Assembly (NCBI GenBank): GCA_020847855.1
Contig: JADLBH010000002.1
Coordinates: 1 to 64,000, forward strand
Direction: 5' to 3'
Source: Fimbriimonadaceae bacterium
GTDB taxonomy: Bacteria > Armatimonadota > Fimbriimonadia > Fimbriimonadales > Fimbriimonadaceae
Length of the DNA stretch: 64,000 nt
The notes under the pieces were generated by a model. It did no database searches, was not told the DNA's origin, and worked only from the letters and a program-made list of their open reading frames with translations. Below are positions 1-64,000 of the stretch, piece by piece. Positions within the stretch are counted from its first letter, which is position 1; every line of letters begins with the position of its first letter. The position numbers were made by a program, and so were the translations under genes.

Positions 1-14
1 CTTGGCTCTGCCGG

Positions 15-398
15 CTACTTGAGCTCGACCTTTCCGCCCGCCTCTTCGAGCTTCTTCTTGAGTTCCTCGGCCTCGTCCTTGCCGATGTTCTCCTTGACGG
101 GGTTGGGAGCGCCGTCCACGAGGTCCTTGGCTTCCTTGAGGCCGAGACCGGTGACGTCCTTGACGACCTTGATGACGTTGAGCTTGTTCGCGCCAGCATC
201 GGCGAGCACGACCGTGAACTCGGTCTTCTCCTCGACGGGGGCAGCATCGCCGCCACCCATCATCATGGGCATTCCCATCATGGGGGCGGCAGCGGTCACG
301 CCGAACTTGTCTTCGAGCGCACCCTTGAGCTCGCTTAGCTCAAGCGCGGTCATCTCGCTGATCATGTCTACGACTTTTTCTACGGTTCCTGCGGGCAT
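15..398 (-). CDS. rplL: 50S ribosomal protein L7/L12
   Basis: This is the stalk protein of the large ribosomal subunit, which recruits translation GTPases. The 127-residue length fits the family. The N-terminal dimerisation helix (about 1-33), a hinge, and the C-terminal domain with the conserved [15 protein letters not shown] segment are all visible. The hinge is odd: where most homologues have an Ala/Gly/Val run, residues 40-47 contain six methionines in eight positions. A strong AAAGGAG ribosome binding site precedes the ATG. It lies 30 bp downstream of rplJ in the usual rplJL order; rpoB would be expected just outside the window. Identity is certain; any role for the Met-rich hinge is inference. 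Confidence 0.98.
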
Positions 399-428
399 TT
401 TCGTTCTTTCTCCTTTGTGGGGTGTGGT

Positions 429-1133
429 CTAGGCTTCGGGCGCCTCTTCGGCGATCTCCTCGGCATGGGTCTCGACTTCGGTCGCGTCCGTGGCGCCCTC
501 GGTGGGGGCCTCAGCGGGAAGTTCTTGGGCAGGCTCTTCTGCCGTGGCCTCAGTGCTCTGCGCCTCGGTCGCTGCTTCCGTGGCGGCCTCAGCGGCGGAT
601 TTGGCCTCGATCGGCGAGCCTTCGGCCACCTTTTCGGCGACCGCTCCGATGACCCGGATCGGGTCGGCATAGAGGGCTTCTACGACACCGACGAGCTGGG
701 TGAGCGGCGCGGCGATGGTTCCGATGAGTTGGGCAATGAGCACCTCGCGCGGGGGCAGCTTGCCCAAGGTGTCCACTTGGGAAGCGGACAGGCTCTTTCC
801 ATCGAGGTACGCGCCCTTGATCACGAGGTGCGGATTCGTCTTGCTGAAGTCCACCAGGGCCTTGGCGCACGCCGCCTCGTCCTGGTAGACGAAGGCGACG
901 GCGGTGGGGCCGTTCGTCATCTCGCTCTCGAACTGTTCGGCTGTGTCGCCCGCAGCGAGGCGGAAGAGCGTGTTCTTGACGACTTGGAACTCGCCGGTCT
1001 CTCCCAGGGCCTTGCGCAGCTGCTGGAGCTGCTTGACCTTGAGCCCGCGATACTCGGTGAAGAGCACGCCACGGGCACGCTGGAAGCGTTCCTGAGTCTC
1101 CTGGATCGTCTTGGCCTTTGCGGCGGTTGGCAT
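429..1133 (-). CDS. rplJ: 50S ribosomal protein L10 with acidic C-terminal extension
   Basis: L10 anchors the L7/L12 dimers to the ribosome and in many bacteria represses its own mRNA. Residues 1-171 match the family, including the N-terminal rRNA-binding domain and the hydrophobic C-terminal helix that docks L12. The protein then continues for about 63 residues rich in Ala and Glu with almost no hydrophobic pattern, giving 234 residues where about 165-180 is usual. The start is supported by AAGGAG upstream of the ATG. A long perfect hairpin lies just upstream in the leader. It is cotranscribed with rplL. Confidence 0.97.
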   Translation of the reverse strand: MPTAAKAKTIQETQERFQRARGVLFTEYRGLKVKQLQQLRKALGETGEFQVVKNTLFRLAAGDTAEQFESEMTNGPTAVAFVYQDEAACAKALVDFSKTNPHLVIKGAYLDGKSLSASQVDTLGKLPPREVLIAQLIGTIAAPLTQLVGVVEALYADPIRVIGAVAEKVAEGSPIEAKSAAEAATEAATEAQSTEATAEEPAQELPAEAPTEGATDATEVETHAEEIAEEAPEA

Positions 1134-1164
1134 AGTTCTCCTTGCGTCCTTCCGGACCGCACAC

Positions 1165-1191
1165 GGGCTCCCTGGTTGCGCCAGGGAGCCC
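1165..1191 (-). promoter_or_regulatory. Leader hairpin of the rplJL mRNA (L10-leader candidate)
   Basis: An 11-bp perfect inverted repeat (1165-1175 with 1181-1191, loop of 5) lies about 32 nt upstream of the rplJ start codon. L10 leaders in other bacteria bind the L10-L12 complex for autoregulation, and the position fits. The hairpin could instead be an attenuator or a processing site. The full conserved L10-leader fold has not been checked. Confidence 0.55.
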
Positions 1192-1396
1192 GATCATGTG
1201 CCGCCGGGCCATGCCCAACGATCCAAAACCTTTCTTCCTTGCCGCCTCGGTCGGCCGTCCACGAGGGGCGATTCGGGCCTTTCGGCCACCGACTGTCTCC
1301 GGGAGCAATCCGGATTATGCCAGGTATTGGGCGCGTTCGTGGGCCGAGGACCTATCGGGCCAAGGCGAGATTCCGCCCCCGAGCCGCGAGGCGGGC

Positions 1397-1969
1397 CTAG
1401 CCGCCGCCGGTCTTCGTCGGTCCGCCGGGCCTGGGGACTGTGATCACCCCGCGACCCCCGAACTGCTCATGGATCACGGCGTACGACTGAACCTCCACTC
1501 GATCCAGCGTGCCGTCCCTCACGTTTGGGTCGGCGCTCACCCATTCCGACGCCTGCGCCTTGTCGGCGAACTGCACGACCGCCATCTCGACCCCGCGCTC
1601 CAAGACTCCGTCCAGGAGCACGGTCCCACCGCGAGCGGCCTGGGCCATGTACCGCTCGTGGCCCATGAGGGCGGCGACGGGCACCGCCTTTGTCGAGTCG
1701 TATGTGACGACAAAGAGCCGTAATGCAGGGTTTCGAACCGATCCGACTTGCCCTCCCGCCTGCGCGGAGCCGCTTCCGTTCGCCGAGCCCCGAATCGTGA
1801 CGCTGCCTGAGGCGACGCTGCTCGCCGAGCCCGCCTGGACTTGCTGGCCAGAAGCTGTCACCGGGCCGCTCTTTTGGCTCTGTGCAAAGGCGTTGCCGAG
1901 CATTCCCGCCCCAACGATGGCACCCAAGCACAGCCCAGCGGCCGCGCCGAACAAGGTCGATGTCTTCAT
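1397..1969 (-). CDS. Secreted YCII-related domain protein
   Basis: A 190-residue exported protein. The first 30 residues form a clear Sec signal peptide ending in NAFAQ, with likely cleavage after Ala29. A low-complexity Ser/Gly/Ala linker (about 31-78) follows. The C-terminal part (about 83-170) resembles a YCII-related dimeric alpha-beta barrel: a hydrophobic first strand, a GHERYM segment, and a later strand with FADKAQASEWVSADP. YCII proteins are usually cytoplasmic and catalytically ill-defined, so an exported one is unusual. The start is supported by AGGAGG eight bases upstream of ATG. It appears monocistronic. Confidence 0.75.
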   Translation of the reverse strand: MKTSTLFGAAAGLCLGAIVGAGMLGNAFAQSQKSGPVTASGQQVQAGSASSVASGSVTIRGSANGSGSAQAGGQVGSVRNPALRLFVVTYDSTKAVPVAALMGHERYMAQAARGGTVLLDGVLERGVEMAVVQFADKAQASEWVSADPNVRDGTLDRVEVQSYAVIHEQFGGRGVITVPRPGGPTKTGGG

Positions 1970-2020
1970 TCTCTTCGCCTCCTACGCTACAGACGCCTTG
2001 ACGTGATGTCTGGTTCGCAC

Positions 2021-3865
2021 CTAACTGGGAAGGGGCAGCCCCATGGCCTCGAGCCAGGACCGAAGCGCTTGGATTCGGGCAGCACTGTCAGCGGGAAGGC
2101 TCAAGGGCCGTCCCCGCGCGTCAATCATGATGCCGACCGTGCCGCCCTCGAACTTTCGGGTGAGGGGCTTGCCCTTGCCCGCCCCCACGTCGAGGTTTCG
2201 CGCCGGTTCCACCGTGAGATCGAGGAACTCGCCCCGGCCGCACGGGATGACCTTGATGGATCCGGCGATCACGCTCTCGTTCACCCCGTTGCCAGTGACC
2301 TTGACCGCCACTTCGCCCGGCTTCGCATTGCCGACAGGGGAGAGGCAGTGCCCGCATTTCACGATGCAGTCGTACTCGAAGACTTGCTTCGCCCCTTCAT
2401 AGAAGTGCTCGCTCAATACGCCGAGGTGGGGCATCATGAAGATCGAGTCCACTGTGATCATCGTGGTGCCCTCCGGCTCGTAGGCGTCGAGCATCATCAG
2501 GGCGGACTGGGCTCGCAACGGGGCATGGCTCAAGACCCCGCCCGAACCGATGATCATGTCCAGGTTCATCATCTTGATCAAGGTCTGACCCGTCTCGACC
2601 TGTTCAAAGATCTGGCCGACGTCGCGTTGCTGCTGCGTGCCCTTGAGGGAGCGAGCTAGCGATTTGTGGTGGTCAAAGGCAAGCCGAAGGGCCTCGCGCG
2701 AGACCGCCTGCTCCACGAGGAGGTCTTCATAGGTCTGCGGGATCGTGGTGGGCCGGATCATCTTGTTCCGGAGGCGGTTGCGCAGCTCGGAAGGCTCGAT
2801 CTCGAAGGGGAGCCACCGCGCGATGTTCGTGGTGCCCGCCTCCTTGAGCACGTTGCAGATCGAGTAGCTCATGCCGAGGTTCGCCGAGACGGTGCGGTTG
2901 TAGGTGCCTTCGAAGACCGAGAACACGTCGGTCGTCGCACCGCCGATGTCCACCCCGAGGATGTTCAGGCCTTGCTCGTCGGCATAGGCCTTCATGAGCT
3001 TGCCGACCGCGTTCGGGGTGGCCATCACCTCCTCGCTCGTCCATTCGAGGAGCTTGTGGTAGCCCGGAGCCTGCTGCATGACGTGCTCGAGGAATAGCTC
3101 GTGGATCTCGTCGCGTGCAGGGTCGAGGTTCTCTTGTTCGAGGGTGGGGCGCAGGTTGTCCACGACCTTGAGCTCGATGTCGGCACCCAGGACCTCGCGG
3201 ACGTCTTCGCGCGCCTCCTTGTTCCCAGCAAAGATGACGGGAAGCTTCATGTCGCCAAAGCGCGGCTTTGGGTCTGCCCGGTGGATGACCTCCGCCATCT
3301 CGACCAAGTGGGTGCGGGTTCCGCCATCGGTGCCGCCCGACATCAGAATGATGTCGGGGCGAAGCTGGCGGAGCCTTTGCACCCGCTCAAACTCCTTGCG
3401 CCCGTCGTCCACCGCGAGGCTGTCCATGAGGATCGCTCCCGCGCCCAGAGCGGCACGCTCGGCAGACTCTGCGGACATCGCCTTCACCACGCCCGCGACC
3501 ATCATTTGCAGTCCCCCGCCCGCGCTCGATGTGGAGACATAGAGGTCCGAGGCCTCGTTGGCCCCCGATCGGGCACCTTGGGCCTGACCCTCCTTCTGGA
3601 GCCTCCACACCGTTCCGTCCTTGATAAGGTTCCTGCGTGCGGCCTCGAAACCCTCGGGCACGTGCTCGGCAGTGATCTCCTCCAGCTCAGTGACCGCATT
3701 GAGGACGCCCACCGTGACATCCTCGAACGGCCGCTCCACCGTGGTAGGGGCCTCGCCGCGGGCCACGAGCCGATACTCCCCGGTCGGGCTCCGCTCGATG
3801 AGGATGGCCTTGGTCGTGGTGGAACCGCAGTCGGTCGCGACAATTCGCTGGATGTCCTGGGACAT
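2021..3865 (-). CDS. GlmL/MutL-family ASKHA ATPase
   Basis: A 614-residue protein of the glutamate mutase accessory (GlmL/MutL) family. Two ASKHA phosphate-binding motifs are visible: D12CGSTTTK near the start and GVDIGGATTDVF around residue 305. Relatives are encoded beside adenosylcobalamin-dependent aminomutases and are thought to help assemble or reactivate them. No mutase subunit lies in this window, so the gene is an orphan here. The frame stays open upstream to 4105, but that part runs antisense over the start of rel, so the ATG at 3865 is preferred. It is divergent from rel with about 96 bp between the starts. Confidence 0.85.
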   Translation of the reverse strand: MSQDIQRIVATDCGSTTTKAILIERSPTGEYRLVARGEAPTTVERPFEDVTVGVLNAVTELEEITAEHVPEGFEAARRNLIKDGTVWRLQKEGQAQGARSGANEASDLYVSTSSAGGGLQMMVAGVVKAMSAESAERAALGAGAILMDSLAVDDGRKEFERVQRLRQLRPDIILMSGGTDGGTRTHLVEMAEVIHRADPKPRFGDMKLPVIFAGNKEAREDVREVLGADIELKVVDNLRPTLEQENLDPARDEIHELFLEHVMQQAPGYHKLLEWTSEEVMATPNAVGKLMKAYADEQGLNILGVDIGGATTDVFSVFEGTYNRTVSANLGMSYSICNVLKEAGTTNIARWLPFEIEPSELRNRLRNKMIRPTTIPQTYEDLLVEQAVSREALRLAFDHHKSLARSLKGTQQQRDVGQIFEQVETGQTLIKMMNLDMIIGSGGVLSHAPLRAQSALMMLDAYEPEGTTMITVDSIFMMPHLGVLSEHFYEGAKQVFEYDCIVKCGHCLSPVGNAKPGEVAVKVTGNGVNESVIAGSIKVIPCGRGEFLDLTVEPARNLDVGAGKGKPLTRKFEGGTVGIMIDARGRPLSLPADSAARIQALRSWLEAMGLPLPS

Positions 3866-3961
3866 GGCGGGAATTATAGCCGTGCCGAGGATCCCTAGTC
3901 TGGCTTCCCCAAAGTCTATGCCCCCGCTCGTGTGCCAGAATCGGAAGGGACAATCCCCCCT

Positions 3962-6178
3962 ATGTCCCAACCTGCCCCTTCCTCGAACACTGACTCCGAC
4001 CAACAAGGCGCCCTGCAGCGACTCTTGGGCCTGGCCGAGCAGATTTATGGGAAGGATCAGCGCGAACGGGTGAAGCGCGCCTATGAACTCGCCGAACGGG
4101 CGCACCTAGGACAATCCCGAAAGTCGGGAGAGCCTTACATCCTCCACCCGATCGAAGTTGCTTTGATCGTTGCCGAGCTTCGCATGGATGCGGACACCGT
4201 TGTCGCTGCCCTGCTTCACGACCTGCTCGAGGACACGGAAGTCACGATCGAGGAGGTTGCGAAGGAGTTTGGATCGGACGTGTCCGCCCTCGTCGAGTCG
4301 GTCACCAAACTGGGCTTGAACCTCTTGCCCGACGCAAGCCCCCGTCAGAGGCGGGCCGCCGAATCGGCCCGTGCGGCCGAGACCCTTCGCAAGATGCTCC
4401 TCGCGATGGCGAACGACGTCCGCGTCATGATCATCAAGCTCGCCGATCGGCTCCACAACATGCGGACGATCGAGTTCGTTCCCCCTGCCTCCCAGACGCG
4501 GATCGCGAACGAGACGCTCGAGGTATACGCACCGCTCGCGGCGCGCCTCGGGATATGGCAGCTGAAGTGGCAGCTCGAGGACCTAGCCTTCAAAGTGCTC
4601 CACCCCCGCGAGTTCCAGGAGATCAGCGACCTGGTCGCCAAGACGAGAGGGCAGAGGGAGGAGGAACTGCAGAAGGCGACCGCGGCGCTGCGCGCAATGC
4701 TCGACGAACGAGGCTTGCAGAACTGCTTGATCTCAAGTCGGCCCAAGCACCTCCACAGCATCTTCAACAAGATCGTGAAGGCGAACGTTAAGTTCGAGGA
4801 GATCTACGACCTCCAAGCGATGAGGGTCATCACGGAGACGAAGGACCAGTGCTACACGGTGCTCGGCATCGTCCACGACCTGTGGCAGCCCGTTCCCGGC
4901 CTGTTCTTCGACTATATCGCCTTGCCCAAGCCCAACGGCTACCAAAGCATCCATACCAAGGTGATGGGCCCGCACCGCTCCCCGATCGAGGTCCAGATTC
5001 GTAGCAAGGAGATGCACGAAGTGGCCGAGTTTGGCGTGGCCGCCCACTTCCACTACAAGGAGGGAACGAAGGAGCACGACCGCACCGCGATCCTGGGCAA
5101 GCAGCTTTTCGACTGGTCCGGCGAGAGCCAACTGTCCAGCGACTTTCTGCGGGCGGTCACAACCGACCTCTTCAGCGAGCAGGTCTTTGTCTTCACCCCG
5201 AAGGGCGACGTCCTCGACCTCCCAGCCGACTCGACCCCGATTGACTTCGCGTTCCGCGTGCACTCGGAGCTTGGTCTCCGGGTCGCTGGGGCCAAGATTA
5301 ATGGCTCCATCGTGCCCTTGGACACTAAGCTCAAGAACGGGGACGTGGTCGAGCTCGTGACGAGGTCGAACGCCCAACCCAGCCTCGACTGGCTGAAGTT
5401 CATCCGGAGCCAGCATGCAAAGAACAAGCTCCGATCCTACTTTCGCCGGCGCAACCGTGACGAGAACACCGCGCGCGGGAAAGAGGCCCTGGAGAAGGCG
5501 TTCCGCAGCGCGGGGTTCGACCCTCGCCAGATCCTGGGGGAGGGTCACATGGACGATCTCGCGCCACAGTTCAAGGACTGCGAGCACGCACAGGACGTTT
5601 TCGCCAGGGTCGGAGAGGGCCTGCTCGGCGTCCAGCACGTCGTACACAAGGTTCTGGGCCGGATCGTCAAGGATCAGCCCGGCATCTTCAGGCTCACGCA
5701 AGGCAAGGCGGAGCCGCAGGCGATCACGGGTGCGCTCGACAACGTGATGTATCGCCGGGCGAAGTGTTGCTCGCCAGTTCCTGGGGAGGACGTCGTCGGT
5801 TACGTCTCACGCGGCCGGGGCATCGTGATCCATCGCAGGCTCTGCCCCAACGCGCTGAAGTTCAGCGAGACTGCAGGCGAAGCGGAGCGGCTGACCCCGG
5901 TAGTATGGGAGCCGGACGGCACCGGATACGGAGTGCAGCTCAAGATCGTCGCCGTGAACCGACAGGGTCTTCTCATGGATATCTCGACGATCTTTGGGGA
6001 GTCCAAGGTGAACGTCTCTTCTGCCAGAATTCAGACGTTGCCGAACCATACGGCCGAGATTCTTGTTACGGTAGACGTGCCAGACATGCCTCAGCTTCAG
6101 TCGGTGATGAACAAGGTCGGTAGCTTCACGGACGTAATTTCCATTCTTCGTGCGTTCGGTAAGACCGGGGGTCGCTGA
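3962..6178 (+). CDS. rel: Bifunctional (p)ppGpp synthetase/hydrolase Rel
   Basis: The stringent-response enzyme that makes and degrades (p)ppGpp. Domain order is complete: HD hydrolase (LLHDLLEDT near residue 84), RelA/SpoT nucleotidyltransferase (YDLQAMRVI near 281), TGS domain (VFVFTPKGDV near 407) and a C-terminal ACT domain (about 660-738). The intact HD motif indicates a bifunctional long RSH. The ATG at 3962 has GGAAGGGA about 12 bases upstream; a GTG at 3932 is a possible alternative adding ten residues. The window also carries ppk1 and a Ppx/GppA-type enzyme, which often act with (p)ppGpp. Confidence 0.96.
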   Translation: MSQPAPSSNTDSDQQGALQRLLGLAEQIYGKDQRERVKRAYELAERAHLGQSRKSGEPYILHPIEVALIVAELRMDADTVVAALLHDLLEDTEVTIEEVAKEFGSDVSALVESVTKLGLNLLPDASPRQRRAAESARAAETLRKMLLAMANDVRVMIIKLADRLHNMRTIEFVPPASQTRIANETLEVYAPLAARLGIWQLKWQLEDLAFKVLHPREFQEISDLVAKTRGQREEELQKATAALRAMLDERGLQNCLISSRPKHLHSIFNKIVKANVKFEEIYDLQAMRVITETKDQCYTVLGIVHDLWQPVPGLFFDYIALPKPNGYQSIHTKVMGPHRSPIEVQIRSKEMHEVAEFGVAAHFHYKEGTKEHDRTAILGKQLFDWSGESQLSSDFLRAVTTDLFSEQVFVFTPKGDVLDLPADSTPIDFAFRVHSELGLRVAGAKINGSIVPLDTKLKNGDVVELVTRSNAQPSLDWLKFIRSQHAKNKLRSYFRRRNRDENTARGKEALEKAFRSAGFDPRQILGEGHMDDLAPQFKDCEHAQDVFARVGEGLLGVQHVVHKVLGRIVKDQPGIFRLTQGKAEPQAITGALDNVMYRRAKCCSPVPGEDVVGYVSRGRGIVIHRRLCPNALKFSETAGEAERLTPVVWEPDGTGYGVQLKIVAVNRQGLLMDISTIFGESKVNVSSARIQTLPNHTAEILVTVDVPDMPQLQSVMNKVGSFTDVISILRAFGKTGGR

Positions 6179-6248
6179 TCAGGCCCCTGATCGAGGATTG
6201 CCGCACTTCGCCGCCAGGTCCCGTATTGAGAACAACACAGAACATCGT

Positions 6249-7199
6249 ATGACAATCGAGCAGGTCTCCCAGTTTGCCAGTTCCCTTTGTGCCGAGGTCG
6301 AGAGAGCGATCGTCGGCAAGCCCGAGTCCGTCAAGGTCGCGGTCGCGGCGCTGCTCTGCGAGGGCCACATCCTGATCGAGGACGTGCCGGGAGTAGGGAA
6401 GACCACCTTGGCCAAGGCCCTGGCCCGGACGATCTCGGGTGAGTTCCACCGGATACAGTTCACGCCGGACATCCTCCCCAGCGACATCACCGGCACCTCG
6501 GTCTACCGCCAGACGACGGGCGAGTTCGAGTTCAGGCCTGGACCGCTCTTTGCGAACGTCGTCCTCGTGGACGAGGTCAACCGCGCCACCCCGAAGACTC
6601 AGTCCGCGCTCTTGGAGGCCATGGAGGAGCGCCAGGTCACGATAGATGGGGCGACAAGGGCCCTGCCAGCGCCGTTCTTCGTGATCGCCACTCAGAACAA
6701 CGTCGAAATGACGGGCACCTACCCGTTGCCCGAGGCCCAGCTCGACCGGTTCTTCGCAAGGGTCACCTTGGGCTATCCGAGCCGCGACGCTGAGACCGAG
6801 ATCCTACGCAGCCAGCAGACCGAGATTCCTGTGGAGAGCGTCCAGCAGGTGGGGACCTTGGACGACGTGATCGCGGCTCAACAAGCGATTCGAAACGTGA
6901 TCGTGAGCGAGGGTCTTCGGGAGTACATCGTGGACGTCGTGCGCGCAACGCGCTCCTCCGGGCTGGTCCACCTGGGCAGCTCGCCGCGCGGCTCGCTCTA
7001 CCTCATGCACGCCGCACAGGCCTTGGCCGCGCTCGACCAACGCGACTACGCGACGGCGGACGATGTCAAGTCCGCCGCAGGCTGGGTTTTGGGCCACCGG
7101 CTCATGCTTCGCGGTGAGGTGCGCGCGCGAGGCACCGACGGACCCGAGGTCGTCAGCCAGGTGATGTCCGCAGTGGCGGTTCCCGTACCGGCGAGGTAG
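6249..7199 (+). CDS. MoxR-family AAA+ ATPase
   Basis: A 316-residue MoxR ATPase. The Walker A segment DVPGVGKTT lies near residue 46, a Walker B with VLVDEVNR follows near 103, and ALLEAMEER and ATQNNVEMTGTYPLPEAQLDRF are diagnostic of the family. MoxR proteins act as chaperones for metal-containing or membrane complexes. It is followed by DUF58 and transglutaminase genes in the classic MoxR / DUF58 / TgpA arrangement, only 4 bp before the next start. The upstream ribosome binding site is weak; the ATG was chosen because MTIEQV begins the conserved part. Confidence 0.95.
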   Translation: MTIEQVSQFASSLCAEVERAIVGKPESVKVAVAALLCEGHILIEDVPGVGKTTLAKALARTISGEFHRIQFTPDILPSDITGTSVYRQTTGEFEFRPGPLFANVVLVDEVNRATPKTQSALLEAMEERQVTIDGATRALPAPFFVIATQNNVEMTGTYPLPEAQLDRFFARVTLGYPSRDAETEILRSQQTEIPVESVQQVGTLDDVIAAQQAIRNVIVSEGLREYIVDVVRATRSSGLVHLGSSPRGSLYLMHAAQALAALDQRDYATADDVKSAAGWVLGHRLMLRGEVRARGTDGPEVVSQVMSAVAVPVPAR

Positions 7200-7203
7200 T
7201 AGC

Positions 7204-8385
7204 TTGGTCAATCGTCTCGCCGCCATCGCGCTCACAGTAGCCGCCCTCTTCCTCATGGTGATGGCGGTCCTGGTGAACTCGCCACCGCTCTTCTATATGG
7301 CGACGGCTGTCATCGCGACCTTGGCCGCGTCTCGGCTCCAGGCGTGGCTAGCGGTTCGCGGCTTGAGCTTCGAGCGGAGCGTGCCGCCCGCGGTGAAGGT
7401 CGGCGAAATCGTCTCGATCTCTGTCACCGTCTGGAGCCGCCGCAAGATCCAAAGGCCGCTTGTGACGATCGTGGACGACGTGCCGAAGCGGCTCGCGGCT
7501 CGGGACGTGACACCTTCCATACCCGTCGCCCCAGCCTTCGACCAACCGATCCAGACGTCATACCGGTTTCGACCCATGCGCCGCGGGCGGTACCGATGGA
7601 GTGGCCTTACCGTGTTCGGGACCGACGCGCTCGGGCTCGTGACGACCTCGCTCAAGTATGCGACGGACGTGGTCGAGCTCACCGTTTACCCCGCACCCGT
7701 GCCCATCTTCGTAGACTTGGTCTCCAACGCGGGATGGGGGCCTGCCGAACTCGAGACCGGTCGCGCGAAGGGGAGCGGTATGGAGCCGAGCGGGACTCGG
7801 GAGTATGTAGCGGGCGACCCGCTGCGGCACATCCACTGGGCGGCGAGCGCCCGCACCAACCGGCTCATGGTCAAGGAGCACGAGTCCGGGGCAGGCTCCC
7901 TGATCTCCTGCTTCCTCCAGCGGACAGATGTGGTCGCCGGGCCGCGAGACGGGTGGTCTCCCTTCGAGGCGGCGTGCGCCCACGCCCTCTTCCTCGCGAC
8001 CGACCATGTTCGACGCGGTGGCAGCGTCGTGTTCCCGCAAATGGAGGACCTTTCGGCCGCAATGCAGTCCCCCGAGCTTCGAGAGCGAAACCTCCGAGAG
8101 GTTCTCACGGACATTCAGCCAGGGAGCCATCCCCCGGTCGCGGAGGAGGTCGCGAGGCAGGTTCGCAGGCAGGGAGAGACGATGCTGATCTTCCTTATGG
8201 TCCAGGATCCAGCTCTGCCCGGTGCTCTGCTCCAGATGCGTGAAAACCGGCCCGTGGTCGTCGTCTACGATGGAAAGGAGTACAACCTTTCGGCTCCCAG
8301 CCCGACCGACCCTGCATACATCATCGCATTGGAGGCCGCGGGGGCGAAGGTTCACGTGGCCCCGTACACTGAGGTCGGCGCTTGA
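7204..8385 (+). CDS. DUF58 domain membrane protein
   Basis: A 393-residue protein with two N-terminal membrane segments (about 4-45), an extracytoplasmic beta region, and a DUF58 region from about residue 185, with EPSGTREYVAGDPLRHIHWAASART containing the family's R-Y-x-x-G-D-x-x-R-x-I-x-W signature. The partner ATPase is the MoxR gene just upstream. The start is a TTG four bases after the moxR stop. The stop overlaps the next start (TTGA), so the three genes are probably translationally coupled. The biochemical role is unknown in most family members. Confidence 0.92.
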   Translation: MVNRLAAIALTVAALFLMVMAVLVNSPPLFYMATAVIATLAASRLQAWLAVRGLSFERSVPPAVKVGEIVSISVTVWSRRKIQRPLVTIVDDVPKRLAARDVTPSIPVAPAFDQPIQTSYRFRPMRRGRYRWSGLTVFGTDALGLVTTSLKYATDVVELTVYPAPVPIFVDLVSNAGWGPAELETGRAKGSGMEPSGTREYVAGDPLRHIHWAASARTNRLMVKEHESGAGSLISCFLQRTDVVAGPRDGWSPFEAACAHALFLATDHVRRGGSVVFPQMEDLSAAMQSPELRERNLREVLTDIQPGSHPPVAEEVARQVRRQGETMLIFLMVQDPALPGALLQMRENRPVVVVYDGKEYNLSAPSPTDPAYIIALEAAGAKVHVAPYTEVGA

Positions 8386-10460
8386 GAGCCTTTGCGGGGG
8401 AGCGCGGTTGGCTCGACTACCTTCTCGCGTCGGTGTGTTGCCTTTCGGCCCTCGTCTCGGTGAGCCTCAGCGTCGGCAATACGGCCATGGCGTGGTTCCT
8501 GGGAACCATCGCGCTGCTCGGACTTTGTACTTCGCTCGCCGTCTCCTCGGGCTTGAGGAAGTGGCGGGGGATCGGGATTGACGGCACGGCCTGGACGATC
8601 ATGGCCATGCTCGCCGCGATCAACGTGGGATGGCTGAACCGCTCTTTGCCCGACGAGGGGTTCCCGTTCCAGATCATCGCCGCAGCTTGGCTCTGCTGGA
8701 TGATCGTTCTCTGCTCGTTCTTCTCATGGCGCGACCAGACCCTGCTCTTCCTCACCCTCCCATGCATCGCGCTCTACGGCTTGGTCGGAACCTTTGAGAA
8801 CTACGCCTATGGCACCGCGATGTTCTTCGCCTTCATGGTGAGCGCGGCCACGCTCTACGCCCGAGTCCACCATCGCTCTATGATCGAGCGTGCCGTGAGG
8901 GCAGGCGTCTCCGACCCGCTCCTGCTGAGCCGGGGGCCGTGGCGGTGGATGGCAGGGCCGGAGTGGGCACTGGGCTCGGCGTTCGTGGTCGTGCTCGTGA
9001 GCCTGATCGGGGCTCCTGCATTGAGGTTCACCGTCCGCAACGTGGCTGGACGGATCAACGTCGCGCTTCCAGAACAAGCGCGACCGCGGACCGCGGCGAC
9101 GAACCAGAACCTCGACCAGACGGTCGGGAACGGGCCCCAACCCTACGACCGGACCATTGTGATGCGGGTGAAGTATGACGGCCGCATCCCCTATTTGCGA
9201 GCCGCGACCTACCCGATCCAGGCTCCTCGCGGATGGAACTCGATCTCGAAGGTCGTCCCTGCGAACGATCCCGTGCTCTATCGCCGAAGGGGCGACGATC
9301 CCGAGGCCAACATCGCTCAGGACGGCACGGTTACCGTCTTCCCAGAGGGGGTGTCCGACGAGAACATCGCGAACCCTGAACTCTCGACCATGGAGGTCAA
9401 GGGCTTCACGCCCGACGCCAGGATCAGCGCACCGGGCAACATCGTCTCGGTGTCCGGCGTCTCGCCGGACCGAGTGAGCCAGTCCCTCATGAACGGGGTC
9501 TTGATCACGCCGAAGCCGGACTACTCGGAGACTCTGCGACTCACCTACGGGACGGCTCCCGCCGCGTCAGACCCCGGCAGGGTGAACTCGGGCCTGCCTT
9601 CGTTCCTTGCCCAGTTCGGTGGGTTCTATCGGGACGCGGGCTCGGTCTCCAACCGGTTTCTCGACTTCATCCAGCGCTCCGTGGGCGACGAGACGAACGA
9701 CTTCCGCAAGGCGAGCCTCCTCAAGGAAGCGATCGCCAGAGCCGCGAACTATAACCTGCGCACTCGACCCGTGGGCCAGGGGCAAGACCCCGTGGACTTT
9801 CTCCTCTTTGAGAACAAGGAAGGCTATTGCGACCTATTCGCGACCGCGATGACACGGGGAGCGCGACAACTGGGCATGCCCGCGCGCTACTCTGTCGGCT
9901 ATCTGGTTGACGCCTCCGACCGCGATGAGAACGGCTATATCAACGTTCGGCGCCGCGACTATCACGCTTGGTGCGAGATTCACTTTCAGGGCATCGGCTG
10001 GGTTCCATTCGACGCTACGGAAGGCGCGCTGGACGTGACTCCGGAGGAGGGCGCGCTCCTGGACAGGCCAGGGTCCGCCTTGTGGAAGCAACGTTGGGCG
10101 CAGATCTTGGTAGGGCTCCTCGCCCTCGGCGGTCTCGCGTACGGGGCCGTCGTAGGGCGGAAGAGGATCCTCGAGTTCTTCCGTGGGGTCCGCCCGTCCC
10201 GCCTCGTCGCTGCCCATGCCCGCTTCGCCCAGCTCGTCCAACGCCAAACTCACGAGCCTCGACGCTTTTCGGAGACGCTGAGCGAGTACTTGCAGCGCGT
10301 GGGAAGGCCCCTCGCAGACTCGCGCACCTTGGCGGACGCAGCGGTGGCCGCGCTCGACCGTGCGATCTATCGCTCCGGCGAGGGTGCCGAGGACGATGCC
10401 ATCGCCGCCGTAGCTGCGTTTGCAGAGTCCCTACCCGACCGGCGCGCAAGGTCAGACTAG
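8382..10460 (+). CDS. TgpA-like membrane transglutaminase-family protein
   Basis: A 692-residue protein with about six N-terminal transmembrane helices (about 10-225), a periplasmic transglutaminase-like domain, another helix near 575-590 and a C-terminal cytoplasmic DUF4129-like tail. The catalytic triad is intact: Cys483 in EGYCDLFA, His528 in DYHAWCEI and Asp544 in PFDATEG. It is the third gene of the MoxR / DUF58 / transglutaminase operon, with a TTG start overlapping the previous stop. In Pseudomonas TgpA is needed for viability, but its substrate is unsettled. The next gene, holA, begins a few bases downstream. Confidence 0.92.
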   Translation: MRAFAGERGWLDYLLASVCCLSALVSVSLSVGNTAMAWFLGTIALLGLCTSLAVSSGLRKWRGIGIDGTAWTIMAMLAAINVGWLNRSLPDEGFPFQIIAAAWLCWMIVLCSFFSWRDQTLLFLTLPCIALYGLVGTFENYAYGTAMFFAFMVSAATLYARVHHRSMIERAVRAGVSDPLLLSRGPWRWMAGPEWALGSAFVVVLVSLIGAPALRFTVRNVAGRINVALPEQARPRTAATNQNLDQTVGNGPQPYDRTIVMRVKYDGRIPYLRAATYPIQAPRGWNSISKVVPANDPVLYRRRGDDPEANIAQDGTVTVFPEGVSDENIANPELSTMEVKGFTPDARISAPGNIVSVSGVSPDRVSQSLMNGVLITPKPDYSETLRLTYGTAPAASDPGRVNSGLPSFLAQFGGFYRDAGSVSNRFLDFIQRSVGDETNDFRKASLLKEAIARAANYNLRTRPVGQGQDPVDFLLFENKEGYCDLFATAMTRGARQLGMPARYSVGYLVDASDRDENGYINVRRRDYHAWCEIHFQGIGWVPFDATEGALDVTPEEGALLDRPGSALWKQRWAQILVGLLALGGLAYGAVVGRKRILEFFRGVRPSRLVAAHARFAQLVQRQTHEPRRFSETLSEYLQRVGRPLADSRTLADAAVAALDRAIYRSGEGAEDDAIAAVAAFAESLPDRRARSD

Positions 10461-10464
10461 AGTC

Positions 10465-11541
10465 GTGGCCGTGCCCTCCCCCGAACAACTGTTGCGGCAC
10501 GCTTGCGTCCTGGTACACGGGAACGACTCGGTATCCAAGACGGCCCTGCTTCGGGCTCTGACCGAGGGTGCCAGTGCCGGAGACGAGCTCGTCCAAAGCC
10601 GTGCAGGCGAGCGCGGTCTGCAGGACTTGATCGGCGAGGCCGGCACACCACCGTTCTTCAGCGAGCGGCGCATGGTGGTGGTTCGCCACGCCGAAGAGCT
10701 CGACCCTGGGGAGTTCCCCGGCGGGGCGAAGGGGCTCGAAAAGACTCTTTCCGAATTGCCGGAGACGGGCCTGCTCGTGCTCGTGGAGTCGGAGCCTGGG
10801 ACGGTGCAGGGCGAAGGGCGAAGGTCGCACGGGGCCGCGCTCCGGAGGATCGTGAAGTCTGCGGGGGGGGACGTAGTCGTCGTCGACTACGACCCTAAGC
10901 GGCTTGCCGACGAACTCCGGCTCCGGGCCAAGGAGCAAGGGAAGACATTGAGCCCCATCGCGGCTCGCACCCTGGCCGACATGGTGGGTGGGAACCTTGC
11001 GTCCGGTGCCATGGAGCTTCAAAAGCTCGTGAGCTTCGTGGGCGAGGCAACGTCCATCGCGGAGGAGGACGTCCTCGCGGTCACGGTCGCCGAACAGGAG
11101 TACAACGTATTCGCCTTGGCCGAGAGCGTCATGAACGGCCGCACTCCCGAAGCGATGGGGCAGTTGCAGCGGCTCTTCGCTGGATCGCGGCAAGTCAAGG
11201 ACGAGGTGATCCCACGCATCGTTCCCGTCATGCTCGGCCAATTGCGCATGGCCCGCCAGACGAGGGCGCTGCTCGACCAAGGCGAGGACCCCATGCGTCC
11301 GAGCGACGAAGCAAGACGGTGGCTACCAGAGAAGAACGTCTCGCTAGAACCGGATTGGAAGTACCGTCGAATCTTGGGGATCGCTAGGAGGAACAGCCGC
11401 GAACGACTCGCCGAGATGCTGGACCTCTTGACGGAAGCGGACGCCCGACTCAAGGGCTTGGCGGCAGGGCGCGATCCTGGGGAGACGATCGAGTATGCGC
11501 TCATCGAAATGAGCCGCCTCGCCGCAGGAACTGCCCGGTAG
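10465..11541 (+). CDS. holA: DNA polymerase III delta subunit
   Basis: The clamp-loader delta subunit, which opens the sliding clamp. The protein of about 358 residues has the family features: an early VLVHGNDSVSKTALLRAL strand-loop-helix related to a AAA+ fold, the middle ADMVGGNLASGAMELQKL segment, and the C-terminal collar domain with GQLRMARQTRALLDQG. The GTG at 10465 lies just after the transglutaminase stop; an in-frame TTG at 10420 would overlap that gene and is less likely. It probably shares the upstream transcript. Confidence 0.92.
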   Translation: MAVPSPEQLLRHACVLVHGNDSVSKTALLRALTEGASAGDELVQSRAGERGLQDLIGEAGTPPFFSERRMVVVRHAEELDPGEFPGGAKGLEKTLSELPETGLLVLVESEPGTVQGEGRRSHGAALRRIVKSAGGDVVVVDYDPKRLADELRLRAKEQGKTLSPIAARTLADMVGGNLASGAMELQKLVSFVGEATSIAEEDVLAVTVAEQEYNVFALAESVMNGRTPEAMGQLQRLFAGSRQVKDEVIPRIVPVMLGQLRMARQTRALLDQGEDPMRPSDEARRWLPEKNVSLEPDWKYRRILGIARRNSRERLAEMLDLLTEADARLKGLAAGRDPGETIEYALIEMSRLAAGTAR

Positions 11542-11603
11542 CTTCGCCAGGTTTCTGCACCCCGTGGCACCTCGCAAGGGGCTCAGTAGTACAAAGGCAT
11601 ACT

Positions 11604-11891
11604 GTGGGTTCGCACGACGACATTCGCAACGGGGAGATTCATCGGGTGCTCCGCTATTTGGGGTCGGAAGATCCGTGCCCTACGGCCATCGCGGTGTCGG
11701 AGCTGACGGGAGCGGACCCTCGGGAGGTGGCCCTTGCATTGGTTCGCGTGCGCAGCGCAAGGCGCATCCGTGGCCTCGTCATAGCCACGCTGCTCGTGGC
11801 TGGCTCCATGGCCGCGCTCCACTTGCCGCAGGGATTGTGGCCCAAGGAAGACCAGCCAAGCGGGTCTCTCGCACCCGCCCGGCTTTCGTGA
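11604..11891 (+). CDS. Small single-pass membrane protein, unknown
   Basis: A 95-residue frame starting with GTG, with AAAGG six bases upstream. Residues 10-50 look like a helical DNA-binding-type or regulatory segment (HRVLRYLGSEDPCPTAIAVSELTG). One transmembrane helix follows (about 57-73), then a short Pro-rich tail. It ends one base before the stop of the convergent rhamnosidase gene. No family is recognised. The codon usage looks like that of its neighbours, so it is probably real, but small genes are hard to prove by eye. Confidence 0.5.
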   Translation: MGSHDDIRNGEIHRVLRYLGSEDPCPTAIAVSELTGADPREVALALVRVRSARRIRGLVIATLLVAGSMAALHLPQGLWPKEDQPSGSLAPARLS

Positions 11892-14591
11892 CTATTCTCG
11901 GTAACGAACCGTGTACGTGCCTGCCGGTACTTCCGCGGTGCGGCCGTCCTTCGACCATTTAAGGCCGGATTCGGCCATCGCTCGCGCGGGAAGGGTGAGA
12001 GAGGCGTTCTGGTTCGGCGGTACGGTCACCGTCACTTCAACCCCCTCCCCTTCTCGTCGCCAGCCACAGGCATAGAGGCCGCCGAGGGCGCGATAGGTGC
12101 CGGATGCCCAGGTGAGTCCAGGGCCGGGTTGGGGATGGAAGTCCACGCGCCCAGGAGCACGAAAAGCCCGGATGCCCACTACGGTCTCCATGATCCATTC
12201 TCCCACCGAGCCGAGCGCGTAGTGTGAGAACGAGTTCATTCCTGGATCCTGGAACCCACGTCCGCGGACATACCCGTCCCACCGCTCCCAAATCGTCGTC
12301 GCCCCGTTGGCGATCGAGTATCCCCAGCCTGGGAAATCCTTGCGCAGGAGGATCCCATAGGCAAGGTCGTTATAGCCGTGCCGGGAGAGGGACCGAAGGA
12401 GCGAGCGCGTGCTGTGGAAGCCCGTGGTGTGTGCGCCGCCCCGCTTCCTCACGGACTCGGCCAGGTGCCGTGTCGCAGCGTCCGCTTGCTCTTCCGTGAG
12501 GATTCCAAAGTCCAGTGCCATCGCGTAGCCCGCTTGCGTGTCCCCTTGTATCCTCCCATCCGGCGCGACGAAGGCTTCACGAAAGGCTTGGCCGATCTCC
12601 TTTGCCACGGACGTGAACCGCTCGGCGTCGGCTCTGCGCCCTAGGACCTCAGCGGCGGAAGCGACTTGGCCCGCGCTCCGGAACCACATCAGGGTCGCGA
12701 ATGCCTCCTTGGGGATCTCGCACCCGGTTGCGTCCCACCCGTCCCGGACCAGCGTGTTGCCGTTGAGCCAGTCGCCATAGTCGTTGTGACGGGCGTTCGC
12801 CCAGGTGTACCCAGGGTTCTTGGACTCGATCCAGTCCAGGTACCGCACCATCGAGTCGTAGTGATCCTCCAGCACCGCCTTGTCGCCGGTCGCTTGGTAG
12901 AGCAGCCATGCACAACCGACCCCGGCGTCCCCCCAGCCCGGTGCCCCGCTGAACCTTTCGTCCGGGCCGTAGGGGTGGGGTGCAAAGTCGGGATACCGCC
13001 CGTCCTTGGCCTGCGCGTCCCTCATGTCCTGGAGCCACTTGGCGAGGAACGCGGCGAGGTCCATTCGGTACATCGCGGTCGGGCCGTAAGCCAGGATGTC
13101 CCCGGTCCAACCGAGCCTCTCGTCCCGCTGAGGGCAGTCGGTCGGTACGCCCATGAGGTTGGCGCGCTGGGTCCATAGGATGTTGCTCCATAACTGCTCG
13201 ACCCCGGGATCGGAGCATTGAAAGTTCGAGACCTCTTGCGCCGAACTCGTGAACACGAGCGAGACATAGTCCGAAGGCTTGGGCCGGGTGCTCAGCCCCT
13301 CGATCTGAACGTAGCGGTAGCCATGATAGGTGAAGCTCGGCTGCCACGCCTTGACGCTCCTGCTCGCGGGGAGCACGACCCGATCCACCTGGGGTGCCCC
13401 GCGAAGGTTTTCGGTGTAGACGGTCCCGTCCTCGTTGAGCATCTCCGCGTGACGCAGCACGATCACGGATCCTGGTGTTCCTCCGAAGTTCGCTCGAAGG
13501 AACCCAGCGTGGTTCTGACCGAAGTCAAGAACGAAGACCCCTGGTGCCGGTTCCGTGACCGCTTTGGGCTTGAGTCGCTCGACGACCCGGATCGGCTCGT
13601 TGGGCTGTGGGACGATGGTAGCCTCGCTCTGGATGGATGTCGTTTTGGGGCGAGTCCACTCCTTGCCCTCGAACCCCGGCGAGTCCCAGCCTGGCATTTG
13701 CCTGGCGCCGTCGTAGAACTCCCCATCGAGGATATCGGAAGTGCGTACGGGCCCAGACATCGAGATCCGCCAATCGCCGCCAGTGGAGACCGTCTGCAAA
13801 CTCCCGTCCTTGTATCGAAGTACGAGTTGGCACAAGAATTTGGGCCTTAGTCCATAGACGCCACGGAGGAGTTTTTCCGGATGCAGGGCCTGCGACATGC
13901 CGAGCCTCCCGGCATACCAGCCGTCCCCCAGCACGACGCCGATCGCGTTCGCCCCCTCCCGGAGCTGGCCGGTCACGTCGTAGGCTTGGTACATCACGCG
14001 CCGCGTGTAGTCGGTCCATTCCGGGGCGAGGACGTGATCGCCGACCGGTGTTCCGTTGAGTCTTGCGGAATAGGCACCGAGCGCGGTGGCGAAGAGGGTC
14101 GCCGATTCCAGGTCAGGCGCCACCTCGAACTCCCTCCTCAGATAGCAGACCGGAAGTGCGGGCAGCGTGGCAGGGTCTCTGTGTGCCTCGATGGGGTATG
14201 GGTCCGACAACCAACTCCCCTCCCAACCTTCCTCGCCGAACAAGCCTGTGCCAAACGTGGATCGTGCGCGGCTCGGTGAGCCCTCCCCAGCCTCCCAAAC
14301 TTCGAGCTCCCACTCGTACTTCGTAGCCGGGAGCAGGGGTTCGCCGTCGTAGGCCACGCCCGACTGCTTATGAGAAGGCACCTTGCCGCTGTCCCAGATC
14401 GTCTTGCCGCCGCTAGAGACCGCGATGCGGAACGCGGCTTGGGTCGCACCCTGCCCGCCGCCCTCCAGCTCCCAGCTGAACCTTGGCCCAGGGGCCACCA
14501 CCGTCATAGGCTCGACCAAGGAGTTTGCGCGCAAGTGGATCGGCTTCATCGGGCCCGCCGATTCTATCAGGAGAGCGAGGAGGAGCACCAT
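11892..14591 (-). CDS. Alpha-L-rhamnosidase, GH78
   Basis: Hydrolyses terminal alpha-L-rhamnose from plant or microbial glycans. The ~899-residue protein follows the GH78 plan: N-terminal beta domains (a fibronectin-like start, then the jelly-roll with SARLNGTPVGDHVLAPEWTDY), and an (alpha/alpha)6 barrel with the conserved D490ERLGWTGD catalytic-region motif and APGWGDAGVGC. A C-terminal beta domain closes the protein. The hydrophobic N-terminus (VLLLALLIESAGP) may be a short signal peptide. Start choice is uncertain: ATG at 14591 is used, with TTG at 14627 and ATG at 14549 also possible. It is divergent from the next gene. Confidence 0.93.
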   Translation of the reverse strand: MVLLLALLIESAGPMKPIHLRANSLVEPMTVVAPGPRFSWELEGGGQGATQAAFRIAVSSGGKTIWDSGKVPSHKQSGVAYDGEPLLPATKYEWELEVWEAGEGSPSRARSTFGTGLFGEEGWEGSWLSDPYPIEAHRDPATLPALPVCYLRREFEVAPDLESATLFATALGAYSARLNGTPVGDHVLAPEWTDYTRRVMYQAYDVTGQLREGANAIGVVLGDGWYAGRLGMSQALHPEKLLRGVYGLRPKFLCQLVLRYKDGSLQTVSTGGDWRISMSGPVRTSDILDGEFYDGARQMPGWDSPGFEGKEWTRPKTTSIQSEATIVPQPNEPIRVVERLKPKAVTEPAPGVFVLDFGQNHAGFLRANFGGTPGSVIVLRHAEMLNEDGTVYTENLRGAPQVDRVVLPASRSVKAWQPSFTYHGYRYVQIEGLSTRPKPSDYVSLVFTSSAQEVSNFQCSDPGVEQLWSNILWTQRANLMGVPTDCPQRDERLGWTGDILAYGPTAMYRMDLAAFLAKWLQDMRDAQAKDGRYPDFAPHPYGPDERFSGAPGWGDAGVGCAWLLYQATGDKAVLEDHYDSMVRYLDWIESKNPGYTWANARHNDYGDWLNGNTLVRDGWDATGCEIPKEAFATLMWFRSAGQVASAAEVLGRRADAERFTSVAKEIGQAFREAFVAPDGRIQGDTQAGYAMALDFGILTEEQADAATRHLAESVRKRGGAHTTGFHSTRSLLRSLSRHGYNDLAYGILLRKDFPGWGYSIANGATTIWERWDGYVRGRGFQDPGMNSFSHYALGSVGEWIMETVVGIRAFRAPGRVDFHPQPGPGLTWASGTYRALGGLYACGWRREGEGVEVTVTVPPNQNASLTLPARAMAESGLKWSKDGRTAEVPAGTYTVRYRE

Positions 14592-14698
14592 CTTCCGTCG
14601 AGAGTACTCGGGTTGGCGATGCCGCAAAATTACCGGGCCTTTGACTGGCCCTCTTCGTGTAGAGTTACAGAGCGGCCGAACTTGCCGCAGGTGTTCCC

Positions 14699-17600
14699 AT
14701 GACGATCTTCATAGCAGCCCTCGCCGCCACGATCGAGAATCCCTTCGCCCATGCCGACACGGTCCAGCTTGCCGGAGTGAAGCTGGTCCGCATCGAAGGC
14801 AGAGCGAACCTCACCACCGCGAGCCGCCAGGACGGTACGGTTCTCGCAGCCTTTGCCGACGGCGGTTTCGCACTCGCTTGGCAGAGCAAGTACCTCAACT
14901 CTGGAGTCCCTGGGGTCGCGTACCGGGAGTTCGATCCTTTGGGAAGACCGCTCTCCGACGAGAGGCGAAGCTCGGTGGAGACCGGTTCCGTGCAGGTTCG
15001 CCCCAGCCTGACCTACCATGGGGGCGAGCCGGAGGTCGCCTACGAGGCCAAATGGCGGGGCTCCATGCAGAGCGGGGTCTTCACGGGCGACCGCGCCCTC
15101 GAACCGCACGACGGCGCGCGCCAGCAGGGCGTCTCGTCCGACAGTTCGGGCGACCACCGTGCTTGGGTCTGGCTCGTCGAAGACAACCAGGGCCGAGCCC
15201 GTGCCCGGGCCAAGCTCGGTGACTCGCCCGCGTTTTGGCTCGACGAGAGTTTGAGCCATCAGGGCACGCCATGCGTCGCCGCGGACGAATCAGGCGCCGT
15301 GTTCGCTTGGACCGTGACCCGCCGAGACGGTACCCCGGATGGGATCGTTGCCCGCAGGTTCGATTGGAGGGGCCAGGGCCAGGGTTCCAGGATCCAGGTC
15401 GCAGGGAAGGGCTCGGTCGAGCCCTCGGTAGCCCTCGGGGGCGGCCGGGCCGTCATCGCCTACCATTCGGCGGGCGAGAACGGGCGTTACTCGGTGGAGA
15501 GCAGCGTCTACACGGCCGGTCTTGTGCCGATTCGACCTGAGATCGCGGTGACCCACCTTGCGGGGCATTCCAGTGGTGCCGCGGCCGCGGTTCGACCGGA
15601 CGGGACGTTTGCGATCGCTTGGAACCAGTCCGAAGGCGGGCAACGGGACGTGATGCTTCAATACTTCAGCAAGGACGGTACTCCGTCCGGGCGTGCGGTC
15701 GTGGCTACGAGGATGGCCGAAGGGGACCAGTCCCTCGCCGAAGGGACGGGAGCACGCCGAATGGCCTTTGGGCGGGACGGCCTGATCCTCGCGTGGTCCG
15801 GAGAGGGTGGGCTGGGTGACGGTTCGGGCGCCTATTTCACGAAGTTCGTACCCGCGGCCAGCCTTTCGGAGGCGACGTTGCGCGACCTGCTCGCTTGGAA
15901 GCCCGCTGGGGCGGGAGCGTTTGGGTCGAGTAGCGTGCCGGAGCTCATGCTAGCTCAGCGCGAGGTCGGCTTCGCAGGGCCGCACGAACCTCCCATCTTC
16001 ACCAAGCCGAGCCCGCAGAGCGGGAACGGCTTGCAAACCCCCAACTTCGGTGCCGGGTTCAACGTCTTTTCCCAGACCAGCTTCACCCCCCCCGATTGTG
16101 ACCTAGCGATCGGCAAGGACCACGTGGTGGTGACCGTGAACGACGGGATCGCCTTCTACACGAAGTCCGGAACCCAGACCTTCACCGCGAACATGCGGCT
16201 GACGACTGGGTTCTGGGGCCAGCTCGCGGCCTCGGACAACTTCATCTACGATCCCGAGACGTTCTATGACCCGACAACGGACCGCTACTTCGTCATGGCC
16301 ACCCAAGGGGCGGGAGGGACGCAGTCGAACATGCTCATCGGCGTCTCGGATGACGGCGATCCGAACGGAAGCTGGTTCCTCTACAAGTTCTCTACGACCG
16401 CCCTTGCGGGCAACCTCTTCGACTCGCCCAACTTTGGGTGTGACGCGAGCGTGCTCTACGTCACGGGCGACGGGTTTGGACTTGGTGCCAACTACCCCGT
16501 CTATTGCATCGAGAAGGCGCCCCTTCTCACAGGGGGCAGCCCGATTATCCGTTCCAAGGTGATGCCAACCTCGACCCAGTCGGCAGGTATCCCGGACGTC
16601 ATTGACATTGCCGAGCCTGCCTACTACATGGTCGAGCACAAGGAGGGAGCGACGAACACCGCGATAGATGTGATCGCGCTCACCGACCCGCTCAACACTC
16701 AGACGATCCAGCGGCTCACGCTCACCGTGCCCTCCTACACCGCGCCGGAGGATCCGCCCCAACAGGGCACGACCTCGCGACCCAACACGTTCGACGCCCG
16801 CTTCTGGAGCGTCAAGTACCGCAATGGCTCGCTCTGGGCTGCGCACCACGTCGGCAGCAGCCGAGTGCTCGCCCGTTGGTATCAGATCCAGTTGAACGGC
16901 TGGCCAACCTCAGGGAACATCCCGACAGTCGTGCAGTCGGGGAACGTTGACCTCGGTTCGACGGTGCGGTCGTCCTTCGTCGGCGTGGCCGCCGACGACC
17001 AGCAGAACGCGGCGACAGTCTACGCCCGCTCCTCGCCCACGGAGTTCCTCTCCATGTCGCGCTCTTCGCGCCGGTACAGTGATGCGCTCGGGACCATGCC
17101 AGTCAGTTCGATTGACAAGGTTGCGACGGCCGGATACACCGCCGGGCGTTGGGGCGATTACAGCGGTGCGGAAGCGGACCCGTGGTATCCGGGCCTCTTC
17201 TGGGGCCATGGGGAGTGGGCCCAAGGCGCAAGCTGGATGTCCTGGGTGCAACCGTATCGGGTAACGAACGAGGGCTGGGCAACTTCGCTCCAGTTGCTGC
17301 GGGGCCTCCACCAGGGCGGCGATCGAAGAAGCCTGCTCAAAGCGGACGGTTCCGGATACAGCGCCAAGAACGGTCTGGTGCTGAACTCGAGCGAGGCGCC
17401 TGTGCAGGTCGTGTTGGACACTCGATGCTCCTTGGCGTCGCCCGCCACGCTCCAGTTCCGATGGAAGCACCGGGTGACGGCGAACGGGCTGACCCAGTTC
17501 GTGGACGCCTTTGATTGGACCCTCGGCGACTATGTGACGGTGGACCAGCGTGCGGCGGTGGTCGCGGGGTCGGACATCCTCGTCTCCCTGCCGTCCCCGG

Positions 17601-17722
17601 CGCGGTTCCTCAAAGCGGGCACCCGCGAGATGCGCGTTCGGCTGCGCGTGGGTGCGCTGGGCCCGGTGACGTCGTCGTCTTGGAGCAGCGCGTCGGACGT
17701 CGCCCTCTGGATCGCTGACTAA
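14699..17722 (+). CDS. Large exported beta-rich protein with shared C-terminal module
   Basis: A 1007-residue protein of unknown function. The N-terminus is weakly signal-like (hydrophobic 2-10, AHAD at 17-20). Residues about 25-400 carry repeated strand patterns with WxV and GxxVAY elements, as in beta-propeller or sialidase-type folds. A Pro/Gly-rich linker (about 425-470) leads to a second domain (about 470-860) with DPETFYDPTTDRYFVMA and DSPNFGCD. The last ~125 residues (from about 881) resemble the ends of the secreted proteins at 17855-19612 and 47232-48588 and finish in the GPVT motif. A strong hairpin follows the stop. Likely a surface or exoprotein; function unknown. Confidence 0.8.
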   Translation: MTIFIAALAATIENPFAHADTVQLAGVKLVRIEGRANLTTASRQDGTVLAAFADGGFALAWQSKYLNSGVPGVAYREFDPLGRPLSDERRSSVETGSVQVRPSLTYHGGEPEVAYEAKWRGSMQSGVFTGDRALEPHDGARQQGVSSDSSGDHRAWVWLVEDNQGRARARAKLGDSPAFWLDESLSHQGTPCVAADESGAVFAWTVTRRDGTPDGIVARRFDWRGQGQGSRIQVAGKGSVEPSVALGGGRAVIAYHSAGENGRYSVESSVYTAGLVPIRPEIAVTHLAGHSSGAAAAVRPDGTFAIAWNQSEGGQRDVMLQYFSKDGTPSGRAVVATRMAEGDQSLAEGTGARRMAFGRDGLILAWSGEGGLGDGSGAYFTKFVPAASLSEATLRDLLAWKPAGAGAFGSSSVPELMLAQREVGFAGPHEPPIFTKPSPQSGNGLQTPNFGAGFNVFSQTSFTPPDCDLAIGKDHVVVTVNDGIAFYTKSGTQTFTANMRLTTGFWGQLAASDNFIYDPETFYDPTTDRYFVMATQGAGGTQSNMLIGVSDDGDPNGSWFLYKFSTTALAGNLFDSPNFGCDASVLYVTGDGFGLGANYPVYCIEKAPLLTGGSPIIRSKVMPTSTQSAGIPDVIDIAEPAYYMVEHKEGATNTAIDVIALTDPLNTQTIQRLTLTVPSYTAPEDPPQQGTTSRPNTFDARFWSVKYRNGSLWAAHHVGSSRVLARWYQIQLNGWPTSGNIPTVVQSGNVDLGSTVRSSFVGVAADDQQNAATVYARSSPTEFLSMSRSSRRYSDALGTMPVSSIDKVATAGYTAGRWGDYSGAEADPWYPGLFWGHGEWAQGASWMSWVQPYRVTNEGWATSLQLLRGLHQGGDRRSLLKADGSGYSAKNGLVLNSSEAPVQVVLDTRCSLASPATLQFRWKHRVTANGLTQFVDAFDWTLGDYVTVDQRAAVVAGSDILVSLPSPARFLKAGTREMRVRLRVGALGPVTSSSWSSASDVALWIAD

Positions 17723-17724
17723 CG

Positions 17725-17764
17725 GCAATCGGGGCACCGGCAGGAGCGTCGGTGCCCCGATTGC
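17725..17764 (+). terminator. Hairpin terminator of the 14699 gene
   Basis: A perfect 15-bp stem (17725-17739 with 17750-17764, loop of 10) begins two bases after the TAA stop. There is no following T-run, so termination may be factor-assisted or the hairpin may protect the 3' end. Confidence 0.7.
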
Positions 17765-17817
17765 GGGTGGGGCCGGGGAGGGGCGTCCTCTCAAACCCCT
17801 CCGGCGAATCGGCCCGC

Positions 17818-17842
17818 CCCGTTCCGGTAGGAGCGGAACGGG
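17818..17842 (-). terminator. Hairpin downstream of the 17855 gene
   Basis: A 9-bp perfect GC-rich stem (17818-17826 with 17834-17842, loop of 7) lies 12 bases beyond the stop of the convergent minus-strand gene. It lacks a clear T-run, like other hairpins in this window. Confidence 0.5.
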
Positions 17843-17854
17843 CCTGGCCCCAAC

Positions 17855-19612
17855 CTACGGCGCGACCCGCCAACCGGCGAGGTCGAGCTCGACGCACCAG
17901 ATGCTGAGCGTCACGGGGCCAACCTGCTTCACACGGACCCTTGAGCGCACGTTTCGAGTCGTGCCTTCCACGTTGGGGTCAGGCAAACCGGGCGTGGTCG
18001 TCAGTTGCTCATTCAGGGTGATGTTCGTGAGCACGGAGGTGTCCCAGCCGTTCTTGAGGTAGTTCCAGAGTTGAACGTCCTGCTGCAGGCCGACCGTGTT
18101 CGCCTTGATGATCGTTTGGAACTCAAGGGTTCGAATCGGGTAGTCCGCGGGGATCGTGGAGTCGAACTCGATATTGATCGGGGCCGCCGATTGGTTGGGG
18201 ACGATGAACTTGCAAATCCGCAGGTTGTCATTGTCGTCCGCGTAGGTCGAGGCAAGGTTTCCGGCATCTCGTCGCCCCAGGCGTAGCGTGTAGCTGCTCG
18301 GCTGGATCAGCAGGATCGGCCGAATCTGGAACGTCTGGGTGTCATAGGCGAGACCGTCATGGGTCGCGCCGGTGTAAACGACCTCTCCGAGCGGCCCCGT
18401 CACGAGGCCCGCGGGGATATCGTAGAACCCAGCCCCAGTATCGTAGGCCCACTCGTAGAGGGGAACCCCGGTTCGAGAGAACGAGGAGAGCAGCATGTCG
18501 CCCCCGACCTTGCCCGAGAATGCCCCGAACGTGGCGAGAGTGATGTACCCGTTCTCGTCCACCACGAGTCTTTTGAGCGATTGGTTGTCGAGGTTGGGAC
18601 GGGTCGAGGTCCTGCTCCACAGGATCGCCCCCGTGGAATCAAACTCGAACAGCTTTGTGGAGTAGGGAGCCGCGCTCATCACCTCGGCGAACACGAACCT
18701 GCCGTCCGGGTTCTCCACGAACTGGGACTGCCGAAAGCCGATATCGGCCTTGTTCCACTGGAACACGCCCGCAGCATCATATTGGGAGAGCCTTGCTTCC
18801 ACAAAACTTGTGAAGTTTGCCCGGGTGTAGGTGAAGTAGGTGAAGCCGTCGGAACCGATCATCACCTTCGGATCGGCGTCGTTGTCGCTCGCATGTCCTA
18901 GGAACTTCTCATAGACGAAAGTACCGGCGGCATCGAGGCGGACGAACTGGCAGTCAATGTCAGGTAGAGTGTCGTACTCTGCGGATGCGACGACGGAGCC
19001 ATCACTCGCGACATCGAGGCCTCCCGCGCTCTGGGTGGCCACACCGCCGGTGTTCCCCAGGGCGTAGGCCCAGTCGGTCGTGAGGTCGGCGTTCATTCTC
19101 ACCAAGAGCGGCTGGGAGGTGTCCAGCCCACCACCGCAGAAGTAGATGGCACCGTCGGGGGATGCTTGGAAGTCCCCGACCTGGTAGTCGTTGTTGAAAT
19201 GGTCAACGACCCGATCGTTCAGCATGAAGCCGAGGCCATTGAGTGCGACGAAGTAGAAGTCGCGGATGTCGGTCGAGCCTTCAATGCTCGCCACCGCATA
19301 AATCTTGCCGTCGGCGGCGATCGTGAGGTTCTGGCAGAACATCTCGCCTGGGGCGCCGGGTCTGGGGAAGGTCCTCGACCAGAGCACCGTGCCGTCAGGT
19401 TTGGTGCGCATGACCCCCATCTCGGTGTTGGCGTCTTCGACGTCCAAGAGGAAGACGTAGTCGCCGTTCGGCGCCTCCTTCGCATCGGCGACGCGGTAGG
19501 AAAGTGGGCCGTCAAGATGGCTCTCGGTGACGATTTCGGCAGTGCCGATACCTTGGCTGTGCACCACGCTGGCAAGAGCGGTGAGCGCAAGGATGGATGT
19601 GATGGCTCGCAT
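17855..19612 (-). CDS. Secreted propeller-like protein with shared C-terminal module
   Basis: A 585-residue secreted protein. A textbook signal peptide covers residues 1-20 (MRAITSILALTALASVVHSQ), with cleavage near Ser19/Gln20. The body has about six repeats of an Asp/Gly-rich strand unit (for example SPDGAIYFCGGGLD, GSDGFTYFTYTRAN, VDENGYITLATFG) as in NHL or SBBP-type propellers. The last ~140 residues contain RICKFIVPN and end with VGPVTLSIWC, the module also seen at the end of the 47232-48588 gene. GGAG is positioned well before the ATG. Function unknown. Confidence 0.85.
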   Translation of the reverse strand: MRAITSILALTALASVVHSQGIGTAEIVTESHLDGPLSYRVADAKEAPNGDYVFLLDVEDANTEMGVMRTKPDGTVLWSRTFPRPGAPGEMFCQNLTIAADGKIYAVASIEGSTDIRDFYFVALNGLGFMLNDRVVDHFNNDYQVGDFQASPDGAIYFCGGGLDTSQPLLVRMNADLTTDWAYALGNTGGVATQSAGGLDVASDGSVVASAEYDTLPDIDCQFVRLDAAGTFVYEKFLGHASDNDADPKVMIGSDGFTYFTYTRANFTSFVEARLSQYDAAGVFQWNKADIGFRQSQFVENPDGRFVFAEVMSAAPYSTKLFEFDSTGAILWSRTSTRPNLDNQSLKRLVVDENGYITLATFGAFSGKVGGDMLLSSFSRTGVPLYEWAYDTGAGFYDIPAGLVTGPLGEVVYTGATHDGLAYDTQTFQIRPILLIQPSSYTLRLGRRDAGNLASTYADDNDNLRICKFIVPNQSAAPINIEFDSTIPADYPIRTLEFQTIIKANTVGLQQDVQLWNYLKNGWDTSVLTNITLNEQLTTTPGLPDPNVEGTTRNVRSRVRVKQVGPVTLSIWCVELDLAGWRVAP

Positions 19613-19757
19613 TGGTTTCTCCGAGGGCTCCAGCCCTCTGGGTTCATGATAGAAACGCCAACGTCACAGCACCGTCACAACGAAGGTCCGCCGCGATAGG
19701 CAAGGATAGTTTCGACCTGGCTGCCACTTTTGCCGCTGTCTTGCCGTAAGTATTCGC

Positions 19758-20201
19758 ATGGTAGCGGCAGATCGCTCCGTCGGGCTTTGGCCCAAGGTCG
19801 AGGAGATTGCTCTCTTCCTCCTGCGCATCGTTTGCGGCTTCTTGCTTTTCCAATCCGGCAGCATGCTGCACTTTGGCTGGCCCGATGCCATGCCCGCGGG
19901 GATGGCACCGGCTCCGGGCTCGCAGTTGTGGATCGGGAAGTGGATCGAGGTGGTCGGGGGCGGTTTGCTCCTTCTGGGACTGGGCTCGAGGTGGGTCGCG
20001 TTCGTCCTCTCTGGGATGATGGCGGTCGCCTACTTCCAGTTCCACCAGCCCGGCGGTGTCTGGCCTGCGCAGAACGGCGGCGCCGCTGCGGTGCTGATGT
20101 GTTTCGCATGCCTCTTCCTCTTCGCCAAGGGCGGCGGGGCATGGAGCCTAGACTCGAAGCTAAGCAAGCAACCCAAGGCGGACCAAGCCGACCTACCGTG
20201 A
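19758..20201 (+). CDS. DoxX-family membrane protein
   Basis: A 147-residue protein with four predicted transmembrane helices (about 17-36, 56-77, 80-97, 106-126) in the DoxX arrangement. It has a first-helix LLRIVCGFLLFQSG motif and a YFQFHQPGGVWPAQNGG loop before the last helix. DoxX proteins are linked to thiol redox or quinone-related functions, but most are uncharacterised. The next gene begins 6 bp downstream, so it probably starts an operon of small accessory genes. Confidence 0.88.
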   Translation: MVAADRSVGLWPKVEEIALFLLRIVCGFLLFQSGSMLHFGWPDAMPAGMAPAPGSQLWIGKWIEVVGGGLLLLGLGSRWVAFVLSGMMAVAYFQFHQPGGVWPAQNGGAAAVLMCFACLFLFAKGGGAWSLDSKLSKQPKADQADLP

Positions 20202-20207
20202 GGAAGG

Positions 20208-20558
20208 ATGCCCAAGCCGGAAACGGTTGAGGACTATCTTCGTGCGATCCCACGGGATGACTTTCGTGAGGAGCTCGAACGAGTCAGAGCCCTGATCATG
20301 TCCGAAATCCCGGACGCGCAAGAGGTGATCAGCTACGGGATACCGGCCTTCAAGCTAGAAAAGGTCGTGGTTTGGCTCGCCGCGTTTCAGAGCCACATTT
20401 CGTTCTGTGCGGGCGGTGGCACCGGGATCTTCGCCCAGTCGCTTGCCGGGTTCAAGGCGTCCAAGGGTGCGGTGCAGTTCACGCCGGACAATCCCTTGCC
20501 CGATGAGTGGGTGAGGAAAGTCGTCCGTGCACGGGTGTTGGAGACGAGATCCTCTTAG
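20208..20558 (+). CDS. DUF1801 domain protein (YdhG-like)
   Basis: A 116-residue protein of the DUF1801 family, sometimes called an iron chaperone by analogy with a Bacillus protein. It shows the family pattern: an N-terminal helix with TVEDYLRAIP, the ISYGIPAFKLEKVVVWLAAFQSHISF core, and a C-terminal strand with FTPDNPLP. GAGGAAGG lies directly before the ATG, and the DoxX stop is 6 bp away, which suggests co-translation. The physiological role is not established. Confidence 0.88.
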   Translation: MPKPETVEDYLRAIPRDDFREELERVRALIMSEIPDAQEVISYGIPAFKLEKVVVWLAAFQSHISFCAGGGTGIFAQSLAGFKASKGAVQFTPDNPLPDEWVRKVVRARVLETRSS

Positions 20559-20596
20559 CCAGGTTTGGTGAGGAAGGGATGGGGTAGTGTCCAGCT

Positions 20597-21316
20597 ATGG
20601 AGCACGCAACCCCGCCGATCGCATCCCGAGAAGAATGGCTCAAAGCTAGGATGGAGCTTCTGGCCCTAGAAAAGGCGCACACCCGAGAATACGACCGGAT
20701 CAACGCGATCCGCAGGCGATTGCCCATGGTGCGGGTGGAAAGGGACTACCGTTTTGTGGGCGAGGACGGCGAGCGCAGCTTACCGGACCTCTTCGAGGGA
20801 AAGAGCCAGCTCATCGTCTACCATTTCATGTTCGAGCCCGAATGGGACAAGGGTTGCCCTGGCTGCACGGGCTTGATAGACGCGATACGCGACCTGTCCT
20901 TGCTCGATAAGAAGAGCGCCAGGTTTGTCATGGTTTCGCGGGCACCGCTGAAAAAGCTCCTTGCGTACCGAAAGGAGAAGGGCTGGGAGTGGCCATGGTA
21001 CTCGGCGGTCGGGAACGACTTCAACTTCGATCTGCAAGTCACAGTGGCACCGGGCAGGGAAGGGCAAACCTACAACTACTTTGACCAAGATCGCTTCGCC
21101 AAGGAGTTTAGCGACCTCGACCGTGAAATGGACCTGCCGGGAACGAGCGTTTTCTTGCGCACGCCCGAGGGTGTCTTCCACACCTATTCGACCTTCCAGC
21201 GCGGCGGGGAGGCACTGACCGATTCGTACCGGCTGCTCGACATCACACCCTACGGCCGCCAGGAGGACTTTGAGGACTCGCCCGAAGGATGGCCCCAAGA
21301 GCCGACCTACGGATAG
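20597..21316 (+). CDS. DUF899 thioredoxin-like family protein
   Basis: A 239-residue member of the DUF899 family, which has a thioredoxin-like fold. The characteristic start (ASREEWLKAR), the RRRLPMVRVERDYRF segment, a CxxC pair (Cys87-Pro-Gly-Cys90), YFDQDRFAKEF and the C-terminal FHTYSTFQRGGEALTDSYRLLD are all present. The CxxC suggests redox activity, but the reaction is unknown. It follows the DUF1801 gene by 38 bp. DUF899, DUF1801 and YdeI-type genes often travel together in soil bacteria. Confidence 0.9.
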   Translation: MEHATPPIASREEWLKARMELLALEKAHTREYDRINAIRRRLPMVRVERDYRFVGEDGERSLPDLFEGKSQLIVYHFMFEPEWDKGCPGCTGLIDAIRDLSLLDKKSARFVMVSRAPLKKLLAYRKEKGWEWPWYSAVGNDFNFDLQVTVAPGREGQTYNYFDQDRFAKEFSDLDREMDLPGTSVFLRTPEGVFHTYSTFQRGGEALTDSYRLLDITPYGRQEDFEDSPEGWPQEPTYG

Positions 21317-21387
21317 GAGCCTGCCACGCGCTTGGGAGACCTCCGGAGAGCGACCTGGCTCAGGCTGAAGGCGATGCGTATTGCTGA

Positions 21388-21417
21388 TTGTCAACCGTGA
21401 CCGATCCTCGGTATCCT
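21388..21417 (+). promoter_or_regulatory. Candidate sigma-70-like promoter
   Basis: TTGTCA at 21388-21393 and TATCCT at 21412-21417 are separated by 18 bases and lie 13 bases before the ATG of the YdeI-like gene, so the leader would be very short. Weak support by eye only. Confidence 0.25.
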
Positions 21418-21429
21418 TAGTGCACTACG

Positions 21430-21954
21430 ATGCCTGGAGAGGAAGCGACGGTTCGGTTCGAAGTCACGCCCCAGGGAGGATTTTTGACGATTCCTACGGA
21501 TTCGATCGCACGGGTGCCCGAAGGATGCAAGGTTGTCGAAGGCTTGCTCGATGGGTTTCCCTTCCGAGCACCCCTTCGCGAAGATAGGAACGGGCACCAA
21601 ATCGTGCTGAGCCGGGCCCAGTGTGAAGCCGCTCTCGCCGGTACGGGGGGGGTATCGGTCGAGCTCACGAGGTTTGGCGAAGAGCGCGAGGTCCGCGTCC
21701 CGAGCGACTTGAGCGCGGCGCTCAATAAAGAGCCCTCGGCGCTCGCTGCCTGGGGAAAGGTGACCCCGATGGCCCGTCGAGAGTGGGTTCGCTGGGTCGC
21801 TTCGAGCAAGCAGGACAAGACCCGCGTCCACCGCATCGAGACCGCGTGCGACATGCTTGCGAGCGGAAAGCGTAGACCTTGCTGCTTCCCTGCGATCAAC
21901 TGGGTGACGAAGGGAAAGGTCACGGCGGAAGAGACCTGGATACCGTTGAGCTAG
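21430..21954 (+). CDS. YdeI/OmpD-associated family protein with DUF1905 domain
   Basis: A 174-residue protein with an N-terminal DUF1905 region (about 5-90: GGFLTIPTDSIARVPEG and NGHQIVLSRAQCEA) and a C-terminal YdeI/OmpD-associated region (about 95-155). The latter has the family signature VPSDLSAAL, MARREWVRWV and RVHRIETACDML. The family is widespread in soil bacteria and linked by name to bacteriocin resistance, but its function is unproven. It lies 113 bp after the DUF899 gene and may have its own promoter. Confidence 0.87.
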   Translation: MPGEEATVRFEVTPQGGFLTIPTDSIARVPEGCKVVEGLLDGFPFRAPLREDRNGHQIVLSRAQCEAALAGTGGVSVELTRFGEEREVRVPSDLSAALNKEPSALAAWGKVTPMARREWVRWVASSKQDKTRVHRIETACDMLASGKRRPCCFPAINWVTKGKVTAEETWIPLS

Positions 21955-22092
21955 GAACTTCTAGCACGGACTCCCGTGGCGGATGCTACTCGGCGCTCGA
22001 GATCTAAGTTCAAAACACAATGCCGAGTCCTTACCCAGGTAATCCTACTAGTTTTCTAGACAATTCTTACGAATTGACATCGAGTATCCCGT

Positions 22093-22106
22093 TGTGGCAC
22101 GCCACA
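22093..22106. promoter_or_regulatory. Short palindrome upstream of the PEP-CTERM gene
   Basis: TGTGGC-AC-GCCACA is a perfect 6+2+6 palindrome 80 bases before the PEP-CTERM start codon at 22187. It lies in a visibly AT-richer intergenic stretch of 232 bp that also holds a TTGACA (22074-22079) without a well-spaced -10. It could be an operator; nothing here identifies a regulator. Confidence 0.25.
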
Positions 22107-22186
22107 TAACGTACAAAGCTGGTGAGTCTAAACGGCGGGTAGCGTCGTGACGTTCTCCATGCTTCCCACGATGGGACGGTGCAATC

Positions 22187-22726
22187 ATGAAACTTATCAT
22201 CGCGTCTTGCATTCTAGCGGCCGCCGGATTTGCGTCGGCGCAGTCCAGGAGTTCATTCCTTGACGTGGACGTGATCTCCGATATCGTGGTGAACGTCTCC
22301 AATGGCGGCCTCACTCAAGAGGTCGTGGTCGGGGCAAACCCCACGTTCACCTACGATTCTCAGGTTTACACGATCGCCGACCTTTTCGGCTTCTGGAACC
22401 TGTCCGATGACGACGACCTGAGCGTGGTCAACCAGGCGACCGGCGTCTGGACGACGACGAACAACAACGCTGGGGGCGGCGGGATCGCGGGTTGGAAGAC
22501 CAATCCCAACACCGGCCTTACACCGAACACCTCCTATACGTTCAACTTCGACTCGCTAAACTACGCGAGCGTCGAAGGGACCGGCTTCCACGTTCGGATT
22601 GACGGCACTTTCCCCGGTACCAATGGCAACACTGGCTACATCACAGCGGTCCCGGAACCGGGAACCATGATCGCGCTCGGTGCCGGCATCGCGGCTCTCG
22701 CAGCCCGACGTCGCAAGAAGGCGTAA
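22187..22726 (+). CDS. PEP-CTERM secreted protein
   Basis: A 179-residue exported protein. The signal peptide (1-18, ending FASAQ) is clear. The middle is a Thr/Asn/Gly-rich beta domain. The tail has the PEP-CTERM sorting signature: VPEPGTM, a hydrophobic helix (IALGAGIAALAA) and a basic end (RRRKK). Such proteins are processed by an exosortase and often join the extracellular matrix; no exosortase gene lies in this window. A strong terminator hairpin follows 25 bp after the stop. Confidence 0.92.
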   Translation: MKLIIASCILAAAGFASAQSRSSFLDVDVISDIVVNVSNGGLTQEVVVGANPTFTYDSQVYTIADLFGFWNLSDDDDLSVVNQATGVWTTTNNNAGGGGIAGWKTNPNTGLTPNTSYTFNFDSLNYASVEGTGFHVRIDGTFPGTNGNTGYITAVPEPGTMIALGAGIAALAARRRKKA

Positions 22727-22751
22727 CGCTCAAGTCGTGGCCTTCTAGCAG

Positions 22752-22786
22752 CGCCCGACCGTCCCTATACAAGGGGAGGTCGGGCG
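22752..22786 (+). terminator. Terminator of the PEP-CTERM gene at 22187
   Basis: A 9-bp perfect stem (22752-22760 with 22778-22786) with an inner TCCC/GGGA pairing is followed by a T-rich stretch (TTCATCGTTTT). It is the most canonical intrinsic terminator in the window. Confidence 0.8.
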
Positions 22787-22841
22787 TTCATCGTTTTGAT
22801 GGCGGAGATCCCCAAGGCGCGTGTAAGATGGCCGAGGAGCC

Positions 22842-24851
22842 ATGTTCGCGCCTGCCCTACTCATTGGCCTCGCGGCAGTCTCCGCTCCGCCCGAGCTGCC
22901 CCTGATCCCCAGCGTACGGAACGCGACCCTGACCGGGGAGAGCATGCCCCCTTCGTGGAGCGTGAACCGGTCGGGCCTCTCCGGGTTCGACGCCGATCTC
23001 GCGGCCCTGCAACATAAGGGGGCGAAGCGCTCGCTACCTTTGCGGCTCGAGATTGATGCCAAGGCGGTTCCAGAACCGGAGGGTTATCGCCTGCTGATAC
23101 GTCGTCAGGGTGTCAGGGTGACCGGTGCGGACGCAGCGGGGGTGTTCTATGCGCTCAAGACGCTGCGGCAACTCGTTGCGCTTTATCCGGACGGCGCGCC
23201 CTGCGGGATGATCGTGGACTCGCCCGCCTTCCGGCTTCGTGGGTTCATGCACGACACGGGCCGCAACTACCAGCCGGTCGGGATGCTCAAGGCGCAACTC
23301 GACCGACTCGCCGACTACAAGCTGAATGTCTTCCATTGGCACCTGACGGACCGTCCTGGATGGCGGATCGAGTGCAAGTCCTACCCGATACTCAACGATC
23401 CTTCCACGCGCCTGCCCGAGCGCGATCCGACGGCGACGTATTCATATCGCGAGATTCGAGAGGTAATCGCGTATGCGAAAGCCCGCCATATCCAAGTGAT
23501 CCCAGAACTCGACATGCCCGGCCACTCGGACTACTTCGATAAGGCGTTCGGCTTCGGGATGGGCGACCCGCGGGCGTTGCCGATCCTCAAGGCACTGATC
23601 GCGGAGTTCTGCAGGGAGGTACCGGCTAGAGACTGTCCGATCTTGCACGTCGGGTCGGACGAAGTACGCATCCAGGAGCCAGAGAAGTTCACCGCCGAGA
23701 TCACCGCCGAGGTCCGCCGTCACGGGAGGACCCCAATGATGTGGAACCCCGGTCTACCCAACGACGGTTCCGCGATTGATCAGCTCTGGCGCGATTGGCA
23801 GACCGGCCCCATCCCGGTCGGGAACCGGTCGGGCGTTGTGGACTCCGGCCTCGGGTACATCAACTACTTCGATCCCTGGGAACTGGTACGGCGCTACTAC
23901 TTCCTTCAAACGTGCGGCGTGGCGCAGGGCGACGAAACGCGGCTTGGCGGCATCCTCTGTTGCTGGCCCGACATCCGCGTGGAGGATAAGACGAAGATCG
24001 CGGCGCAGAACGGCCAATGGCCCTCCGTCTTGGCCTTCGCCCAGAACTCATGGGGCGGACGGGCGAAGCAGGAGTCGGCCGCGGCTGAGTCGTTGCCCGC
24101 GCCCGATTCGCGCCTCGGTCGCGAGTTTACGGAGTTCGAGTCACGCTTGGCGATCCATCGCGACACCTTCTTCCGCGGTAAGGCGTTCCCGTTCTCTAGG
24201 TCGGGCCACGTCGTATGGCGTACGATCGGCCCGTTTCCTGCGGACACCTCGGACTCAGAGAGCCCGCTATCTTACATTGCGAAAACCTATACGACCGGCG
24301 GGCTGGAGCTTTCGTGGAAGACCGTGTACGGGGGCGTGGTGCCGGTGGACTTTATGGTGCCGATTGCTGCCGACGCGGTATTAGGCCGTAAGGAAGGATC
24401 GGTTCCTGGTATTGCTTACCTGCTAACCTACGTCCACTCGCCCGAAGCGGCCACGCTTCGGGCCCAGGTCGGGTTCGACACTCCCGCCCGATCGGACCGA
24501 CTCTATGGCGGCATCCCCCCCGCGGGAACGTGGGACTCGAACGGGGGCTCCGTGTTCCTGAACGACCACCCGGTTCCCGCTCCTTCCTGGCAGGCTCCAG
24601 GAACCCGGCGGCTCATGACGCACTCGTGGAACACGGCACAAGAGCTGGTCTCGCTTGTGGACGAAGAGCTGTATTGGACCCGCGAACCGGCTGCGATCCC
24701 CTTGCGCGCCGGGTGGAACAAGCTATTGGTCAAGTTTCCTGCGGGGTATGCGAACCACAAGCCGAAGTTTGCCTTCTTCCCGGTGAGGAAGGACGAGTCG
24801 GGCCGATGGGTCGAGGATCTGAGCGTCCGCTTCGCCGCGAGCCCCCAGTGA
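22842..24851 (+). CDS. Beta-N-acetylhexosaminidase, GH20
   Basis: Removes terminal GlcNAc or GalNAc from glycans such as chitin or peptidoglycan fragments. The 669-residue protein has a short signal peptide (1-14), a GH20b-like N-domain (about 60-125), and the catalytic barrel with RGFMHDTGRNY, NVFHWHLTDRPGWRIE and the catalytic Asp273-Glu274 in HVGSDE. The usual residue before Asp in the family is Gly, here Ser272. A C-terminal beta-sandwich (about 445-660) may bind carbohydrate. GAGGAG sits just before the ATG. Confidence 0.93.
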   Translation: MFAPALLIGLAAVSAPPELPLIPSVRNATLTGESMPPSWSVNRSGLSGFDADLAALQHKGAKRSLPLRLEIDAKAVPEPEGYRLLIRRQGVRVTGADAAGVFYALKTLRQLVALYPDGAPCGMIVDSPAFRLRGFMHDTGRNYQPVGMLKAQLDRLADYKLNVFHWHLTDRPGWRIECKSYPILNDPSTRLPERDPTATYSYREIREVIAYAKARHIQVIPELDMPGHSDYFDKAFGFGMGDPRALPILKALIAEFCREVPARDCPILHVGSDEVRIQEPEKFTAEITAEVRRHGRTPMMWNPGLPNDGSAIDQLWRDWQTGPIPVGNRSGVVDSGLGYINYFDPWELVRRYYFLQTCGVAQGDETRLGGILCCWPDIRVEDKTKIAAQNGQWPSVLAFAQNSWGGRAKQESAAAESLPAPDSRLGREFTEFESRLAIHRDTFFRGKAFPFSRSGHVVWRTIGPFPADTSDSESPLSYIAKTYTTGGLELSWKTVYGGVVPVDFMVPIAADAVLGRKEGSVPGIAYLLTYVHSPEAATLRAQVGFDTPARSDRLYGGIPPAGTWDSNGGSVFLNDHPVPAPSWQAPGTRRLMTHSWNTAQELVSLVDEELYWTREPAAIPLRAGWNKLLVKFPAGYANHKPKFAFFPVRKDESGRWVEDLSVRFAASPQ

Positions 24852-24860
24852 CGCTGCCGA

Positions 24861-25799
24861 TTAGCCGCCTTCGCGCGTGAACTCGAACTTGCGGGGTGTG
24901 CCGCCTTTGGACTGCCCGATCGTGGCCGTCAGGGCACCGTCCGACGAAACCTCGTACACGATGCGTTTCGGGTAGTCATGGCGTGGGTTCTCAAACACGG
25001 CCCGTTTGTCGCCAAGCTCGGTCATGACGAACTCGGTCGGCGCCCCCCCGTTGGGCTGGGCGATGTAGACAAGACCGCCGTCTCGCTCCACGATGCGCAA
25101 GAACTCGAACGCCGACATCTTTTCGCGCGAGACCGTCCTCGCGACCGCGAGCATCGAGCCCCCCTTCGCAGGGCTCCATCTCTCTTCGATTGTGGTCGTC
25201 CCGCCGGTACCCCGCGTGCCTACCCACGGCCCGACGAGCCACGCGAGGTCGCCAATGACGGCTCTCGTCGGAGCAGGCATTGGGATGTCCTCCGCGTGTC
25301 GGTAGAGCCCGACCGACCAGACGCCCGGAGTCAGTTCAAGGTTGGAACGCACTACCAAGCCATCTTCCGTCATGCGGAACTCCCGTTGGATCAATCCTTC
25401 GGGTGCTTTGCCCGCCCCGCGAAAGAACACGACTTCGTACGTGAGCACCCCTTCTTTCCAGCTGCCGATGTATCGCGAGAACGTCCCTTCCGCATTCTCG
25501 ACCTCGGTCGGCGTGCCGTTGAGGGCGATGCGTACCTCGCGGTGTCCGGAACCGTGGCCGCTCACGAGAACGACAGCCCTCTCCTCGGTGCGTAATACGA
25601 ACTTAGAACTCATGGGCGGGTTCAACTGTTCGAGAGTGCGACCCTCGGTCCGATCCTCTACAAAGATCCATTCGCCGTCAAGGGCCCGGAGGTCGCTATT
25701 TTGGGGGGAGCGGGCTCCGGTCGTAGTGAGCAAGAGCGTGGTTAGAGCCAAGCCGAGCCCAGCCCACTGGACAAAGTCGCGATCCGCTAGAAACTGCAT
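24861..25799 (-). CDS. Exported protein with DUF6265-like C-terminal domain
   Basis: A 312-residue protein with an N-terminal signal or anchor helix (about 12-30, LGLALTTLLLTTTGA). The first part (about 35-175) looks like a lipocalin-type TIGR03067 region (LDGEWIFVEDRTEGR, FVLRTEERAVVL). The second (about 185-310) matches the DUF6265 pattern: LAWLVGPWVG, IEERWSPAKGGSMLAVART and FENPRHDYPKRIVYE. GAGGT lies nine bases before the ATG at 25799; the frame extends further upstream but without such support. It is convergent with the hexosaminidase gene. Function unknown. Confidence 0.82.
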   Translation of the reverse strand: MQFLADRDFVQWAGLGLALTTLLLTTTGARSPQNSDLRALDGEWIFVEDRTEGRTLEQLNPPMSSKFVLRTEERAVVLVSGHGSGHREVRIALNGTPTEVENAEGTFSRYIGSWKEGVLTYEVVFFRGAGKAPEGLIQREFRMTEDGLVVRSNLELTPGVWSVGLYRHAEDIPMPAPTRAVIGDLAWLVGPWVGTRGTGGTTTIEERWSPAKGGSMLAVARTVSREKMSAFEFLRIVERDGGLVYIAQPNGGAPTEFVMTELGDKRAVFENPRHDYPKRIVYEVSSDGALTATIGQSKGGTPRKFEFTREGG

Positions 25800-25989
25800 C
25801 GTCGGTGACCTCGAAGCGCATCTCCATCCTCCCGACCTAGCGGCTGGGTGGAGCAAGACGACGCCCCAGCTATGATACGTTCAGTGCGACCGGTTTGCTC
25901 CCATCGGTGAACCGTGGACGCTGCGCTTCGGCTAAGCACGTGTCAGCTTCCAGGATCGGAGGCACGGTGCCTCGCGGCACAGTCGGAGC

Positions 25990-26209
25990 GTGTTGATCAC
26001 AGGAGTGGTCCTCGCCCTTTTCGCCCTGGCCGTGCCATGTAGCCAGGATCCGGTGAGCCTCAAGACGAGCGAGGCTGTGGCGAAGCTCTGTGAGAAACGT
26101 GACGCCGGACAAGGTCGCGACCCTTGCTGAGGTGCGGCTGGACGAACTGACCAGGGAATGGATGCGTTTCTACCGCCCGATCCCGGCGAAAGAGCCCCGT
26201 TTGTCCTGA
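25990..26209 (+). pseudogene. Possible frameshifted small exported-protein gene
   Basis: In the 435-bp gap between two minus-strand genes, a GTG at 25990 opens a signal-like frame (VLITGVVLALFALAVPCSQD) that stops at 26130. From about 26090 the next frame reads on to a stop at 26209 with good amphipathic character (VTPDKVATLAEVRLDELTREW). Joining the two gives a plausible exported protein of about 72 residues, possibly a lipoprotein (VPCSQD). This would need one shift near 26085-26090. It could equally be chance. The rest of the gap shows nothing recognisable. Confidence 0.3.
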
Positions 26210-26234
26210 AGTTCAGCCCAGAGGCCAAGGGGGT

Positions 26235-26948
26235 TCACTTCAGGAGCAACCAGATGCCGAGGCCGACGAGGAGTACGGAGACCACCTGAAAGAAGCGGTC
26301 CTCCGGGATCCGCTTCAGCAGGGACATCCCAAAGTAGGTGCCGGCCAAGACGCCGCACACCATCGCGGCGATCGCCAACCAAAGCTTGGAGAGTTCGTCC
26401 CATTGTGTGGCGACATAGACGGGCATCCTCGCCAGATCCACGATGACGCCGGTCGCGGTCGCAGTGGCGATGAAGGAGGCCTTCGTTGTCCCGAGACCGA
26501 GCATCGCCCCAGCCCGTAGTCCGCCTTGATTGCCCACCAAACCGCCGAGGAACCCCGAGACGCCACCGGCCACCCACGCCCACACCCCGTGGAACCGCAG
26601 ATTTTTCGTCCACCCTGCGAGGCCTCCCAGTCCCACGAAGAGCAAGAGTGCCGCAAGGACGACCTCCAGCGTGCGGGAGGTGAGCCATGTGCCAGTGACG
26701 GCTCCCAACAGGCCGCCAGCCGCGCTCGTCAGCCCAAACGAGCGCAACAGCTTATAGTCTATGTGCTTTCGGACCAGCCAAAGACGGTAGCCGGTAGCGA
26801 CGAGATGGGGGATCGAGACGGCGGCGACCGCGAGTTTGGCCGGGTAGTAGATGGCGAGCGTCGGTGTCAGTAGGCTGCCGATCCCGAACCCAGCAACCGC
26901 CGCGATTCCCGCGGCTGCCAGTGCGACCAAGCAAACCGCTCCCAACAT
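26235..26948 (-). CDS. Sulfite exporter TauE/SafE family protein
   Basis: A 237-residue membrane protein with about seven to eight helices covering nearly the whole length. It shows the two-repeat TauE/SafE plan: GFGIGSLLTPTLAIYYPAKLAV in the first half and GGVSGFLGGLVGNQGGLRAG in the second. Family members export sulfite, sulfoacetate or other organosulfur anions, and the substrate cannot be read from sequence. No clear ribosome binding site precedes the ATG. It is followed upstream by tRNA-Glu on the same strand. Confidence 0.9.
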   Translation of the reverse strand: MLGAVCLVALAAAGIAAVAGFGIGSLLTPTLAIYYPAKLAVAAVSIPHLVATGYRLWLVRKHIDYKLLRSFGLTSAAGGLLGAVTGTWLTSRTLEVVLAALLLFVGLGGLAGWTKNLRFHGVWAWVAGGVSGFLGGLVGNQGGLRAGAMLGLGTTKASFIATATATGVIVDLARMPVYVATQWDELSKLWLAIAAMVCGVLAGTYFGMSLLKRIPEDRFFQVVSVLLVGLGIWLLLK

Positions 26949-27017
26949 GCGTAGAGTCTACTGGCACGAAACATATCGGATAGCCCACGGAACCGATCCG
27001 GGCAAAATAGAGAAGTT

Positions 27018-27094
27018 TGGTACTCCCGACGGGATTCGAACCCGCGATCTTCGCCGTGAGAGGGCGATGTCCTAAACCGCTAGACGACGGGAGC
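27018..27094 (-). tRNA. tRNA-Glu (anticodon CTC)
   Basis: A complete 77-nt cloverleaf including an encoded CCA (27018-27020). The acceptor stem GCTCCCG pairs with CGGGAGT (last pair G-U). The loop CTCTCAC gives anticodon CTC at 27058-27060, reading GAG, and the T-arm GGTTCGAATCC is standard. The D-arm TCGTCTAGCGGTTTAGGACA is typical of bacterial tRNA-Glu. Confidence 0.96.
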
Positions 27095-27150
27095 ACGCTC
27101 AGGCACCGGGAATATACCCTCCGGCCTGGACGGGTCCCACCGGCGGACCG

Positions 27151-29250
27151 TCAATCCCTGGACGGCTCGGCGCCCAAGCCTAGCAGGCCCGCCGCAGGGT
27201 GCCCGGAAAGCTCGCGGTGCGACTCCCAGCCTCCCTCGACCCGCACCGGCTCGTAGCTTCCGTCGGGCAGGAGCCGCCACGCCTTGACTTGGTCGCGAAA
27301 GCCCGCGAGCACCACGTTCTCGCGGACGTAGCGGACATGCTCGGCCTCGCGCAATGGGACCAGAGCCTCGACCCGCCGATCGAGGTTCCTGCGCATCATG
27401 TCGCTGCTGCCGACCAGGGCCTCGGGAGCCCCACCATTCTCGAAGCAGTAGGCGCGACTATGCTCGAGGAACCGCCCCACCACGCTGACCACCTCGATGT
27501 TTTCACTCAGGCCTGGAACTCCGGGCCGCAAGCAACATATCCCGCGCACCGCTAGGCGCACTCGAACCCCGGCTCGGCTCGCCTCATATAGCGCGTCAAT
27601 GAGCTCAGGATCCACCAGGGCATTGACCTTGATCGCAATCTCGCCCCCTCCCGAGGTGCGGTGGATTGCAACTTCGCGTTCAATCTTGCCGATGATTTCG
27701 TCGCGCAGGTTGATCGGTGCGATGAGCAGCCGGCGGAACTCATCTTGCCGCGAGAAGCCCGTGAGATAGTTGAAGACCTCGCCGAGGTCGCGGCACACGT
27801 CCGGGTCGCAGGTGAGGAGGCCGAGGTCGGTGTAGAGCGCGGCGGTCGCGGGGTTGTAGTTGCCCGTCCCGATGTGGGCGTATTGGCGCACCCCGCCCGG
27901 CTCCTTGCGGACGATCAGCGCCAGCTTGCAGTGCACCTTGAGGTCCCGGAAGCCGTAGGTCACGTGGGCGCCCGCCTCCTCCAGCGCTTGCGACCATTGG
28001 AGGTTGTTGCCTTCGTCGAACCGCGCCTTCAGCTCGATCATCGCGGCGACCTGCTTGCCAGCTTCCGCCGCCCGCATCAGGCTCTCGACGATCGGAGAGC
28101 GCTCGCCCACGCGGTAGAGGGTCGCCTTGATCCCCAAGACGGCGGGGTCGGACGCCGCCGCTTCGAAGAACGTTTCGACGGGCCGGAAGCTGTCGTAGGG
28201 ATGGTGGAGCAGCACGTCGTGCTGGGACACGGTCTCGAAGAGTGACGCCGCGGAGTCGAGCCGCTCGAAGCGGACCGGGATGTGGCGCGGGTAGCGAAGC
28301 TCGGGAGCCTCCATCGCCGCGAGCTCCCAGCCGAACTCCAGCCCCAGGGGGCCCTCCGTGCGACGGAGGGCGGACTCTTCGAGGTCGAGCCCGTCAAGGA
28401 GCCGCCGCTCGACCTCGGACGGAGTGTCTGACCCGACCTCCAGGAGCACGGCGTCGCCGAACCGCCGCAACCGAAGCGTCTCCTCGACGGCGGTGATCAG
28501 GTCCGCCGCCTCCAGCTCACGAAGCTCGATATCGGCGTCCCGGACCACTCGGAACAGGCTGTGGCCCAGAACGTCCACCCCAGGGAAGAAGCTGCCGATG
28601 TGGGCGGCCAAGACGTCCTCGAGCAAGGCGAAGCGGCGGTCGGCGAGGCGAACGAGCCGCGGCAACACAGCCGGTACCTTGATCCGCGCCAGCCGGGACT
28701 CGTCCGCCGAATGGAGGAGGACCGCCAGGTTCAAGCTCCGGTTCGAGACGAACGGCACCGCACTGGGCGGGTCGAACAACAGCGGGGTGCAGACCGGGAA
28801 GATTTGGGTTCGGAAGTGCTCCGTTAGGGATACGTCCTCTTGGGCCGTCCACTCCTCGCGAGCCGCTACGACGATGCCGGCCTCGGCGAGCGCAGGGTGA
28901 AGGCCTCTCAGCCAGATTTCCGAAGCCGCCTCGCGGAGACTCGCTGCCACCTGGAAGCACATGTCCACTTGGGTGCCCGCGTCGAGTCCGTCCGGCGTCC
29001 GGTCGGCGATCCCGGCGTCCCGTTGCTCGATGAGCCCAGAGACGCGGACCATCAAGAACTCGTCGAGGTTGCTTTCGAAGATCGCGAGGAACTTCGCCCT
29101 TTCGAGGAGAGGGTTGGCCTCGTTGGCGGCCTCGGAGAGCACGCGCTCGTCGAAGGCGAGCCAGCTTAGCTCTCGGTTGAAGTAGCGCGGGTGCCCGCGC
29201 CACGCATTCGTTGCCTTACTGGACGTTATGGCCAGATCGCGGATTCTCAC
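27151..29250 (-). CDS. ppk1: Polyphosphate kinase 1
   Basis: Makes inorganic polyphosphate from ATP. The 699-residue length and the four-domain PPK1 plan fit: the N-terminal YFNRELSWLAFDERVL, a head domain, and two phospholipase-D-like catalytic domains. The autophosphorylated histidine is His459 in YAHIGTGNYN, and a second conserved histidine lies in FLEHSRAYCF. The frame begins with GTG without an obvious ribosome binding site, so the first ~20 residues are uncertain. A Ppx/GppA gene lies 2.5 kb upstream on the same strand, separated by a cassette on the opposite strand. Confidence 0.96.
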   Translation of the reverse strand: MRIRDLAITSSKATNAWRGHPRYFNRELSWLAFDERVLSEAANEANPLLERAKFLAIFESNLDEFLMVRVSGLIEQRDAGIADRTPDGLDAGTQVDMCFQVAASLREAASEIWLRGLHPALAEAGIVVAAREEWTAQEDVSLTEHFRTQIFPVCTPLLFDPPSAVPFVSNRSLNLAVLLHSADESRLARIKVPAVLPRLVRLADRRFALLEDVLAAHIGSFFPGVDVLGHSLFRVVRDADIELRELEAADLITAVEETLRLRRFGDAVLLEVGSDTPSEVERRLLDGLDLEESALRRTEGPLGLEFGWELAAMEAPELRYPRHIPVRFERLDSAASLFETVSQHDVLLHHPYDSFRPVETFFEAAASDPAVLGIKATLYRVGERSPIVESLMRAAEAGKQVAAMIELKARFDEGNNLQWSQALEEAGAHVTYGFRDLKVHCKLALIVRKEPGGVRQYAHIGTGNYNPATAALYTDLGLLTCDPDVCRDLGEVFNYLTGFSRQDEFRRLLIAPINLRDEIIGKIEREVAIHRTSGGGEIAIKVNALVDPELIDALYEASRAGVRVRLAVRGICCLRPGVPGLSENIEVVSVVGRFLEHSRAYCFENGGAPEALVGSSDMMRRNLDRRVEALVPLREAEHVRYVRENVVLAGFRDQVKAWRLLPDGSYEPVRVEGGWESHRELSGHPAAGLLGLGAEPSRD

Positions 29251-29455
29251 TCGTTGTGACTCACAGATTTCGGCAAGGGTTTGGGGTGGTACGCCCTGGT
29301 TCGCGAGAGGGCACCTAAGCCAATTCTTCTCTGAATCAGTCTACTTGGAGCAGCGCGCGAGCAACCGCTTCACCGAGCCTTGTGGAGATCGGAGTTGGAT
29401 CGGGTCCACGGGATTCGAATTGATACTAGGTCGAAAGCCCTAGAAGAACTTTGGC

Positions 29456-30046
29456 ATGGACTACATAATAAACTTCAGAGCCGATCATGATTCAGGTCAG
29501 GTCAGGTCAGGTCAGGTCAGGTCAGGTCAGGTCAGGTCAGGTCAGGTCAGTTGGTGGCTAGCCTTGGTAGCAACCGCACTGGCGATCCTAGTCTGTGCTC
29601 ACGCACGCTGGGGAGACGGCTGGCTGGCTCGACTTTTGGCTTCGGGTGCGCGGGTTGAGCAGAAGAGTCCAAGCTTGGGAACACCGATCCAGCTCCCAGC
29701 ATCGGACTCGTTAGGGCGCCCCCTCCATCGAGGACGGGAAACGGTGATCGTCTACGTGGGCGAATGCCAATCGTGCTCGATGAGCGCGTTCGAGCCCAGA
29801 AAACTACGATCCAGCAGACCAGCCCAGATCCTCGTACTGTCTTCAAGTCCTTCGACGCAACTTCCTTCGGCATTGACGAGTTCACCGGGTGTCTATGTGG
29901 TAGGGTTGCCGGTTGCGGCTGGAATGATTGCGGCGTTGGATCCTGAGGTCGCGCCTTGGACGTATGTGCTCGACTCGAATTCGCGACTGACATGGGTGGG
30001 AGATAGCCCGAAAGATATGCCGGAAGGAGTCACCTATGAGCAGTAG
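29456..30046 (+). CDS. Thioredoxin-like CxxC membrane protein with repeat-encoded N-terminus
   Basis: A 196-residue frame, first gene of a four-gene cassette. Residues 13-31 are encoded by a TCAGG pentanucleotide array and read as SGQVR repeats. A transmembrane helix follows (about 34-50), then an extracytoplasmic region of thioredoxin-like type (about 68-190) with a VYVGECQSCS motif (CxxC). Because five is not a multiple of three, gain or loss of one repeat unit would shift the reading frame. Start is uncertain: the ATG at 29456 has a poor ribosome binding site, and translation could also begin at a TTG after the repeat. It overlaps the next gene by 11 bp. Confidence 0.7.
   Translation: MDYIINFRADHDSGQVRSGQVRSGQVRSGQVSWWLALVATALAILVCAHARWGDGWLARLLASGARVEQKSPSLGTPIQLPASDSLGRPLHRGRETVIVYVGECQSCSMSAFEPRKLRSSRPAQILVLSSSPSTQLPSALTSSPGVYVVGLPVAAGMIAALDPEVAPWTYVLDSNSRLTWVGDSPKDMPEGVTYEQ
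29492..29550. repeat. Pentanucleotide tandem repeat (TCAGG x 11.8)
   Basis: Eleven perfect TCAGG units plus TCAG, without a single mismatch, span 59 bp. The array lies near the 5' end of the CxxC membrane protein gene. Perfect short tandem arrays of a unit not divisible by three are the hallmark of slipped-strand contingency loci. Confidence 0.97.
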
Positions 30047-30620
30047 GAGACGATCCGCATTGACCCTCACCGAGGTGATCGTTGTCGTGGCGATCGTCGT
30101 GACGCTAGCTGCTATAGTTTTCCCTACTTTCAGTAAGGCGAAGGATCGGACTAAGGAAGCAAAGTGCAGATCCAACCTTCGCCAGCTCTGGACAGGTCTT
30201 ATGCTCTATCGCGAGGCCGAGGGTGCGGTGGATACTCCTGCGGACGGTGTGAGCATGCGCTGGCCGATGCATCTGAGCTGCGTGATGTTCCCGGCTGACT
30301 GCTGGGAGAACAACCATCCGGAGATCTCCTGCGGCGGCGTCAATCCGCGACTGTTCCCACATGCCGGATACAGCCAAATGTGGGCTCAGCCCGCAACATC
30401 CCCCCTCTACAACAAGGCGCAGGAGGACGCGTGGATCGCGTACCTTGAAAAGGCGGGGAGTGGGGCCGTCATCATCAGCGATCCCAACCACCAATTGCAC
30501 TATCCGGCGAACCAGTGGACGATCCAGCGGGTCACGGCGGTAGCGTTCGACGGCAGTATACGAACGAGGATACGCCGCGGGAATCCTATGAACTATGCCT
30601 GGTGGCTGGACGGACAATAG
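30036..30620 (+). CDS. Prepilin-type N-terminal protein (pseudopilin-like)
   Basis: A 194-residue protein with a class III signal: basic leader (SSRRRSA), LTLTE with Glu at +5, and a long hydrophobic helix (VIVVVAIVVTLAAIVFP), followed by KAKDRTKEAKCRSNLRQL as in DUF1559-type or type II pseudopilins. Position -1 is Ala rather than the usual Gly. The C-terminal domain ends with a RVTAVAFDGSI strand pattern. GGAAGGAG lies seven bases before the ATG, the best ribosome binding site of the cassette. It sits between a CxxC protein and a Cys-rich peptide, so it may act in assembly or export of that peptide; this is inference. Confidence 0.82.
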   Translation: MSSRRRSALTLTEVIVVVAIVVTLAAIVFPTFSKAKDRTKEAKCRSNLRQLWTGLMLYREAEGAVDTPADGVSMRWPMHLSCVMFPADCWENNHPEISCGGVNPRLFPHAGYSQMWAQPATSPLYNKAQEDAWIAYLEKAGSGAVIISDPNHQLHYPANQWTIQRVTAVAFDGSIRTRIRRGNPMNYAWWLDGQ

Positions 30621-30690
30621 AACTGATAGGGCGAGGAGTTGGCTCGCGATCGGGAGCACGAATGAAGGACATGACGAGGAGAACAAGAAG

Positions 30691-31059
30691 ATGAAAAGAG
30701 TACGAGAACAAGGACAAGCCATTGGTAAGAAGCAAGGATCGTTCGCCAGAGTTTGGGCTGTTGCAGGGTTGGCATCTGTGTCGCTCGCGGCGGTGGCCGG
30801 ACTGTGCGACTGGACGTGGGTAGGAGGTTGTACGACCGTAGACTGCCAACGTATCTGGTGCGGGAAGGACGACCATATCAACACGATCGTCTATTGCCAA
30901 ACCCAGAACGAGGGCACCGTTTGTTGCCAGTGTACATTCGACTATTGGACTTGCAAAGGGAGCCTTCCCTGCCCCAACCCCTTTATGGTCGAGAAGAAAA
31001 AGCAGGAGACGCAAGGTGCGGAGTGCCAGGGGTCGCCTTCCCTGGAGTGTGTCTTCTAA
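30691..31059 (+). CDS. Exported 12-cysteine peptide
   Basis: A 122-residue protein. A long basic leader and hydrophobic helix (about 20-38, VWAVAGLASVSLAAVAG) form a signal peptide, and all twelve cysteines lie after it within about 80 residues, including a VCCQC cluster. An even cysteine number and none in the leader suggest six disulfides in an extracytoplasmic domain. GAGGAG lies ten bases before ATG. No family is recognised. The neighbouring CxxC membrane protein could be its oxidase or isomerase (inference). Methylamine dehydrogenase small subunits also carry about 12 cysteines, but no clear sequence match is seen. Confidence 0.7.
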   Translation: MKRVREQGQAIGKKQGSFARVWAVAGLASVSLAAVAGLCDWTWVGGCTTVDCQRIWCGKDDHINTIVYCQTQNEGTVCCQCTFDYWTCKGSLPCPNPFMVEKKKQETQGAECQGSPSLECVF

Positions 31060-31079
31060 GGCGGCGCAAGAGAGTAACC

Positions 31080-31742
31080 ATGGCAGAGAAGACGCGACTT
31101 GTCAGCAAGCGGGCTCAGGTGCTCCTAGGAGCCGCCGTCCTCCTCCTTTCAGGCATCTATGTTTGGAAGGGCGTTCGGCTCGGATCCGCGGACACTGCCG
31201 AGGCAGTCCTCTTCCAACTATTAGACGGTCGGACCGACGAGGTCTATCGCATGGCGACGCCTGAGGAGAAGGAGCATCTCACATTGGCCGAGTGGAAGCA
31301 GGTCTATCACGGGCTTATCGCACCACGGCTACGGCGATTCGACGTGGATCGTAAAGGGATGAAGTCTGCGAGCGGGGCTGGCGACTCCGTAGGGAACAAG
31401 TGGGTACAGTTCAACGGCTCGAATAAGGACACGCTTTCCACCGGGGTGACGGTGTGGATGTCCGAGCAGGGCGCGACGGGCCCGATGCTCATGTCTACGC
31501 TCGCCCTAGTTTGGAGGCTTGACTACCTGGAGAAGCACGGAACCGACTTTCGCAATGGGGGCCTTGCCCGCGCCTACTATGAGGGACTGCGAGCGGATCG
31601 TGGCGCTCTCGAGGCGGCGGGACTCCGAGGTATCTATTTCTCACCAAGCGAAGGCTTCCTCGACTTCGACCAGGCGGAAGACCGCTGGAAGAAGCGGATC
31701 GAAGCAGGCGAGGCACAGGCGGTCAAAGGCACCACTTCTTGA
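31080..31742 (+). CDS. Membrane-anchored protein of the Cys-rich cassette, unknown
   Basis: A 220-residue protein with a short basic N-terminus, one transmembrane segment (about 12-29) and a soluble domain beginning with DTAEAVLFQLLDGRTDEVYRMATPEEKEHLT. It resembles small DUF4878- or NTF2-like accessory domains in its helical start followed by strands, but no family is certain. It begins 21 bp after the Cys-rich gene. Its 3' end overlaps the convergent Ppx/GppA gene by 20 bp, so it closes the cassette. Confidence 0.7.
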   Translation: MAEKTRLVSKRAQVLLGAAVLLLSGIYVWKGVRLGSADTAEAVLFQLLDGRTDEVYRMATPEEKEHLTLAEWKQVYHGLIAPRLRRFDVDRKGMKSASGAGDSVGNKWVQFNGSNKDTLSTGVTVWMSEQGATGPMLMSTLALVWRLDYLEKHGTDFRNGGLARAYYEGLRADRGALEAAGLRGIYFSPSEGFLDFDQAEDRWKKRIEAGEAQAVKGTTS

Positions 31743-32664
31743 ACCCTCCGCAGGCCATTTCTAGTACGGCGCCCTCGCGCACGCCGTATTCGCTGACCGT
31801 GACCTTGTCCAGGGACGCGGACGCCATGACTTCGAGGAACACCAGTGCACCGGGCAGCAGCGTAGCGGCCCGTTGCGGCTTGACGCGGAACCTGGCCTCG
31901 ACTTGCGACCGCGTGAGCCCAGCGGTCGCCCAGGCGAGGTACTCGAGCTCCTGGCGATGGAGGGCCCGTTCGCCGTCCGGGTGAAGCGCCCGCACGAGCC
32001 CCCTCGCAACCCCCCCGCTCGCCACGAGCCTAACGACCCCATCGAAATGGGAACGGGGGGGCAAGGATCGCCGAATGTATTCGCGAACCCGTACCACGCT
32101 CTCCTCGTCGGTAGGTTGAACCAGGTTCATCTCCGCCTTCAGCGTCCCGGTCCCGAGTCGTAGCGAGCGCTCCCAAACCGCCCGGTCCTCGACGAACCTC
32201 GCGAGTTGAACGCTGCCGCCCCCGCATTCGGCAAACAGCGCCGGGCTCGGCCCGTCGGAGTCCAGCAGAGCGCCTCGGAGACCGAGTTCGGCCTCGCGCT
32301 CGGGCTTGACGATCTCGACAGGGAGTCCGGTCTTGGCCTCGATCCGCTCGGCCAGCGCGGTTGCACCTTCCGCGCGTCGGAACGACTCGGTTGCGAAGAG
32401 GTAACAGCCCTTGGCCTCGCAGTCCTTGCTGACTTGGACGAACCGCGCGACGGCCCTGCTGACCGACTTGGCCAAAGCGCTAGGGATCGCGCCTTCACGG
32501 GCTACCGCCTCGCCAAGGCCCACCCAAACGGAACGATCCTCCAGTTCCTCGAGCCCGCCGCGATCCACCCGGGCGACCAAGAGGTGGACGGTGTTGCTCC
32601 CGATATCGGCGGCGGCGAAGACGTTTGCCAGTGGTTCGAAGAGTATTCCAATCGTCCTTCGCAT
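31723..32664 (-). CDS. Ppx/GppA phosphatase family protein
   Basis: An ASKHA-fold enzyme that degrades polyphosphate or pppGpp. The 313-residue length matches the short two-domain Ppx form. The family motifs ADIGSNTVHLLVA (about 19-31), LFATESFRRA, EAELGLRG and ECGGGSVQLA are present. With ppk1 nearby and rel in the window, both substrates are plausible. It probably once adjoined ppk1. Its 3' end overlaps the oppositely oriented cassette gene by 20 bp. Confidence 0.9.
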   Translation of the reverse strand: MRRTIGILFEPLANVFAAADIGSNTVHLLVARVDRGGLEELEDRSVWVGLGEAVAREGAIPSALAKSVSRAVARFVQVSKDCEAKGCYLFATESFRRAEGATALAERIEAKTGLPVEIVKPEREAELGLRGALLDSDGPSPALFAECGGGSVQLARFVEDRAVWERSLRLGTGTLKAEMNLVQPTDEESVVRVREYIRRSLPPRSHFDGVVRLVASGGVARGLVRALHPDGERALHRQELEYLAWATAGLTRSQVEARFRVKPQRAATLLPGALVFLEVMASASLDKVTVSEYGVREGAVLEMACGGFKKWCL

Positions 32665-32720
32665 CGCAATCCAGGCACCTCTGGGCCCGCGGCTCGCCCA
32701 GGGGTATGATCCTGCCGCTA

Positions 32721-32796
32721 GCGCTCGTAGCTCAGTGGATAGAGCACCAGCTTGCGGAGCTGGGGGTCGGAGGTTCGAATCCTCTCGAGCGCGCCA
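32721..32796 (+). tRNA. tRNA-Arg (anticodon GCG)
   Basis: A complete 76-nt cloverleaf with encoded CCA (32794-32796). The acceptor GCGCTCG pairs with CGAGCGC, the discriminator is G, the D-arm has the arginine identity base A20 (GTGGATAGAGC), and the T-loop is TTCGAAT. The anticodon loop TTGCGGA gives GCG at 32754-32756. Apart from G34 it looks like the usual bacterial tRNA-Arg(ACG), whose A34 is deaminated to inosine. Confidence 0.95.
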
Positions 32797-32947
32797 CCCT
32801 CGCAGTCGTCCTTAATGGACGGCCAGGTCGGGCTCCGCTCGAAGCAGCACATTCCAAGAAGCAGGTCGGGAAGGTTTACGGCCGAGACCCCTCGAGGGCA
32901 GGGGCATATGGGCCGGCAGCCCGCTGCCAAGGCTCCATAATCGGAGC

Positions 32948-33391
32948 ATGAACCAAGGTGTGGGAAGGATCGGGTTCTGGGCGAGCGCACTGTGCGCCGT
33001 ACACTGTGCCCTGACTGGTATCCTGGTCGCCCTGGCGCCGCTTCTCGTGCCTCACTGGCTGCACGACGTTCGCGTCGAAGGAGCCCTCTTGTCCGTGACT
33101 GTCGTCTTTGGCGGGTATTCGGCGATCGTGGGATTTCGAAGGCATCGTCGCTCTTGGCCCGCGTTCCTTCTCTTGGCCGGTCTCGCTGGAGTTTCGCTAG
33201 GCGCCCTCCTTGCGCACCAGGGGGCGCGCCACGAAGTCTCGCCGCTGGGCATCGGGCTGAGCCTGGCCGGTGGGGTACTCCTCGTCTCGTTCTACATCGT
33301 GAACGCCAGGCTTGCGACGAGGTGCGGCTGCCCCGCGTGCTCCCCGGCCCAGGAGGCTGGGGCCCAAGAGCCACGGGTACGCGAGGTCTAG
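32948..33391 (+). CDS. MerC-domain membrane protein
   Basis: A 147-residue protein with four transmembrane helices. It has the MerC hallmarks: a cysteine pair in the first helix (ALCAVHCAL) and a cysteine cluster after the last helix (CGCPAC). MerC proteins of mer operons import Hg(II), but chromosomal MerC-domain proteins without merA or merR nearby, as here, are common and of unknown role. The segments ARHEVSPLGIGLSLAGG and SFYIVNARLATRC are typical of the chromosomal group. Confidence 0.85.
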   Translation: MNQGVGRIGFWASALCAVHCALTGILVALAPLLVPHWLHDVRVEGALLSVTVVFGGYSAIVGFRRHRRSWPAFLLLAGLAGVSLGALLAHQGARHEVSPLGIGLSLAGGVLLVSFYIVNARLATRCGCPACSPAQEAGAQEPRVREV

Positions 33392-33428
33392 GCCTGAGCC
33401 AGGGTTGCCGCCTGGGTAACTTGCAGGC

Positions 33429-34271
33429 GTGAAGATTCGTCTCGGCCACTCCCCCGACAGCGACGATGCGTTTATGTTCTACGGCCTCGCCAACGGCCAG
33501 GTCGAGACTGAGCTCGAGTTCGAGCACATTCTCCGAGACATCCAGACCTTGAACGAATGGGCCCGCGAGGGCAGGTTGGAGAGCACGGCGGTGAGCGTCC
33601 ATGCCTTTGCCTACGTCTCCGACAAGTACTCGCTGTTGCGTCACGGAGGCAGTTTCGGCGAGGGCTATGGCCCGATGATCGTGGCAACCTCCGCGATGGA
33701 CCCTTCCGCGCTCGCCAAGGCGAGGATCGCGATTCCGGGAGTGCTAACCAGCGCATACCTCCAGCTCCGGCTTTGGTTCACCGAGCAGTTCGGGCCAGGG
33801 GCCGAGCCGACGATCGAGTTGGTCCCGTTCGACGAGATCATGGGCCACGTGGCACGCGGTGCCGCCGACGCCGGCCTCATCATCCATGAGGGCCAACTCA
33901 CCTACGAGGAGGAGGGGATGCACGAGGTCGTGAACATGGGCAAATGGTGGCGTGCGAAAACCGGGCTGCCGCTCCCTCTCGGCGTCAACGTGGTTCGCAA
34001 AGACCTCGGGCACGAGGTGTGCGCGGAGGTGAGCCGATGCATGCGGGAGAGCATTGACGCGGGCTTGGGCCAACGCCAGCGCGCGCTCGACTATGCCTTA
34101 CAGTTTGCGCGGGGGATGGACCGTGGCACGAGCGACACCTTCGTGGGGATGTACGTCAACGACCGCACCCGCGACATGGGTGAGGAAGGCATTGCCGCAA
34201 TCCGGTTGCTCCTAGAAGAAGGGGCGAGGATCGGGGTCGTCCCCCCGGTCGTGGTCGACGTCGTGGACTAG
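33429..34271 (+). CDS. mqnD: 1,4-dihydroxy-6-naphthoate synthase (futalosine pathway)
   Basis: MqnD converts cyclic dehypoxanthine futalosine to 1,4-dihydroxy-6-naphthoate in the futalosine route to menaquinone. The 280-residue protein starts with the diagnostic LGHSPDSDDAFMFYGL and has the periplasmic-binding-protein-like fold, with AVSVHAFAYV, GYGPMIVA, the DAGLIIHEGQLTYEEEG segment and LPLGVNVVRKDL. The start is a GTG. It overlaps the convergent histidine kinase gene by 4 bp. It implies menaquinone made by the mqn route; the other mqn genes are elsewhere. Confidence 0.95.
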   Translation: MKIRLGHSPDSDDAFMFYGLANGQVETELEFEHILRDIQTLNEWAREGRLESTAVSVHAFAYVSDKYSLLRHGGSFGEGYGPMIVATSAMDPSALAKARIAIPGVLTSAYLQLRLWFTEQFGPGAEPTIELVPFDEIMGHVARGAADAGLIIHEGQLTYEEEGMHEVVNMGKWWRAKTGLPLPLGVNVVRKDLGHEVCAEVSRCMRESIDAGLGQRQRALDYALQFARGMDRGTSDTFVGMYVNDRTRDMGEEGIAAIRLLLEEGARIGVVPPVVVDVVD

Positions 34272-35854
34272 GTGCGGCCCGTGCGCGGAAACTTGAGGTG
34301 GGCGACCGTCCAGCCCAGCTTCTCTCCCAGCGAGAACTCTCCCCCAAGGGCGCGGGCCAAGCCTTCGATGATCTGAATGCCTAGGCTGTCCTTGAGCCTC
34401 TCGGGCTCGAGTTTGTCGCCGTTGTTGCTGACCCAGATTCCGACGATCTCGCTCTGCGCCTCGATCGAGACGTGAACGTCGCCAGAGTCCGTCACCTTGA
34501 AGCCGTGCTTCACCGCGTTTTGGATGAGCTCGTTGATCACGAGGGCGACTTGCGTGGCCCTGGAGGTGTCTACGAACACGTCGCCGCCCTTGACGTGAAA
34601 GTTCACGGACTTGCCGGGTGGGAGCAGGGATTGCTGTTGCGCGGCGGCCAGCGTGTTCGCCACCGAGGTCAGGCTCACGTGGTCGAGGTCGTCCCGGCTG
34701 AGGAGCTCGTGGACTGCGGCGATGGCCTCGATCCTGGCGAGCGTGTCGCTCAGCGACTCTTGGGTGGTCTTGCCCCCTCGTCGGTTCAACTCGATCCGGA
34801 CGAGCGAGGCGACCTGCTGGAGGTTGTTCTTGACCCGGTGGTGCATCTCCTGGAGAAGGGTGTCGCGCGCTTGGAGCCGCCCATGCTCGATGCTCACCGC
34901 GGCTTGCTTCGCGAGCGCCTCGACGGCTTGGATCTCCTCGGGGGGGAACTGTCGGACCTCGCCGGCATAGCAGCTCATCACGCCGGAGATCCGACCGTTC
35001 ACGTCGAGAGGGACGCACACCATGCTGCGCACCCCGTGCTCGATCGCCCCGGCGTGACCGATGTAGTCCTTGCTCTGGAGCACGTCCTCCACGAACTCGG
35101 TCTTGCCCAGCTGGGCGACTCGGCCCGCGATGGACTCCCCGATCCGAATCATAGGCTCGCGGGGGACGGAGAGGTCGGGAGCGTGGGTCGCGCGAAGGAC
35201 GAGCCACTCCCGCTGAGAGTCGAGCAGCCGGAGGGTGACGACCGGGTAATTGAAACGCCTCGCGGTGATCTGGACGAGCTGATCGAGGATCTCTTCTAGA
35301 TAGGGTGCCCCGGAGACGGTGTCCGCGAGCTCGGCGAGCGTCGCCGCGACGTTGCTCTGCGAGCCTGCCTCGAAAGCGGTCCTATACACCGAGAGCGCGC
35401 ACGAGAGGTCGTCCGCCAACGCATTCACGTACCCTTCCAGGCTCGGGGCCTCTGGCCACTCCTTGCGCCGGCGGATCATGAGGACCCCGGCATGGGGGCC
35501 GCCGATGCGCAGCGGGGCCGCGATCGCCGATTCGTGCCCACTGTCATCGAGGACGGGAACGATCACGTGCCTGGGATCGTTCGAGAGCCCGTGCTGGATG
35601 CTGACCGTCTCCCCCGTTTCGGCGACGTAGCCCACGAGGCCGACCCCTCGACCCAGAACCAAGTGCTCGATCGAGGAAGAGCTCGGATGGTAGGCCCGAA
35701 GCTCGAGGCCCCCGGTGGGGCTGGGCAAGAGGATGGCAACGTTGTCCGCTTTGAGCTCGCCCGCGATCCATTCTGCGGCACCCGCAAGGGCTCGGCGCTC
35801 GCTCGAACCCGAAGCGATCGCCATCGCGAGCCCGCTACGGTGAGACTGGGTCAT
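34268..35854 (-). CDS. Sensor histidine kinase with two GAF domains (HisKA_2 type)
   Basis: A 528-residue soluble kinase without transmembrane segments. GAF-like domain 1 spans about 20-150 and GAF domain 2 about 165-315 (ARRFNYPVVTLRLLD, GIGG-type turns, RSMVCVPLDVNGRISGVMSCY). The HisKA_2 dimerisation box follows with the phosphoacceptor histidine among His338/His339 in EMHHRVKNNLQ, then a HATPase_c domain (about 410-525) with LVINELIQNAVKHGF. It starts by ATGA overlap with the M16 peptidase stop, so the two genes are translationally coupled. The signal is unknown. Confidence 0.93.
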   Translation of the reverse strand: MTQSHRSGLAMAIASGSSERRALAGAAEWIAGELKADNVAILLPSPTGGLELRAYHPSSSSIEHLVLGRGVGLVGYVAETGETVSIQHGLSNDPRHVIVPVLDDSGHESAIAAPLRIGGPHAGVLMIRRRKEWPEAPSLEGYVNALADDLSCALSVYRTAFEAGSQSNVAATLAELADTVSGAPYLEEILDQLVQITARRFNYPVVTLRLLDSQREWLVLRATHAPDLSVPREPMIRIGESIAGRVAQLGKTEFVEDVLQSKDYIGHAGAIEHGVRSMVCVPLDVNGRISGVMSCYAGEVRQFPPEEIQAVEALAKQAAVSIEHGRLQARDTLLQEMHHRVKNNLQQVASLVRIELNRRGGKTTQESLSDTLARIEAIAAVHELLSRDDLDHVSLTSVANTLAAAQQQSLLPPGKSVNFHVKGGDVFVDTSRATQVALVINELIQNAVKHGFKVTDSGDVHVSIEAQSEIVGIWVSNNGDKLEPERLKDSLGIQIIEGLARALGGEFSLGEKLGWTVAHLKFPRTGRT

Positions 35855-37074
35855 GCCGGTCCGATCGCGGTGATTCGCCGCGATGCAGGGTCCAGGAGCG
35901 TACGGGCCAGCTCGTGGACGCCATCGCGCGTCACCTCCCCGAACTTTTGCAACGTCTCGTCAATCGTGACCTCTCGACCGAAGGTCAGCTCGTTCCTCCC
36001 CGAGCGAAGCATGCGGCTGTTCATCGCCTCCAGCCCGAGAGCCATGTTCCCTGAGACCATCCTTTTGGTTCGGGCGACTTCGTCTTCGGTTGGACCCTCC
36101 GCCGCCATCCTCGCGAGCTCGCAGTCCACGACTTCCTGAACCTGGGGCCAAGTCTCCGGGCTTGTACCGCCGTAGACCGTCATGCAGCCGCCGCTCGGGT
36201 AGCTGAGGCTATAGGTGCCGATCGCATAGGCGAGGCCCAGCTTTTCGCGCACTTCTTGGAAAAGCCTGCTGCTCATGCCCCCGCCGAGGATGTTGTCGAG
36301 CACCATTTGAGTATGGAGCCTGGGGTCGTGCACCCCAACGCCCGGCCCCCCGATGCAGAAGTGGACTTGCTCCACGTCCTTGTTCAGGTATCTCTCGCCC
36401 GGCGTACCGGACACGGGCCCTGGATCGTGAGTCGGCTCGCCGGCCGCGATCGAGCCTAGGGCCTTCTCGGCGAGCGTGGCAACGTGGTCGGGGTCGGCGT
36501 TGCCTGCGACGCTCACGACGGTCTTGTGGCCGGTGTGGCTGCGAGCGACGTAGCCCCGCATATCGGATTGAGAGGTGTCGCCGACAGTGCTCCGAGTGCC
36601 CAATACCGGGCGCCCGAGGGGATGGTCGGGCCAAAGGGACTCCAGGTGGTGGTCGTGGACGGCATCGCCCGGCTCGTCGTCGCTCCGTCGGATTTCCTCT
36701 AGGATCACCTTCCGCTCCGTCTCCAGGTCGGGTTCATCCAGCCTGCAAGCGGTGAAAATGTCCCCCAGGATCTCGAAGGCGTTCTCCAAGTCCTCGCCCA
36801 AGCACCGGACGTAATAGCACGTGTTCAGTTTGTCCGTGAAGGCGTTGAGGACCCCTCCACGGCCCTCGATGGCTTCGGCGATCTCCATTGCCGAGCGGCT
36901 TTTCGTCCCTTTGAAGACCATGTGCTCGGCGAAGTGGGCGATACCCGCCCGACCGGGGGACTCGTGGGCACTTCCGGAATGGCACCAGATCCCGACGCTG
37001 ACGGATCGCACGGAGGGAACGGGGTCCGTGAGGACTCGGACCGAATTGGGCAGGGTGGCTTTGAACAACGGCAT
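35851..37074 (-). CDS. M16-family zinc metallopeptidase
   Basis: A 407-residue pitrilysin/processing-peptidase-type enzyme. The inverted zinc motif HxxEH is His47-Phe-Ala-Glu50-His51, and the distal zinc ligand lies in ERKVILEEI (Glu126/Glu127). The middle DNILGGGMSSRLFQEVREKLGLAYAI segment is typical of the bacterial YmxG/PqqL-type group. There is no signal peptide, so it is probably cytoplasmic. It is coupled to the downstream histidine kinase by a 4-bp overlap. Confidence 0.95.
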   Translation of the reverse strand: MPLFKATLPNSVRVLTDPVPSVRSVSVGIWCHSGSAHESPGRAGIAHFAEHMVFKGTKSRSAMEIAEAIEGRGGVLNAFTDKLNTCYYVRCLGEDLENAFEILGDIFTACRLDEPDLETERKVILEEIRRSDDEPGDAVHDHHLESLWPDHPLGRPVLGTRSTVGDTSQSDMRGYVARSHTGHKTVVSVAGNADPDHVATLAEKALGSIAAGEPTHDPGPVSGTPGERYLNKDVEQVHFCIGGPGVGVHDPRLHTQMVLDNILGGGMSSRLFQEVREKLGLAYAIGTYSLSYPSGGCMTVYGGTSPETWPQVQEVVDCELARMAAEGPTEDEVARTKRMVSGNMALGLEAMNSRMLRSGRNELTFGREVTIDETLQKFGEVTRDGVHELARTLLDPASRRITAIGPA

Positions 37075-37122
37075 GCGGAGTCTCGATTATGGTGGCTTCG
37101 TTCCTGGCGCAACGGGGATCCG

Positions 37123-37857
37123 CTATGCGATGCACGCGATCACGACCCCTAGGAGCCCGCAATCTATCCGGCAGCGGTCGCCAGGGGCGAACCCACCCAG
37201 GGGCCTAAACCTGTGTGCCTGGCCCGCCACCAACTCGCCTGGCCGGAGTGCGCTGAGCTTCTCACACTCGGCGACGAGGGTGCTCAGCGGGATCGGGGCG
37301 ATGTCCTCGATCTTCTGCTCCCAGGCCTCGAGCGTTGCAACCGCGCTCACCCGGAGCCCGCCTGTCTCGTCTACAATGGCCTCGTCTTGGAACGCTTCCC
37401 GGGTCACGATGAAGGGTCCCAGCCAAGAGCCGCCTGCACAGGCGGGCCCGGTGGGCAAGTCTTGGGCAAGGAGCGCATCCTCCAGGTCGGGCCGAACCAA
37501 GGTGACGATGGGGAGATATCCCAGGATTTCGGGAGGGTCGGACGAACCTGCCTCGACGACCCCGCACACCGCCGCAATCCGCAATTCTAGGGATACCGGC
37601 CCTTGGGCTGCGTCGAGCGGCTCTCCCGTCGCCACCACGGCGGCAGGATCGGCGAAGGCGTAGGACCAAGATTCACCGGCCCGCGATGTCATGCGACATA
37701 GGATCGGTACACGGACCGGGGTGAGGAGCCTCGCCTCGGACGTCTCGTGGACTCCGACCGCGTTCAAGCCGTCAGTCTCGTAGAACCTACCTTCGTGATA
37801 GATCCCCGACCGCGGCGTGTCGGGGTCCGCCAGGAGCGCAAATCGGCACAATCGCAC
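37123..37857 (-). CDS. Fumarylacetoacetate hydrolase family protein, divergent
   Basis: A 244-residue protein with the FAH C-terminal fold: an N-terminal URH-like strand start (LCRFALLADPDTPRSGIYHEGRFYE), the LELRIAAVCG strand that normally supplies metal-binding acidic residues, SWLGPFIVTRE matching the family's G-P-[FW]-[IL]-V-T turn, and a glycine-rich end. The usual substrate-loop residues (K-S-F-D before the GP turn and the N-D-V-S-A-R-D strand) are missing or changed, so activity may be altered or lost. It starts with GTG. A promoter region for the next gene lies divergently. Confidence 0.8.
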   Translation of the reverse strand: MRLCRFALLADPDTPRSGIYHEGRFYETDGLNAVGVHETSEARLLTPVRVPILCRMTSRAGESWSYAFADPAAVVATGEPLDAAQGPVSLELRIAAVCGVVEAGSSDPPEILGYLPIVTLVRPDLEDALLAQDLPTGPACAGGSWLGPFIVTREAFQDEAIVDETGGLRVSAVATLEAWEQKIEDIAPIPLSTLVAECEKLSALRPGELVAGQAHRFRPLGGFAPGDRCRIDCGLLGVVIACIA

Positions 37858-37896
37858 GGAAACGAGCCTACCTGCAGGGTTCTCTCGAATGGCCCC

Positions 37897-37925
37897 TTGA
37901 CCACACCCAGGGCTTGAGGTAGCAT
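37897..37925 (+). promoter_or_regulatory. Candidate sigma-70-like promoter of the response regulator
   Basis: TTGACC at 37897-37902 and TAGCAT at 37920-37925 are separated by 17 bases, about 38 bases before the response regulator ATG. The spacing is ideal and the location fits, but a single promoter cannot be proved by eye. Confidence 0.4.
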
Positions 37926-37963
37926 CCTCCTGCCCTGGTAACCGGGCCTAGGTGACCTGCACA

Positions 37964-38371
37964 ATGCCGCCCCTGAAGATTTTGGTTTGTGACGACGAGC
38001 GACACATCGTCCGGTTGATCCAGGTGAACCTGGAAAAACAGGGTTACCAGGTGGTGACGGCCTATGACGGCAAGGAAGGATTGGAGAAGGTGAAGGCTGA
38101 AAAGCCGGATCTTCTCGTGCTCGACGTCATGATGCCGTACATGGACGGTTTCGAGGTTCTCAAGACCCTCCGCCGAGAGCCTGAGACCGAATCCCTACCC
38201 GTGATCATGCTCACGGCCAAGGCCCAGGACAAGGACGTGTTCGAGGGTTACCACTATGGTGCCGACATGTACTTGACCAAGCCCTTCAACCCGATGGAGC
38301 TCGTAAGCTTCGTGAAGCGGATCGCGCAGGGGTCGGACTCGGACGGCGGCCCAAAACGGTTCGAGCTCTAA
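37964..38371 (+). CDS. Single-domain CheY-like response regulator
   Basis: A 135-residue stand-alone receiver domain. The acidic pair DDER near the start, phospho-acceptor Asp54 in LVLDVMMP, the switch Thr in IMLTAKAQ and Lys in LTKPFNP are all present, so it should be phosphorylatable. There is no output domain, so it acts through protein contacts or phosphorelay. AGGTG precedes the ATG at 37964; a GTG at 37952 is a less likely start. The nearby HisKA_2 kinase lacks its own receiver and could be a partner (inference). Confidence 0.93.
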   Translation: MPPLKILVCDDERHIVRLIQVNLEKQGYQVVTAYDGKEGLEKVKAEKPDLLVLDVMMPYMDGFEVLKTLRREPETESLPVIMLTAKAQDKDVFEGYHYGADMYLTKPFNPMELVSFVKRIAQGSDSDGGPKRFEL

Positions 38372-38408
38372 GGAAACGGCACGCGCCGTGATGGGAGAAC
38401 TTTCAGTC

Positions 38409-38774
38409 ATGCTCTACTACCTGAACACATTGGGCCAGTTCGACTCGCAAGAGTACATGCCGGTCACCTTGTTCGCGATCGTGCTCCTCCCCGCCGCCAT
38501 AGCCATCGCCGCGTTCGTCTACTTCCTCAAAGGTGAGTTCAAGGGCTGGCCCAAGTCCCTGAAATGGGTCTCGCTCGTGCCCTTGATCCTGGGCGTGATC
38601 CTGGGGATCGGCCCGTTCAACGCCATGAACGACGAGCTTTACCGAGACCAGTACGGTGCTGGGCCCAGGGCAAAGATGCTCCACTATGGCGGCGTCGTGG
38701 TCCCGGTTCTCACCGCGGTCGGCCTGGTGATCCTGGGCATCGTTCGCGACAAGCAGAAAGTGGACGAGTTCTGA
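38409..38774 (+). CDS. Small three-helix membrane protein, unknown
   Basis: A 121-residue membrane protein with three hydrophobic helices (about 18-38, 52-70, 92-112), a short loop containing NDELYRDQYGAGPRAKM, and a charged end (RDKQKVDEF). No family is recognised. GGGAG lies eleven bases before the ATG at 38409; ATG at 38391 is an alternative. It is 37 bp after the response regulator and probably shares its transcript. Confidence 0.7.
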   Translation: MLYYLNTLGQFDSQEYMPVTLFAIVLLPAAIAIAAFVYFLKGEFKGWPKSLKWVSLVPLILGVILGIGPFNAMNDELYRDQYGAGPRAKMLHYGGVVVPVLTAVGLVILGIVRDKQKVDEF

Positions 38775-38889
38775 GCGGCCCAGTCCCAGAATCTCAAGCA
38801 ATCACTAAAGATTTGCGATAGTCCCTCCGAGCATTGTGCCGTAGGCCGAGCCTAACCATGGCTCACCGACACTAGAAAGAGGGAAAACT

Positions 38890-39810
38890 TTGGCTAGCAA
38901 GAACCTATCAAAGACCCCGGCGAACTTCAACGCCTGGTTCACGACGTTCCACAAAACGTTCAACAAGCAGTACAAGAAGCACGGCTTCTCTGCCTCCGAC
39001 CTCCGCAACTTCAACAGCGTGTACAAGGCCTGGCAGAACTCCTACGCTTCCTACAACAGCTTCAACGCATTCTTCAACAACTGGAGCAAGATGAACGCAC
39101 AGCAGTTCAGCAGCTTCCAGTCGTTCGTTTCCGCCTATTGGAGCGCGTTCCAGGGCAGTTCGACTTCCACCAGCAGCAAGCCTGTTGCCAAGAAGACGAC
39201 GGCCAAGAAAACCGCCACCAAGAAGACGGCTGCGAAGAAGACGACCGTGAAGAAGTCGGCTCCGAAGAAGGCTACGGCCAAAAAGGCTACGACCAAGAAG
39301 GCGACGACCAAGAAGGTGACCGGTCCCAGCAAGGTGACCGTCGCCAAGAAGTCGGCTCCGATCAAGAAGAGCACCGCCGCCAAGGCGAGCCCGCGAACGA
39401 CCAAGGGCACGACGAAGCGCACGATCAAGAAGACGACCGCCAAGAAGGCCGTCAAGAAGACAACCGCGAAGGCCAGCGTCCGAAAGACCGCCGCGAAGAG
39501 CAACAACAGCTTCGCGGCGCCTTTCGTTTGGCTGACCAACGGCCGCAAGTCGGGCCAGATCAACGTCTGGGTCGGTGCGAGCAAGAACGGTGGCTTCCAC
39601 CTGCCCAGCGGCGCAACCGCCGCGTTCGTCCAGTACCGCACCAAGGGTCGCGCCTGGCGCACCCTGACCCAGGGCTCCAACTTCCCGTTCGTCCACGCGT
39701 TCTCGGGCAACAAGGTCTGGTACCGCGCTTGCTGGATCAGCAAGAGCGGCAACAGCAACTGGAGCAAGGGCGTCACCTATACGGTGGGCTCGAGCAAGAA
39801 GGCCGCGTAA
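38890..39810 (+). CDS. Histone-H1-like tripartite protein
   Basis: A 306-residue protein in three parts. Residues 1-92 are rich in Phe, Asn, Tyr and Trp with repeated FN-x-W/Y units and look helical. Residues 97-203 are a low-complexity Lys/Ala/Thr tail built on KKTTAKK-type repeats, as in histone H1 and bacterial HctB-like proteins, and probably bind DNA or other polyanions. Residues 208-306 are a beta-rich domain (FVWLTNGRKSGQINVWVG, YRACWISKSGNSNWSKG) reminiscent of fibronectin type III. The start is TTG with AGAGGG upstream. A strong terminator follows. The combination is not one I recognise. Confidence 0.85.
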   Translation: MASKNLSKTPANFNAWFTTFHKTFNKQYKKHGFSASDLRNFNSVYKAWQNSYASYNSFNAFFNNWSKMNAQQFSSFQSFVSAYWSAFQGSSTSTSSKPVAKKTTAKKTATKKTAAKKTTVKKSAPKKATAKKATTKKATTKKVTGPSKVTVAKKSAPIKKSTAAKASPRTTKGTTKRTIKKTTAKKAVKKTTAKASVRKTAAKSNNSFAAPFVWLTNGRKSGQINVWVGASKNGGFHLPSGATAAFVQYRTKGRAWRTLTQGSNFPFVHAFSGNKVWYRACWISKSGNSNWSKGVTYTVGSSKKAA

Positions 39811-39835
39811 TCCGCGACACGATCCATCTGGCATT

Positions 39836-39865
39836 CCGCCCCGGAGTCTTTCGGCTCCGGGGCGG
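39836..39865 (+). terminator. Terminator of the H1-like gene
   Basis: An 11-bp perfect GC-rich stem (39836-39846 with 39855-39865, loop of 8) lies 26 bases after the stop and is followed by TCCTTCGTTT. The remaining ~190 bp before dnaK hold only the dnaK promoter region. Confidence 0.8.
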
Positions 39866-40008
39866 TCCTTCGTTTGCTCTGCCGTCAGCGTCTTCTCTGC
39901 GAAAACCGTCCCCTCGCTCGAGTTCCCGATCCTGCCCTGCGGTTCGAGACCAATACGTACCCCGGCCCTACGTCCCACCTCCGGAAACCAACCCACCAAG
40001 ATTCGCGT

Positions 40009-40043
40009 TATACTTGACAGTAACCGACTCAGGTGACTTGATA
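40009..40043 (+). promoter_or_regulatory. Possible dnaK promoter region
   Basis: TATACT at 40009-40014 could be a -10 element, with no good -35. Alternatively TTGACA (40014-40019) and TTGATA (40038-40043, spacing 18) could pair, but that start site would fall on the ribosome binding site. No CIRCE inverted repeat was found here, so HrcA control is unlikely. Confidence 0.3.
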
Positions 40044-40056
40044 GGAAAGGAGAACA

Positions 40057-41958
40057 ATGGGCAGAGTAGTAGGAATTGACCTGGGGACCACGAACAGCGT
40101 GGTCGCGATCATGGAGGGCGGAGAGCCCAAGGTGATCAACACGGCCGACGGCGCGAGGACGCTTCCCAGTGTCGTTGCGTTCAAGACGAACGGTGAGCGG
40201 TTGGTCGGCGTGACCGCTAAGCGGCAGGCCGTCACCAATCCCGGCAATACGGTCTCCAGCATCAAGCGCTTCATGGGGCACAAGCTGAGCGAGGTGAGCA
40301 CCGAGGCCAAGCGTGTGAGCTATAAGGTGGTCGAGGACGCGAAAGGGAACGTGATGGTCCACATCCCGGCCGCGAACAAGGACTTCACCCCGGAGGAGAT
40401 CAGCGCGATGATCCTCCAGAAGCTCAAGGCCGACGCCGAGGCGTACCTCGGGGAAGCCGTGGATCAAGCAGTCATCACGGTTCCGGCGTACTTCAACGAT
40501 AGCCAGCGCACGGCGACGAAGAACGCGGGTGAGATCGCCGGTCTCAAGGTGCTCCGCATCATCAATGAGCCCACCGCGGCCAGCCTCGCCTACGGCCTCG
40601 ACAAAAAGGGCAACGAGACCATCTTGGTCTTCGACCTGGGAGGCGGCACCTTCGACGTCTCGATCTTGGACGTAGGGGAAGGGGTCTTCGAGGTGAAGGC
40701 GACCGCCGGGGACAGCCATCTAGGTGGCGACGACTTCGACCAAAAGATCGTGGATTGGATAGCCACCGAGTTCATGAAGGGGCACGGTATTGACCTTCGA
40801 AAGGACAGTAAGGCGATGCAAAGACTGCGAGAATCGGCCGAGCGCGCGAAGATCGAGCTCAGTTCCGCAGTCGAGACCGAGATCAACCAACCCTACATCA
40901 CGGCCGTGGACAACGAGCCGGTTCACCTTGAAATGCAGCTGAGCCGGGCAAAGTTCGAAGAGCTCTCCGCTGATCTGCTCAAGCGCATCGAGAAGCCGAT
41001 GAAGCAGGCTCTCGACGACGCCAAGCTCAAGCTCGCCGAGATCAACGAGGTGATCCTCGTGGGCGGCTCGACTCGCATGCCCATGGTGCAAGAGCTTGTC
41101 CGCAAGCTCACCGACAAGGAGCCGAACCGTAGCGTGAACCCGGACGAGGTCGTGGCGGTCGGCGCTGCCATCCAAGCCGGTGTCCTCGGCGGCGACGTCC
41201 GCGACATCCTTCTGCTCGACGTGACCCCGCTCAGCCTCGGTGTCGAGACCCAAGGAGGAGTCACCGACAAGCTGATCGAGCGGAACACGACGATCCCGAC
41301 GAAGAAGACGCGGGTCTATACGACCGCCGTGGACAACCAGACCGAGGTCACGATCAACGTGCTCCAAGGCGAGAGGCCTATGGCGAAGGACAACAAGAGC
41401 TTAGGGCAGTTCAACCTCTCGGGAATCCCCCCCGCACCGGCCAGGACGCCGCAAGTCGAGGTCACCTTCGACATTGACGCGAACGGGATGTTGAACGTCA
41501 ACGCCAAAGAGCTGGCCACCGGGAATGAGCAGAAGATCACGATCACCGGGTCGGGCAACCTCTCCCGCGACGAGATTGACCGCATGGTCACCGAGGCGGA
41601 GTCCAATGCTGAACGGGACGCCGAGCTCCGCGAGAACGCAGACGCCAAGAACGAGGCGGACCGCCTCGTCTCCATCGTGGAGAAGGCGGTCAAGGATCTG
41701 GGCGAGAAGGTCGAAGAGTCCGAGCGGGCCGACATCCAAGAGAAGATCGAGGCCGTCAAGTCCGCCAAGGAGCGCGAGGACTTCGAGGGACTGAAGGAAG
41801 CGATGGCCGCGCTAGAGCAAGCGAGCCATAGCCTCACCGAGAGGCTCTACAAGGAGGCCGCTCCCAGCGGCGCCGAAGAAGAACCGGTCGGCGCGGGCGT
41901 GGGCGCGGGGGCCAAGGACGAGGACGTCATAGACGCGGATTTCAAGGAAGAGAAGTAG
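40057..41958 (+). CDS. dnaK: Chaperone protein DnaK (Hsp70)
   Basis: The ATP-driven Hsp70 chaperone. The 633-residue length and all signatures fit: [13 protein letters not shown] at the start, [28 protein letters not shown], a substrate domain with [11 protein letters not shown], and a lid. The tail ends in [11 protein letters not shown], typical of bacterial DnaK. AAAGGAG lies just before the ATG. It stands alone: no grpE, dnaJ or hrcA is adjacent. Confidence 0.98.
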
Positions 41959-41976
41959 CCGCGGTCACCTCGCCGA

Positions 41977-42008
41977 CCCTCCCCGAGCGACGTCCTCGCA
42001 GGGGAGGG
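41977..42008 (+). terminator. Hairpin after dnaK
   Basis: An 8-bp perfect stem (CCCTCCCC at 41977-41984 with GGGGAGGG at 42001-42008) lies 18 bases after the dnaK stop; the loop contains a further short GAG/CTC pairing. There is no T-run. The following ~200 bp before the beta-helix gene show nothing else recognisable. Confidence 0.55.
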
Positions 42009-42214
42009 CACACCCCCGCCCACCACGCTATCGCCCGACCGACTCGCTTAGCACCGCCGGATCCACGGTCGGCGGGGAGATCGAGTACGAAGGCTCCGAG
42101 GGACTACGAGTCCCGCGGACATCAATGAATCCGGTGCGAACCCAGGGAGTTCTAGACATGGGTGATTCAGGCGGGCGGCTGCGCGGCGCTACTGGTCTTT
42201 CCTGAGGCAATACC

Positions 42215-45200
42215 ATGGCAACCACGCATGAAACTAGACAGTCCCTGGCCGCGCTGCGCGCAATTGACCCATTCCCGGTTCCGCCGCTCGAAAAGGGGTC
42301 AACCGTCCGCATTGTCAACTACTTCGACCAGACAGCGTCTACACCCGTCGGGCCCGCGGGCGGCGGCGGGCTTTACCGTTGGGACCCCGCTTCCGACGAG
42401 CAGCCGGACAACGGCGCGGTCGTGGCCCCGAACGTCTCCTGGAACAGTAGCCCAGGCAACTGGGACGTTGGCCGCTGGCTGCTTGTGCACGAGGGCTTCG
42501 TCAACATCAGGCAGTTCGGCGCTCTCGGCATCCTGGAAGGGAACCCTGGCGTCCCGCCGACGGTCGCAGACCTCAACTCGAAGCGCTCATTCGCGAACGA
42601 CGCCGAGATGAAGGCGACCTATTCCGGCGGGCACGGCGAACCGTTCAATGGGCTCAAGGACGCGGACACCGCCGATTGGGCCGCCATCCAGGCCGCGCTG
42701 GTCTGGTGCGGCGAGAACGGGGTGCGGCTCGAGGGCAACTCTGGCGACTTCTTCATCCGCCGCCCGCTTTGGATGGGCGACGACGATGTCAGCTTCGCCC
42801 AGGGTAGAGAGACTGAAGACAAGGACTCCGCAGAACAAGGCCTGACCTTCGTCGGCCAGACCGGCAACAGCCGCGAGCAGGCCGACGGCGGCGTCTGAAA
42901 CGTCCGGATCACGGAGTCTTGCGCAAACCGGTACGCGCTAGTCGCTAAGGCTTCCACCACCGGCACGGACGAGTTCCGGCTCCAGTTCTTCGGTAACACG
43001 TCCTTGGTGACCGTTGACCTCAACCCGCTCCTTACCGCGGAAGAGATCGAGGACGAGATCGCCGCTGCACTCGACTCAGGTTACACGGTCTCGCTGGACG
43101 TACCGCTCCTCACAGCCACGTTGCTTTCGCAGAACGTGTACTTCCGGATCACTCCCACTGGGGGCTCGCCGGCGTTCCTTGGCGAGGTCGCCGTCATCCA
43201 GCCGGGCCCGTCGAACGCGCCGTCAACAGTCGTTCGGTGCCTGGCCGACAGCGGCATCGTCTCGTTCCGGCGCTCGGCGGGGTTCCATTACCGGATCGAG
43301 GGGCTTACGCTCAAGGGCAACGACTCCAACGGGTCGACGGCACGGAACGCCTCGTTCGGCGTCCTCTTCGCGACGAGCCAGTTCGTCGGCCACGCCGTCG
43401 AGCGGGTGAACGTGTTCTACGCGGACACCGTCCTCGGTGTGCTCGAGGGCACGGGGGCGAATGGCGAGGACCTCTACCTCTCCCGCCTCAAGAGCGGGCA
43501 CTGCCGGCGGGGGTACTACTCGGACGCGCCGCAGTCCTTCGGCCACGACCTGGTGAGCTGGACGCTCGGGCTCGACTCCGACGGGGTGTACTTCGAGCTC
43601 GACCGCGCGGGCAGCCCGGGTTTCGGGCTGACCTGCACGGGCATCGAGGGGACTTTCGCGAACGACCTTTCCGCGGACCCTCCGGTGGTCGGGAAGGGGA
43701 CCTTCCTGCGGCTGCGGCGGGGCACCGGCTCGGTGGTCGTCACGGGCGGGCGGGTCGAGCACTGCGCGACGCTGCTCCACTACGACGCGCAGAACGGCCA
43801 GGGGCCCGAGGACAACTTGGACCTCTCGGTGGAAGGGATGGACTTCGACGGGATGCGCGGGGTGGCGGGCCGCTCGTTCGTCTTCGGCGAGGACGCGGCC
43901 TCGGGCGACCTGCCGACCCAGTTCGGCCTCTACGCCCGCAACTGCCGCTTCAAGCTCTCGGACCAGGCCACCGCCGCCGAGGCGGACCTGAGGCTCACGA
44001 GCGAGTCGGCCCAGGACGGGCTTCACTGCTCGTTCGAGCAGTGCCGCCTGACCGCGTGGCGCTCCGTGCCGTCGCTCGGGGTCCGGGCGGGGTTCCGCCA
44101 GTGCTACCGCAGCGACTTCGACCCCGGCAACGTGGGCGCCGGTGGCACCGCCTTGCGCGAGTTCACCGAGCTAGCCGGCGCGCCCGTCCAGCGCACCCAG
44201 AGCGTCCGCACCGTCCTCCAGGACTCCCCCTGGGCCCAGACCGGGCCCCGTACGAACATCCTGCGTAACGCCTCGTTCGCCAGCCAGAGCGCCGAAGGCT
44301 CGGCGGCGCTCCCCGTTGGGGGGCGTGGCGTTCAGCCCGAGCTCGTCTTGGAGCCTGCTCAACTCGAACGGCACCACGGAGGCCAATCTCGCGGGCTTCG
44401 CCCGCTGGGGCAAGGGCTACGCGGACGCGGACGTGGACATGGGGCCGCAGTCGTTCTACCTGGCGCTCTCGGCCACGGACCGGCTCGAGAGCACCCTCAC
44501 CGCGTTCGACCTAGGCGGCGCCTCGGTCAAGGTGGCGACCTACCAGTGCCTCTGCCGCGTCCGCGGCAAGGTGCGCTTCGCGCTCGTGAAGTCCGACGAC
44601 GCCGCGGTGGTGTTCGACGAGGTCGTGCTCGACTCGCAGAACGCCTACACGGACCTGACGCTGGTCACGCTGCGCGGCCAGGTGGACGGCGACATGGGCT
44701 CCGCGTTCTTCAAGGTGCTGGTCGAGAACCTGTCCACGCTCCCCGCGCGGTGGCAGGTCACGGCCCAGCAAGCGTGGGGAGGCAAGGAGGGCGAGGACGC
44801 TTCGACCGGCTACCCGCTGGAGCTCGGGCTGGCGAACCAGACCTTCGTGCCGACCGCGGACGGGGCGCCGAGCCGCAACCGCTACCAGTGGGCGGTGAAC
44901 GCTCTGGGCGTGATGGCGCAGTCTCGCTTCCGGCTGCCTGCGAAGCCGCAGCGGTACGGCTGGGAGCAGCGGGCGCTGATCAATACGGAGTCCGGCGACC
45001 TGCGCGACGGCGACGTGTACTACGACACGGACCAGAAGGCGGTGCTCATGGTGATGAACAACCAGCAGATGTTCTGCGTCCTCCAGCCAGAGAGGGTGAA
45101 CTCTAGGATCATAAGCCTCAACTGGGCGGTGGGCGACGAGAAGAACGTCGTGTTCCTCGCCGACGACGACGGGTCGGGGACGCTGACGCTGCCGGCCGAC

Positions 45201-45392
45201 ACGAACGAAGTCCCGGACGGCACGGTCGTGCGCTGCTACTGCGAGCCGGGCACGACCTACACGGTGGGCGTGAAGTTCGGCCCTGGGGGGACGCTCCACG
45301 AGCTGGACCCGGGCAAGATGGGCGAGTATGCGTTCATGGGCGGCAAGTGGAGGTCCGTCGTCCACAACGCGGCCCACGTCTCGCAGCCCTAG
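42215..45392 (+). pseudogene. Tail-spike-like beta-helix protein gene, broken by a stop and a frameshift
   Basis: One original gene of about 1058 codons is read in three pieces. Piece 1 (42215-42898) starts ATG after GAGG and contains FVNIRQFGALG and DTADWAAIQAALVWCGENGV, the start of a pectate-lyase-3 / phage tail-spike beta-helix. An in-frame TGA at 42896 sits where Trp would fit (DGGV-stop-NVRITES), and the same frame reads on without another stop to about 44318. There a run of six G (44318-44323) carries one G too many, and the next frame continues to 45392 with GVAFSPSSSWSLLNSNG. The C-terminal part looks like a carbohydrate-binding beta domain. No other phage gene is near. The lesions may be real decay or assembly errors. 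Confidence 0.8.
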
Positions 45393-46093
45393 GCACGGCG
45401 CCTGGCCCTGGCCGCCCCGGCCAGGGCCAGCGCACCAAGCGCTAGCATCGCATAAGGCTCCGGCACGGCCCGTATCTCCGTCGTCCAGTAGGAGAACGGG
45501 GCCGTGTTCTGGGCGTTCCAGTCTTGACGGAAGATCAGACCGTCCACGTCCGACCAGTCGAACGCGGGGTTGCCGACAAAGCCGTCGCGGCGAAACCCGA
45601 TGCCGCCGGGGATCGTGCCGAACTGGTGGTTCGCCGTGATCCGGCCCAAGCCGTCTTCCAGCCGGATGCTCCAGACCTGGGCGAAGAGCTCGGGCGGGTG
45701 GGTCACCAGGTCCAGCTCGAAGAGGCGCCCGGAGTCCGAGAACGCGGAGAGGTCGAGGTCCATCGGCTCGAAGAAGCCGGCGCCGTAGCCCATCCGCAGC
45801 TCGGTGGAGAGGTCGGTCGGCCCGGGGGTCGTGACGCCCACTTCGCCGAGCCCGACCTCCACCGAAGTCCTGTACCCGAAAGGGTTGAAGTTGACGACGG
45901 AGGTCGTGTTGCGGTGCCCGGCGAAGCAGCGGCTCCGATCCAGCCCAGTGGCGAGGTTCGTCCGGGCCCCGGTCCCGACGAACTCGGCCCGGAAGTATCC
46001 CTGCTCGAACCTATCAATGACGATGGACGCCCCAGCGGGCAAGGCTAGCGCGGCGATGGCGGCCAGAACGATCGTTCCTCTCATGCAACTCAT
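45389..46093 (-). CDS. PEP-CTERM secreted protein
   Basis: A 234-residue exported protein with a signal peptide (about 1-23, ending PAGAS), a beta-rich middle region, and a C-terminal VPEPYAM motif followed by a hydrophobic helix (LALGALALAGAA) and RARRRA, the PEP-CTERM sorting tail. GAGG lies before the ATG at 46093. Its stop overlaps the end of the convergent beta-helix pseudogene by 4 bp. Role unknown; probably a surface or matrix protein. Confidence 0.9.
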   Translation of the reverse strand: MSCMRGTIVLAAIAALALPAGASIVIDRFEQGYFRAEFVGTGARTNLATGLDRSRCFAGHRNTTSVVNFNPFGYRTSVEVGLGEVGVTTPGPTDLSTELRMGYGAGFFEPMDLDLSAFSDSGRLFELDLVTHPPELFAQVWSIRLEDGLGRITANHQFGTIPGGIGFRRDGFVGNPAFDWSDVDGLIFRQDWNAQNTAPFSYWTTEIRAVPEPYAMLALGALALAGAARARRRA

Positions 46094-46234
46094 AGGAACC
46101 TCGATTGTTTCCTGGTTCCCTGGCGCACGCCGCCCGCACTTTCACCGCGCCCGCTGGGCGGTCCGGGTAGCCAACAATGCCGCGAAGGGGGCCGGCATGG
46201 TCGGTAACGATTCATTAAGGTTGCGCTGTTCTTG

Positions 46235-46275
46235 GACTTCGACAGTCCCCGGAACGAGCCAAAGAGGTCGAAGTC
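46235..46275. repeat. Inverted repeat downstream of the AraC-type gene
   Basis: GACTTCGAC at 46235-46243 is the exact reverse complement of GTCGAAGTC at 46267-46275, separated by 23 bases. It lies in the 228-bp gap between the PEP-CTERM and AraC-type genes and may form the 3' hairpin of the latter or a binding site. Nothing else is recognised in the gap. Confidence 0.45.
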
Positions 46276-46321
46276 ACAGAGCGCGACCCAAATCTGGAGA
46301 GCCCCCATGTTGCCGGTGCCG

Positions 46322-47062
46322 CTATGGGAACGGCAGGGCGCTTCGATGGCCCTCGACCGTCTGCGTCTTGCGCAGCGCTCTCGGAGAGAGGCCCGTGGAC
46401 GTTCGAATCAACTTGTTGAACTGCTGCAGATCGGGCACCCCTACCTTTGCGGCGACGGCCTTCACGCTGAGGTTCGTTTCGAGCAGGAGCTTGGTAGCTT
46501 CCCTCGTCCTGATCTCGAGCACATAACCCTTTGTAGTGGTCCCGTGGCCAGTGCGGAACAACCGGAGCAGGGTTCGAGATGGCACGCCGAGCTCGCCTTC
46601 GAGGGCGGAAACGGGGAAGGGGCGCGAGATGTTGGCACGGATCCAGGCCTCTGCCTGTCGAAGCCGTTCGTCGCCTGAGGCGAAGGCGCGCGGCTGGCTG
46701 ATGTGGCATAGCATGTCCCACACAAAGGCTTTGCCTCTCCAAACTCCGCGGACATTCCGAGACCCCACGTCAACGAAGCGCTCTTGCCACTCGGTCTCCA
46801 GGGTGAAGTGGATCGGCAGAGCCTCTTGCTCTTCGAGGTCTCCGGGCAGGTCGAACGTGGCATACCAGTGGCCGGTCCCTGCTCCCACTCGGGCGTGGGC
46901 GCAGCGTGACGCTGGAGGGAAGAGGACAGACTCGCCAGGCTCGAACGCGATGCCGATCGCATTGACATGGGCGACGCCGCTGTGCGCGTAGTGGAGAATC
47001 GTCCAACGGTTGTCAGGCTGGATCCATTCTAAAAAGTCGGAAGTCAGGATGTTTTCCCCCAT
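46322..47062 (-). CDS. AraC-family transcriptional regulator
   Basis: A 246-residue regulator (272 if the GTG at 47140 is used). The N-terminal half is a cupin-like sensing domain with HYAHSGVAHVNAIGIAFEPG. The C-terminal ~100 residues form the two AraC helix-turn-helix units: RQAEAWIRANISRPFPVSALEGELG-type first unit and SVKAVAAKVGVPDLQQFNKLIRTSTGLSPRALR second unit. The second unit has LQQFNKLIR in place of the common SYFSRxFK. AAGG six bases before the ATG at 47062 favours the shorter form. Divergent from the broken propeller gene, which it may control. Confidence 0.85.
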   Translation of the reverse strand: MGENILTSDFLEWIQPDNRWTILHYAHSGVAHVNAIGIAFEPGESVLFPPASRCAHARVGAGTGHWYATFDLPGDLEEQEALPIHFTLETEWQERFVDVGSRNVRGVWRGKAFVWDMLCHISQPRAFASGDERLRQAEAWIRANISRPFPVSALEGELGVPSRTLLRLFRTGHGTTTKGYVLEIRTREATKLLLETNLSVKAVAAKVGVPDLQQFNKLIRTSTGLSPRALRKTQTVEGHRSALPFP

Positions 47063-47204
47063 GTAGACCTTGGAAGGGGGCTTGGTCAGCGGGGCGGGGA
47101 CGAATCTCACTGGTTGAAATAATACCCATCTTTCGAGCACACGTGAACAGGGGTTTCCTTCACACCACTTCGGGTGTCCAATTCGAGGGTGGAGGTTTTA
47201 TACC

Positions 47205-47231
47205 ATGAATGGCGATAAAACACCATTATGA
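47205..47231 (+). CDS. Possible 8-codon leader peptide
   Basis: An ATG with GGAGG nine bases upstream opens an 8-codon frame (MNGDKTPL) whose TGA ends directly before the ATG at 47232 of the broken propeller gene. The ribosome binding site is stronger than any for the main gene, so translation could be coupled through this leader. Too short to prove. Confidence 0.3.
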   Translation: MNGDKTPL

Positions 47232-48588
47232 ATGGATTTGGTCGCGTTACACTCAACGTTTGCGCTGTTGGGCGCAGAGGACAATCCTACGGATCAAAAA
47301 CCATCGTTGCTTCGTTTGCTCGTCCTGGGCTCCGGGCTCGCCGTCTCCGCGATGGCGCGCCCGGACTACTTCAGCACCTCGATTGATTCTGTCGGAGGTG
47401 TGGGCTATCTTCTCCACCACTCCGACGGCGGCGGATTGAAGGGTGCCTACTCCGCCGGGATGTCCCAACCGATCTCGGTTGCAACCGGGCTTCACGATAT
47501 GGTTTATGTCGCAGACTACTTGGGCTCGCGAGTCTATGTTTTCTTCGCCGATGGTGAGCTGCTCACCACGATCCCGGTGCCGGACTACCCAGGTTCGCTG
47601 GTCGTTCACCCCGACGGTTCCCTCCTCGTTGCGAGGTACGACGGTGGCCCTATCTACCGCTTCGCGGCCGATGGCACGCCGATGTCGAATTTCACCGACG
47701 ATACGGGCTTGATCCGTCACGGTCAAATGTGCTTCGATTCTTCGGGCGATCTCTACGTCTGTTCCTGGGTCGAGAACTTGATCTTGAAGTATGACTCTGC
47801 GGGGGGGAGCCTCGGAGTCTTCTCGGACACGGCGACTTCGGGAAGGGGATGGTCCGGTGGGGATTACCACAGACGAGTTTGGGGGGATGTATGTTGCCGA
47901 ATACGCCACGCACGAGCTCAAGTACTTGCTCAGCGACGGCACGTTGGGTGCGGTCTTGGGCACGACCCCGGACGAGCCGGAATACTTGACGCTCGACAAT
48001 GGCACGCTCCTGGTGCCGCAGCACTTTAGTGGCACCGTTGACCGTTACGACTTGGCCGGGGTCTTCATCGGTCAGTTCGCTGCCGCGCCGCTGACCTATC
48101 AGACGGTTCCTGGCCCGCATGCCCTCACGGTGGACGATGCCAGCATTCTGCTCGGTTCCGATGGCGGTGGCGAGTCGAACCTTGTGAATCTGGACGGCTC
48201 TGGCTTCCGGGTCTGCAAGTTCATCGTGCCGAACATGGCGGCGCCGGGAGTGCGAGTGGAAGTCGTCGGGTCGGACGCTTCGGACCCACTCCCCGACACC
48301 GTCTCGAGCCTCAGCCTCTTTATGCGGTCGAGCATGGTGACCCCACGGGCGTTCCGACTCCGTGTCGCCATGGTGGACGAGAACAATGTTGTCAGCACGA
48401 CGGTCGTGGACGATGGACCGATCGGCACGACACCGAAGGACGTGTGGCTGGATGCCGACGACCCTTCGCTCTACGTTCGAAGCGATGGCACGGTCAAGAT
48501 GCGGTATGAGGTCTTTCAGACCGGGCCCGTGACGGTCTCACTTTGGTGCCATTCGACCGACTACATCTCCTGGCACGCTCGGCCGTGA
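47232..48588 (+). pseudogene. Secreted propeller-like protein gene with a frameshift, shared C-terminal module
   Basis: A gene of about 450 codons. The first frame (47232 to about 47846) has a signal-like helix after LLRLLVLGSGLAVSAMA and propeller strands (HDMVYVADYLGSRVYVFFADG, FDSSGDLYVCSWVENLILKYD). At a GGGG run (47846-47849) one G too many shifts the frame. The next frame continues seamlessly (DGPVGITTDEFGGMYVAEY) to 48588. The last ~130 residues contain RVCKFIVPN and TGPVTVSLWC, matching the module of the 17855 gene. The start may be the ATG at 47232 or an in-frame TTG near 47309. Decay or an assembly error are both possible. Confidence 0.75.
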
Positions 48589-48618
48589 CCCGAGCAGGGT
48601 TTGACCTAATCTAGCGAC

Positions 48619-48659
48619 AAGGAAGGCCCAGTCCGGGTGTACGGAGCTGGGCTTTCCTT
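48619..48659 (+). terminator. Terminator of the propeller gene at 47232
   Basis: A 13-bp stem with one G-U pair (48619-48631 with 48647-48659) is extended inward by TCCG/CGGA. It lies 30 bases after the stop. It is a strong hairpin with a pyrimidine-rich 3' arm (CTTTCCTT). Confidence 0.8.
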
Positions 48660-48739
48660 AGCGCGGATCGCACATCGGCACCGAGCCCGCAACACCACGC
48701 AGCTGGGCCGATAAGATACAATGCCGGTCACGGTCGAAC

Positions 48740-49822
48740 ATGTCTAGACTCCGCCAGTTGCTCGAACACGTCGTCGAGGTAGACGCGAGCGACCTTCACC
48801 TCAAGGCGAACAACCCGCCCATCATCCGTCTTCGCGGCGGGCTCCACCGGCTCGATCAGCCTGCCTTCTCGGCGGACGAACTGCGCAACGAGCTCTTCTC
48901 CGTCCTCACCCCCGAGCGGCGCGATCGGCTCGACAGCTACAAGGAGTGCGACCTCAGCCATGCCGTGCCGGGCCTGGCTCGATTCCGCGTCAACATGTAC
49001 TGGCAGCGAGGGTTGCCCGGAGCGGTCTTCCGACTCATCCCCTACAAGATCCGCACGATTGACGACCTGCGGATGCCGCAGGTCACCAAGAAGATCTCGC
49101 TGCTCCCGCGCGGGCTCGTGCTGGTCACCGGGCCCACGGGCAGCGGGAAATCCACCAGCCTCGCCGCGATGATCAACCACATCAACGAGACGACCCGGAG
49201 GCACATCATCACGATCGAGGACCCGATCGAGTACGTCCACCCCGACCGGGCCAGCATCATCAACCAGCGCGAACTCGGGACGGACACGAACAGCTTCGCC
49301 GACGCCCTGAAGCACGTGATGAGGCAGAATCCCGACGTGATCCTGGTCGGTGAGATGCGCGATCTGGAGACGATTCAGCTGGCGATCACGGCGGCGGAGA
49401 CCGGGCACCTAGTCTTCAGCACCCTCCATACGGTGGACTGCGCCCAGACGATAGACCGTATCGTGGACGTCTTCGACCCCGAACAGCAAGAGCAGATCCG
49501 AACGCAGCTCTCGGTCACTCTCCAGGCCGTCGTTTCCCAGGCCCTCCTCCCCACGAAGGACGGAACGGGACGGGTCGCCGCCTTCGAGGTGATGGTCGCG
49601 ACGCCGAGCATCAAGACCATGATCCGGGAAGGCAAGACCCACTCGCTCTACCATGACATTCAGACCGGTGCCGAGCACGGGATGCAGACCCTCGACAATG
49701 CACTGCTCGGCCTGGTGAAGGACGGGAGCATTGACTACGAGATGGCCCACTCCAAGTCTTCGCTGCCGCAAGAGTTCGCCACTCGTGCAGCCAACCTTGG
49801 ACTGGAGGGCGCCCGTGCTTGA
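48740..49822 (+). CDS. pilT: PilT-family ATPase 1
   Basis: A 360-residue type IV pilus retraction-type ATPase. The N-terminal PAS-like domain (DASDLHLKANNPPIIRLRGGL), Walker A GPTGSGKST (131-139), the Asp box IEDPIEYVH, Walker B NPDVILVGEMRDLETI, the His box HLVFSTLHTVD and a degenerate AIRNLIRE motif (IKTMIREGKTHSLY) are present. PilT powers pilus retraction and twitching. It overlaps the second pilT gene by 8 bp, so both are made from one mRNA. Confidence 0.93.
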   Translation: MSRLRQLLEHVVEVDASDLHLKANNPPIIRLRGGLHRLDQPAFSADELRNELFSVLTPERRDRLDSYKECDLSHAVPGLARFRVNMYWQRGLPGAVFRLIPYKIRTIDDLRMPQVTKKISLLPRGLVLVTGPTGSGKSTSLAAMINHINETTRRHIITIEDPIEYVHPDRASIINQRELGTDTNSFADALKHVMRQNPDVILVGEMRDLETIQLAITAAETGHLVFSTLHTVDCAQTIDRIVDVFDPEQQEQIRTQLSVTLQAVVSQALLPTKDGTGRVAAFEVMVATPSIKTMIREGKTHSLYHDIQTGAEHGMQTLDNALLGLVKDGSIDYEMAHSKSSLPQEFATRAANLGLEGARA

Positions 49823-51029
49823 CGTTCGGGCCCTCCTGCGCAGATGTGTGCAGATGGACGGCTCTGATCTGCATATCAAGTCCGACACCGGGAAAGCGTA
49901 CATCAGGGTGTATGGGGATTTGATCCTGCTCGAGGACGTTCCCGAGTTCACTCAAGAAGATCTGATCGCGGCCTTGCCGGGATTGATCCGACCCGACCAG
50001 CAGGAGGCGTTCGAGGCCGAGTACGAACTCGACTTCTCGCTCGAAATCGAGGGAGTTTCCCGGTTTCGAGGCAACCTTTATCGCCAACGCGAGAACATCC
50101 AAGCCGCGTTCCGTGTGATCCCCTATACGATTTCCACCATGGAGGAGCTCGATCTTCCCAAGGTGTGTTATGACTTTATCCTTCGACCTCGCGGCCTAGT
50201 CTTGGTCACGGGTCCGGCGGGGAGCGGCAAGTCCACGACTCTCGCCGCCATGATAGATCGGATCAACCGCACGCAGGACGTCCACATCGTGACCGTCGAG
50301 GACCCGGTCGAGTTCGTTCACGACGACCATGTCGCACTGCTGAACCAGCGCGAGCTTTCTATTGACACTCTGTCCTTTGCCAACGCGCTCAAGCATGTCT
50401 TGCGGCAGGATCCGGACGTGATCCTCGTAGGTGAAATGCGCGACCTGGAGACAATCCATTTGGCGATCACAGCCGCCGAGACCGGCCACCTTGTATTCGC
50501 CACGCTCCACACGGTGGACGCGGTTCAGACCGTGGACAGAATCGTGGACGTGTTCCCCATGCACCAGCAACAGCAGATCCGCATGCAACTGTCCGTGAAT
50601 CTGCTCGGCGTGATCAGCCAGACCTTGGTGAAGAAGAAGAACGGGGACGGTCGTGCTGCGGCCTTCGAAGTTCTCAATGCGACGAGCGCAGTGCGGAACC
50701 AGATCCGAGAGAACAAGACATACCAGATCTCTTCGATTATCCAAACCGGTACGAAGCAAGGGATGCAGACGCTCGACCAGTCCCTCGCACGGCTCGTGGA
50801 TCGCGGTCTTGTCGCACTCGACGATGCACGGATGAAGGCGAAAGACGTCGGCGAGTTTGCGAGGCTCGTAAACCTAGGCAACAAGAGCCCAACGGGAGGC
50901 GGGGGGGGTTCAGGTGCGCCTGGCCCAACGGCCCCGGCTCCGCCGGGGCCTGAGAACGGGGAGCATGCAGCGGCTCCGACGAATGCGGTTCGCGGACAGC
51001 CGAACCGTCCGGGTTACAAGCGCGATTAG
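49815..51029 (+). CDS. pilT: PilT-family ATPase 2 with Pro/Gly-rich tail
   Basis: A 404-residue paralogue of the preceding protein. All PilT motifs are present: DGSDLHIKSDTGKAYIRV, Walker A GPAGSGKST (133-141), VEDPVEFVH, DPDVILVGEMRDLETIHLAI, HLVFATLHTVDAVQTVDRIV and VRNQIRENKTYQISSIIQTG. The sequence has diverged from PilT1 along its whole length, and it adds about 45 residues of Gly/Pro/Ala-rich tail. The GTG at 49815 has GGAGGG seven bases upstream and overlaps the previous stop. PilU-like division of labour is likely but unproven. Confidence 0.92.
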   Translation: MLDVRALLRRCVQMDGSDLHIKSDTGKAYIRVYGDLILLEDVPEFTQEDLIAALPGLIRPDQQEAFEAEYELDFSLEIEGVSRFRGNLYRQRENIQAAFRVIPYTISTMEELDLPKVCYDFILRPRGLVLVTGPAGSGKSTTLAAMIDRINRTQDVHIVTVEDPVEFVHDDHVALLNQRELSIDTLSFANALKHVLRQDPDVILVGEMRDLETIHLAITAAETGHLVFATLHTVDAVQTVDRIVDVFPMHQQQQIRMQLSVNLLGVISQTLVKKKNGDGRAAAFEVLNATSAVRNQIRENKTYQISSIIQTGTKQGMQTLDQSLARLVDRGLVALDDARMKAKDVGEFARLVNLGNKSPTGGGGGSGAPGPTAPAPPGPENGEHAAAPTNAVRGQPNRPGYKRD

Positions 51030-51360
51030 ATTAAGTTCGCGGGTGCCAAGGCTCTTCGCAAGGTCAGCACTGAGTCCGATATCGGGTGCCTCAAGGTGCT
51101 TGATTTCGAGTCTTTGCGCCTGGGGCAGGATCATGGATCTGGGCGGGGCGGGAACACGGGTTTTCCAGATTCACCCATGCTTAGGGCAGGGAAGCATCGT
51201 GGTCTTTGACCCCAACCCTCCGTTGAACTTGCTCGTTTCCGATCTCTCGCCACAACCGCCCTCACCCTCGGTGATACGGAGAGAGTGCACGGGCTCCTTC
51301 CACGCACGCCCGTGGTGAGAAGACTGACACAACCGCTCTCCACCGCAGGCGGCAAACGAC
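51030..51360. other. Intergenic stretch without recognised gene
   Basis: The 384 bp between pilT2 and the next PEP-CTERM gene contain no convincing coding frame. A short CACGGG/CCCGTG inverted repeat is present near 51280-51310. The downstream part carries the terminator of the convergent PEP-CTERM gene, listed separately. Confidence 0.5.
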
Positions 51361-51393
51361 ACCAGGCCCCTGGCGTGCTTCCAGGGGCCTGGT
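51361..51393 (-). terminator. Terminator of the PEP-CTERM gene at 51414
   Basis: A perfect 13-bp stem (51361-51373 with 51381-51393, loop of 7) lies 21 bases beyond the stop of the minus-strand gene. There is no clear T-run. Confidence 0.7.
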
Positions 51394-51413
51394 CGGAGGT
51401 GCTCCGGTTCGAT

Positions 51414-52055
51414 TTAGCGTCGTCGGCGGGCAATCAATGCCGCGATTCCTAGGCCCAGCGCGGTCATCGTCGCCGGCTCGGGAACCGCATCGGCCTGGAA
51501 GTCGTCCATCACCGGTGCGATGGCACCGCCACCGAAGTCAATGTGGTCTATGGCGATCGTGGAGTTCCACCCGAACCACACCATGGCGTTGCTCGAGCTC
51601 GAGATGGATTGTGTTGCCCCGATCTGGGCGTTTGCCGCGTCATAGAACGAGAGCGTGAGGGTGTTCGTGCTCGTTGAGTCGTTCTCGACAGCGAAGTACC
51701 CTCCAAACCGCATCATTCCGGTGGTGAACTTCAGCGTCGTGTTCATCGCAGAACCGCCGTTGAAGAGCCCCATGCCTTGCACTCCGCTGTTGGCGAGGGC
51801 GGGCCCGTTGGCACCGAGACCCCACGTTGCCGTATTGACATCGTAGATCCAGACCTGGGCCGAAGTGCCGGGATTGCTCACCATCGTGGCGCCGCCGCCC
51901 ATGATCCCCAGGCTTGGCAGTCCGCCACCGGAGATCGAGTAGTCGTTGTAGCTCTCAAAATCGTCGTTGAAGGCCCCAGCGAAGGGCCCTGTGGAAGAAA
52001 GTTGCGCTGAAGCGCCGGTTGCCGCAAGAGCGAGCGCGAGTACAGTGATTCTCAT
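51414..52055 (-). CDS. PEP-CTERM secreted protein
   Basis: A 213-residue exported protein: signal peptide 1-17 (ending ASAQ), a Ser/Gly/Asn-rich beta domain with DDFESYNDYSISGGG typical of extracellular lectin-like PEP-CTERM proteins, and a VPEPATM motif with a hydrophobic helix (ALGLGIAALIA) and RRRR end. GAGAGGA precedes the ATG. It is the third PEP-CTERM gene in the window; the exosortase must be elsewhere. Confidence 0.92.
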   Translation of the reverse strand: MRITVLALALAATGASAQLSSTGPFAGAFNDDFESYNDYSISGGGLPSLGIMGGGATMVSNPGTSAQVWIYDVNTATWGLGANGPALANSGVQGMGLFNGGSAMNTTLKFTTGMMRFGGYFAVENDSTSTNTLTLSFYDAANAQIGATQSISSSSNAMVWFGWNSTIAIDHIDFGGGAIAPVMDDFQADAVPEPATMTALGLGIAALIARRRR

Positions 52056-52136
52056 AAGTGTCCTCTCTGATCGAGGCGAACCGCGATCAGCACCCCGATG
52101 ATACCAAGAATATGACTTTTCTTGCGCGTATAATTA

Positions 52137-52160
52137 CCAGGATTTCCTCAAAATCCCTGG
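52137..52160 (-). terminator. Terminator of the aldehyde dehydrogenase gene
   Basis: CCAGGATTT (52137-52145) pairs with AAATCCCTGG (52151-52160) with one bulged base and a 5-nt loop. It lies 24 bases beyond the dehydrogenase stop and is followed on the minus strand by the AT-rich TAATTATAC. Confidence 0.65.
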
Positions 52161-52184
52161 CGGGTCGCGCTCGCTTGCACGTGC

Positions 52185-53711
52185 TCAAAGGTCTGCGCTG
52201 AGGCCCTGGGCCAGCAGGATCTCCTCGGCGTGGTTTACCGTGAACGCCACTCGATGGGTGAGGTAGTCAATCGCGCCCTCGGCAGCGGGGTGCCCGTTGC
52301 CGGAACCCTTCACGCCGCCGAAGGGGAGATGGACCTCGGCGCCGATGGACGGCAAGTTCACGTATCCCAGGCCGAAATCGGCGTTCTCGCGGACGTACCG
52401 CCACTTGCGATAGTCCTCGGTGATCACAGCCATCGCAAGCCCGTAGTCCGTGTCGTTGTACACCCGGACCGCCTCTTCCAAGCCGTCCACCCCGATAATG
52501 CAGGTGTGCGGGCTGAACGCTTCCTCGCGCAGGCAAAAGGTTCCCGGTTTGTACTGTTCAAACCGATAGACGAACGGCTCGACGAAGTTTCCGTGTGCGA
52601 GCGCCCCCTCGGTGAGCTCCTTGCCGTGGTGGAGCACCTCGCCACCTTCCTCGATGGCCTTTTCGTTGTGGAAGTGCCACTTCGTCACCCCTTCCTGGTT
52701 CACGAGCGGGCCCATGAAGACCTTGGGATCGAGGCCGTCGCCGACGGTGATCCGCCTCACCTTCTCCAGGAACCGCTCTGTGAACTGCGGTTCGAGCTTG
52801 CGGTCCACAATGAGCCGGTTGCTCGATACGCACCGTTGCCCGCTGGTCTTGAAGGCACTGAGCACGGCGGCGTTGACTGCGATATCGAGGTTCGCGTCGT
52901 CCAAGACGAGCACCGCGTTCTTGCCCCCCAACTCCGTGGCGACAAACTTATGAACCTCGCCGGCGACGGCTTCGCGCTTGATAAGGCTTCCCACAGCCCT
53001 GGAGCCCGTGAACATGACTACGTTCACATCCTTGTTCTTGACCAGGGCGTCGCCGGTCTCCTCACCCATCCCGTGGACGACATTGAGGACCCCGGCGGGG
53101 AAGCCCGCCTCCTGGATCAACTCGGCAAGCTTGTGACCGAGCACGGGGGTCTCCTCGCTCGGCTTGAAGACGACGGTGTTGCCCGCGACCACGGCGGGGA
53201 GCACGCCCCAGAGCGGTATCGCGAAGGGGAAGTTCCACGGTGTGATGACGCCCACCACCCCCTTCGGTTTCCGCCAGATATAAGCGTCCTTGGCCGGGAT
53301 CTCGGAGCTGACGACGTAGCCGGTGTGCTGCCGCCCTGCGCCCGCCATGAACTGCGCCATGTGCAGCGCCTCGACGACGTCCGCCTTGCCCTCGTTGTAG
53401 GGCTTGCCACACTCGATCGTGACGAGCCTGCTCAAGGCTTCCAGGTCACGCTTGATCAGCTGCGCGAGGTTGTCCACGTACTCCGCACGCTGGACCCAGC
53501 TCTTCTGCCTCCAGGGCACGAACGCGGCGCGTGCGGCCGCGACGGCGGCGTCCACCTGGTCGCGAGGAGTGAGCGGGACCGTCCCCACCACATGGGTGCG
53601 ATTCGCGGGGTTCACGCTCTCGAACGTGCGATCTCCTGGGATCCACTGCCCGTTGATCAGGTTCTTGACGGCGATACCGGTCTCAGTTGGCTGGATCAGA
53701 GTCGTGCTCAT
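52185..53711 (-). CDS. NAD(P)-dependent aldehyde dehydrogenase
   Basis: A 508-residue aldehyde dehydrogenase. The catalytic cysteine is Cys294 in SGQRCVSS and the general base Glu260 in ATELGGKN. The NAD-binding ITPWNFPFAIP motif is present. The C-terminal IGAEVHLPFGGVKGSGNG is conserved, and the tail (NHAEEILLAQGLSADL) resembles the group annotated as aminoadipate- or ketoglutarate-semialdehyde dehydrogenases. The substrate cannot be fixed from sequence. It lies divergent from a secreted-protein operon, with a terminator downstream. Confidence 0.92.
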   Translation of the reverse strand: MSTTLIQPTETGIAVKNLINGQWIPGDRTFESVNPANRTHVVGTVPLTPRDQVDAAVAAARAAFVPWRQKSWVQRAEYVDNLAQLIKRDLEALSRLVTIECGKPYNEGKADVVEALHMAQFMAGAGRQHTGYVVSSEIPAKDAYIWRKPKGVVGVITPWNFPFAIPLWGVLPAVVAGNTVVFKPSEETPVLGHKLAELIQEAGFPAGVLNVVHGMGEETGDALVKNKDVNVVMFTGSRAVGSLIKREAVAGEVHKFVATELGGKNAVLVLDDANLDIAVNAAVLSAFKTSGQRCVSSNRLIVDRKLEPQFTERFLEKVRRITVGDGLDPKVFMGPLVNQEGVTKWHFHNEKAIEEGGEVLHHGKELTEGALAHGNFVEPFVYRFEQYKPGTFCLREEAFSPHTCIIGVDGLEEAVRVYNDTDYGLAMAVITEDYRKWRYVRENADFGLGYVNLPSIGAEVHLPFGGVKGSGNGHPAAEGAIDYLTHRVAFTVNHAEEILLAQGLSADL

Positions 53712-53764
53712 GGATGCAGTTTACTAGGGTGGCGGCGCAGGGCCCTGGGGAGGGTCGTTGGGGT

Positions 53765-55597
53765 ATGGTGAGGTGGATGTCGAAGGCGATTGTGTCCGCC
53801 ATGGCTACGCTCGGTTTGGCGTTGGCGGCCTACGCGGACGGCACGCTTGTGGACGCTCGCGCGAGCGGTGCTCGGCTCATTGTCAACGAGGTGAGCGTCT
53901 ACACCGTGAAGACCGGGCGAGGGGGCAGAACCCCGGCGAGTCGGGCTCAGGAGATGGCGACGACCCTCGGCGACTGGGACGGCCGAGCCCCGATCCGTGC
54001 GGACCAAGAGCCAAAAAGCAAGGTTTGGCGCGTCGCCATGGCCGAGCGCACGGTGCTCACAGCGACCGCCGAGGAGGCAAAAGCTGCCCAGTCGAGCCCG
54101 GAGGCTCTGGCTCGATCCGTCGCCGCCAAGATCAGCACCGCTCTCAAGTCGGGAAAGATCGCCCTGGGCACGCAGTCCGTCCTCTTGCCACCGGACGAGT
54201 CCGGGAGCGTAAGGCTCGTCGGCTCGGAGGCGCGGAAGGCCACTGTGAAGGTGACGCCCGCAGGACTGGCCAAAGTGGTTCGGAGCCAAGGCTTGCTCAA
54301 GGTCGTGCCCCTGGGTCTGGGGGAAGGGGTCGTAAACGTGACCGGGGTCAGCTCCGATGCGTTCCTCTCGATCCGGGTCATGCCCTATGCGGCGAAGTTG
54401 CCGGCCAGGGTCGAGGCGAGGGTCTTTGGCGTGGAAGCCAGAGAAGCGGCCGTAGGGAACGCGGCCATGGCCGCATTGCTCACGACGCTCGCCGGCGATG
54501 GGGTGCGAGTGACCGAGGTGAGCCGGAAACTCGGTGCCCTCACCGGCGGTGCCAGTGCGCTGGGGCGGGTTCGCTACCGGGTCGAGGCTAACGACGCGTT
54601 CCCCGTGGAAGGGGTCGTTGCCGTCCATGCGAAGAACCTTTCCGCGAGCATCCGGTCCGAGGAGGTCTTGCTCTATAGCAACGATCCTGAAAACGTGCCA
54701 GGCCCGGCCACGCTCTATGGCTACGACTTCCTGCCGAAAAAGGCGGCTCGCTTGCTGTGGCACCACAAGAACACGGGCACGTCCGGACTTGTCGTGGAGT
54801 ACCTGCTCGTGAACGAAGGGCTCACGCCTGCGAAAGTCCGAGTCACGATGGGGGAGAGCGAGGGCGATCCGAACCCTACGCTTTCCGGCTATCGCGCTGC
54901 GACCCAGTTCCTCTCGGCCTGGCTGACGGACGAGGCAGTGGAGATCACCCTCCCTCCAATGTCGGCCAGGCCCTTGATCGCGGTGCGGGCCAACCCCGGC
55001 GAGACCGTGAGCGGACTCGCCCGGCTGGAGGCCGAGGCGCCTGGGGTCCGGCTGATGGGCCGCGCGGTTCGGGCCATGAGTTGGGCAGGGCCATGGAGGG
55101 TCGCAACGACAGGGCCCGACGCCTGGGCACGGATGGCCCCTGTCCCCCTCAGCGAATTGCCGCCCATCGAGCGACCGCCGACCCTGCATGTCTATCCCCA
55201 CCCCTTCCGCAAGGAGTCCTTCCGCTATGAACAGGGCGGGCGGTACGGGTACGTCCGGGTCGGTGAGAACGCAATCCCTGACGCCTCCGGGGAAGGGAAG
55301 CTGCACGGGAACTTCGGCGTTCTCTACGACATTGACGGCACGATCGAGAACCCGACTTCGAGCCCGGCCGAGGTCGAAATCGTGTTCGAGGCGAGCGCGG
55401 GCTACACCGGGGCGTTGTTCGAGTGGGGAGGAAGCTTGGTCAAGGCAGGACTATTACAGACCAAGGCGGAGTATCTGCTGAGCAACGTCAAGGTTCCTCC
55501 AGGTGAACGGCGGAGAGTGCAGTTCCGCACGATCCCTCTCTCCGGTGCGAACTACCCGGTCACGATCATCGTCCGCCCCGTAGGCTCGGAGCGTTGA
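53765..55597 (+). CDS. Exported protein of unknown function
   Basis: A 610-residue protein. The start gives a signal peptide (about 6-20, AIVSAMATLGLALAAYADG); the ATG at 53777 is an equally good start. The middle carries about 320 residues of alternating strands with many Val and Ala (VRSQGLLKVVPLGLG, VEARVFGVEAREAAVG). A later beta region contains YSNDPENVPGPATLYGYDFLPKKAARLLWHHKN. The end has a VRFRTIPL-type strand. No family is recognised. It is coupled by TTGA overlap to the next gene in an operon ending with rsmG. Confidence 0.75.
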   Translation: MVRWMSKAIVSAMATLGLALAAYADGTLVDARASGARLIVNEVSVYTVKTGRGGRTPASRAQEMATTLGDWDGRAPIRADQEPKSKVWRVAMAERTVLTATAEEAKAAQSSPEALARSVAAKISTALKSGKIALGTQSVLLPPDESGSVRLVGSEARKATVKVTPAGLAKVVRSQGLLKVVPLGLGEGVVNVTGVSSDAFLSIRVMPYAAKLPARVEARVFGVEAREAAVGNAAMAALLTTLAGDGVRVTEVSRKLGALTGGASALGRVRYRVEANDAFPVEGVVAVHAKNLSASIRSEEVLLYSNDPENVPGPATLYGYDFLPKKAARLLWHHKNTGTSGLVVEYLLVNEGLTPAKVRVTMGESEGDPNPTLSGYRAATQFLSAWLTDEAVEITLPPMSARPLIAVRANPGETVSGLARLEAEAPGVRLMGRAVRAMSWAGPWRVATTGPDAWARMAPVPLSELPPIERPPTLHVYPHPFRKESFRYEQGGRYGYVRVGENAIPDASGEGKLHGNFGVLYDIDGTIENPTSSPAEVEIVFEASAGYTGALFEWGGSLVKAGLLQTKAEYLLSNVKVPPGERRRVQFRTIPLSGANYPVTIIVRPVGSER

Positions 55598-56133
55598 CCG
55601 GGGCCCTGGCGGCCCTGGCCCTTCTCAGGGTCGCCCTTCTGGTCGCACCGACGAGCGGCCCTTGGGTACGGGTTCGCCTAGGCGATAGCCCGGTCACCTT
55701 GGAGATGCCGGGAAAGCTCGTGGAGCAATCGCGGGCCTCCGTTCCCGAAGAGGGCGACTGGGTGCGCTCCGTCCAGGAGTATGTCTACAGCGACGACCAC
55801 GTCTTCGTGATGGCGAGCGTCTTCACCGGGGTTGAAGGCACCAAGGTGAGCGACGCCCAGCTCCAGGAGGCGATGACCGCCTTGATCTATGGCTTGGCGT
55901 CGTCGGAGGAGAAGCTACGAACGGTCTATACCACCGCCGCGACCTATGGCTCGAGTTTCGCGCGCCGCCGGCAGATCGAGATCGGCCCCGCGGACGGCGT
56001 GTTCTACGTGGATCTCTTGGTGGTGGCGGTGGGACACCGTCTTGCGGCGGTCGTGACCCTTACGGTGCAACGGAGCGACCCGGTCTCCGCGAGAATCATG
56101 GGAACCGTCCGAGTGGTGGATCCCAGTTCGTGA
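55594..56133 (+). CDS. Small exported or membrane-associated protein, unknown
   Basis: A 179-residue protein beginning with TTG that overlaps the stop of the previous gene. Residues about 2-18 form a hydrophobic segment that could be a signal peptide. The rest is mixed alpha/beta with LGDSPVTLEMPGKLVEQS and a QEYVYSDDHVFVMASVFTG strand pair. The pattern resembles small exported domains of the PsbP or DUF1795 kind, but no match is certain. Its stop overlaps the rsmG start (GTGA). Confidence 0.7.
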   Translation: MTGALAALALLRVALLVAPTSGPWVRVRLGDSPVTLEMPGKLVEQSRASVPEEGDWVRSVQEYVYSDDHVFVMASVFTGVEGTKVSDAQLQEAMTALIYGLASSEEKLRTVYTTAATYGSSFARRRQIEIGPADGVFYVDLLVVAVGHRLAAVVTLTVQRSDPVSARIMGTVRVVDPSS

Positions 56134-56801
56134 ACCTGCGAAGCCTCGACCCTGTTCATGGGTTTCTCTCCTCTCGCGGGCTCTCCCTCGATGTGGAGAA
56201 GAGAGCGAGGCTGGAGGGCTTCTTCTTGGACCTCTATCGGCAGAACGAGGAGTACAACCTGACCCGCGTGGCCCCCGATGACTTTGCGTTACGCCACGTT
56301 GTGGACTCGCTCCTCGTGATCGAGGCGGCGGAGCCGATCGGGCACTGGCTCGATCTCGGGTGTGGCCCAGGCTTCCCTGCATGGCCCCTCGCCCTCGTGT
56401 TCCCCGAGATTCGAATGACGGCGATGGACGGTTCTGAGAAACCGCTCGGCTTCCTGCGGCGACACCTCCTCCCGAACTTGGAAGTGGTCCAGGGCCGGGC
56501 CGAAGATCTGGGCGCGTCTCGGTTCGAGGTTGTGACGGGCCGTGCGCTCGCCCCCTTCGCGGTCCAAGCGGAAGTCTCGCTACCATGGGTGGTAGTGGGA
56601 GGATGCTTCGTCCCGTTCCGAACCCCCGCGGAATTCGGAGCCGCGGAAGCGTTCCCGGCGGCGCGGTTCGGTGCGGAACTGGAGTCGGTTGTGGAGACGG
56701 GCGATCCGCCGAGGCTTTTCCCGGTGTTTCGCAAGACAAGCCCGACCCCGCCGGAGAGCCGCCGAGCCTGGGCGGCGATCAAGTCGAACCCGTTGAGCTA
56801 G
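56130..56801 (+). CDS. rsmG: 16S rRNA (guanine527-N7)-methyltransferase RsmG
   Basis: Methylates G527 in 16S rRNA. The 223-residue protein shows the RsmG pattern: YNLTRVAPDDFALRHVVDSL, the SAM-binding WLDLGCGPGFPAWPLAL, the MDGSEKPLGFLRRHLL segment and VVTGRALAPF. It starts with GTG inside the previous stop (GTGA). The third gene of the 53765 operon, it meets the convergent TPR gene with a 4-bp overlap. rsmG is more often beside gidA or parAB, so this placement is unusual. Confidence 0.93.
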   Translation: MNLRSLDPVHGFLSSRGLSLDVEKRARLEGFFLDLYRQNEEYNLTRVAPDDFALRHVVDSLLVIEAAEPIGHWLDLGCGPGFPAWPLALVFPEIRMTAMDGSEKPLGFLRRHLLPNLEVVQGRAEDLGASRFEVVTGRALAPFAVQAEVSLPWVVVGGCFVPFRTPAEFGAAEAFPAARFGAELESVVETGDPPRLFPVFRKTSPTPPESRRAWAAIKSNPLS

Positions 56802-57415
56802 GTTCCTTCGATGAGCTTGAGGAGCGCTGTCGCCCTCGGAAAGCCGGGCGACGCCGCCAGGGCCCGGCGAAGGTTCTCCTTTGCACGGGGCACTTGCTTG
56901 AGCTCGACTTGCGCGGATGCAAGGTTCGTCAGGGCCTCCGGGTCGTCTGGGGCGAGCTTGACCGCCTCGAGCGCATATTGCTCGCTCGTCGCGAAGTCTC
57001 GCTCGTCGAACGCTATCGAAGCCATGTTCGTGAAGACCTGGGAGAGCACGGTGCGGTCTGTACCCTCAGGCTTGGCCGGTGCGAGGGCGAGTGCCTGCTC
57101 GAACGCCTCCATCGCCTGCCGCTTTTCGCCTAGCACGTTCCGGGTCATCCCTCGGAGAATGTGGAGGCTGTACTTCATGGGAGCGAACTCGATGAGTCCC
57201 GTGATCTTGCGATCCGCCTCATAGAGCGTCTGTTTCTCGCCGTCGGAGAGCGGAAAGCCGTCTCGATAAGCGCGAAACGGCTCCACGGTCGTCTCCTGGA
57301 CGACGCGCAGAATCGAGTCGTACTCTGCGGTGTTGTGAACCATGATGCCGCCACCTTCGTTGCGACAGCCCAAAGCGACTCCGAGAAGGATGGGGACCCA
57401 CTTACACGACGACAT
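56798..57415 (-). CDS. TPR-repeat lipoprotein
   Basis: A 205-residue protein with a short signal and a lipobox (LLGVALGC, Cys17), so it should be lipidated. Two to three tetratricopeptide repeats are visible (EKRQAMEAFEQALALAPAKPEG, FATSEQYALEAVKLAPDDPEAL, PRAKENLRRALAASPGFPRA). Its start lies inside the end of leuS (14-bp overlap), so it is translationally linked to leuS. Function unknown; TPRs mediate protein contacts. Confidence 0.85.
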   Translation of the reverse strand: MSSCKWVPILLGVALGCRNEGGGIMVHNTAEYDSILRVVQETTVEPFRAYRDGFPLSDGEKQTLYEADRKITGLIEFAPMKYSLHILRGMTRNVLGEKRQAMEAFEQALALAPAKPEGTDRTVLSQVFTNMASIAFDERDFATSEQYALEAVKLAPDDPEALTNLASAQVELKQVPRAKENLRRALAASPGFPRATALLKLIEGT

Positions 57416-60257
57416 TGACCAATCTCCCTGGTACCACGATTATACGGCGGATCTCCTTGCCTTGCGTGTGCTCCAGGATTCGGGGTAGCACTAGGGCGGC
57501 CGATTCGATCTCTGCCCTGTCCGATGCCGCGTCCATCTCGATGGTGTCCCGCAGCTTGCCGTTCACCTGGACGGCGATTGTGACCGTGGTCGCGGCCGCG
57601 AGCCGCTCGTCCACGGTCGGCCACTCCTGGTGATAGGTGTAGCCCTCCTCGCCCATCGCTTCCCAAAGCTCGTCCGCGGAGAAGGGCGCCATGGGAGCGA
57701 GCATGACCACGAAGCCCTTGAGGACCTCTCGCCATCGCTCGATGCCGTTCGTCGAGAGGCTGCCTCGGTTCGCCCACTGCTCGCTCAATGTGTTGAGCAA
57801 CGTCATCTGCGCCGCGACCGCGGTGTTAAATGCGAACCGTTCGATGTCATCGGTGGTCTTCTTCAAGCAGCGGTGGTAGGCCCGTTGCGCTACCTCGATC
57901 CATGCTTCCTCATCGGCCCTGGGCGAATCGCTGGCCTCCTCGCGCCAGCCCTCGGCCACCAGTCGAAAGACGCGCGAAAGGAACCTCGCCGAGCCTTGCA
58001 TCCCGTCGTTCTTCCACTCGACATCTGCGTCGAAGGGCGCGACGAAAAGCTCGTGAAGCCGAAGCGCGTCGGCACCGTACTCGGCGATGGCCTCGTCTGG
58101 TGTGACGACGTTGCCCTTGGACTTGCTCATCCGAACCCAGCGCCAAGTGACCTCGCTCTCCGGCAGGTTTGCCGCTTCTTCGGGTGTAACGAGGACGCCG
58201 GTCTCGCCAACGTCGAGGCTTTCCTTATCGGTAGCGTTCCGATACGGCGTGTATCCGAGGACCTGACCTTGGTTCATAAGACGCTGGAACGGCTCCTTGA
58301 CCGGTACGAGACCAGAATCGTAGAGCACCTTGGTCCAGAACCGTGCATAGAGAAGGTGCATGACCGCGTGCTCCGCCCCCCCGACATAGCAGTCCACGGG
58401 CATCCACTCCGCAACGCGCTCCGGTGACCAAGGCTTCTCGTCGTTGTGCGGGTCGCAGAACCTGAGAAAGTACCAGGAGGAGCAGGCAAAGCCTCCGAGG
58501 GTGTCCGTCTCACGACGGCCGAGCCGCCCGTCTTGGGTCGTCACGTTCACGAAGTCTGGGATGGAAGCAAGCGGCGAGGAGGCGTCCTCGCCTGGCTCAT
58601 AGTGCGGGACATCGGGCAAGAGCACCGGTAGCTGGTCGTCGGGGACAAGCTCAAGCCCCCCCTCTGCGTCATAGACGACGGGGATCGGGCACCCCCAGAA
58701 CCGTTGGCGGCTAATGAGCCAGTCGCGCATTCGGAACACGACCTTCCGAGAGCCGATCTCATTGGCCTCGAACCAGTCCGCCAGGTCGTTCTGGGCCTGG
58801 GCGACAGTCCTATGGCTGAACACCCCAGAGTTCACGAGGACACCGTCCGAAGAGGAGTAGGCCTTGCCCGCAGAGTGAGATTCCGCGACCAAGTCCAGAC
58901 CGCCCTCGCCGGGGGGGGCAATTACCGGCACGATGGGGAGTCCAAACTTCTGTGCAAACTCGAAATCGCGCTGGTCGTGCCCAGGCACCGCCATCACCGC
59001 ACCGGTGCCATAGCCCATAAGGACGTAGTCGGCCACCCAGATGGGGACCGTCCGACCCGAGATCGGGTGGATCGCGTAGGCACCGCTGAAGACGCCGGTC
59101 TTCTCCCTGCCCTCGTCCGAGCGGGCGGCGTCGCTCAATCTTCCGGCGGCAGCTTGGTACTCCCGCACGCTCGCGGCGATCGCGGGACCCACGCCCGGCA
59201 GCACCTCCTTCAACATAGGGTGCTCCGGCGCGACGACGCAGAAGGTCACCCCGAACAGGGTGTCAATGCGAGTCGTGTAAACTTCAAAGGAAGGGGGGGC
59301 CGTTCGCCTGATCTCCAGCCCTTCGCCGAGTCTCGCGATCTCCTTTCCCGCCCCATGGAGTTCTTCGGCGGAGATGGCGTCCCCCGCAATCGCTCCCAGG
59401 CGCTGAGCGAAGCCGTCCGCCTTTCTCAGGGACTCGGCGTCCGCGTTCGGCTCGCCTTCCGCTCGCACCTCGGCCATGAGCGACTCCAAGTCAGGGTCGG
59501 ACTCTCGGGCCCGGGGTTGGTCCACGCTTCGATCCCCCTCCAGCAACGTCCATTCCATACGGAACTGCACGCCTTCGCTTCGACCTATCCATTGCCTCTG
59601 CATCGCCTTGATGCCTTCGGGCCAGTCGAGGTCCTCCAGGTCGTCCAGAAGGCGCTGGGCGTAGTCCGTGATCTTGAAGAACCACTGCGGGATCGCTTTG
59701 CGCTCGACCGGTGTCCCGCACCGCTCGCAAAGTCCGCCGACCACCTCCTCGTTCGCGAGCGCGGTCTTGTCCTTGGGGCACCAGTTCACTTCGGCGAGCT
59801 TGTGGTAGGCGAGCCCCTTGCGGTAGAGCAGCTTGAAGATCCATTGCGTCCATCGGTAGTAGGAAGGATCGCTGGAGAAGAAGCACCGGCTCCAGTCGTA
59901 TCCGATACCGACGAGGTCCATCTGCCGCCGATAGTTTTCGCCGTACTCCTGCACCATAGGGCCGGGGTGCCGCTTGTGCTTCAGGGCCTCGTTCTCGGCA
60001 GGCAGCCCGAAAGCGTCGAAGCCCATGGGGTGCAGGACGTTGTAGCCCTGCATGTACTTCAGGCGTGCGAGGACGTCCGTGGGCACGTAGTTCCGGCAGT
60101 GGCCGACGCTGAGCCCGGCGCCGCTAGGGTAAGGGAAGAACTCTAGGGCGTAGAGTTTGGGCCTGCCCTCTTCCTCCCTGGTCTTGAAGAGGTCCGCGTC
60201 GCGCCACCTCTGGCGCCACTTTTCCTCAAACTCGCCTGGCTCGTACCGATCCCGCAT
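57402..60257 (-). CDS. leuS: Leucyl-tRNA synthetase
   Basis: Charges tRNA-Leu. The 951-residue enzyme has the class I signatures FFPYPSGAGLSVGHCRNY (the HIGH site reads GHCR) and MSKSKGNVV, the CP1 editing domain with TRIDTLFGVTFCVV and MAVPGHDQRDFEFA, the zinc-like cysteine pair in GLCERCGTP, and the C-terminal anticodon domain ending in GRLVNVVV. No ribosome binding site is obvious before the ATG. The TPR lipoprotein gene overlaps its stop. Confidence 0.98.
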   Translation of the reverse strand: MRDRYEPGEFEEKWRQRWRDADLFKTREEEGRPKLYALEFFPYPSGAGLSVGHCRNYVPTDVLARLKYMQGYNVLHPMGFDAFGLPAENEALKHKRHPGPMVQEYGENYRRQMDLVGIGYDWSRCFFSSDPSYYRWTQWIFKLLYRKGLAYHKLAEVNWCPKDKTALANEEVVGGLCERCGTPVERKAIPQWFFKITDYAQRLLDDLEDLDWPEGIKAMQRQWIGRSEGVQFRMEWTLLEGDRSVDQPRARESDPDLESLMAEVRAEGEPNADAESLRKADGFAQRLGAIAGDAISAEELHGAGKEIARLGEGLEIRRTAPPSFEVYTTRIDTLFGVTFCVVAPEHPMLKEVLPGVGPAIAASVREYQAAAGRLSDAARSDEGREKTGVFSGAYAIHPISGRTVPIWVADYVLMGYGTGAVMAVPGHDQRDFEFAQKFGLPIVPVIAPPGEGGLDLVAESHSAGKAYSSSDGVLVNSGVFSHRTVAQAQNDLADWFEANEIGSRKVVFRMRDWLISRQRFWGCPIPVVYDAEGGLELVPDDQLPVLLPDVPHYEPGEDASSPLASIPDFVNVTTQDGRLGRRETDTLGGFACSSWYFLRFCDPHNDEKPWSPERVAEWMPVDCYVGGAEHAVMHLLYARFWTKVLYDSGLVPVKEPFQRLMNQGQVLGYTPYRNATDKESLDVGETGVLVTPEEAANLPESEVTWRWVRMSKSKGNVVTPDEAIAEYGADALRLHELFVAPFDADVEWKNDGMQGSARFLSRVFRLVAEGWREEASDSPRADEEAWIEVAQRAYHRCLKKTTDDIERFAFNTAVAAQMTLLNTLSEQWANRGSLSTNGIERWREVLKGFVVMLAPMAPFSADELWEAMGEEGYTYHQEWPTVDERLAAATTVTIAVQVNGKLRDTIEMDAASDRAEIESAALVLPRILEHTQGKEIRRIIVVPGRLVNVVV

Positions 60258-60279
60258 CGAAGGGCAAGTTTAGCTGGCC

Positions 60280-60296
60280 GGGAGCGCGAGGCTCCC
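60280..60296 (-). terminator. Short hairpin after the STN-domain gene
   Basis: GGGAGC (60280-60285) pairs with GCTCCC (60291-60296) around a 5-nt loop, 29 bases beyond the stop of the upstream minus-strand gene and 23 bases before leuS. Weak compared with other hairpins in the window. Confidence 0.4.
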
Positions 60297-60324
60297 TCCT
60301 TCGGCCTTTCCCGACCCCCTAGTC

Positions 60325-62607
60325 TTAAGGATTCGGGGGTGGCGGATTCCCCGAGCCCCGCGCCCTCTCGCGCTGCCTGCCTCGACCGTCCATCCTGGCC
60401 TTGGCCTCCTCGTAGGACTTCTCATACGCCCGCCGGAATGCGTCGGGCAGGAGGTTTGCCGCGGTGCCCGAGGTGGTGTCCGCCTTGGCTGGGTCCACGA
60501 GAGTTCGGGTCATCGTGATGTTGGGAGCGAGTAGGAACGTCAATGTGTACCGGGTTTCCGAGGTCGGGGCGTAGCTCTCCGTGCCTCGATTCGAGAACCC
60601 AGGGACGTTTTCGCCGCGGCTGGCAAACATGTCGCGCATGGCGGCCTCGCGCCCGAGTTGCTCGGGCGAGGTGTAACGACCCGACCCTGACCCAGGGCTG
60701 AAGGCATAAAGGACGTCCCGTCGGCTTGTGCTCAAGGTCAGGGCACTGCCGCCCGGCAGTCCAGTCGGCAGTACCTCGGTTCGCTCATCGAGCATGGATC
60801 GGTTGCCGAACCTCTGTATCAAGGGGGCTCCGTTGCCCCTGCCCTGCACCTGGATCGCGAGCTCGAGCGTTTGCGCCGCGGGGCCGGGGGGCCGCCCGCC
60901 CCCTGACTGCCTTCGAACGTCAGGCCCGTCGTCCGAGTTGTACACCATTCCGGCGACGGCTTGGACGGCACCGCTCAGGCCCACGAGCGGCTTGGGAATC
61001 TTGCTTTCCAGCGCGGCGAAGTCCGGGCCCTGCAGCCTGCCGAAGACTTGCAGGGCCGCCCTCGAGTCACCGTAGACATCGTCGAAGCGTTGCTCTGCGC
61101 CATGATCGAGGGCGACGATCACGGCGGCGTCCACACCGCCGGGCACCGAAGGCGCGTCGAGGCTGTAGCGAGCGAGGTCGGCGAGCCGCATGACCCCGTT
61201 CTTCGCCGTGTTCGAGGCGAGGAGCTCCAGGTCGTGGCGGTCGGCCCGCTCGGCTCGCGACCGGAGTAGATCCTTGGGCTCGACGACCGTCCATCCGTCC
61301 GCCCTATTGACCCGGATTGGAGATGCCTGGTCGCCCAGGAACGCCTTTCCGGATCTTTCTCGGACGATCGCAGAGGCCGCGTAGGACAGCAACGAATCTG
61401 GCAGACAGGCGACGAGGTCGCCTTCGCCCACGGAATATTTCACCGCCTCACCGGCAAAGAGGGAAAGCGGGTCGTGCTTGGAGGGCTTTGCGAGCATCGC
61501 CAAGAGCGTCGCGCCCGCCGCCGCCCGCTCAGTGCCCTCGGTGGGGGAGCCTAGGACGAAGACACTGTCCTCCTCTCCCGAGAACGACATGCTCACGGCG
61601 GTCGCCGTGACGATCCCGCCGAACCCCGCGCCGGGGCGCATCAGGGCATGGGCCGCCTCTCGTGCGGCTTCGGAGACTTCGATCCCGTCCTGGGGAGCCG
61701 ACTTCTGAGCTTCGGCGGGGCCTGCCGGCCCGGCGTCGAAGTCCATGGAAGCCCCCAGCGACAGGAAGCCCCGTCCAAGCACCGTACCATTGGCACTGGC
61801 GGCGAAGTACTCGAGGCGGACCGAGTCTTGCTCGCCGTTGGCGATCAAGAACACCTTGGCGACGGACGGTGGTTGCGCAGGCTGGTCGGGCTGGTTGGCA
61901 CTGCCCGGCCTTCCTTCCGGTCCCCACCTGGGCATGGAGTTTCGGAACGCTAGTTCCTCGCCCAGGAACGTCTGGGCGTCCCGCAACGGGTTCCCACCCA
62001 TTCGCTTTTGCATCGCCGTGGGCGCGGAGGAGAACACGACGCGCTGGCCCTCTGCGATCGCCGCGAAGTCGCGGCCGTTCATCGCGGCGATGGCACGTAC
62101 GATCGCCCGTCCCCCTGGCATGGAGGTCATCCTGAAGTTCGCGCCTCCCATCCTCGTGGCGACCCGCCGCTCGCCACCCTCGTTGCTCTCCTCGGTCACG
62201 ACCCCGGCCTCCTGCTTGAACTTGGCCGGGTCGAAGTCCCCCGCCTCTTCCAATTCCTTCTTCATGCGGGCAATCTCGTCGTCGAACTTTTTGGTCCGGG
62301 CGGCGAGCGCGTCGCGGGCGAGTTGCTTGGTCCTAACCGTGTCGTCGTAGAGCCGCATCGTGCCGTCGCTTTCCGTGCGCCACGTTCCCCCTACCACTTG
62401 GGCCAATCGAGCGAGCAAGGCGTCGGGCTCGACCTCGCTGACGGAGACCTGGACGACGGCAGACCCCATCGCGGAGGTTGTGGCGAGCTTCAACCCCGAT
62501 TCGGCCGAGATCTTGGCGAGGGCGCGATCGAGAGGCATGGGCTCGATCGCGAAGCTGACCGGTGCCCCGATCGCCAGGTAACAGAGGTAGGCGGCGGAAG
62601 AAATCAT
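60325..62607 (-). CDS. Exported protein with STN-like N-terminal domain
   Basis: A 760-residue protein with a signal peptide (1-20, ending VSFA). Residues about 21-95 fit the secretin/TonB short N-terminal (STN) fold: MPLDRALAKISAESGLKLATTSAMG, then VSVSEVEPDALLARLAQVVGGTWR. After that come a charged coiled segment (about 97-140), long Gly/Ala/Pro-rich stretches and a disordered Arg/Pro tail. No secretin channel domain is visible, so this is not a normal secretin. Start: a TTG at 62610 directly precedes the ATG chosen. Role unknown; possibly an envelope adaptor. Confidence 0.78.
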   Translation of the reverse strand: MISSAAYLCYLAIGAPVSFAIEPMPLDRALAKISAESGLKLATTSAMGSAVVQVSVSEVEPDALLARLAQVVGGTWRTESDGTMRLYDDTVRTKQLARDALAARTKKFDDEIARMKKELEEAGDFDPAKFKQEAGVVTEESNEGGERRVATRMGGANFRMTSMPGGRAIVRAIAAMNGRDFAAIAEGQRVVFSSAPTAMQKRMGGNPLRDAQTFLGEELAFRNSMPRWGPEGRPGSANQPDQPAQPPSVAKVFLIANGEQDSVRLEYFAASANGTVLGRGFLSLGASMDFDAGPAGPAEAQKSAPQDGIEVSEAAREAAHALMRPGAGFGGIVTATAVSMSFSGEEDSVFVLGSPTEGTERAAAGATLLAMLAKPSKHDPLSLFAGEAVKYSVGEGDLVACLPDSLLSYAASAIVRERSGKAFLGDQASPIRVNRADGWTVVEPKDLLRSRAERADRHDLELLASNTAKNGVMRLADLARYSLDAPSVPGGVDAAVIVALDHGAEQRFDDVYGDSRAALQVFGRLQGPDFAALESKIPKPLVGLSGAVQAVAGMVYNSDDGPDVRRQSGGGRPPGPAAQTLELAIQVQGRGNGAPLIQRFGNRSMLDERTEVLPTGLPGGSALTLSTSRRDVLYAFSPGSGSGRYTSPEQLGREAAMRDMFASRGENVPGFSNRGTESYAPTSETRYTLTFLLAPNITMTRTLVDPAKADTTSGTAANLLPDAFRRAYEKSYEEAKARMDGRGRQRERARGSGNPPPPNP

Positions 62608-62629
62608 CAACTACATTACGGGACGAACG

Positions 62630-62651
62630 GGCTCCCCGGTTCCTGGGAGCC
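62630..62651. repeat. Inverted repeat in the divergent 62.6 kb promoter region
   Basis: GGCTCCC (62630-62636) and GGGAGCC (62645-62651) form a 7-bp stem with an 8-nt loop between the STN-domain gene and the pseudouridine synthase gene. The arm sequence resembles that of the rplJ leader hairpin. It could be a 5' hairpin of either divergent transcript. Confidence 0.4.
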
Positions 62652-62679
62652 TATCCGACCCAGGGGTACAAAATGGCGC

Positions 62680-63579
62680 ATGACCCTGCGGGCGGACCGG
62701 CGGGAGCGCCTGGACATGTTTCTGGCCCGCTCGGTTGAAGGAATGAGCAGGAGCCAGGTTGCCCGTTGGATTGCGGCGGGCGCCGTTCAGGTGGAAGGCA
62801 AGCCCGCGGGCCGCGCCGGTCAACCCCTGAAGCCGGGCATGGTGGTGGACGTCACACCCCCGGTGCAGGAGCCGCACAGCCTAGAACCGGTCGAGATACC
62901 GCTCGACATCGTGCTGGAGGACGACCGTCTCCTCGTCGTGAACAAGCCCAGGGGATTGGTGGTCCACCCGGCATCGAGCTACACGGGCCCCACCCTGGTT
63001 CACGCACTGCTCGCCCGGGGCGGGGGGCTCAGCCAAGGATCGGCCGCCTACCGGCCAGGGATCGTGCACCGCTTGGATCGGCACACGACCGGCTTGATCG
63101 TCGTGGCCAAGGACGAACCGTGCCATCGGTCGCTTGCAGGACAGTTCTCCCGGCGCGAGGCGGGAAGGGTCTATGCTGCGATCGGGCACGGTACGCCGCG
63201 TTGGGAGGAACAGACCGTCGAGCTGCCGATCGGTCGCGACCCGAGGAACCGGCAACGCATGGCGGTCGTGCAGGGAGGGAAGGAGGCTCGAACCCGTCTT
63301 GCCGCACTGAGGAAGGCAGCGGGAGGCACGCTTATCCTTGCGAGGCTCGACACTGGAAGGACTCACCAGGTGCGGGTCCACCTCGCAGCCCTGGGCCACG
63401 GCGTGAGGGGCGACCTTGTCTACTCCACCGGCGAGTGGGCGCAAGGGCCCTTGCAACTCCACGCTGGGCTTCTTCGCTTCGTCCATCCTACGGACTCACG
63501 ACCGGTGACCGTGTATGCTCCCCCGCCGGGCGACTTCCTCGCCCAACTCGCGCGAGAAGAGGTTGAACAATGGAACTGA
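62680..63579 (+). CDS. RluD-type ribosomal large subunit pseudouridine synthase
   Basis: A 299-residue RluA/RluD-family pseudouridine synthase. An S4 RNA-binding domain (about 10-55, RLDMFLARSVEGMSRSQVARW and GAVQVEGKPAGR) precedes the catalytic domain, with the nucleophilic Asp133 in HRLDRHTTG. The LARLDTGRTHQVRVHLA motif completes the family pattern. Position on 23S rRNA is not determined by sequence alone, though the S4 domain favours RluD-like sites. The ATG at 62680 marks the start of S4 homology; the open frame upstream is antisense to the STN gene. It overlaps the next gene. Confidence 0.93.
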   Translation: MTLRADRRERLDMFLARSVEGMSRSQVARWIAAGAVQVEGKPAGRAGQPLKPGMVVDVTPPVQEPHSLEPVEIPLDIVLEDDRLLVVNKPRGLVVHPASSYTGPTLVHALLARGGGLSQGSAAYRPGIVHRLDRHTTGLIVVAKDEPCHRSLAGQFSRREAGRVYAAIGHGTPRWEEQTVELPIGRDPRNRQRMAVVQGGKEARTRLAALRKAAGGTLILARLDTGRTHQVRVHLAALGHGVRGDLVYSTGEWAQGPLQLHAGLLRFVHPTDSRPVTVYAPPPGDFLAQLAREEVEQWN

Positions 63580-64000
63580 GGCAAGGGCGATTCGAGGACG
63601 AGGCACACGCAGCCCCGGCATGGAGATTGTTGGCAAGGGCGGCGAGCCGTACGGAGAAGGACTTGGACGCCAACGACGAAGTGGCTCGCGCCAACTTTCA
63701 GCGGTGGCCGATCCCTCACTTTCGCGAGCTCTCCCACGCCGACCTTTCGAACGCTTTCGGGCTCGATCGCTTCGAGTCGCGCAGGCTGCTCGCGGCGATG
63801 GAGTTGGGAGTGCGGATCGGTGCCTCGGCGCACGGAGTCGCCGATCAGGCAGCGGGCGTCCAGGAGGCGTTTCAGCTCTTCCGTGACCTGGCCGATGAGC
63901 GTCAAGAGCACTTCGTTGCTGCATACCTGGACGCGAAGGCCAACGTGATCGAGCGCAAGACCATCCACAAAGGGACGGTGACAGCCTCGCTCGTCGGTGC
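63570..64000 (+). CDS. radC: RadC-like (JAB-domain) protein, partial at window end
   Basis: The frame starts with ATG 8 bp inside the end of the pseudouridine synthase gene, after GAGG, and runs off the window (143 complete codons). The first ~85 residues match the helix-hairpin-helix part of RadC (LSHADLSNAFGLDRFESRRLLAAMELG). The following segment, DERQEHFVAAYLDAKANVIERKTIHKGTVTASLVG, is the start of the JAB/MPN-like RadC domain. The zinc-binding HxHPSGD motif would lie outside the window. The usual N-terminal PRERL start is replaced by a divergent sequence. Confidence 0.82.
   Translation, partial: MELRQGRFEDEAHAAPAWRLLARAASRTEKDLDANDEVARANFQRWPIPHFRELSHADLSNAFGLDRFESRRLLAAMELGVRIGASAHGVADQAAGVQEAFQLFRDLADERQEHFVAAYLDAKANVIERKTIHKGTVTASLVG

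Follow-up and report, generated by a model that had tools for sequence, protein, structure and literature searches.

A recurring cassette with a pseudopilin, a thioredoxin-like protein and a cysteine-rich exported protein in Armatimonadota

Among the closest described relatives of the locus presented here are the pseudopilins of type IV filaments and type II secretion systems (T2SS), including GspG, PilA, ComGC and DUF1559 proteins. One of its products, PIL, shares with them the prepilin motif, the invariant glutamate and about 65 GspG-like residues. PIL differs in its C-terminal domain (DxNH, G...WW) and scores far below the GspG cut-off; moreover, GspG is encoded in a secretion operon, whereas PIL is encoded with a cysteine-rich protein (CysR). 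The Verru_Chthon cassette (TIGR02596-02600) also includes a prepilin-type protein, but the remaining products of the locus (TrxL, CysR and ANC) match none of its other members. CcmG, DsbE and TlpA resemble TrxL in the single transmembrane (TM) anchor, the CxxC motif and the thioredoxin-like profile. Proteins of the CcmG/DsbE type are usually reductases; their context is cytochrome c maturation, whereas TrxL is encoded in a pilin cassette. In methylamine dehydrogenase maturation (MauA light chain with MauD/MauE), a small exported disulfide-rich protein likewise has a membrane thioredoxin-like protein nearby, as CysR has TrxL, but that system is without a pilin and the cassette is without a MauE-like gene. 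The NTF2-like superfamily, including VirB8-like assembly factors, is a candidate relative of ANC, whose model resembles it over part of the chain; Pfam contains no sequence relative of ANC.

The locus lies in the window, the whole 64-kb stretch of DNA that was analysed (Table 1). The initial annotation had described four adjacent plus-strand genes at 29456-31742, and the open reading frame coordinates agree with it: TrxL and PIL overlap by 11 bp, and gaps of 70 bp and 20 bp separate PIL from CysR and CysR from ANC. Its count of 12 cysteines in the exported peptide is also correct. The lower GC content that it noted by eye is borne out, since the cassette (0.582, against a mean of 0.637, sd 0.023) is the lowest of 124 equal-sized windows in the 64 kb. 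It had further recognised no named system, and indeed the TrxL-PIL-CysR-ANC combination is absent from the family libraries; in a Pfam and NCBIfam scan of the window cassette the prepilin N-terminus was the sole part recognised. A scan for promoters and terminators at the cassette gave nothing above the shuffle background. The present analysis adds to that description a TCAGG array, a split gppA-ppk pair, additional copies elsewhere in this genome and a candidate NTF2-like fold for ANC.

Table 1. Features of the cassette and its flanks in the window
Feature	Position	Strand	Description
ppk1, flank	27151-29250	-	family match
Inserted segment (whole)	29251-31722	+	between ppk start (29250) and gppA end (31723)
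TrxL	29456-30046	+	membrane thioredoxin-like ORF, CQSC, one TM segment
TCAGG array in TrxL 5' coding end	29492-29550	+	TRF; putative slippage (phase-variation) site
PIL	30036-30620	+	prepilin-type protein, GspG-like N-terminus, divergent C-terminal domain
CysR	30691-31059	+	Sec-type leader and ~83-aa 12-Cys domain
ANC	31080-31742	+	one TM helix and candidate NTF2-like domain
gppA/ppx, flank	31723-32664	-	family match

The cassette has been inserted between gppA and ppk. It lies on the strand opposite to both. Of 15 relatives searched, 14 yielded ppk, and every one of these has gppA immediately upstream of it in the same orientation. Other copies occupy other sites: that of L018 lies within what we take to be a nuo operon, and those of L016 and L019 lie beside a presumed lysS, the flanking genes having been named from their sequences. 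Terminal inverted repeats and a target duplication were not found at the insertion ends, nor was a transposase at the cassette.

The TrxL-PIL-CysR-ANC arrangement is a recurring, conserved unit across Armatimonadota. A search with CysR returned four clear relatives in three other genera, all in the same cassette. With the pilin profile, 34 subfamily members were found in 24 of 85 family genomes, and automated inspection identified the order PIL-CysR-ANC in 25 non-redundant loci; TrxL is immediately upstream, often with a 4-bp overlap, in 16 of the 25, as recognised by the first filter. Starting from the other end, the region upstream of the 30 best ANC loci contains a subfamily pilin in 28, CysR in 22 and TrxL in 21. 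This recurrence of order (25 loci; 28/30 with a pilin on the ANC side) rules out chance adjacency of the four genes. Matches to the TrxL profile occur in 64 of 291 genomes of the phylum at E <= 1e-6 (weaker matches inspected in part), and a search with the pilin alignment found a further relative in JAKOXK010000058.1, from an Armatimonadota MAG. Of 397 genomes searched for ANC, 64 gave a match, each of them within Armatimonadota; since the phylum holds 291 genomes, at least ~106 of those searched lie outside it, and in none of these was ANC found.

Pieces of the cassette adjoin in ten family-level groups (f1, f2, f3, f5, f8, f12, f18, f22, f23 and f25). The order is permuted to TrxL-CysR-ANC-PIL in f18 and f22 (L121, L117), units are in tandem in L119 and L122, and L018 has two copies of ANC. 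That the pieces co-occur despite reordering speaks for a functional unit. The pairwise distances of the four proteins also correlate across loci (Mantel r 0.62-0.83, p 2e-4), which fits joint inheritance, a test of this kind not separating functional linkage from shared ancestry. The initial annotation had named scattered homologues, or a cysteine-rich frame not conserved in relatives, as findings that would speak against it; instead, the homologues occur together and the cysteines occupy conserved positions. Incomplete units were also observed. The TrxL-PIL-ANC unit of L109 (G074:C47) leaves no room for CysR between PIL and ANC; CysR may have been lost there, or the cargo may be encoded elsewhere. 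In L044/L036 (G068:C3) and L045 (G174:C20), the CysR gene is broken by a stop or, apparently, by a frameshift, although the units are otherwise recognisable.

TrxL has a TM segment and, from sequence and profile, the fold of a membrane-anchored CxxC thioredoxin-like protein of the CcmG/DsbE/TlpA kind. GxCxxC is invariant in 14 members and L161 and a PR motif are near-invariant; the CxxC is degenerate in some distant families (L118, L122). The window protein matched no Pfam family, Redoxin was matched by 8 of the 14 members (best 1.2e-5), and the best match of the TrxL profile in the PDB is DsbE/CcmG (E 2.8e-5).

PIL has the leader of a type IV prepilin, with the prepilin glutamate invariant in 22 members. 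Its first ~65 residues are GspG-like and are followed by a domain of its own with conserved DxNH and G...WW. PF07963 is found in 21 of the 22; the window PIL scores 18 bits against it and 21.2 in the genome scan (at the cut-off). TIGR01710 gives 30.2 bits on the window PIL, over residues 9-72 only, against an equivalog cut-off of 88.85, so that PIL is not the major pseudopilin GspG of a T2SS. Matches to PF07596 (DUF1559/H-X9-DG) were obtained for 5 of the 22 (best 1.5e-5), the window PIL having none, and weak matches to TIGR02596 likewise for 5 of the 22. Membership of the Verru_Chthon cassette, in which members A-D occur together, was rejected, the matches being just weak pilin ones (TIGR02596/TIGR02599). 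The N-terminus of PIL best matches the Geobacter geopilin, and two cysteines, C44 and C99, are conserved in the closest five members.

All 12 cysteines of the window CysR align with those of its four closest relatives, one being displaced in L017. Over 23 members, eight cysteine columns are near-invariant and the rest of the protein diverges. The mature cysteine count is even in 22 of 28 members (one-sided p 0.0019), and C39 and C81 of the window protein are gained or lost together (phi 0.93). The even counts and the paired gain and loss therefore suggest that CysR is probably a secreted, disulfide-bonded protein, its disulfide pairs being derived solely from the paired gain and loss of cysteines. 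An AF2 model contains three long beta strands (pLDDT about 77-95 over residues 61-122). No relative of CysR was found in Pfam, NCBIfam or the PDB, and Foldseek found no match to the model. Against the PDB, the 5-member profile gave no match and the 23-member profile a single one at chance level, to a phospholipase (E 7.6); with nothing credible from either, membership of the MauA family (methylamine dehydrogenase light chain) was rejected. So was a c-type cytochrome, as CxxCH is absent from all 25 members inspected. No pilin-like leader or lipobox pattern is common to the CysR proteins. Another kind of cysteine-rich peptide was seen in L040 (G032:C1:1871000-1882000, 288-1394 and 1710-2833): two tandem copies of an exported 9-Cys peptide, each ~15 bp before a different prepilin with an H-X9-DG-like C-terminus.

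ANC looks NTF2-like in its AF2 model, which contains a confident domain (pLDDT 93.7). The best Foldseek match is the NTF2-like 3k7c (prob 1.00, E 4.6e-3, TM 0.32/0.55, the 0.32 by query, over a partial chain alignment), and VirB8-like domains are matched weakly. The parts of the cassette belong to known superfamilies, ANC as a candidate member; the exception is CysR, for which the libraries searched yielded nothing recognisably related. A literature search found no paper on a combination of pseudopilin, cysteine-rich protein and thioredoxin, nor on a pairing of cysteine-rich proteins with pili in Armatimonadota.

The same genome (assembly of 2.53 Mb, 97% complete) contains 39 prepilin motif matches. 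By a filter-based count, an exported cysteine-rich ORF follows 8 of the 39 and is missing after the other 31; such neighbours are therefore a feature of a subset of prepilins and not of prepilins generally. TrxL precedes three of the 39, in the window, C27 and C13. Units without TrxL are found on C28, C5 and C11. At the start of C28 (G000:C28:1-7000, L144), three PIL units are in tandem, with ANC in each and a cysteine-rich ORF in at least two, and C5 has a PIL-CysR-ANC unit. Filament ATPases of the PilB/GspE type are also encoded in the genome, together with a single prepilin peptidase and a single VKOR. Two adjacent genes for T2SSE-domain (PilT-like) ATPases lie in the window itself, at 49091-50687.

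The 5' end of TrxL contains a perfect TCAGG array of 11.8 copies (TRF), and (GGTCA)4 occurs solely there in the whole assembly. As in a contingency locus, the frame is decided by tandem repeats of non-triplet length near the start of the coding sequence: counting from the ATG, 8, 11 or 14 copies keep TrxL in frame, and 9, 10, 12, 13 or 15 lead to loss of the frame and a stop after 31-70 codons. TrxL could also be started from a TTG downstream of the array. Two other TrxL genes, both from G068, have at the same place arrays that are unrelated to TCAGG and are frame-shifting (GCTCT x7 and GGAGCCCA x5). In 605 kb of non-redundant DNA, three of the seven such arrays fall in the TrxL 5' zone, which makes up 1.9% of the DNA (binomial P 2e-4), in a test devised after the window array had been seen and with two of the three arrays coming from one genome (G068); with the window array set aside, the same formula gives two of six and P of about 0.005. 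Because unrelated frame-shifting arrays recur at the same place in TrxL, the sequences suggest that its expression is phase-variable through repeat slippage. In other bacteria, frame switching driven by repeats is a familiar phenomenon (PMC2651432, PMC6321876). Further repeats were observed. In L153 (583-617, G000:C5), GCCCATG x5 lies in the N-terminus of an exported protein beside a PIL-CysR-ANC unit, possibly a second switchable gene in the genome of the window. L147 (G000:C20) has two CT x12 tracts (2921-2944 and 4802-4825), ~1.9 kb apart, with near-identical sequence after each. At 39187-39499 of the window, 15-bp tandem repeats (GCCAAGAAGACGACG) would encode a Lys/Ala/Thr-rich tail of AKKTT type, histone H1-like.

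With a probability of about one half, the cassette is a self-contained, relocatable accessory to a type IV filament or type II secretion-like machine, folding a disulfide-rich protein and exporting or displaying it. The machine that it needs is presumably an ordinary one, and for this reason we group the cassette with type IV filament systems. CysR would leave the cytoplasm by Sec, and its folding on the other side would give a small beta domain held by 4-6 disulfides. TrxL, membrane-anchored and with its CxxC, may act as a thiol-disulfide helper alongside VKOR, the general oxidant of the genome. PIL would be processed by the prepilin peptidase and enter a pseudopilus driven by resident PilB/GspE-type ATPases. 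From the genetic linkage and the presence of filament ATPases and a prepilin peptidase, we infer that PIL is a dedicated pseudopilin that carries its own CysR or displays it at the cell surface. ANC might hold CysR or PIL at the inner membrane before export, and slippage of the array at the start of TrxL would probably switch expression. The initial annotation had proposed a small export and oxidative-folding system in which TrxL pairs the cysteines of CysR. An exported, disulfide-bonded CysR is supported by cysteines gained and lost in pairs, but the proposal of TrxL as the disulfide maker is weakened by relatives that are usually reductases, by a separate VKOR and by PIL-CysR-ANC units that do without TrxL. 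Against the accessory unit itself we count these same TrxL-less units and reductase relatives, the CysR-less L109 and the 31 of 39 prepilins with no cysteine-rich ORF.

A subunit of a surface filament, or a toxin-immunity unit, would agree equally with the linkage and with the correlation of distances. PIL and CysR might themselves build an adhesin-like surface filament or tip that is specific to the cassette, with disulfides matured by TrxL and a base anchored by ANC; switching and the rapid divergence of CysR would then reflect pressure from phage, predators or surfaces. A dedicated pilin in nearly every unit, the conserved C44 and C99 of its closest members, a CysR that diverges around constant cysteines, and the fact that repeat arrays usually serve surface structures that vary in phase (PMC2651432, PMC6321876) argue for such a filament. 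We nevertheless consider it rather unlikely, as CysR proteins, sharing neither a pilin-like leader nor a lipobox, would have to join the filament non-covalently. To our knowledge, no filament has a CysR-like subunit of that kind. More doubtful still is an antagonistic role, in which the cell would secrete CysR as an antibacterial protein or bacteriocin and ANC would confer immunity to it at the membrane, with TrxL and PIL as helpers in maturation and export and with several different units per genome providing specificity. The multiple copies, their mobility and a fast-diverging cargo beside a membrane-anchored partner agree with it, as do the two ANC copies of L018 and the tandem units, but no bacteriocin family was matched in Pfam or NCBIfam, there was no match in PADLOC (a library of defence systems only), and CysR-ANC distances correlate no better than PIL-ANC distances. 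Anti-phage defence was rejected, since no PADLOC model matched.

Pilins that help to export cytochrome filaments are known, and CysR could in principle bind a metal or carry electrons, with its thiols kept reduced by TrxL and the pilin serving for conduction or positioning. The proximity of the TrxL profile to CcmG/DsbE reductases and that of the PIL N-terminus to the geopilin would suit such a redox function, which we regard as highly improbable in view of the missing CxxCH and of cysteines that vary in pairs, as disulfides do. Returning to the accessory unit, a broader view can be offered tentatively, as a possibility that falls somewhat short of even odds: a hitherto undescribed class of movable secretion units spread through the phylum. 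Every cargo, disulfide-rich and fast-evolving, would have its own pseudopilin and membrane partner, several different units per genome would share one filament machine, and some would be phase-variable through frame-shifting repeats in TrxL.

The Armatimonadota are known more for environmental than for host-associated bacteria, and their genomes contain dozens of prepilin genes each, 39 by motif in the present case. The unit gives part of these prepilins a concrete partner, a secreted and probably disulfide-bonded family without a known relative. If the switching by repeats is true, it adds such a locus in Armatimonadota. If the pseudopilin is cargo-specific, the cassette would be a module through which a pilus-type machine could take on new cargo.
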